Assembly: GCF_033115175.1 (NCBI RefSeq)
Contig: NC_084827.1
Span: 144,701,701-144,765,700, forward strand
Direction: 5' to 3'
DNA from: Lepus europaeus
Lineage: Eukaryota > Chordata > Mammalia > Lagomorpha > Leporidae
Length of the DNA stretch: 64,000 nucleotides
The notes beneath the pieces are model-generated. The model did not search any database. It was not told the DNA's origin and was given only the letters and a program-made list of their open reading frames with translations. Shown here piece after piece: positions 1 to 64,000 of the stretch. The translations under genes and the position numbers were made by a program. The first letter of the stretch is position 1. Each line of letters opens with the position of its first letter.

Positions 1-150
1 CTGGCTCCTGGCTTTGGATCAGCACAGCGCCAGCCATGGCAACCATTTGGGGAGTGAACCAACAGAAGGAAGACCTTTCTCTCTGTCTCTCTCTCTCTCT
101 CACTGTCTATAACTCTACCTGTCAAATAAAAAAAAAAAAGAAAAAAAGAA
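1..150 (+). repeat. C-SINE, 3' half (cut by window start)
   Basis: Ends with the C-SINE signature: GGGGAGTGAACCAAC, CT-rich run, ACTCTACCTGTC and an A-tail at 126-150. Confidence 0.85.
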
Positions 151-288
151 GAAGATGGCCCAAGTTCTTGGGCCCCTGCACCCCTGTGGGAGACCTGGAA
201 GAAGCTCATGGCTCCAGGCTTCAGATCGGCACAGCTCTGGCTGTTGTGGTCCACTGGGGAGTGAACCGGCAGATGGAAGATCTCTCAG

Positions 289-334
<46 letters not shown>

Positions 335-385
335 CTCCTTCTCTTTTTGTGTAACTCTGATTTTCATATAAATAAATAAATCGTT
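151..385 (+). repeat. Old C-SINE, 5'-truncated, with long (CT)n
   Basis: Starts inside the element at AGATGGCCCAAG and ends TTTCATATAAATAAATAAATC. Contains an uninterrupted CT run at about 291-331, likely length-variable. Confidence 0.8.
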
Positions 386-399
386 AACAAACAAAAATT

Positions 400-755
400 C
401 TTGGTCTGAGGCAGGGGTTCAGTACAGCAGTTAAGACAATGCTTAGAACACCTTTACCATATGTTGGAGTCCCTGGATTCAAGTCCCCGTTCTATTTCCC
501 CTCTAGCTTCCTGCTAATGTACACCCTGGGAGGCAGCAGGTGATGGCTCAAGTACTTGGGTCCCCGTCACTGTGAGTGTGATCCAGGTTGAGTTACCAGC
601 TCCTGGCTTTGGCCTGTTGTACGCCTGGCTATTTTGGACATTTGGGGAGTGAACCAGTGGATAGAAGATCAATCTCTTTCTATTTGTGTCTCTGTTTCTC
701 TCTCTCTGATTTTCTCCATCTCTCTGTCTTTCATATAAATACATTAAAAAAACTT
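400..755 (+). repeat. Old divergent C-SINE
   Basis: tRNA-like head (AGTACAGCAGTTAAGACAAT), TTCAAGTCC box, and ATAAATACATTAAAA tail. Confidence 0.75.
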
Positions 756-859
756 TTTTAAGTTTCTTGCTGTTGTAAGATAGTGCAGTTATAAAAACTT
801 CATTTGCTTTTATTTTTCTACAGCCAATTTCTTAGATCTTAATTCATGGAAAAACTTAC

Positions 860-953
860 CTGTTGGATCTCCTGTTTGAACCATGAAACCCTTGATGTTT
901 CTGTGAAATATACAGCCATTGTAGTAATTACTGGCACAAAGAGCCAAGAAATT
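860..953 (-). CDS. PPIL3: PPIL3 coding exon ([13 protein letters not shown]...GDPT)
   Basis: 94 bases, 31 codons plus one base. On the minus strand it is preceded by a pyrimidine-rich acceptor ending TTCAG and followed by donor GTAAGT (plus 854-859). The partial last codon (G) fits the next residue, Gly, expected in the exon left of the window. Confidence 0.95.
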
Positions 954-3900
954 CTGAAGAGAGTAAAAAAGATGACCAAGAAATGGTGCAGCAGAAACAC
1001 ATTTAAGATAAAGAACCAATCATTTATTGAGAACACTAGAGCAGTGTATCTTGCAGATACTACTTTAAACCATGTCACTTCGCTGCCTAAAACATGTCAA
1101 CAGCTTTTTTCTGCTCTTGGAATAAAACACAAAGTCTTCAGCAGGGCCTCACAAACCCTTACCTCTATATGCTCTGTGATTACAACACCTGCCTCCTGCC
1201 TGCCCCACTGATCCCATCAATACTGCACCGTTATCCATTCCGCCCTGGGGACCATTGCACCTGCTCTTTCTATACCAGGAACATTCCTTTTATATCTCTT
1301 TCTATGGAGATGTCTTGATATGTTCTGTACTCACTTCAAGTATTACTTTCTGAGCTAGGCTTGCCCTTGTTTTCTACTTTTAGATACAGGATGAGCACAC
1401 CTAATCCAAAAATTTAGAATCTGAAATGCTCACAAGTTTCCCAAAAGTCTATGCGAACATTCTGAAGTTTGAAAATCTCTGAAATCTGAAGCACATCTGG
1501 TACCAGGCATTTCAGATAAGGGCTGCTCAACCTGCAGTTCCTCTCCCATTATTCTCTGTTTTACCACTTTCTTTTCTTTAAGGCATTATCACCGTTCAGA
1601 CTTCATTTTGCCACCCTGTCCATTTTCCCAAGTAGAATAGTAGCTCAATGAGGGCAAGAATGTCTCTTATTCATCATTGTACTCATGCATATGTGGGGGT
1701 CTTCAAAACATGTAGGGAAAACGCATATTATGAAAAACTGAAAAAAAGCTATGCATGGATTTTAAAACTTTTACAGCAAAATAAATGTATCTTTTAATTC
1801 TATTTCCACAAACCTTTTAAAGTACACTCATGCACCTAGACCTGGCACAACAGCCTTTCACAAATAAGTCTTAATGAAAGACTATATTTAGAGGAATCTT
1901 CTTTCTACCCTTGTCATTTATACAGGTGAAATAATGTACAGAACCGCTCTCTTATCTAATATCCTAATTATTATGTTTCCTAAGGAAAACGAACCAACAG
2001 AAAATGATACTTGACACTCTTCTCTTTGATGACTTTTTTTTTTTTTTTTTTTTTTGACAAGCAGAGTGGACAGTGAGAGAGAGAGTCAGAGAGAAAGGTC
2101 TTCCTTTTTTTCCGTTGGTTCACCCCCCAATGGCCACTGCAGCCTGCATGCTGAGGCCGGCGCACCATGCTGATCCGAAGCCAGGAGCCAGGTGTTTCTC
2201 CTGGTCTCCCATGCGGGTGCAGGGCCCAAGCACTTGGGCCATCCTCCACTGCACTCCCAGGCCATAGCAGAGAGCTGGCCTGGAAGAGGGGCAACAGGGA
2301 CAGAATCCGGCACCCCATCCAGGACTAGAACCTGGTGTGCCGGCGCCGCTAGGCGGAGGATTAGCCTGTTGAGCCGCGGCGCCAGCGATGACCTACTTTT
2401 GAAATGAGGAAAGATAAGTGGAAATTAGACTGGACGTTATAATGACTAGTTTTTCTGACAATAGTTTTACAGAAAGCTTTTGAGGTGGTTAAACCTAAAA
2501 ATGGTCACCCTGCAGCATTCATTGATTTTAATATGCAAATGATGTTACTCACCTCACACGTTTTGGGAGTCCTCTCACAGAACACTTCTATTTTAATATC
2601 ACCTACATCTGTATGTAATGTCACAGACTAGGAAGGAGAAAGGATGTGAGACAAATAAGCTCTTCAAATGATTTGATGTTCTACTATATGACTGCCCAGG
2701 ATGGATATTCAAGATGACAATAAAAATATAAAGAAATACTGCTTTAGATATGATCCATCTAATAACAGAGCTAAAAGATAAGTTGTACTTCATCCTCCAA
2801 TTTTTTAAAAAGATTTATTTATTTATTTGAAAGAGTTACAGAGAGAGAGAGAGAAAGACGAGGAGAGAGAGAAAGGGAGAGGGGGGAGAGGGAGAGGAGG
2901 AGAGGGAGAGGGGGAGAGAGAGAAAGAGACAGAGTTAGGGAGAGAGAGAGAGAAGAGAGATATCTTCTATCCACTGGTTTATTCCCCAGATGGCCACAAT
3001 AGCCAGTGCAGGACCAGGCAGAAGGTTTAAGCCAGGAGCTTCTTTTGGGTCTCCCACATGGGTGGCAGGGGTCCAGTGTTTGGGCCATCTTCCACTGCTT
3101 TTCCCAGGTCATTAGCAGGGAGCTGAATTGGGTAGTGGAGCAACCAAGACTTGAACCGCTGCCTATATGGGATGCTAGTGTCACAGGTGGCAACTTTATC
3201 TGCTATGCCACAATGCCGGTCCACAAATTGATTTTAAAAGCATTTATCCAAATGATAAATTGTGAGGAGATAATTGCTATAAATTTGAATTTTTGTCAAT
3301 AAAAATGAAAATAATTGTTATGTTTTACTATTGATTTATACAGCAATTCAACATCAATTAATATCAATTGAAAATAATAAAAAATGACTTTTCAAACATA
3401 GTTTTTACCATCTCCTTTGCAGAATTTAATTCTGAGAAATGGAGCTAAAAAACAATTCCCTGGGACTGGTGTTGTGTGTAGTGGGTTAATCCACAACCTA
3501 TCATGCTGGTATCCCATATGGGCACCAGTTTGAGTCCTGGCTGTTCCACTTCTGATTCAGTTCCCTGCTAATGCGCCTGGGAAAGCAGTGGAAGATGGCC
3601 CAAGGATTTTGGGTCCTGTACCCAACTGGGAGACCCAGATGAAGTTCTTAGCTTCTGGCTACAGCCTGGTCCAGCTGTTGCAGCCATTTGAGAAGCGAAT
3701 CAGTGGATGGAATATCTCTCTCTCATTTTCTCTCTCTGTAACTGTGTCTTTCAAAGAAACTTTTTAAAAATTCCTGCTTTCACTAAAGACAACAAACATA
3801 AAATGTGTCAATGTTTTTATTTATTTATTTGAAACATAGAGTTACAGAGAGGGAAAGGAAGAGCAGACAGAGAGAAAAGTCTTCCATCCACTGGTTCACT

Positions 3901-5581
3901 CCCCAAATGGCCAGACTGAAGCTAAGAGCCAGGAACTTCATCTGGGTCTGCCATGTGGGTGAGAGGCCCAAACACTTGGGCCATCTACCTCTGCTTTCCC
4001 AAGTGCATTAGCAGGGAGTTGAACTGGAATTGGAGCAGCCAGGACTCAAATTGGCACCCATGTGGATGCTGGTGTTGCAGGCAGTGGCTTAACCTGCTGT
4101 GCCAAGTCATCCCCTAAAATTTGGTTTAAAGTAATTCTGCTTAGCTGCTTTTAAAATTTTTTAATTGGCCGGCGCCGCGGCTCACTAAGCTAATCCTCCA
4201 CCTTGCGGCGCCGGCACACCGGGTTCTAGTCCCGGTCGGGGCACCGGATTCTGTCCCGGTTGCCCCTCTTCCAGGCCAGCTCTCTGCTGTGGCCAGGGAG
4301 TGCAGTGGAGGATGGCCCAAGTGCTTGGGCTCTGCACCCCATGGGAGACCAGGAGAAGCACCTGGCTCCTGCCATCGGATCAGCGTGGTGCACCGGCCGC
4401 AGCACACCAGCCGCGGCGGCCATTGGAGGGTGAACCAACGGCAAAGGAAGACCTTTCTCTCTGTCTCTCTCTGTCACTGTCCACTCTGCCTGTCAAAAAA
4501 TTAAAAAAAAAATTTTTTAATTAATTTATTTTTATATATTTGAAAGGCATGAAGACAGAGACCTTCCATCTTCTGCAGCTTCTGGTGCATTCTCCAAAGG
4601 CCTACAAAGATGGGAATGGGCTAAGGTGAAGCGAGAAGCCCAGAACCCAGTCTAAGTCTCCCATATGGATGGCAGGGAATCAACTTAGCCATTACCTGCT
4701 GCGTCCCATGCAACCATGAATAAGAATCTGGATGAGAAGTGGAGCTGGTACTAGATCCCAGACCCTTGGATATGGGATGCCAGTGTCCCAGGCAATACTG
4801 TGCCAAGCAACCTGACCTAAGTTTTAGTTTTTACTTTTTAAATTTTATGTTTTTAAATATTTATGTATTTATTTGAAAGAGTTGCAGAGAGAGAAAGAGA
4901 TATCTCCCATCCATTGGTTCACTTCCCAGATGGCCACAATGGCCAGGGCTGGGCCAGGGCAAAGCCAGAAGCCAGGAGCTTCTTCCAGGTCTCCACATGG
5001 GTGTAAGGGCCCAAACACTCAGGCCATCTTTCACTTTTTCCAGGCCATTAGCAGGGAGCTGGATTGGAGGTGGAGCAGCTGGGACACGAACCAGATGGGA
5101 TGTCAGCTTTACCTCTACACCACACACCGGCCCCCAATTTTAACTTTTAAAATATGTATTTTCGGCCGGCGCCGTGGCTCAACAGGCTAATCCTCCGCCT
5201 TGCGGCGCTGGCACACAGGGTTCTAGTCCCGGTCAGGGCACCGATCCTGTCCCGGTTGCCCCTCTTCCAGGCCAGCTCTCTGCTGTGGCCAGGGAGTGCA
5301 GTGGAGGATGGCCCAAGTGCTTGGGCTCTGCACCCCATGGGAGACCAGGAGAAGCACCTGGCTCCTGCCATCGGAACAGCGCGGTGCGCCGGCCGCAGCG
5401 CGCTACCGCGGCGGCCATTGGGGGGTGAACCAACGGCAAAAGGAAGACCTTTCTCTCTGTCTCTCTCTCACTGTCCACTCTGCCTGTCAAAAAAAAAAAA
5501 AATATGTATTTTCATTTACTTGAAAGGCAGAGAGAGAGGGAGGAAGAGGAAGAGGGAGAGGGAGAGGGAGAAAGGGGGAGA

Positions 5582-5620
<39 letters not shown>

Positions 5621-6033
5621 GGCAGGGAAGGGAAACAAAAGTGTCTTCTACTCCCTGGTTTACTCTCCAGATGCCTACAACAAGCCAGAGCTGGGCTAGA
5701 CCAAAGCCTAGAACTCCATCTGGGTCTCCCATGCAGGTAGTAAGGGCCTGAGCACTCAAGCCATCATCTGTTGCCTCCCAGAATGTATTAGCAGGAAGCT
5801 GGTCTAAAATGGAGCAGCTAGGACAAGAACTGGAACTCCAATGTCGGATGCAGGTGTCCCAATAAGTAACTTAACAGGCTGTGCTATAATACCCACCCCT
5901 TTAAATTCTCATTTTTAAAAACTTTCATTCTACGTTGCATGCTTCTATAACATATAATTTCTTCACCTTGTCACTAACAGTTCTAAAAATTACTTATGAA
6001 AGATATTTATAAAAATTCTATAAAACTTACCAT
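860..6033 (-). CDS. PPIL3: PPIL3, cyclophilin-type peptidyl-prolyl isomerase-like 3 (5' part of gene)
   Basis: Minus-strand gene entering the window from the left. Three coding segments (6033-6031, 2627-2553, 953-860) join in one frame: the start Met, then [15 protein letters not shown]..., then [19 protein letters not shown]... through GDPT, 57 residues plus one base. This is the N-terminal third of the small single-domain cyclophilin PPIL3 (about 161 residues in mammals) and agrees with the human protein as I remember it. Family knowledge: cyclophilin-fold prolyl isomerase, nuclear, found in spliceosomal complexes. The segment contains the F-M-V-Q-T-G-D stretch that starts the cyclophilin active-site region; the remaining catalytic residues lie outside the window. 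Introns carry young and old C-SINEs. The first exon is head to head with NIF3L1, so a shared promoter is likely. Identification is very secure. Confidence 0.96.
1170..1885 (+). repeat. L2-like LINE 3' end interrupted by MER2-like and mariner-like elements
   Basis: 1560-1690 resembles the L2 3' end (AGTAGCTCAATGAGGGCAAGAA) and resumes at about 1828-1880 (CACCTAGACCTGGCACAACAG). About 1389-1541 resembles a short MER2/Tigger element (AATCCAAAAATTTAGAATCTGAAATG ... CATTTCAGATAAGGGCTGCTCAACC motifs). Assigned from memory of consensus sequences. Confidence 0.5.
1690..1827 (+). mobile_element. Short mariner-like inverted-repeat element, copy 1
   Basis: About 135 bases with TIR-like ends (GTCTTCAAAACATGTAGGGA and its counterpart ACAAACCTTTTAAAGTAC). 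Middle reads ATGCATGGATTTTAAAAC ... TTTTAATTC. Related copies are at 26026-26150 and 57488-57610. Confidence 0.55.
2033..2388 (-). mobile_element. C-SINE, young GC-rich subfamily
   Basis: Full length inverted copy from poly(T) and GACAAGCAGAGTGGACAGTG to GCCGCGGCGCC; short GATGAC-like target duplication. Lies in a PPIL3 intron. Confidence 0.9.
2553..2627 (-). CDS. PPIL3: PPIL3 coding exon ([21 protein letters not shown]...)
   Basis: 75 bases, exactly 25 codons in phase 0, missed by simple ORF scans because it has no ATG. The acceptor is CTTCCTAG and the donor GTGAGT. It begins with the second codon of the protein (Ser); the start codon is in the upstream exon at 6031-6033. Confidence 0.95.
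2806..3224 (-). repeat. Old C-SINE with 130-base GA-rich expansion
   Basis: Inverted copy whose CT stretch, read as GA on the plus strand at about 2838-2957, has expanded into an imperfect polypurine tract. Confidence 0.85.
3459..3770 (+). repeat. Old C-SINE
   Basis: Head CTGGTGTTGTGTGTAGTGGGTTAA through CTGTGTCTTTCAAAG tail. Confidence 0.8.
3812..4118 (-). repeat. Old C-SINE, inverted
   Basis: From TTATTTATTTATTTGAAAC through AACCTGCTGTGCCAAGTCATCCCC. Confidence 0.8.
4167..4508 (+). mobile_element. C-SINE, young GC-rich subfamily
   Basis: GGCCGGCGCCGCGGCTCAC head to CTGCCTGTCAAAAAA tail; target duplication ATTTTTTAATT on both sides. Confidence 0.93.
4518..5140 (-). repeat. Two old inverted C-SINEs in tandem (4518-4825 and 4850-5136)
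   Basis: The first is highly diverged (TTGAAAGGCATGAAGACAGAG ... CAATACTGTGCCAAGCAACC). The second runs from TTATTTGAAAGAGTTGCAGAG to ACCACACACCGGCCCC. Confidence 0.75.
5164..5502 (+). mobile_element. C-SINE, young GC-rich subfamily
   Basis: Full length; 15-base target duplication AAAATATGTATTTTC before 5164 and after the A-tail. Confidence 0.95.
5505..5905 (-). repeat. Old C-SINE with GA-rich expansion
   Basis: Inverted copy; GA-rich tract 5527-5617 corresponds to the expanded CT region. Ends GGCTGTGCTATAATACCCACCCC. Confidence 0.8.
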
Positions 6034-6103
6034 TTTCCTTCTTGATAGTTCCAGGGAGTTCTTTTTAACTTCTCCGAGTCTTAAGAGAAGCTCAAGAATA
6101 AGT
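6031..6103 (-). CDS. PPIL3: PPIL3 exon with 5' UTR and the start codon only
   Basis: 73-base exon. On the minus strand the acceptor is TTTGGGAATAG with a long pyrimidine run before it, and the exon ends GGAAAATG followed by donor GTAAGT. The final three bases (6033-6031) are the ATG, with an A at -3, so the intron falls directly after the initiator codon. No other ATG occurs in the exon. The rest is 5' UTR. Confidence 0.88.
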
Positions 6104-6372
6104 CTATTCCCAAAAAGAAGAAAGAATTAAGTTCATTTTCCTGCTGTCTTCATTCACAGAGGCTCATCTTTATTGTAAATAAGAAAAAGCCTGGGATGGT
6201 ATCCCCATGTAACAAAAATCCAGTTACAGAAGTGATGAGACCCTACGGAATGAAGCCCACCAATCTGCTACTTCTACTTACTCTTCTCTAAGAGCCTCTT
6301 TGCAAGTCCAATAAGCCAGGTACATTCCCACCTTAGAATCTAGGCACTGGCCTGCAACACTAACACTTTCTT

Positions 6373-6723
6373 TCTTTTCTTTTTTTTTAATTTTTTGACA
6401 GGCAGAGTGGACAGTGAGAGAGAGACAGAGAGAAAGGTCTTCCTTTGCCGTTGGTTCACCCTCCAATGGCCGCCGCGGTAGGCGCGCTATGGCCAGCGCA
6501 CCGCACTTATCCGATGGCAGGAGCCAGGTGCTTCTCCTGGTCTCCCATGGGGTGCAGGGCCCAAGGACTTGGGCCATCCTCCACTGCACTCCCTGGCCAC
6601 AGCAGAGAGCTGGCCTGGAAGAGGGGCAACCGGGAAAGAATCCGGCACCCCGACTGGGACTAGAACCCGGTGTGCCGGCGCCGCAAGGCGGAGGATTAGC
6701 CTAGTGAGCCGCGGCGCCGGCCG
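6373..6723 (-). mobile_element. C-SINE, young GC-rich subfamily
   Basis: Full length inverted copy, target duplication CTAACACTTTCTT at 6360-6372 and 6724-6736. Lies between PPIL3 exons 1 and 2. Confidence 0.95.
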
Positions 6724-6817
6724 CTAACACTTTCTTACAGCTAATTTCAGTACCTCTAGGTCTCTCCTCAAATGTCAAGTCTTACTTATCTCACAGCCCT
6801 ACTTAAAACTGCTGCAG

Positions 6818-7130
6818 GAGTCGGCGCTGTGGCTAGCAGGTTAGGGCTCTGCCTGCGGCCTGCCATCCCATGTGGGCGCGGGTTCGAGTCCCGGCTGCTC
6901 CACTTCCAATCCAGCTCCCTACTTGTGGCGTGGGGAAGCAGCAGAGGATGGCCCAAGCGTTTGGGCCTCTGCACCCACGTAGGAGAATGGGAGGAGGCTC
7001 CTGGTTCCCGGCTTCGGATCAGCCCCGCCCGGCTATTGCGGCCATTTGGGGGAGTGAACCACCGAATGGAAGATTCTCTCTCTCTCTGTAACTGTCTTTC
7101 AAATAAATAAAAATAAATAAATATTTAAAA
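6818..7130 (+). repeat. C-SINE, intermediate age
   Basis: GTCGGCGCTGTGGCTAGCAGG head, GGTTCGAGTCCCGGCTGC B-box-like motif, CTTTCAAATAAATAAAAAT tail. Confidence 0.88.
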
Positions 7131-7358
7131 ATACAGTGCTCGAAACCCAGGACTTGCACTGTTTTCTCTTCCCAAATTACTTATCACTAACATACTAAAC
7201 ATACTAAACCCTTTCCTTACTTACTCTGCCGTTCCAACAACACCTTAGCCGCACAGCACGTTCACTCCAAGTGTCCCAAGAACCAACAGTGCCAATACAG
7301 GGCTCAGCAAGCCCTTGAGAAAGTAATGAAAGAATGAATGAGGTTGCCCCACACTTAC

Positions 7359-7460
7359 CCACTTCGGTCAGCACAGCCGTTGTTAAACAGCGAAGATGCA
7401 ATTGCAGAAGCCTGGACAAGTCTTTCGGTTCTGGATTACGAGTTTGGGGGCCACCGGAAG
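7359..7460 (-). other. PPIL3: PPIL3 first exon, non-coding (left edge exact, right edge approximate)
   Basis: A strong minus-strand donor (GAAGTGG then GTAAGTGTG; GT at plus 7358-7357) marks the 3' edge of a first exon. The transcription start is not visible in the sequence. It is placed near the ETS-like ACCGGAAGT at 7453-7461, as is usual for TATA-less promoters. A weaker alternative donor (GCAGA then GTAAGT) lies about 130 bases further downstream near 7215. Confidence 0.6.
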
Positions 7461-7800
7461 TCGGGCGCGGGACCCATTAGAGAGCACCTTCTTACCTTCT
7501 TACCTCCTCTTTCCTCCCTTCTCCTTCTTATATCAAACCAAAATGACTAGCACTAGGGAAGCAATGTGATTTATCCGCTAATTTGAAATTTGACGGCGAG
7601 GCGCAGCTCTGTTAACTGCACTGCAGTCCGGAGCACAACCCGGAACTACCCGCCAGACTCGGGCAGTGTTTTGGGTACGACTGTAAAACCGGAGGGACCA
7701 ACTTCCGCCCTGTTGTCCGCTGCCTATTGCCGAAGGCCGGGAGAGCCGGCCCGGGACAGGAAGTGGTGGCTACGGAGGTGTGCCGGGACTCGTGAGTAGT
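7360..7800. promoter_or_regulatory. Divergent PPIL3/NIF3L1 promoter region
   Basis: About 430 bases separate the first-exon donors of PPIL3 (7359, minus) and NIF3L1 (7791, plus). The segment has no TATA box, is GC- and CpG-richer than its surroundings, lacks any SINE, and contains several GGAA-core ETS-like motifs: ACCGGAAGT at 7453, CCGGAAC near 7640, ACTTCCG at 7701 and AGGAAGTG at 7758. Tandem ETS sites are typical of bidirectional housekeeping promoters; binding here is inferred. Confidence 0.75.
7700..7791 (+). other. NIF3L1: NIF3L1 first exon, non-coding (left edge approximate)
   Basis: The donor GGGACTC then GTGAGTAGT fixes the 3' edge at 7791. The start is inferred to be near the ETS-like ACTTCCG at 7701. 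No protein-coding sequence is assigned; the exon supplies 5' UTR spliced to the acceptor at 9467. Confidence 0.6.
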
Positions 7801-8548
7801 GGGCAATTTAAACCCGAAGAGAGGAGTTGTGGCAGGGTGGGAGATGACTGTTAACGTGGGTGCTGCAGAAAAAGAGGGCACAAAACTGCCCTGCTGAACG
7901 AGCGCAGAGGGCAGTGGTGGGGCGGGGTTCCCGACCCCAGGACCTACGCACTGTGCCTTCTGACCCTTCACTGCCTGGGAAAGGCTTGAAGTGGCACTGG
8001 AGTGAGCAGGAGACGAAGCAAGGCAGAGTCGTTTGCAGGTTGTATTGGCTAGCGATAACACAGGGGCTCTAGGGCAGGCACTGTCCCTGCCTTGTGTTTA
8101 AATCTCGCCTGCCTACCACGAGCTGGGCGTTTTTATATTCTTCTTTTTACAGGGCAGAACCTCAGAAGTCAGGTGCTTTGCCCGTGGTGGCACAGGAGTG
8201 GCCGAGGGCTGCGGTCTGGCCTCCGTCAGGGCAGTTCACCAGCGTCCTGGGCTGCCGCCCACTGTGCTCGCTGCCTGTGGCTCCGGGCTTGGAGCCGTCC
8301 GTTCCCTCGCGGCGGTGTTTCACCGCCTTCTTTCCAAGCGCTCTTTCACGTGTGAACGACGGAAACCCTTCGCGGTGGCACGCCGGCTCTTCACTTTGGA
8401 GCTGGCCAGATTTACAAGAATTGGGAGAGTGGATTAGGATCAGGATATGCGATTGGAGGGTGGAAGTGGTGTCAGAACCATTGGAGGATCTTCCAAGACC
8501 TTGCGTGGTTTTGGAAAGTGGTTTTGGTTTCAAAGACTATATTAACCA
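7792..8548. other. NIF3L1 intron 1, GC-rich unique sequence
   Basis: No repeat or coding exon recognised. The right half (about 8160-8420) is GC-rich with several CpGs and gives open frames on both strands, but none resembles a known protein. It could include an alternative 5' UTR exon of NIF3L1; I see no decisive signal. Confidence 0.5.
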
Positions 8549-8760
8549 GGGGTGAGCATTTGGTAGAGTGTTTAGGACACTGGCGTTGTATTCTGAAATG
8601 CCTGGATTCAAGTCCCGGCTTCTGATTCCAGTTCCCTGCTAATGTACACATGGGAGGCAGCAGTGGGTCAAGTCCTTGGGTCCCTGCCGCCCATGGCGGA
8701 GACCTAAATTGAGTTCTAGGCTTCTGGCTTCCATCTTGTGGTCATTTGAATAAAATATGA
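8549..8760 (+). repeat. Old C-SINE, 3'-shortened
   Basis: GGTGAGCATTTGGTAGAGTG head and TTCAAGTCCCGGCTTC; loses the CT stretch and ends GTCATTTGAATAAAATATG. Confidence 0.7.
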
Positions 8761-8894
8761 AAGTAAATAACAGTGTAAAAAGTAACATATTGAGTATCCA
8801 CATGCTATTAAAATATTTCTGCAATAGACATTGTGAAAAAATTTATTTTTGCTATCACTGGGTTATGCTTATTCATTAAATTTATAGTTGGCTA

Positions 8895-9412
8895 TATTTC
8901 TTGTATTTCACTATAGTAACAAAAAGCTAATGTACACCTCTAGATGACCTGTGAAGTAGGTTATAATCTCCATTTTTTATTTTACTTTTTACAAAGTTTA
9001 TTTGAAACCCAGAGTTGCAGAGAGAGAGAGAGAGAGATCATCCATCTGCTGGTTCATTCCCCAGATGGCCACAATGTCCTGGGCTGGGCCAGTCTGAAGC
9101 CAGGAGCTAGGAATTCCATCTGGATCTCCCATGTGGGTGGCAAAGGTCCAAGCACTTGGTCCACTTTTCACTGCTTTCTCCGGGCACATTAGCAGGGAAC
9201 TGGATCAGAGTGGAGCAAATAGAATTGAGGATGTCGGCCTTGCAAGAGGCAGCTTAACCCACTGTGCCGCAACGCTGGCCCCAGTCTCTGTTTTTCAGAT
9301 GAGCAAACAAAAAAAAGCTACAAGAGGTTAAATGGCTGAGCTAAGTGGCAGAGGCAGTATTTGAATCCAGTTTAGTATGACAGCAGCTCTTTGACTCAGA
9401 TGCTTTGAAGCC
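8895..9412 (+). repeat. MIR SINE split by an old inverted C-SINE (8978-9284)
   Basis: MIR-like text GAAGTAGGTTATAATCTCCATTTT stops at the C-SINE and resumes CAGATGAGCAAAC ... GAGGTTAAATGGCTGAG ... TTTGAATCCAG. The inserted C-SINE ends GTGCCGCAACGCTGGCCCC. Just upstream of NIF3L1 exon 2. Confidence 0.7.
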
Positions 9413-9467
9413 TCGGAGGTGCAGGCCTGAACTGTACATGTGTACTGCTCTCTGTGTTTGACTTCAG

Positions 9468-9928
9468 AAACTGAGCGTTGCCTGCTTGCTGTATGTTGTC
9501 ATCTTGTGCGCGCCTGGCCCCCACGACGGTCCGGCTTGTCCATTCTCTGAACTGCAGTTCTTCCCGTTCCTTCATGGATCTGAAGACACTCATTTCCTCC
9601 TTGAATGACTTTGCATCCCTGTCTTTTGCTGAGAGTTGGGACAATGTTGGATTGCTGGTGGAACCAAGCCCACCACATACTGTGAATACACTCTTCCTGA
9701 CCAATGACTTGACTGAGCCGGTGATGGAGGAGGCTCTGCAAAAGAAGGCAGATCTCATCCTTTCCTACCATCCGCCCATCTTCCTACCCATGAAGCGCAT
9801 AACCTGGAAGTCCTGGAAGGAGCGCCTGGTGATCCGGGCTTTGGAGAACAGAGTTGCCATCTACTCTCCTCACACAGCCTATGACGCTGCACCCCAGGGA
9901 GTGAACAACTGGCTGTCCAAAGGGCTCG
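9468..9928 (+). CDS. NIF3L1: NIF3L1 exon 2 (start codon, residues 1-145)
   Basis: Acceptor TTTGACTTCAG ends at 9467 and donor GTGAGA starts at 9929. The first 25 bases are 5' UTR; coding begins at 9493 and runs 436 bases, leaving one base of codon 146 (Gly). It carries the FAESWDNVGLLVE, SYHPP and SPHTAYDAAPQG family blocks. Confidence 0.96.
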
Positions 9929-11257
9929 GTGAGAAGCCTCTTGTTCTTTCATATTTGATACTTTCTCTACAAATACTTTGAAATTTTAGAATGTCTTTCC
10001 AGTAGAGTTTTAATGTTTTAGGGGTAAGCAGGGTATTCTATTTTTATATACTTTGAAATAATGTTGCTGAAATATGGCAATTAAATTGCCTTTGCAAAAT
10101 GAAACATCTTTTACCCTTAATGAGTAAGGAGAGAACAAGAAGTCTGCACTGCTGGACTGAGCTGATGACGCATCACTTGTGTGGTGCAGTGCCTTGGACC
10201 CAGGCACTTCACAAATGCTTGTGTTGGGAGCTCACTCCTCTCCAGGGTACACTTGGTGTGTCAGTCACATAGACACCCAGGGTTGATAGGGTGCTTGCTC
10301 GGGCCCTGCACAGTGTGGCAGTTCAGTGTGTGTGTGTGTGTGTTAGCTTTATTTTAATGAATCTTTTTTTTTTTCTTTTTCTTTTGATTTTTTGACAGGC
10401 AGAGTGGACAGTGAGAGAGAGACAGAGAGAAAGGTCTTCCTTTTGCCGTTGGTTCACCCTCCAATGGCCGCCGCGGCTGGCGTGCTGCGGCCGGCGCACT
10501 GCGCTGATCCGAAGGCAGGAGCCAGGTGCTTCTCCTGGTCTCCCATGGGGTGCAGGGCCCAAGCACTTGGGCCATCCTCCACTGCACTCCCTGGCCACAG
10601 CAGAGAGCTGGCCTGGAAGAGGGGCAACTGGGACAGAATCCAGCGCCCCGACCGGGACTAGAACCCGGTGTGCTGGTGCCGCAAGGCGGAGGATTAGCCT
10701 AGTGAGCCGCAGCGCCGGCCTATTTTAATGAATCTTTCTAGTTCACGCACTCATTGTGAGCTACGGCTTTTGTGATGATAATCTGGATTAATGTTAAATT
10801 ATGAACTTTTGCAATCTGAATCATGGTTTATGTGGTTAGATTTACCAAGCAGTACCCAATTCTGTATATCATCTAAAAATCCATGAGGCAGTCTTTTATA
10901 TATATATGTATTTATTAAAATATATGTTTGGGCCAGTGCCGTGGCTCAACAGGCTAATCCTCCGCCTTGCGGCGCCGGCACACCAGGTTCTAGTCCCAGT
11001 TGGGGTGCTGGATTCTGTCCCGGTTGCCCCTCTTCCAGGCCAGCTCTCTGCTGTGGCCCGGGAGTGCAGTGGAGGATGGCCCAAGTCCTTGGGCCCTGCA
11101 CCCGCATGGGAGACCAGGAGAAGCACCTGGCTCCTGCCTTCAGATCAGCGCGGTGCGCCAGCCGCAGCGCGCCAGCCGTGGCGGCCATTGGAGGGTGAAC
11201 CAACGGCAAAAAGGAAGACCTTTCTCTCTGTCTCTCTCTCTCACTATCCACTCTGCC

Positions 11258-11290
<33 letters not shown>

Positions 11291-12261
11291 TTTAAACATT
11301 TTATTTATTTAAAAGGCAGAATGACAGCAGGACAGGGAGAGAGAGAGAAAGCGATCTTCCATTTGCTGGTTCACACCCTAAATGGGCACAATGGCTGGGA
11401 CTGGGCCAGGCCAAAGTCAGGAACCAGGAACTCCATCCCTCACGTGGGTGGCAGAGGCCAGAGTACTTGGGTTATCCTCCACGTTTCCCCAGGCACATTG
11501 GCAGTGAGCTAGATCAGAAGAGGAGCAGCCGAGATTTGAACCTGCACTCCTATGGGATGCCTGATGCCCTGTTGCAAGCGGCAGCTTAACTTGCCAGCTC
11601 CGAGTCAGTCTTTATTGTCCAAGTTTTTCTGAAATGTAGGATTTTTCTGGTAAATAATTATAAAAATAAATTTGATTTTTTAAAGATTTATTTATTTGAA
11701 AGAGTTACAGAGAGGGAGAAAGAGAGAGAGAGAGGTCTTCCAACTACTGGTTCACTCCCCAAATGTCTACAATGGCTGGAGCTGAGCCGATCCAAAGCCA
11801 GGAACCAGAAGCTTCTTCCAGGTCTCCCACACGGGTGCATGGGCCCAAACACTTAGGCTATCTTCCACTTCTTTCCCAGGCCACAGCAGAGAGCTGGATC
11901 AGAAGTGGAGCAGCCTGGACTTGAACTGGCACCCATATGGGATGCTGGCACTGCAGGCAGTAGCTTCACCTGCTATACCACAGCGCCAGCCCCACAAATT
12001 TGATTTTGTATGTTCATAGCAAATCCCTAGGTTATGGGGACCGATGCTGTCTGTCTAAACATATGTATGTGTATGAGAATCATTCAAAAAATTACTACTC
12101 TCAGAAGTGGACGTTTAACCTGGTGGCTAAGATGCCTGCATCCCATGTCATAGCATCTGGGTACAGTTCACCACTCCTGACTCCAGGTTCCTGCTCATTC
12201 AGGCTCTGAATGGCAAAGATGATGGATCAAGTAGTTGAGTTCCAGCCACTCAAGTAGAACA

Positions 12262-12297
<36 letters not shown>

Positions 12298-14039
12298 ATC
12301 CATTTATTTTGAAAGAGTTACAGGGGCTGGCGCCATGGCTCACTTGGTTAATTGTCCCCCTGCGGCGCCGGCATCCATATGGGCGCTGGGTTCTAGTCCT
12401 GGCTGCTCCTCTTCCAGTCCAGCCCTCTGCTGTGGCCTGGGAGGGCAGTGGAGGATGGCCCAAGTGCCTGGGCCCCTGCACCCACATGGGAGACCAGGAA
12501 GAAGCACCTTGCTCCTGGCTTCGGATCGGCACAGCGCCGGCCGTGGTGGCCATTTGGGGAGTGAACCAACCGAAGGAAGACCTTTGTCTCTCTCTCTCAC
12601 TGTCTAACTCTGCCTGTCAAAAAAACAAAAACAAAAACAAACAAAAAAAAAAACTTAGGTACTTAAAGAAAAAGAAAGAAAGAGTTACACAGAGAGAGAG
12701 CGAATGGGAGAGATCTTCCAGCTGTTGGTTCACTCCCTAGATGGTCCCAGTAGTCAGTGCTAGGTCAGGCTGAAGCGAAGAGCCAGCAGCTTCCTCCAGG
12801 TCTCCCATGAGGATAGCAGGGACGCAGGCACTTGGGCCATCCTCTGCTGCTCCACCCAGGCCGCCAGCAGAGAGTTGGATCAGAAGTAGAGCAGCCAGGA
12901 CACGAACTGGTGCCCCTATGGGATGTAGGCATTGCAAGTGGCGGCTTTACCCGCTACACCACAATGCCACTCCTGTAAGACCTGTTTTGAATTCCTGATT
13001 CCTGGCTGCAGTCTTACCCACTCAGTCCCAACTATTGTAGGCATCTGGGTAGTGAACCAGAAGATGGAACCCTGCTCTCTGTGTCTCTTTGCCGGCCAAG
13101 AAAAGATATTTATTTCTTAGAAATTTTCTCATGATACTTTATCTTTTTAATTCTAAAATGATGTAAGACCTCCTGTTCTCACATAATTGTCTCTCTAGGA
13201 GCCTGCACATCCAGGCCCATATGTCCTTCCAAGGCTCACAGCTGTCCTACGGAGGGAACCCACCGAGTAGAATTCAACATTAACCATACCCAAGATCTGG
13301 ACAAAGTCGTGTCTGCAGTGAGAGAAATTGAAGGTGTTTCTGTCACTTCTTTTTCTGCTAGGTAAATGTATTTTTCTTTTTGTGTGTATGTATTTGTTGG
13401 GCTCTTCTTTACAGCTGTAACCTTGTACTTAGATTTGAAAGAAATCATTTTCCCTGAGGTTGGTGTACAAAGCAGTGTACTTCTCACATGTGTGTGCATC
13501 CTGGAGGAGGAGAACTATGGAATCAAAATACTGAACATGCTAAGTAGCGTTGACTGTGTGTGAAGGGACCATACCATGCATTTGCGTATGAATGTAGTGA
13601 ATGGCTTCATCTCAGATCTGTGTAATTAGAATGGGATTTGCCTGAAAATTGCCCAGGAGCGTTGCATCCTGCCGGTAGATGCCAGCGCTGTCGTGATAGC
13701 ATAAGGTTTTCTTTCTTAGTTCCCAGATTAGTGTTCCCAAGCACATGGAAGGAAAAACACATTTAAGTGCCTCCTTTGAGGTCAGTCATTTAGGGGTGGG
13801 CATTTGGTGGAGATGCTTCTTAGAAAGTCCGAATTCCATATCGGAGTGTCTAGGTTCAAGTCCAGCTCCCAGTTCCAGCTTCCTGCTGATGCACACTCAG
13901 GGAGGCAGCAGGTGATGGGTCAAATACTTTTAGTCTGTACCATCCAAATGGGAGACCTAGATTGAGTTCCTAGCTGCTGGCTTAGACCCAGCCTAGCTGT
14001 GGCTGTTACAGGCAATTGGGATGTGAATTGGTGGATGGG

Positions 14040-14077
<38 letters not shown>

Positions 14078-17000
14078 CATATTAAATAAATAATTTTTTA
14101 TAAAATAGTCATTTAGTTACTGAAATCTAGAAAGATTTTCTTTTAGGCTAATATATTCTAGTATCTTTGAGAGTCCAAAAGACAAGTTATACAAAGTTAG
14201 GACATAGCACTTGTTTTAAAAACAAACATGACTTTTTATTAAAATAGAAACCTTTATTGGCTTTAGAGAATCTCAAGACTTTGAATAGATTTCAGTTGTG
14301 GACATATTCTACCATACTGAAATACTATATAAATATTAATGGAAAAATTAGATAAAGCATGACAAATTTCAAACATAAAAATGCCCCTTATCCCTTTTAC
14401 TCGATCCCTCAATTCAGATTGTCTTTTCCTTTGTTTTCAGAGAAGTGAGTATCTTTTTAAAAAAGATTTATTTTATTTATTCGAAAGATAGAGTTACACA
14501 GACATAGGAGAGATGAAGAGAGAGGATTTTCCATCTGCTGGTTCATTCCCCAAGTGACCTCAACAGACAGGGCTGGGCCAGGCTAAAGCCAAAAGTCAGG
14601 AGCTTCTTCCAGGTCTCCCATGTGAGGCATCCTCCGCTGCTTTCCCAGGCGCATCAGCAGGGAGCTGGATTGGAAGTGGAGCAGTGGAGACTCGAACTGA
14701 CACCCATATGGGATGCTGGCACTGCAGGTGGAGGCTTAACCTACTATGCCACAGCCAGCCCCTCTATTGTTTCTTACAGTGGATGTGCTGTAGTGTCTTT
14801 AAGCATTCTTCTTATTGATGGACTTTCTAGATTGGCTGCAGTTTTTCCATGTTATAGATACCACCTGGGTTTCACTAGTAGACTGGAATGCACAGGTGAT
14901 TCTAATGTTGACAACTGTGCTTCCAAGTTACCTTTAAAAGATATCCTAGAGTTCCAGAGTTCTGTTATTATAGTTTGTGGTGAAAACTTACTTGATGCCA
15001 GTCATTTTGGAGACTCCCTAGTGCATTACTTCTCAGAAGCAATCACTTTCTCAGAAGGTGATCCAGGTACCCCCTTTATCATTATGAATGGGATACTTAC
15101 TAGAGATGCAGATTTTTTGCTTCATCCTAGATCTGTATAATTAGAATGGGGTTTGCCAGGAGATTCTTTTATTCAGTGCTGTTTGAAAGTTACCCTGTCT
15201 AGGACTTTGAAAAACGTCATTGTTCTCTGACTCTATTCATAGATGTCTGTTTTACTAGATCTGTGGCACTGTCCAGAAATGTCATTTAAGAAGGTAGCGG
15301 GAGATTTCTGGTGCACAGTTGGGTTTAAGAACATGAACAGTGGATTCAAAGTGAGGTTCCTGGATTAGCAAGATCAGCATCACTCGGAACTCATTAGAAA
15401 AGCAGATTCCCCACCTAGACCTGTGGAACCAGAAGCTTTGGAGAATGTGAATCAGCACTCTGTTTTAATAAATTTTTTGGGTGATTCTGATGTAATGTAT
15501 GGTTTGAGAAACACAATTCTAGAAAATAGATTAGTTTTGGATTAGATGGATTCTGTTGGTAAATCCTTAATGTCTTAAACCTATTTTATTATAGCAGCTT
15601 GTAAACTGTGAATTCTTTTAAAGGTTTATTTTATTTAAAAGGTAGAATTACAGAGATACAGGAAGAGACAGATCTTCCATCTGCTGATTCACTCCCCAAA
15701 TGGCTGCAATGACCAGGGTTGGGCCAGTCTGAAGCCAGGAGCCAGGAATTCCATCCCGGTCTCCTCATGGGTTGTAGGGGTCAAGTGCTTAGGCCAGCTT
15801 CCCAGGTGCATTAGCAGGGAGCTGAATTGGAAGCCATGCAGCAAGGACTCAGACTGGTGCTCATATGGGATACCTGCATTGCAGGCAGTGTCAACTCACT
15901 GAGTCACAATGGCAGCCCTCTCTGGGAATTATTTAAAATGTATTTTGGCTATGTTTATCCTCAACTAAAAGGTGATTTATTTTCTAGGACTGATGGTGAG
16001 GAACAAACACGGATCAGCCTGAATTGTACTGAGAAAGCTTTGATGCAGGTGGTGGCTCAGCTCTCCCAAAACAGACAACTTTATCAGAGAACTGAAATTC
16101 TGTCACTGGAGAAGGTAAAAGCAAACAAAGTTATTTTTACCCTGAATAAAAAGCTGCATTTTTAACAACTTTAAAGAGGTATGATGTCCAGAGAAGCACA
16201 TACATTTAATGTGTATAAGTTGATGTTTCATTACTCTGTGTTTGTCTAGCAAACTCATTTGTAAATTGTTAGATCAGCAGGCAGTTAACTCTTACTTAAA
16301 GAAGTATAGAGGGGTGGTGAGGGCATAACACACCATGAAAAGAATTTGGAAAAAGACGTTCCTGGAGTAGGAAAATTTTGGAACTTCTTCAGGTCCATAG
16401 GGTTACAGATTTGATCTCTTCTTGACTACCTTTGTTCATTCTTGTAACTTGACGGCCATTTATGTGGTGATGACTCCTGTATCTGTACTTTCTGGCTCAA
16501 AATGCTTCACTAGGTAAAAAGGCAAAAGAACCCCGAGTTCCAACTACTTTGTGGGTATTTTCTTTTTGCAGAACCTACACATATTTCAGATCTATTGTAC
16601 AGAAATATTGACCTTGTCTCCACCTCACCCTTTATTTATCCTTTGTGGGTTTTTTTCACTGTGTCATTAGTGGTATCATTGCTTTCCTTATTTTCCCAAG
16701 TTTCCACAGTTCCTCTCTTGCTTCACGAGTGTAAAATGTCCCTCCTCCCCGTTGGCTCTGCCCTCGGAGTCACTGAAACTCTGCCCTTCCCTCACTGAGA
16801 ATCACTGGTGTATTAGTGGTGTCCTTACGGGGCCCCAGTGTGGGCAGCCTAGGCTGGTAAGCTGATCCTGAAGCCTGGCCTCAGCCTCACCTCCTTCCCC
16901 ATCATGTGCTCTGCAATCAGCCATTTTGTACTTTCAGATCTGCCCTTACGATGTGTGCTCCCATGCCCCTGCCACCTTTGTGCGTTTTCTCGCTTTTGAG

Positions 17001-19590
17001 AACACCTTTCCACATACCCATCCTACCCCGTCCTGCCACCCTGCACTTCAGGGTTCCCCCTTCTAAATTTGTTTTTGATTTTTTTTTTTTTTAAGATTTA
17101 TTTATATATTTGAAAGGCAGAGTTGCAGAGAGGCAGAGGCAGAGAGAGAGAGGTCTTTCATATGCTGGTTCACTCCCCAGATGGCTGAAACGGCTGGACC
17201 TGCTCCGATCCGAAGCCAGGATGGGTCTCCCACGCAGGTGCAGGGGCCCTAGGAGTTGGGCCATCTCCTGCTGCCTTCCCAGGCCATAGCGGAGAGCTGG
17301 ATCGGAAGTGGAGCAGCCAGGACTTGAACCGGCACCCATATGGGATGCCAGCACTGCAAGCTGTGGCTTTACCTGCTATGCCACAATGTTGGCCCCCTTG
17401 TTTTTGATTTTTAAGATCTTTGATTGCACTTCCACAACTCATTTGGTCATAACAGTAGCACCTGTCTTGTACACTCTCAGTATAATTATTTAAACATCTG
17501 CCCTGCTGTGAGGCTGTGAGCCCCTGGAAGTCAGAATGTTTTTGTCTACTTTGTCAACCTTTAGTCTGGAGTTTACTTTAGTAAGCTCACAGAGTACATG
17601 CTTTATTGGTTTCAGCATTGTCTGTTTGTCCCGTAATTTTGTTTTTTAGTGTTAATTGACGGTGTTTCTAACTTCTGTTTCTCTTCAGCCTTTGCTTCTA
17701 CACACTGGAATGGGACGATTATGCACCCTGGATGAATCTGTCTCCTTGGCAACCATGATTGAGCGAATCAAAAGACACCTCAAACTACTTCATATTCGTT
17801 TAGCTCTTGGGGTAGAAAGGACCTTAGGTAAATAGAGCGCCTTTATTTATCTATCTTATACACCTCATGGTAACATTGGGGAAAAGTGCAACATTTGTTT
17901 TGTTTTTATCTTTTTTTCTAAGAGTTTTTTTTTTTTTTTTTTTTTTTTGAAAGGCCAAGTGACACAGAAAGAGATCTTCCATCCTCTTGTTCACTCCCCA
18001 GATGTCTGTAACACCTAGGGACACCTAGGGCTGGTTCATGCTGAACCCAGGAACCTGGAGCTCCATCCAGATCTCCCATGTGGGATACTGCATCAAAAGA
18101 GCTTAACCCACTGCCGCAATGCCTGCCCCTCCTGGTTTAATTATAGACGTGAGCAAGAAGATGTTGGAGCTCCTGGGAGATGACTGGCTTACTTTCTCCA
18201 TTAGGAGGGATTAGGTACCATGGTGGAACACACCTAGTTGGCTTACACAATAGGTTTCTTTGTCAGTTATACTACGCGTTCATTTCAGGTCATCGGGGAA
18301 GTCTGTTCCTTGTAGACTGGTCAGTGTTGCAGAGGAGAAAGAGTTTCAGAGGTTCTTAAACCATCAGGTCAAAATTCCAGGCAAGAAGGAGAAGCATTTA
18401 ACCTAATGGTTGAGACACTGCTTAAGGGCAGAATTGCAGCATGCCCCAGGACTCAGACCAGCACTCTCCTGGGGATGCTGGAACCCCACAGGGCAGGCTT
18501 AGCCCTCTGACACGCTATTCATCCCTTCTGTATCCTGGTAGCTGCACATCAGCAGTTGCCTTCATGCAGTAGGCAAGCAGACGCGCCAGTTAAGATGCCT
18601 GCCGCTCCTATCAGAGTGCAGGGGCAGGTGCCCGGCTCTAGTCCCACCTCCAGCTCCCTGCTGATGAAGCAGTGATGGCTCAGGTCATGGCATTGCAGCC
18701 ACCCGTGTGGAGACCTGGATCTCCAGCTTCCGCCGTGATTTCAGCCCAGCTTTGGCCATTATGGACATTTGGGAAGTGAACCAACAGATTGGTAATTTCT
18801 GTCTCTCTCTTTTTTTAAAAAAAAAGATTTATTTATTTATTTTAAAGAGTTACACAGAAAGAGAAGGAGAGGGAGAGAGAGAGAAAGATCTTCCATCTGC
18901 TGGTTTACTCCCCAAATGGCTACAATGCCAATCTGAAGCCAGGAGCCAGGAGTCTCCCATGAGGGTACAGGGTCCCAAGCACTTGGGCCATCTTCTACTG
19001 CTTTCCCAGGCCATAGCAGAGAGCTAGATGGGAAGTGGAGCAGCCGGGTCTCGAACCAGCACCCATATGGGATGCCAGCACTGCAGGCAGCGGCTTTACC
19101 CACTATGTCACAGTGCTGGCCCCGGTAATTTATCTCTTTCTCTTTGTGCTTAGCAAATAAGTAAAAAAAAAAAAAAAAATTTAAAAGCTGCATCAGTAGT
19201 AAAACCTACATCAAGAGGTGTTAGTTAAAAAAAATGACATGGCACAGTGACTGACAGCAAATGCTAGCTGTTGTTAGCTATGTGGTTGTTATTATTCCTA
19301 CTTAGAAAGGTGAGAAATTGGCCGGCGCCATGGCTTGACAGGCTAATCCTCTGCCTTGCGGCGCCGGCACACTGGGTTCTAGTCCCGGTTGGGGCGCCGG
19401 ATTCTATCCCGGCTGCCCCTCTTCCAGGCCAGCTCTCTGCTATGGCCCGGGAAGGCAGTGGAGGATGGCCCAAGTGCTTGGGCCCTGCATCCGCATGGGA
19501 GACCAGAAGCACCTGGCTCCTGGCTTCGGATCAGCGAGATGCACCGGCTGCAGCGGCCATTGGAGGGTGAACCAACGGCAAAAAGGAAGA

Positions 19591-19621
<31 letters not shown>

Positions 19622-22600
19622 ATCCACTCTGCCTGTCAAAAAAAAAAAAAAAAAAAAAAAAAGAAAGAAAAAGAAAGGTGAGAAATTGAGGTTCAGAGAC
19701 AGAAACAGAAGTCCATGGTTAGATCAAATGACTCGCTGCAGGGACTTGCGTTGTGGTGCAGTGCGTTAGGCTGCCTGCAATTGTAGCATCTCATATGGGC
19801 ACAAGTTTGAGTCCTGGCTGCTCTGTTTGGGATCCAACTGTCAATGCTCCTGGGAAAGCAGTAGAAAATGGCCCAAGTACTTGGGTCTCTGCCACCCACA
19901 GGGGAGATCAGATGGAGTTCCAGGCTCCTGGCTTTGGCCTGGAGCAGCCCTGGCCATTGTGTCCATTTGGGGAATGAACCAGTGGATGGTTCGTTCTCTC
20001 TCTCTCTCTAGCTCTGCCTTTCAAATAAATAAATAAAGCTTAAAAAACAAGCAATTTATGGTAGCTAGTTTCCAAAGAAAATGGATGGCAGATGTGGGAT
20101 TTTACTTTGATCCAACCCCAAACACCCTATGCTGCCAAACAGGAGTGACTGCTTATAATGTATTAATTTCAGAAACTTAAGTACCGGGCTGGCTCTGTGG
20201 CATATAGAGGGTAGAGCTGCACCTGCAGTGCCGGCATCCCATATGGGCACTGGTTCGAGTCCTGGCTGCTCCACTTCCAATCCAGCTCCCTACTATGGCC
20301 TGGGAAAGCAGTAGAAGATGGCCCAGGTCCTTGGGCCCCTGCACCTGTGTGGGAGACCAGGAAGAAGCACCTGGCTCCTGACTTCAGATCAGTCCAGCTC
20401 TGGCCATTGTGGCCATTTGGGGAGTGAACTAGCGGATAGAAGAGCAGTCTCTCTCTGCCTCTGTAACTCTGCCTTTCAAATAAATAAATAAATCTTAACA
20501 AAAAAGAAAAGAAACCTAAGTGCTTAATATTAGGATTTTGGCTCCAAAGTTTGTTATTTCACTTTTCAGGAGAGGCTCTTTGAGGATAAATATGCCCATT
20601 TCATTTAAACAAGTATGCCCAATTCATACCCCTTACCTGCCGCTGAGAACATAGAGTCGGGGATCACCTGCCTATGTCTCACTGTTGTCCTAAGACCTGG
20701 AGGATCTTTGTTTACCCAAAAGCATTGTGGCAGCCTAGAGTTGCACCGTTAGTATGAGTACTCTTCAGTGGCTTGTGGGTTTGCGCAGCCACATCCAAAG
20801 GAATAATCTGCCTGTCCGGGATTAGCTGTATGGTGCCAAAGAATGTTCTGTTGGCCTATATTAAAACCTGGTGGTTGGGGCCGGCGTGGTGGCTCAGTAG
20901 GTTAATGCTCCGCCTGCGGCTCCGACATCCCTTATGGGCACCGGTTCTAGTCCCAGCTGCTCCTCTTCCTGTCCAGCTCTCTGCTGTGGCCCAGGAGTGC
21001 AGTGGAGGATGGCCCAGGTCCCTGGGCCCCTGCACCTGCATGGGAGACCAGGAGGAAGCCCCTGGCTCCTGGCTTCAGATCGGCGCAGCTCTGGCCGTTG
21101 CGGCCATTTGGGGAGTGAACCAATGGAAGGAAGACCTTTCTCTCTGTTTCTCTCTCTCACTGTCTATAACTCTACCTGTCAAATAAATAAAATATCAAAA
21201 AAACAAAAAACAAAGCCTGGTGGTGGTGTTTCTAATTAAGTGAGCACAGTTTTATTACACTGGTGGTGGCACCCAGAGTGAGATGTGTATTCCGGATTCT
21301 TGGTACAAGTTACAATAGTAAAATGGAAGGGAATTTAAAGCACTGCTCTCATTTCCTTTGTCTTCAAGAGTCACGTGTCGAAGTTGTGGCCCTGTGTGCT
21401 GGCTCTGGGAGCAGCGTCCTGCGGGGTGTCGAAGCCGACCTTTACCTGACAGGTAGGACAGCTTTTGGGTCTGTTCTTTCTCAATGCTGGCTTGTTTTTT
21501 AGAAATTCAAAAATAGCAGATGTTAGGATAGTGCCTAGCACATAGATAGTATCTTTTTTTTTTTAATTTTTTTAAAATTTATTTGAAAGAGTTACAGAGA
21601 GAGAGAGAGAGATCTTCCATCCGATGGTTCACTCCCCAGATGGCTGCAACGGCTGGAGCTGCGCCAGTCTGAACCCAGGAGCCAGGAGCTTCCTCCTGGT
21701 CTCCCATGCAGGTGCAGGGGCCCAAGGACTTGGACCATCCTCCACTGCTATCCCAGGCCATAGCAGAGAGCTGGACGGGAAGAGGAGCAGCCGGGACTAG
21801 AACCAGTGCCCATATGGGATGCCGGCGCTTCAGGCCAGGGTGTTAACCTGCTGTGCTACAGCGCAGGTCCCAGATGGTATCTTTTTTTTTTTTTTTTCGA
21901 CAGGCAGAGTGGACAGTGAGAGAGAGAGACAGAGAGATAGATCTTCCTTTTACCATTGGTTCACCCTCCAGTGGCCTGATCTGAAGCCAGGAGCCAGGTG
22001 CTTCTCCTGGTCTCCCATGTGGGTGCAGGGCCCAAGGACTTGGGCCATCCTCCACTGCACTCCGGGCCACAGCAGAGAGCTGGCCTGGAAGAGGGGCAAC
22101 CGGGACAGAATCCGGCACCCTGACTGGGACTAGAACCCGGTGTGCCGGAGCCACAAGGCGAAGGATTAGCCTATTGAGCCTCGGCCCCTGCCCCCAGATA
22201 GTATCTTAATACCTTCTTAACCTTAACTGATAGGAAGTAGACCAGAATTGGGGACACATTGTATTCACTGTGGAGAGAGGAAATCATTTAACAATTTATT
22301 ATTAGATTACCTCAAAAAGTTATGTTCACTTGCCATGGGGACTCCATATCCCATGAAGTTGGCAGGTACCAATGCCATCTTACTAGTTAAAGTGATCAGT
22401 TTAAGTTCATAACTGATCATAAAGATAGGGTTAAATGTCAAAGGGATCACATAAATAAGACCAAGTGTCTGCTAATAATAATTGATAGAATTAAAAAGGA
22501 GAAAATGATCCAACATGGGAAGCATGCCATACAGCAGACTCATAGAATGACAAATGCCCTAAACAGCACTCTGGCTCAGAATCAGCCCTTAAGGCATTCA

Positions 22601-25600
22601 GATCTGGCTAAAAGGCCCATGAGAGCATTTCAGGCATGGAAAGCCAAGACACTGTGGCAAAAAATGGCCTACATGAAAGATCTCTGTGAGTGAGATCCCA
22701 GTGGAAAGAAGGGGTCATCAAAGAAGGAGGTACCTTTCTCTGAAGGGAGGAGAGAACTTCCCCTTTGATTATGACCCTGTCTAAATATTGATGGAGTTTG
22801 TGGACTCGAGAGGTTTCCATAACCTTGGCAGCTCATGACAAGAGCCTCAGGTGATCACTGACATCATAAATAAATAAGAGTGTCAATTGTTAAATCAACA
22901 ACAGGAGTCCCTGGGCACTTGCTCCCCATGTAGGACCTCTGTCCTTAATGTGTTGTACTATGAGAATTATTGGTAAAATTAGTCTTCAAACAGAACATTA
23001 TACTTTGTATGTCTGTGTGGGTGCAAACTGTAGAAATCTTTACTTAGTATAGGATTGATCTTCTGTATATAAATATAATTAAAATCTTAATGAAGAATGT
23101 GATGGGAGAGGGTGTAGGAGGTGGGATAGGGGTTGAGCCGGCGCCGCGGCTCACTAGGCTAATCCTCCGCCTTGCGGTGCCGGCACACCGGGTTCTAGTC
23201 CTGGTCGGGGCACCGATCCTGTCCCGGTTGCCCCTCTTCCAGGCCAGCTCTCTGCTGTGGCCAGGGAGTGCAGTGGAAGATGGCCCAAGTGCTTGGGCCC
23301 TGCACCCCATGGGAGACCAGGAGAAGCACCTGGCTCCTGCCATCGGAACAGCGCGGTGCGCCGGCCGCAGCACGCCAACCGCGGCGGCCATTGGAGGGTG
23401 AACCAACGGCAAAAAGGAAGACCTTTCTCTATGTCTCCCTCTACTGTCCACTCTGCCTGTCAAAAAACAAACAAACAAACAAAACAAAACAAAACAAAAC
23501 AAAAAAGGAGGTGGGATGGTTTGGGGGTGGAAGGGCGGATGTGGGGGGAAGAACCGCTATAATCCAAAAGTTATACTTATGAAATTTATATTTATTAAAT
23601 AAAAGCTTTCTATAAAATAAAGTTATGCTCATGGGTGGGCATTTAGCCTAGATTCAAAACTGCTTGAGACCTGTATGCCATATTGGAGTTCCTGGGTTTG
23701 ATGCACAGCTCTGCTCCTTATTCCAGCGTCCTGCTAATGTGGACCTTGGGAAGAGGCAGTGGTGATGACTCAGGTAGTTAGGTCCCTGCCACTGGTGGGA
23801 GATCTAGATTGAGTTCCTAGCTTCAGCCCAGCCTGGCCCTAACCATTGCAGGAATTTGGGGGAGTGGATGGGAACTTGCTCTCTCTACCTCTTGAATTAA
23901 AAAAAAAATGTACTTTTCTGACTTCCAGGACCAGCCTCTACAGCCTTGACCCTCTGGCTGTTCCCTTGGCCACTTCCATGCCTCCACTGCCTCACACCCC
24001 CATGCCTTACTTTTTAGCACACCCTGTTACTGAGGCTACTTCACAAAGTACTGAGCTTTGCCATCTGAGCAAGCCTCGTGTAATTGCTCTGAACTGATAC
24101 ACTGAAAGCATGCATAACCATTAGCTATTTTCTGTTCTTTTGAAGATAGGAGATTTGTATAAGCCTTCAAATTTGTACCAGATTGAAATAAACTTTCAAT
24201 ATATAGGCAGTTTGAGTATCTTCCAGCTTGGTGTGTAGCTATTTTTAAATCAATTTTAATATTTTACTTAGAATTTTAGGTGCTAGAAAATCTCCAAGAG
24301 TAGATTACTTAGATTACTGATGGCTTTATTGTGCCACATTGGTACATTGTGTGTGCATATGTGTACATACTCATATACATATGTCACATATACATTAAAG
24401 TACATGCGGTATATATAATACATATATTTGTGTTCCCTGGAACCATTTGGGAATAAGTTGCAGATACGACCTTTTACACCTCCACATAGTATGTGCTCTC
24501 CTGAGAATGACACGTTGTCTTACATGGCCACAGAACAATGGTCAGATTTGGAAGTTTAGTACTATTAAGCACTTACTTGATATTCAACTGATCAGGAGTT
24601 AACAGCATTTCCTTCTGATCCACGTCCAATCTTAACCACACTCCACATTTGGTTGTTTCTCTTTAGTGTCCTGCAGTCTGGAATGGGATAGTTCCTCAGG
24701 ATTGCCTTCATAGCATTGACATTTTTGAAGCACATCACTCATTTGCCTTGTGGTTTTCTCAATTTGGGGTGTCTATTTTTATAAAGGGAAATGAGCTTAA
24801 GATAATTGCTAGCAGTTCTAAAATGTTAAATGCCATTCCCGTCTGGCTAGATGGAGAAATAGCAGATGTGGGCCCCGGCTAACTTCCGGGAAGCCCTGGC
24901 ATGGGCTGCCTTCCTCCCTCCTCTGGGGAGCCTCAGGCTGGGCTCCCCGGGTCTGCGGTCGTTAAGGGTGAAGTCCTGGAAGACAGTACATGAGGCGCTC
25001 ACTCCTTACAGACCAGTTTGCTCTCCCTGTCCTCATTTGCTCTCCATCTGCTTCTGTGCTGAGCTGGGCTTTTCTCTCCTTGGCGTCTGTTGTTGCAGGG
25101 TCTCCACTGGTTTCCCCACTTCCCTGCCTCTGCAGACAGTGCGTTTACGAGACAGGCAGCCAGGCTTGTCTTTCCTAAGGGGTACCTTAGTGTCTTTTTT
25201 GCATTTTCCCTAAACGCTTTCACATAAGATGAGATCTTTTCAATCAGTAACTTCAGAATTTTCTAGGGATTTTATATAAGTCAACTCATTCCACCCTTAT
25301 CAATTGGACTGGGATCAGTGCTGAAGATACAGATGCTCACAAAGCATAAGGTTTCCGGGCAGAATACCTAAGGTGTTCTTTTAAGGTATTTGCTACTGAT
25401 AGAAAAATGCGGCTTTCTGTAGCCATCTTGCAGAGTAGTGGTCATTTATTGTGGAAATCTCGAAGGAGTGTTCTTATAGATCTGGTCTGGGCTGGATGCG
25501 CAGAATTAGATACTTTCCTAGGGTCTGCCAAGAATTCTTGATGGGATGGCGTCTCTTGAAATTGGAAGGTATGTAAGAAAATTGTGCACAACTCCCCACA

Positions 25601-25913
25601 TCTCTGTAAAGTAGTGCTGCCGAATCACACGTCCTTGGTGCAGAATTCAAACTCGGCATTTCTGCTGCTGTGACTCAGCATTCCACAGGTTCCTAGTATT
25701 CAAGTCTTTGTTCTTGGTTTTTTGGCAGGTGAGATGTCCCATCATGATGTCCTGGACGCTACTTCCCGAGGAACCAGTGTCGTCCTCTGTGAACACAGTA
25801 ACACGGAACGAGGCTTCCTTTCTGACCTCCGTGATATGCTGGGTGCCCACTTGGAGAACAGGATTCATATTGTCCTGTCAGAGGCGGACAGGGATCCTCT
25901 TTGTGTGGTGTAA
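9493..25913 (+). CDS. NIF3L1: NIF3L1, NIF3-like protein 1 (complete CDS, six coding exons)
   Basis: Coding segments 9493-9928, 13199-13361, 15988-16114, 17689-17827, 21369-21452 and 25729-25913 total 1134 bases: 377 residues plus TAA, the same length as human NIF3L1. All junctions are GT-AG and phases close perfectly. Family knowledge: NIF3/DUF34 proteins (bacterial YbgI) form toroidal oligomers with a di-metal site of unsettled reaction; NIF3L1 is reported to bind COPS2/Trip15. Likely metal ligands by family alignment are His93 (SYHPP), Asp131 (SPHTAYD), His339 and Glu343 (CEHSNTERG); the conserved GEMSHHD is also intact. The Arg/Ser-rich, acid-free first ~27 residues resemble a mitochondrial presequence (inference). 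The ATG at 9493 gives the family N-terminus MLSSC; an upstream in-frame TTG is not needed. Ancestral residues are intact, so the gene appears functional. Confidence 0.97.
9929..10365. other. NIF3L1 intron 2, unique stretch with (TG)n
   Basis: No element recognised apart from a (TG)9 run at about 10325-10343. Confidence 0.6.
10366..10720 (-). mobile_element. C-SINE, young GC-rich subfamily
   Basis: Full length inverted copy, target duplication TATTTTAATGAATCTTT before and from 10721. Confidence 0.95.
10930..11272 (+). mobile_element. C-SINE, young GC-rich subfamily, tail ends in (TA)n
   Basis: GGGCCAGTGCCGTGGCTC head to CTGCCTGTTAAAAA; followed by a (TA)n run to about 11291. TA-rich target makes the duplication imprecise. 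Confidence 0.9.
11292..11610 (-). repeat. Old C-SINE, inverted
   Basis: TTTATTTATTTAAAAGGCAGAATG to AGCTTAACTTGCCAGCTCCG. Confidence 0.8.
11676..11994 (-). repeat. Old C-SINE, inverted
   Basis: AAAGATTTATTTATTTGAAAG to TATACCACAGCGCCAGCCCC. Confidence 0.85.
12105..13105 (+). repeat. Three-level nested C-SINE stack
   Basis: An old plus-strand C-SINE (12105-12260 and 12985-13105) is split by an inverted copy (12261-12322 and 12656-12975). That copy is split in turn by a younger plus-strand copy (12323-12655) with target duplication GAAAGAGTTACA. Confidence 0.8.
13199..13361 (+). CDS. NIF3L1: NIF3L1 exon 3 (ACTSRPI...SVTSFSA)
   Basis: 163 bases between acceptor TCTCTCTAG and donor GTAAAT. It encodes the start of the inter-metal-site insert typical of longer NIF3 proteins and ends two bases into an Arg codon. 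Confidence 0.95.
13362..13792. other. NIF3L1 intron 3, unrecognised sequence
   Basis: No repeat or exon identified. 13608-13643 shares a 35-base motif with 15124-15159. Confidence 0.5.
13793..14100 (+). repeat. Old C-SINE
   Basis: GGTGGGCATTTGGTGGAGATG head, (CT)n at 14043-14071, CTTTCATATTAAATAAATAA tail. Confidence 0.8.
14101..14459. other. NIF3L1 intron 3, AT-rich unrecognised sequence
   Basis: No exon, splice pair or known element seen. Confidence 0.5.
14460..14763 (-). repeat. Old C-SINE, inverted
   Basis: AAAGATTTATTTTATTTATTC to CTACTATGCCACAGCCAGCCCC. Confidence 0.82.
14764..15619. repeat. Ancient repeat debris including a MER5-like segment (about 15345-15525)
   Basis: 15345-15525 resembles MER5 hAT elements (GCATCACTCGGAACTCATTAG ... 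GGGTGATTCTGATGTAATG ... TTTGAGAAACAC). The left part has a long plus-strand open frame continuing from the adjacent SINE, but no recognisable protein. Confidence 0.5.
15620..15930 (-). repeat. Old C-SINE, inverted
   Basis: TTTATTTAAAAGGTAGAATTAC to CTGAGTCACAATGGCAGCCC; ends about 58 bases before NIF3L1 exon 4. Confidence 0.82.
15988..16114 (+). CDS. NIF3L1: NIF3L1 exon 4 (TDGEEQTRISLNC...EILSLEK)
   Basis: 127 bases, acceptor ATTTTCTAG and donor GTAAAA; ends in phase 0 at residue 242. An old inverted C-SINE ends about 60 bases upstream of the acceptor. Confidence 0.95.
16115..16725. other. NIF3L1 intron 4, unrecognised sequence
   Basis: No exon or element assigned; pyrimidine-rich towards 16600-16720. 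Confidence 0.4.
16730..17590 (+). repeat. L2-like LINE 3' part split by an inverted C-SINE (17090-17397)
   Basis: Left and right parts resemble the L2 3' region (CCATGCCCCTGCCACCTTTG; GAGGCTGTGAGCCCCTGGAA). The C-SINE runs from AAGATTTATTTATATATTTG to ATGCCACAATGTTGGCCCCC. Confidence 0.6.
17689..17827 (+). CDS. NIF3L1: NIF3L1 exon 5 (PLLLHTGMGRLCTLDE...)
   Basis: 139 bases, acceptor TTCTCTTCAG and donor GTAAAT. It contains the conserved G-x-G-R family block and ends one base into a Glu codon. Confidence 0.95.
17920..18132 (-). repeat. Old C-SINE, inverted, internally shortened
   Basis: Poly(T), GAAAGGCCAAGTGACACAG, then CCACTGCCGCAATGCCTGCCCC. Confidence 0.75.
18384..18535. repeat. Chimeric C-SINE fragment
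   Basis: Starts like a plus-strand C-SINE head (GCATTTAACCTAATGGTTGAG) but ends like an inverted head (TTAGCCCTCTGACACGC). Probably two fused fragments. Confidence 0.45.
18580..19182 (+). repeat. Old C-SINE split by an inverted C-SINE (18815-19125)
   Basis: The plus copy breaks at GGTAATTT and resumes after the inverted copy with the same GGTAATTT, ending in a 17-A tail. The inner copy ends TCACAGTGCTGGCCCC. Confidence 0.8.
19321..19672 (+). mobile_element. C-SINE, young GC-rich subfamily
   Basis: 16-base target duplication GAAAGGTGAGAAATTG at 19305-19320 and about 19673-19688, identical on both sides; A-rich tail of about 40 bases. Confidence 0.96.
19739..20050 (+). repeat. Old C-SINE
   Basis: GGGACTTGCGTTGTGGTGCAG head to TTTCAAATAAATAAATAAAGC tail. 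Confidence 0.85.
20186..20515 (+). repeat. C-SINE, intermediate age
   Basis: GGGCTGGCTCTGTGGCATATAG head, GGTTCGAGTCC box, AAATAAATAAATAAATCTTAAC tail. Confidence 0.86.
20516..20877. other. NIF3L1 intron 5, unrecognised sequence
   Basis: No exon or named element seen. Confidence 0.5.
20878..21208 (+). mobile_element. C-SINE, intermediate subfamily
   Basis: GGGGCCGGCGTGGTGGCTCAG head; target duplication close to AAACCTGGTGGT on the left and AAGCCTGGTGGT on the right. Ends about 160 bases before NIF3L1 exon 6. Confidence 0.88.
21369..21452 (+). CDS. NIF3L1: NIF3L1 exon 6 (SRVEVVALCAGSGSS...)
   Basis: 84 bases, acceptor TTGTCTTCAAG and donor GTAGGA. It encodes the VALCAGSGSS turn and VEADLYLTG strand of the C-terminal NIF3 domain. 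Confidence 0.95.
21548..22195 (-). mobile_element. Two inverted C-SINEs integrated at one target (21553-21870, 21883-22194)
   Basis: An older copy and a young GC-rich copy lie back to back. The target AGAT(A/G)GTATCTT appears three times: 21544, 21872 and 22196. Confidence 0.85.
22329..23618 (+). mobile_element. L1 3' end (rabbit-type), 5'-truncated, split by a young C-SINE
   Basis: About 0.9 kb of L1 3' UTR in sense to NIF3L1 intron 6, sharing long stretches with 54629-55250 (for example GGAAAGCCAAGACACTGTGG and TCAATTGTTAAATCAACAAC). It has a G-rich tract near its 3' end and terminates TATTTATTAAATAAAAGC. Target duplication AAAGTTATG(T/C)TCA flanks it at about 22316 and 23619. The C-SINE at 23136-23505 interrupts the G-rich tract. 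Confidence 0.85.
23136..23505 (+). mobile_element. C-SINE, young GC-rich subfamily, inside the L1
   Basis: GAGCCGGCGCCGCGGCTCAC head; tail of (CAAA)n and (CAAAA)n units; target duplication GGAGGTGGGAT. Confidence 0.93.
23628..23912 (+). repeat. Old divergent C-SINE
   Basis: GGTGGGCATTTAGCCTAGATTC head to CTCTCTCTACCTCTTGAATTAAAAA. Confidence 0.72.
23913..24290. other. NIF3L1 intron 6, probably ancient LINE debris
   Basis: 23930-24080 is pyrimidine-rich and vaguely L2-like (CTTGGCCACTTCCATGCC); not firmly assigned. Confidence 0.35.
24291..24830 (+). repeat. Ancient L1M-like 3' end
   Basis: Contains text recalled from old L1 3' regions: GGAACCATTTGGGAATAAGTTGCAG, CATTGACATTTTTGAAGCAC and TCTCAATTTGGGGTGTCT (each a partial match). 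A purine/pyrimidine TA- and TG-rich stretch lies at 24345-24430. Bases 24674-24816 have an inverted near-copy at 26566-26708. Confidence 0.55.
24831..25728. other. NIF3L1 intron 6, unique sequence before the last exon
   Basis: No repeat or exon recognised. Long open frames near 24866-25213 have no recognisable protein and follow local GC content. Confidence 0.45.
25729..25913 (+). CDS. NIF3L1: NIF3L1 exon 7, coding part (GEMSHHD...LCVV stop)
   Basis: 185 coding bases from acceptor TTTTTGGCAG to TAA at 25911-25913. It carries the C-terminal metal ligands His339 and Glu343. The exon lies between the two arms of a 143-base inverted repeat (24674-24816 and 26566-26708). Confidence 0.96.
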
Positions 25914-26384
25914 GGCGTGCAGGGACACCAAGATGACACAGTCTGCAGATTGCATCTCAACTCAGATGTGCAACGTGAGTCAGTGGAGTCGATCTGTCTG
26001 TCTGAAAGAGCCTCTTAAGATACATGGGGAAGCTTCAAAAAGTTCATGGAAATGTGTATTTTGAGAAAACTGCATAGATTTCAAAAACATTTTCACAAAA
26101 TAGACAACTTTTAATTCCATTTTCTGCAGACTTTTTGAACTGCCCGCATTATTATCTTTTCCAGTTTATCTGGTTCAACAAATGTTCTATAGTTTATAAG
26201 GAAAAAACTTAACTACCATAACGAAGAACAAATATTAAGAAAGATCAACTAAAATTGGTTTACTTAACATTCTTGGGAAGTAACCAAATAATTTTCCCCT
26301 TAGTTTCATTAGAGTTGGGAAATGTTAATCTGGGTATCTCTGCCATTGGTTAGTTTTAAAATGTCCTCTAAAAACTTGGGATTG
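25914..26384 (+). other. NIF3L1: NIF3L1 3' UTR region without a canonical poly(A) signal
   Basis: Follows the stop codon. By eye there is no AATAAA or ATTAAA up to the C-SINE at 26385. The region includes a degenerate mariner-like inverted-repeat element at about 26026-26150. The first AATAAA downstream is at 26791, in that C-SINE's tail. Confidence 0.55.
26026..26150 (+). mobile_element. Short mariner-like inverted-repeat element, copy 2 (NIF3L1 3' UTR)
   Basis: Ends AGCTTCAAAAAGTTCATGGA and CAGACTTTTTGAACTGC are imperfect inverted repeats; the interior matches copies at 1690 and 57488. It starts about 113 bases after the NIF3L1 stop codon. Confidence 0.6.
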
Positions 26385-26815
26385 AGGGGCCAGTGCTGCG
26401 GTGCAGCGGGTTAACGCCCTGGCCTGAAGTGCCAGTGTCCCATATGGGCACCGGTTCTAGTCCCGGCTACTCCACTTCTGATCCAGCTCCCTGCTATGGC
26501 CTGGGAAAGCAGTAGAAGATGGCCCAGGTCCTTGGGCCTCTCACTTGCATGGGAGACTCAGACTAACTGCTAGCAATTATCTTAGGCTCATTTCCCTTTA
26601 TAAAAATAGATACCCCAAATTGAGAAAACCACAAGGCAAATGGCTGATATACTTCAAAAATGTCAATGCTATGAAGACAATCCTGAGGAACTATCCCATT
26701 CCAGACTGTGCATCTCTGGCCATTGTGGCCAACTGGGAAGTGAACCATCAGATGGAAGACCTCTTTCTCTCTGTGTAACTCTTTCAAGTAAATAAATCTT
26801 AAAAAAAAAAAAAAA
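26385..26815 (+). repeat. C-SINE whose middle is replaced by a 143-base inverted copy of intron 6
   Basis: Left SINE part 26385-26560 and right part 26709-26815 are flanked by target duplication ACTTGGGATTGA / CCTTGGGATTGA. The expected SINE text after GGGAGAC (about 40 bases) is missing; in its place, 26566-26708 is the reverse complement of 24674-24816 with 7 mismatches. The tail holds AATAAA at 26791-26796. Confidence 0.9.
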
Positions 26816-27039
26816 AAAAAACCTTGGGATTGAACACCTATTTTTAGGCAGAAGCCTCTTTGGGATGATGTGGTCTGTCTCTGTCCATGTTCTGTAGATC
26901 CACCTAAATTGTAGTCTCACCTCAGTTTCAATTTTTGATTATTTTTAACAGATTCAGCATGATTTGTAGGTACAATTCTAAGAATATACTGATAGGTGAC
27001 TTACCTATAATTTTATTAGTGACGTAAAGATGTTTAGTC

Positions 27040-27625
27040 CTTAAAATAATACACCATTAATTTTTTTTTTTTTTTAATTTTTGACAGGCAGAGTGGACAG
27101 TGAGAGAGAGACAGAGAGAAAGGTCTTCCTTTTGCCGTTGGTTCACCCTCCAGTGGCCGCCACGGTAGGCGCGCTGCAGCCGGCGCACCGCGCTGATCCG
27201 ATGGCAGGAGCCAGGTGCTTCTCCTGGTCTCCCATGCAGGTGCAGGGCCCAAGGACTTGGGCCATCCTCCACTGCACTCCCTGGCCACAGCAGAGAGCTG
27301 GCCTGGAAGAGGGGCAACTGGGACAGGATCGGTGCCCCAACCGGGACTAGAACCTGGTGTGCCGGCGCCGCAAGGCGGAGGATTAGCCTAGTGAGCCGCG
27401 GTGCTGGCTAATACACCATTAATTTTTATCAGGTACTTACCGGATGCTTCATAAACATTTAACACTTTCAGTCCTCATTAATAAGCATCTAGGTATTATT
27501 ATTCTAAGCATTTTATAGGTGAGGAGACAAGCAGATTAAGTAGTTTGCCCGAGGCCACATAGCTACGAATGATAGTTAACAATGCAAAGTCTGCCAGTCT
27601 TGCCCTAAAACCTATATACTTAACT
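27040..27625 (+). repeat. MIR SINE split by a young inverted C-SINE (27061-27409)
   Basis: The C-SINE has target duplication TAATACACCATTAATTTTT. The flanking MIR reads CTAAGCATTTTATAGGTGAGGAGAC ... GTTTGCCCGAGGCCACATAGC (partial matches). Confidence 0.8.
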
Positions 27626-27776
27626 AATTCAGTACATTGACAAAATGTTACAAGAACTGTGGAAGAAATCCTGAAGAAAAATAAATCCATTTTAAGTATA
27701 GTATACACATGTATAGTTTCTCTTCAGAATATGTTCCTTTGAAGATGATAAAAGCAAATATTAAATTTTGCCCCAA

Positions 27777-28260
27777 ATTAGCAGTGGCATTGTGGTACAG
27801 CTGGTTGGAGTGGCAACTCAAGTCCCAGCTGCTCCACTTCTGATCAGCTCCCTGCTGATGTGCCTGGGAAACAAATGGATGATGGCCCAAGTACTTGAAC
27901 CCCTGACTCCCATGTAGGAGACCCAGATGGAGTTCTGGGCTCCTGGCTTCTGCCTGGCTTAGCTCCTGCTGTTGGGGCTGTTTGGGGACTAAAACAGTGA
28001 ATGGATGATCTCTTTGTTTCTTCCTCTGTCACTCTTTCAAATAAATCCTTAAGAGGGCTGGGGTAGGCTGAAGCTGGGAGCCAGTAACTCTTGTCATTCT
28101 CCACTGGGTTCCTGCCACCCAACTGCTTGGGCCATCATCTGCCTCCCAGGCACATTAGCAGGAGGATCTAAAGGCAGAAGCAGGGCTTGATCTCAGGCAC
28201 ACCAATATGGATGCCAGCAATCCAAAGGCTGGCTTAATTTGATGTACCACAACACCTAAG
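27777..28260. repeat. Old C-SINE (+, 27777-28055) abutting an inverted C-SINE fragment (28056-28260)
   Basis: Plus copy: GCAGTGGCATTGTGGTACAG to TTTCAAATAAATCC. Then GGCTGGGGTAGGCTGAAG ... GATGTACCACAACACC reads as an inverted copy without its CT/poly(A) end. Confidence 0.72.
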
Positions 28261-28261
28261 A

Positions 28262-28845
28262 GTTTGCCTTTTTTTATAGGTTGCTCATGCTGCAAATCTG
28301 TCTCCTGGATGACTTGGTTTCCTAATTTAGAAATGATTTGTAACGGATCACCTGAAGTATTGATTCATTCTAGAAATAACAGTAGGTTGAGCCTTGGGAA
28401 ATGCCTCCAGCAGTTAGAAGGCGAGACATGGGAAGCTTCAGAGGGATGGTCAATAGTGTGGAAGTGGAGAGGACAAGTTAGTAGACAGCCTTTGAAAGCC
28501 ACCCAGTTCTGTATGGCGCTTTATTCGTTGTTGGCTTTCTTCCCTGCAGAGTTGTGGGGACAGGACAGAAATTGGGTGATTACAATAAAGTTTTGAAGTA
28601 ACCATGCTAAGGATAAACACGGGATAGATATTTAGGGAAGGTTTTCTTTTTTTTTTTTTTTTTTATTAGGGAAGGTTCTCTGTGGAAAGAGAATGCAGTC
28701 AAGAGGGACAGCTTGAACAAATACAGGTTAGAGTGAAATGGCAAAATGGCACACTACATTGAAAAAGCCCATGCGATTCATTATTGTCAGGGTGCAAAGG
28801 GGCTGCAGGAAATTGTAGCCATGGATAATACTGAAGAAGGTACGT
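28262..28845 (-). repeat. L2-like LINE debris, inverted (low confidence)
   Basis: 28690-28840 and 28390-28480 have wording typical of inverted L2 (GAGCCTTGGGAAATGCC; AGAATGCAGTCAAGAGGG). An ORF at 28264-28596 with a nearby AATAAA was considered and not accepted as a gene. Confidence 0.4.
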
Positions 28846-28861
28846 GACCACTGGCTCAAAC

Positions 28862-28862
28862 C

Positions 28863-28893
<31 letters not shown>

Positions 28894-29197
28894 GAAAGAG
28901 TTCACAGACAGAGAGGAGAGGCAGAGACAGAGAAAGGTCTTGCATCTGCTGGTTCACTCCTCAGATGGCCTCAACAGCCAGAGTTGTGCTGAACCAAAGC
29001 CAGGATCCAGGAGATTCTTCTGGGCCTTCCATGTGGGTGCAGGGGCCCAAGGACTTGGGCCATCTTATACTACTTTCTCAGGCCACAGCAGAGAGCTGGA
29101 TTGGAAGTGGAATAGCCAGGACTCAAACCAGTGCCTATATGGGATACCAGTACTGTAGGCGGTGGCTTCACCCGCTGAGCCACAGTGCCGGCCCCAG
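28862..29197 (-). repeat. C-SINE, inverted
   Basis: T-tail of about 27 bases, ACTTGAAAGAGTTCACAGAC to CTGAGCCACAGTGCCGGCCCC. Confidence 0.87.
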
Positions 29198-29454
29198 ACC
29201 TTTTGTTCTTTATAGAATTCTTAAAAATTTCGTCTGTGATTCAGTGATGGCAAGAAGGCTCTAATGGAGTTGGAGTTTGTAGATTAATACATTTGGACAG
29301 AATTCCAGAAGGGGTTAATGGATCAAAGAGTGTATTTATGATTGGATATACTTACTGCAAAGTAGTTTTAAATGAATGATATTGCTATAATAAAATTTAT
29401 TAATCTGCTAGTATTCTTAAATAACTAAAATGCCTTTATCTTTTGTAGCTATTT

Positions 29455-30050
29455 TATTTTTAAAATTTTATTTTTATGTGAAAGGCAGTGGTTTCATCTG
29501 CTGGTTCATTCCTCAAATATCCACAACAGCTAGGGCTGCGCCAGGTTGAAGCCAGGATCCCATAACCCAATCCAGGTCTTCCGCATGGGTGGTAGCAATA
29601 CAATTACTTGTACCATCACAGTTGCCTCCCACAGTCTGCATTAGTAGGAAGTGGAGTCAGAAGCCAAATGGGAACATCGAGACCAGGTACTCCAATAAGG
29701 GGAACCTAAGTGCAGTTTGTAGTTATTTTTTTAAACTTATCTGAGTTCTGTACTTGTCAGGTTTCCTGATCTGGTAAGTTCCTCTAAAAGGTAGTCATTT
29801 TATGGTGTTGATTAGTTGTATAATTGTTATTGAGAGGCTGATAGAAACAAGTAAGAGTGCTCCCACCTGCTGGCTCATTCTCCAGATGCCCCCAGCAGCC
29901 CTGGGGTGGAGGCCAACATCTGGAGCCAGGGACCCCAGTATGTAAGCCATCATGTGCTGCCTCCCGCTGCATGCATTAGCAGGAAGCTGGGAGTGAGGAC
30001 CTCCACCCACCCAGGTACTCCAGCATGGCGTGTGGGCATCAGAAGCCATC
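29455..30050 (-). repeat. Two old diverged inverted C-SINEs (29455-29712, 29830-30050)
   Basis: Recognised by TCTGCTGGTTCATTCC ... GCATTAGTAGGAAG and by CTGCTGGCTCATTCTCC ... GCATTAGCAGGAAGCTG. Confidence 0.65.
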
Positions 30051-31177
30051 CTTAATTATTGTTGTTCAAACTGATTTGCATAAGTATCAGTTAAAATGCA
30101 GACTGAGTTGTTTGCCTAGGGTCCAAGTATTTCTGAGTTCCCAAGAGATGCTAATACTGATACTTTGAGGACCACATTTTGGACAGTAAAGGTAAAGATG
30201 GGGACCTAAATTCTTGGAAAGGCTTGGGTCTAAAGTGATATAAAAGTTACGAAAAATTGGTAACATGCTTTATGTTTTATGTTTGAAGTTACATTTTTCA
30301 TATCATTCTATTTAACACATTAAGGGTGCTGTAACTTGTGTTACTAAGACTTGTATGGGGATATTTTATATTCCTCCTTCATATCCTCACAACTTCTCTC
30401 AGTATTCAACATTTTTACAAAAGGTTTTAATAACATTTGGCAAAATTAAACTGTGGCAGATCCTCCTAAAGGAGCAATCAAGTAATTACAAAAAAGTTGG
30501 AAAACAAAATCATTTACTTAGTTTATCCGTCCCTGGGTTTTCAGGAGCCACACGGTCTCTGGTAAGGCAGACCTTCGTGACTCAAGTGTCATTGATGGCT
30601 ACTGAGGACTAAGCGGAGTCATCTCGCTGGCTAGAATGTAGGAAGGTATATTCTGAACACAATGAGACTGGATCCGCATTTGGATTAACCGGAGGTTTGG
30701 GGAGTATACTTGTGAACTTTATCATCCATCTCTCAAACCCAATTTTCTTTTCTATGAATGTTAAAATATATGATGCTAAGAAAGTCCAAGTTTCTGGAGT
30801 ACTATGCGAACTAAGCACTCTCTATGTAGGAATTCAGTATTATGGCAAGTTCATAAAAAGTAAATGCTCTACACCCCCCATGCCTTATTGCCATTTTAAT
30901 TAGAGACCCAGAAAATCTTTTCAGAAGGTCTGTTCAGTCTTGCCAGAAGCAAGTTTAAAAAAGCAGAAGAAATTGGAGCTTCAGCAGTCCAGATTTAATT
31001 GCTAGAGTCTAAAGGGCACTGATGCTGACACAAAATAATGAACAGCATACAGTAATTCTGCCAAGATCTTCACCCAGTCTGTAAGATGCACTCATAACAT
31101 TTCATCTGAAGCACTTCAGATCATTCAAAGAAAAACAAAAACAAAACACCAAGCAGTGAAGATAAGAAAACATGATT
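30051..31177. other. NIF3L1-ORC2 intergenic sequence without recognised elements
   Basis: AT-rich unique-looking DNA between the convergent genes. No exon, promoter or known repeat identified. Confidence 0.5.
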
Positions 31178-32716
31178 CTGTCCACACTGGCTTTTATTGA
31201 TAATAAAGTCTATTGACACGGACGCCCGCAAATAGAATACGCACAAAAATTATAAAAATAAACAACTAGATATTTAAGGGCAAATGTGAAAATTTACACA
31301 TTAGATCATTTAAGATTTTATATATATATATACACACATTTTTTATACTGTAAGTTTTATAAACTAAATATATTAAGCAAAAAGCAAGGTGCAAACCAGC
31401 AAATATCTTGTCATTTGTGTTTTTAAAAGACAGAGAGCCCTACATATGCATAGGCTCTTGGGAAGAATACTTAAACTGCTGTCAGTGTTTTTTCCTAAGG
31501 GACTAGGGATCAGAAAATGGGAAGGAACCTCATTTCCACTGAATATCCTTTGGCACTAATTAAAATAAAAAATCCAAGCATTTTTAGAAGTATGTTCATG
31601 AAAGGAATTTATCAGATAAGAAATAAGTGAAAAATGCAGATGCAGTACATAGTTTATTACAGTGATACTTTAACAATGTAATTCCCAACAATGAAATATT
31701 TCAGGGGGTGATTGAAGACTATTAGCTGAAAATGGTGGCCAAGGGTAGCTTTTTGTTCTTCTCTAAGAAAACAGGCTCGTATAAATATTCGGGTTTGAAA
31801 CCATCACCTTAAAATGGGAATTATCGTACACTGAGGTTCACATCTACTTGACAGAGGACTCCAGATTAATTTGCAGCCAGCACTAAAGTGCTGCGCATCT
31901 GCCTGTTATTCAAGAACAGAGAAATGTGTCAGTGTACAGTAACAGTGAAGTGTCATTTTCTGTTGTTCAAAAGCTACTAACATGTAATTTCAAGATTTTA
32001 TTTCTTTAGCCTGGCCTCTCACTTGTATCATGAACATCATGGCACAGATATTAACTATTCCTAACCTAATCTGTTGTTCTTATGCTTTCCAGATTGAATA
32101 TACAAATAAACTCCTTATACTTTTCCCATTATCCCATCCCCTAAGAAGGTAGGCTAAATCCAAAAGGAGAAAGCTAGATCACTCGCTTTTTCCCAGCCTA
32201 TACCTTTTGTTAAGTCGTTTCGGAAATGGTAAGAGATGATCCGTCTTCTCTATTGCAGTCACTGGTTCCCACACACCGAACAGCAAATAAAGCCGATTTA
32301 CATGATGCCTGTGTCTTTGTACTTCACACTCTGGAACCAGCACCCTTGCAAACAGTCAGCTAGCTCGGGGAGTATTAAAAGGCCCTCAAAAAATTAGGAA
32401 TACTATCTTTAGTATAAAAAAATTTTCAAAAAATATCCAGTTCCAGATAGTCCCTGAGCACACTGTTCATTCCATCAAGAATCCAGAGGTAATGAATGAA
32501 AGGCACATTTTCTCCCACTGGAGGACCACTGCATAGTACGAGACACGGTATACCAGCCAGGCTAATCAAAACTTCTAATTGATGACATTACCCCTCCCAA
32601 TTTTAATCTTGTTCAGTGGAAAAATAATCTAATGTTGGATGTAAACTTTCAACTAGAGGAGTGGCCGCTGGGGTATCACAACCTTCCATGGAGGGGTTCG
32701 AGGGTAAAGGACAGCT
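31178..32716 (-). other. ORC2: ORC2 3' UTR (end approximate)
   Basis: About 1.5 kb of SINE-free sequence follows the ORC2 stop on the minus strand. AATAAA signals in minus orientation are at 31198-31193 (AATAAAAGCC) and an earlier candidate at 31658-31653. The end is placed just after the distal signal by inference from typical mammalian ORC2 transcript length. A (TA)n/(CA)n run is at about 31318-31338. Confidence 0.6.
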
Positions 32717-63816
<31,100 letters not shown>

Positions 63817-64000
63817 CTAAAGAATGAAAACAAAAAAAGACATGACTTAGAAGAAACATTTCATTATCATTATGGTCTAGTTTCATGAAAAGAGAAGTTT
63901 CAATTTCTATGCAGAAGTTACCAGAACTTACTGAATTCTCAATTAGTTGGAGAGGCTTAATTATCACTTAATTTTACAACTACTTCCCTTAGTGACAGGC

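Follow-up and report, generated by a model that had tools for sequence, protein, structure and literature searches.

A 144-nucleotide inverted copy of intron sequence within an old C-SINE behind the terminal coding exon of NIF3L1 in the European hare: a probable fossil of templated insertion

The NIF3L1 locus and its inverted match

The window analyzed here is a stretch of 64,000 nucleotides from the genome of Lepus europaeus (contig NC_084827.1, positions 144,701,701 to 144,765,700), and all coordinates below refer to it. It contains the end of a gene that we take to be NIF3L1, following the name given in a preliminary description of this DNA. The last coding exon was placed on the forward strand at positions 25729–25913, with its start set by the splice acceptor. 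The open frame at 25674–25913 matched the Pfam profile PF01784 (DUF34_NIF3) with an E-value of 9.3e-11, and the match reached the end of the profile. Among the three frames of the window that were compared with Pfam, only the one of the last exon gave a match. A search of solved structures with this exon returned nothing at E ≤ 0.1. Farther downstream, the segment at 26033–26139, which begins with CTTCAAAAAGT and ends with ACTTTTTGAA, resembles a small DNA transposon bounded by terminal inverted repeats.

The last intron and the sequence downstream of the exon share 144 nt in opposite orientations. By direct comparison within the window, positions 24674–24817 in the intron (forward strand; referred to as the source arm) equal the reverse complement of positions 26565–26708 (reverse strand; the copy) with seven mismatches and no gaps, and self-alignment of the window on opposite strands recovered the same two segments as an inverted pair. 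This small inverted patch of intron sequence within a SINE is thus a confirmed, genuine observation, and it is one base longer than the 143 bases with seven mismatches and no gaps that had been described initially. The two arms are separated by 1747 nt and, as had also been proposed, bracket the terminal coding exon. Their divergence amounts to 4.9% (7/144; 95% interval 2.0–9.8%). Since four of the seven mismatches are clustered in nine bases (24731–24739), the mismatches between the arms may represent fewer events; the cluster itself may have arisen by one multi-base change instead of four.

The interrupted C-SINE and the junctions of the insert

The copy breaks up an old SINE that extends approximately from 26386 to 26817 and presumably belongs to the C-SINEs, a name adopted from the preliminary description. 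With the 144 nt removed, this host element could be aligned over its full length with many SINEs of the window. Its 5′ part (26386–26562, forward strand) was aligned with 30 C-SINE segments of the window; with the SINE at 48952–49127 it shared 83.8% identity (179 alignment columns). The 3′ part including the A-rich tail (26709–26817, forward strand) shared 81.1% identity with the SINE at 21556–21662 (111 columns). Besides the tail, the element has retained a target-site duplication of 16 bp (left copy 26370–26385, right copy 26818–26833), the two copies of which agree at 15 of 16 bases; the first A bases of the right copy merge into the tail. The initial picture of a normal C-SINE with intact target duplications therefore stands as to the element and its duplications, whereas the bounds of 26385–26815 had to be shifted slightly.

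C-SINE relatives served as the stand-in for the empty site. Alignment with these relatives revealed that about 30 SINE bases, and not about 40 as estimated before, are absent between the junctions, so that the net change consists of a swap of about 30 SINE bases for 144 nt plus approximately 2 nt of filler. Because the relatives have about 30 other bases at this site, the 144 nt are foreign to C-SINEs.

At the left junction (26560–26565, forward strand), the SINE sequence CTCAGA ends with AGA at 26562 and is followed by CTA at 26563–26565 and then by source sequence. The AGA could pair with source positions 24817–24819, which would leave a filler of 3 nt, and as the A at 26565 also equals position 24817, the filler comprises 2 or 3 nt. 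For a random fold-back position at this locus, an exact match of at least 3 nt has a probability of 0.018; with fillers permitted, the AGA microhomology is unremarkable. The 6-mer CAGACT is present at the left edge of the SINE and again at the distal end of the segment that was copied. On the right side, where short homology between the source flank and the SINE had been suspected, TGCA indeed occurs in both flanks, yet the product has two extra bases, which leaves this homology weak. Judged by their sequences, both junctions look like the products of end joining with little or no homology.

Uniqueness of the pair and direction of copying

The whole assembly (2.93 Gb in 649 contigs) was searched with the copy as query. 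The search yielded two candidates, both of which were scored: one was the query locus, and the other was the source arm, whose E-value of 1.9e-57 places the match far outside the range of chance. The best match besides the query thus fell on 24674–24817, where it had been expected, and many equally similar copies, which would have spoken for a dispersed repeat, did not appear among the matches in the assembly. A wider query around the source (24560–24960) returned the same two places alone. Very common words are passed over in this type of search, so that strongly diverged relatives can escape it, and some diverged relatives were later found by pattern. A young dispersed repeat is ruled out by the occurrence of the arms at only two places in the entire assembly.

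The frequency of such pairs was assessed in a background sample of 264 kb, which combined the 64-kb window with 200 kb of contig C1, drawn as 20 pieces of 10 kb. Pairs had to reach a BLAST E-value ≤1e-6, span 50 bp or more with an identity of 85% or higher, and lie within 10 kb of each other; both orientations were allowed, and a complexity filter was applied. The pair described here was the sole pair in the 264 kb that satisfied these thresholds and had an arm unrepeated elsewhere in the sample. By the same BLAST criteria, the 200 kb outside the window contained no comparable pair; since the window was picked for this feature, the background says only that 0 such pairs occur in 200 kb of unselected sequence.

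The source arm lies in the remnant of an old repeat. A first pattern designed for relatives of this repeat retrieved only the two arms from the assembly. Pattern searches of the assembly located fifteen motif-sharing places (4 + 13, two of them shared), and neither arm carries the patterns used. The profile derived from these 15 segments matched the window at 24645–24769 (E = 6.7e-7) and, on the other strand, at 26707–26613 (E = 2.5e-6). Not all members of the profile are independent, as two of them (L032 and L037) are 95–98% alike. Because the 15 places were selected by a shared motif, the core of the profile match is circular, but its extension to 24645 was not built in. At the source, the old repeat thus extends some 29 bases beyond the left boundary of the arm, whereas in the copy it ends at the junction with the SINE. 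Pairwise matches also pass the source edge, starting from 24659 with L037 (E = 0.002) and from 24652 with L031 (E = 0.039). The overrun of the repeat at the source edge, together with the interruption of the SINE at the copy, identifies the intron as the source and the SINE as the target, and on the evidence of these edges we regard the direction of copying from the intron to the SINE as shown. At its other end, the profile match stops at 24769 inside the arm, so that the right edge is uninformative with respect to direction.

The profile matches the source beyond the shared motif, and the 15 motif-sharing places thereby lend some support to the ancient L1M-like source proposed initially. An L1-type origin of the remnant is putative, and the name L1M is adopted from the preliminary description. 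Two of the motif-sharing segments displayed a rearrangement of their own. L032 (positions 1089–2148; contig C2) and L037 (positions 921–1930; contig C11) share identities of 94.6% (629 nt) and 98.0% (439 nt), and they differ by an inverted segment with an inverted duplicate of 31–34 bp at the joint. This arrangement resembles the 5′ inversions known from L1 insertions.

Order of SINE insertion and copying

The host SINE differed from the consensus of the window SINEs at 15.0% of 240 non-CpG sites. The other 30 segments in the window were 7.0 to 22.9% different from the consensus, and 13 of the 30 were above the host. Compared with the nearest of 24 sampled relatives, the host SINE differed by 17.9% (47/263). 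The contrast with the arms (7/144 versus 47/263) was significant with CpG sites included (Fisher's test; P = 1e-4), although the ratio of the ages is rough because CpG sites contribute to the 47/263 and the nearest relative could be a member of a different subfamily. Possible biases are gene conversion between the arms, which could shrink the arm figure and make the event appear too young, and subfamily differences, which could swell the SINE figure. The target duplications with their single mismatch in 16 bp are too short to help with dating. The far higher divergence of the host SINE than of the arms indicates that the copying most likely took place after the SINE had inserted, and the divergence data strongly indicate this order.

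The same figures bear on the explanation that the insert is a chimera formed during retrotransposition, for which the reverse transcriptase would have left the SINE RNA for a nearby nucleic acid during the insertion of the SINE and then returned to it. The A-rich tail and the target duplications are kept, as would be expected from such an origin, and the 1/16 mismatch is compatible with a younger SINE. A chimera should, however, contain an insert as old as the element, and the arms differ by 4.9% as compared to 15–18% for the host. Moreover, two switches are required, and the first target-primed strand, which by inference is sense to NIF3L1, needs an antisense template, which the pre-mRNA is not. 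We consider this origin quite improbable, disfavored mainly by the SINE divergence that exceeds the divergence of the arms.

Polarization of the mismatches between the arms by means of the 15 motif-sharing segments gave little. At 24733, the base of the copy (T in 12 of 15 segments) is favored as ancestral. Position 24738, where 7 of 15 segments have G and one has a gap, weakly favors the copy, and position 24797, with T in 9 of 15, weakly favors the source. The counts were divided at 24705 (T 5, C 4) and 24739 (T 5, C 5), and at 24731 all 15 segments have an A that matches neither arm. The base of the copy at 24771 occurs in 12 of 15 segments, a count that is untrustworthy as the alignment is gapped there. 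From these comparisons, the mismatches that can be polarized appear to fall on both arms, with changes at 24733 and perhaps 24738 in the source and perhaps at 24797 in the copy. Although the evidence comes from one assembly, an assembly artefact or a young dispersed repeat is extremely improbable: the sequence matched at two places only in the assembly, and the arms differ at seven sites, of which 24733 favors a change in the source and 24797, more weakly, one in the copy. Taken together, the two-place match, the 264-kb background, the divergence of the SINE and the profile edges support the single local copying event that the preliminary description had postulated.

Pairing potential around the last coding exon

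The arms paired with each other in three of three minimum-energy folds of 2.3 to 5 kb, with 139 pairs in each, and according to these predictions they could pair around the last NIF3L1 coding exon. The region also harbors two inverted C-SINEs at 23136–23483 and 27061–27409, which are 92.6% identical over 350 nt and enclose the host SINE together with the last coding exon and a portion of the intron that precedes it. In the single fold that contained both of their arms, these elements formed 318 pairs (23137–23475 with 27069–27408), and the predicted duplex energy of the C-SINE pair was three times as strong as that of the arms reported here (−727 versus −239 kcal/mol). With this stronger pair enclosing it, the insert would augment rather than create the regional hairpin potential, provided that transcripts extend that far. 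The pre-mRNA hairpin conceived earlier is thus a prediction of the folds, its function being hypothetical, and as a new structure it was rejected, because the enclosing C-SINE pair also pairs, and more strongly. Recurrent inversion between the 144-bp arms is conjectural.

No AATAAA or ATTAAA was found between the stop codon (25913) and position 26791, and the signal at 26791, which is provided by the tail of the C-SINE, is the sole one within 900 bases past the stop of NIF3L1. Variant poly(A) hexamers occur earlier, for example at 26099, 26237, and 26248. The location of the first canonical signal makes the predicted transcription through the copy plausible, and the right arm may thus be transcribed. 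By itself, the insert says nothing new on NIF3L1.

Mechanism of the insertion

The insert has an identifiable template elsewhere that is still in place, this template is near (1747 nt), and the copy is inverted. Copying after the insertion of the SINE points to repair or to template switching during replication and not to an error of retrotransposition. We therefore interpret the patch as the fossil of a templated insertion that arose through repair or replication in a SINE already present at the site, a reading to which we assign a probability of about 0.82. This value covers the class of templated insertions that follow SINE insertion, and it is divided approximately evenly between a fold-back route and a fork route. 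Templated repair or template switching, which had already been named as the most likely cause, is supported by the direction of copying, by the divergence of the SINE in relation to the arms, and by the uniqueness of the pair.

In the fold-back route, a double-strand break would have struck the old C-SINE that follows the terminal coding exon of NIF3L1, with the loss of about 30 bases. The resected 3′ end left of the break could then have annealed through a short stretch of bases to its own strand approximately 1.75 kb upstream, and extension of this fold-back primer by 144 nt would have generated the inverted copy, after which the new strand would have been released and joined to the right end by end joining. 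The inverted orientation of the insert is predicted by fold-back priming. With TGCA at the right flank, priming from the right end is equally possible. We infer a break as the starting event, an intrastrand fold-back in preference to a fork switch or sister invasion, and the enzymes acting. The route presupposes about 1.9 kb of exposed single strand, which we assume, and findings on resection speak against a fold-back loop of this length: for mammalian break assays, resection of up to 1.3 kb is cited, with longer tracts likely missed (PMC3907307), and extensive resection suppresses foldback inversions in yeast (PMC11724301).

Long resection is unnecessary if a replication fork switched templates (FoSTeS/MMBIR). 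At a stalled fork, the nascent strand would have jumped to the opposite strand at a distance of about 1.9 kb, and after 144 nt of synthesis it would have gone back to its original template with about 30 bases skipped. Inverted nearby templates and short microhomology belong to the described signature of MMBIR templated insertions (PMC8421209), and the junctions here show little or no homology. The fork route calls for two switches as compared to one priming step plus end joining, and no sequence feature separates it from break-and-fold-back repair. It lies within the class that best explains the data, its product being identical, and the differences concern the initiating lesion and the template molecule. 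We deem fork switching a realistic candidate, at somewhat less than even odds.

A further alternative is a class 2 templated sequence insertion, for which intron RNA or cDNA would have served as the patch for the break. In the account of class 2 TSIPs (PMC5110952), such insertions are accompanied by a microdeletion, microhomology and added bases at the junctions, as may be the case here. The donors in the same account are described as distant regions, whereas donor and target in the hare are 1.75 kb apart at one locus. Because donor and target are neighbors, a mechanism at the DNA level accounts for the locality without coincidence, and a class 2 insertion is unlikely.

Within the preferred class of templated insertions, we tentatively suggest that the patch is the germline fossil of a fold-back repair that used a loop of about 1.75 kb and sealed a two-ended break on the spot; this more specific reading is possible, but we hold it with low confidence. 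If it is true, the fossil links the tiny local foldback insertions with loops of tens of bases to the large inverted duplications with kilobase loops and a lost chromosome end. It would also mean that many kilobase-loop fold-backs end harmlessly and persist as short inverted patches, which are missed by surveys limited to 100 bp.

Comparison with known systems

The insert is a new example of an already known kind of mutation, the templated insertion. Searches of the literature on this mutation type and on rabbit SINEs named neither NIF3L1 nor the locus. As the patch lies within a SINE of known structure, its edges, the lost bases and the sequence of events are legible in a single genome, which makes it an unusually readable case of an easily missed type of mutation. 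Unique sequence trapped in dispersed repeats may also offer a handle for counting such events genome-wide.

The MMB-TI survey of human germline and cancer genomes, which also found germline variants, sought templates at most 100 bp from the insertion (PMC8421209). The hare insert resembles these events as an inverted copy of a nearby template with putative short microhomology at a junction, but its template is about 1.75 kb away, beyond the 100 bp of that survey, and 144 nt long. Local templating in reverse orientation, which often leaves inverted repeats, is likewise shared with the template switch mutations of great apes (PMC7954356). Those are called short-range, and their copied length has a median of 12 and a maximum of 128, as opposed to 144 nt in the hare.

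Yeast foldbacks (PMC11724301) have in common with our reading of the hare insert the inverted copy, priming by a fold-back at microhomology and the joining to the other end, which in yeast is captured in an NHEJ-like manner with 0–5 bp of homology. The size of the insert also fits, since foldback insertions in yeast range from 2 to about 150 bp. Most of them are shorter than 14 bp, however, and the yeast foldback inversions had a 41-nt loop and an imperfect microhomology of 10 bp, in contrast to approximately 1.75 kb and 3 bp here. For human fold-back inverted duplications, loops of 766 to 70,466 bp and inverted microhomologies of 2–8 bp at 13 junctions are reported (PMC3907307), ranges that accommodate both the loop (about 1.75 kb) and the putative inverted microhomology (3 bp) of the hare insert. 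Unlike the human cases, which are large duplications after the loss of a chromosome end, the event in the hare copied 144 nt and the presumed break was closed.
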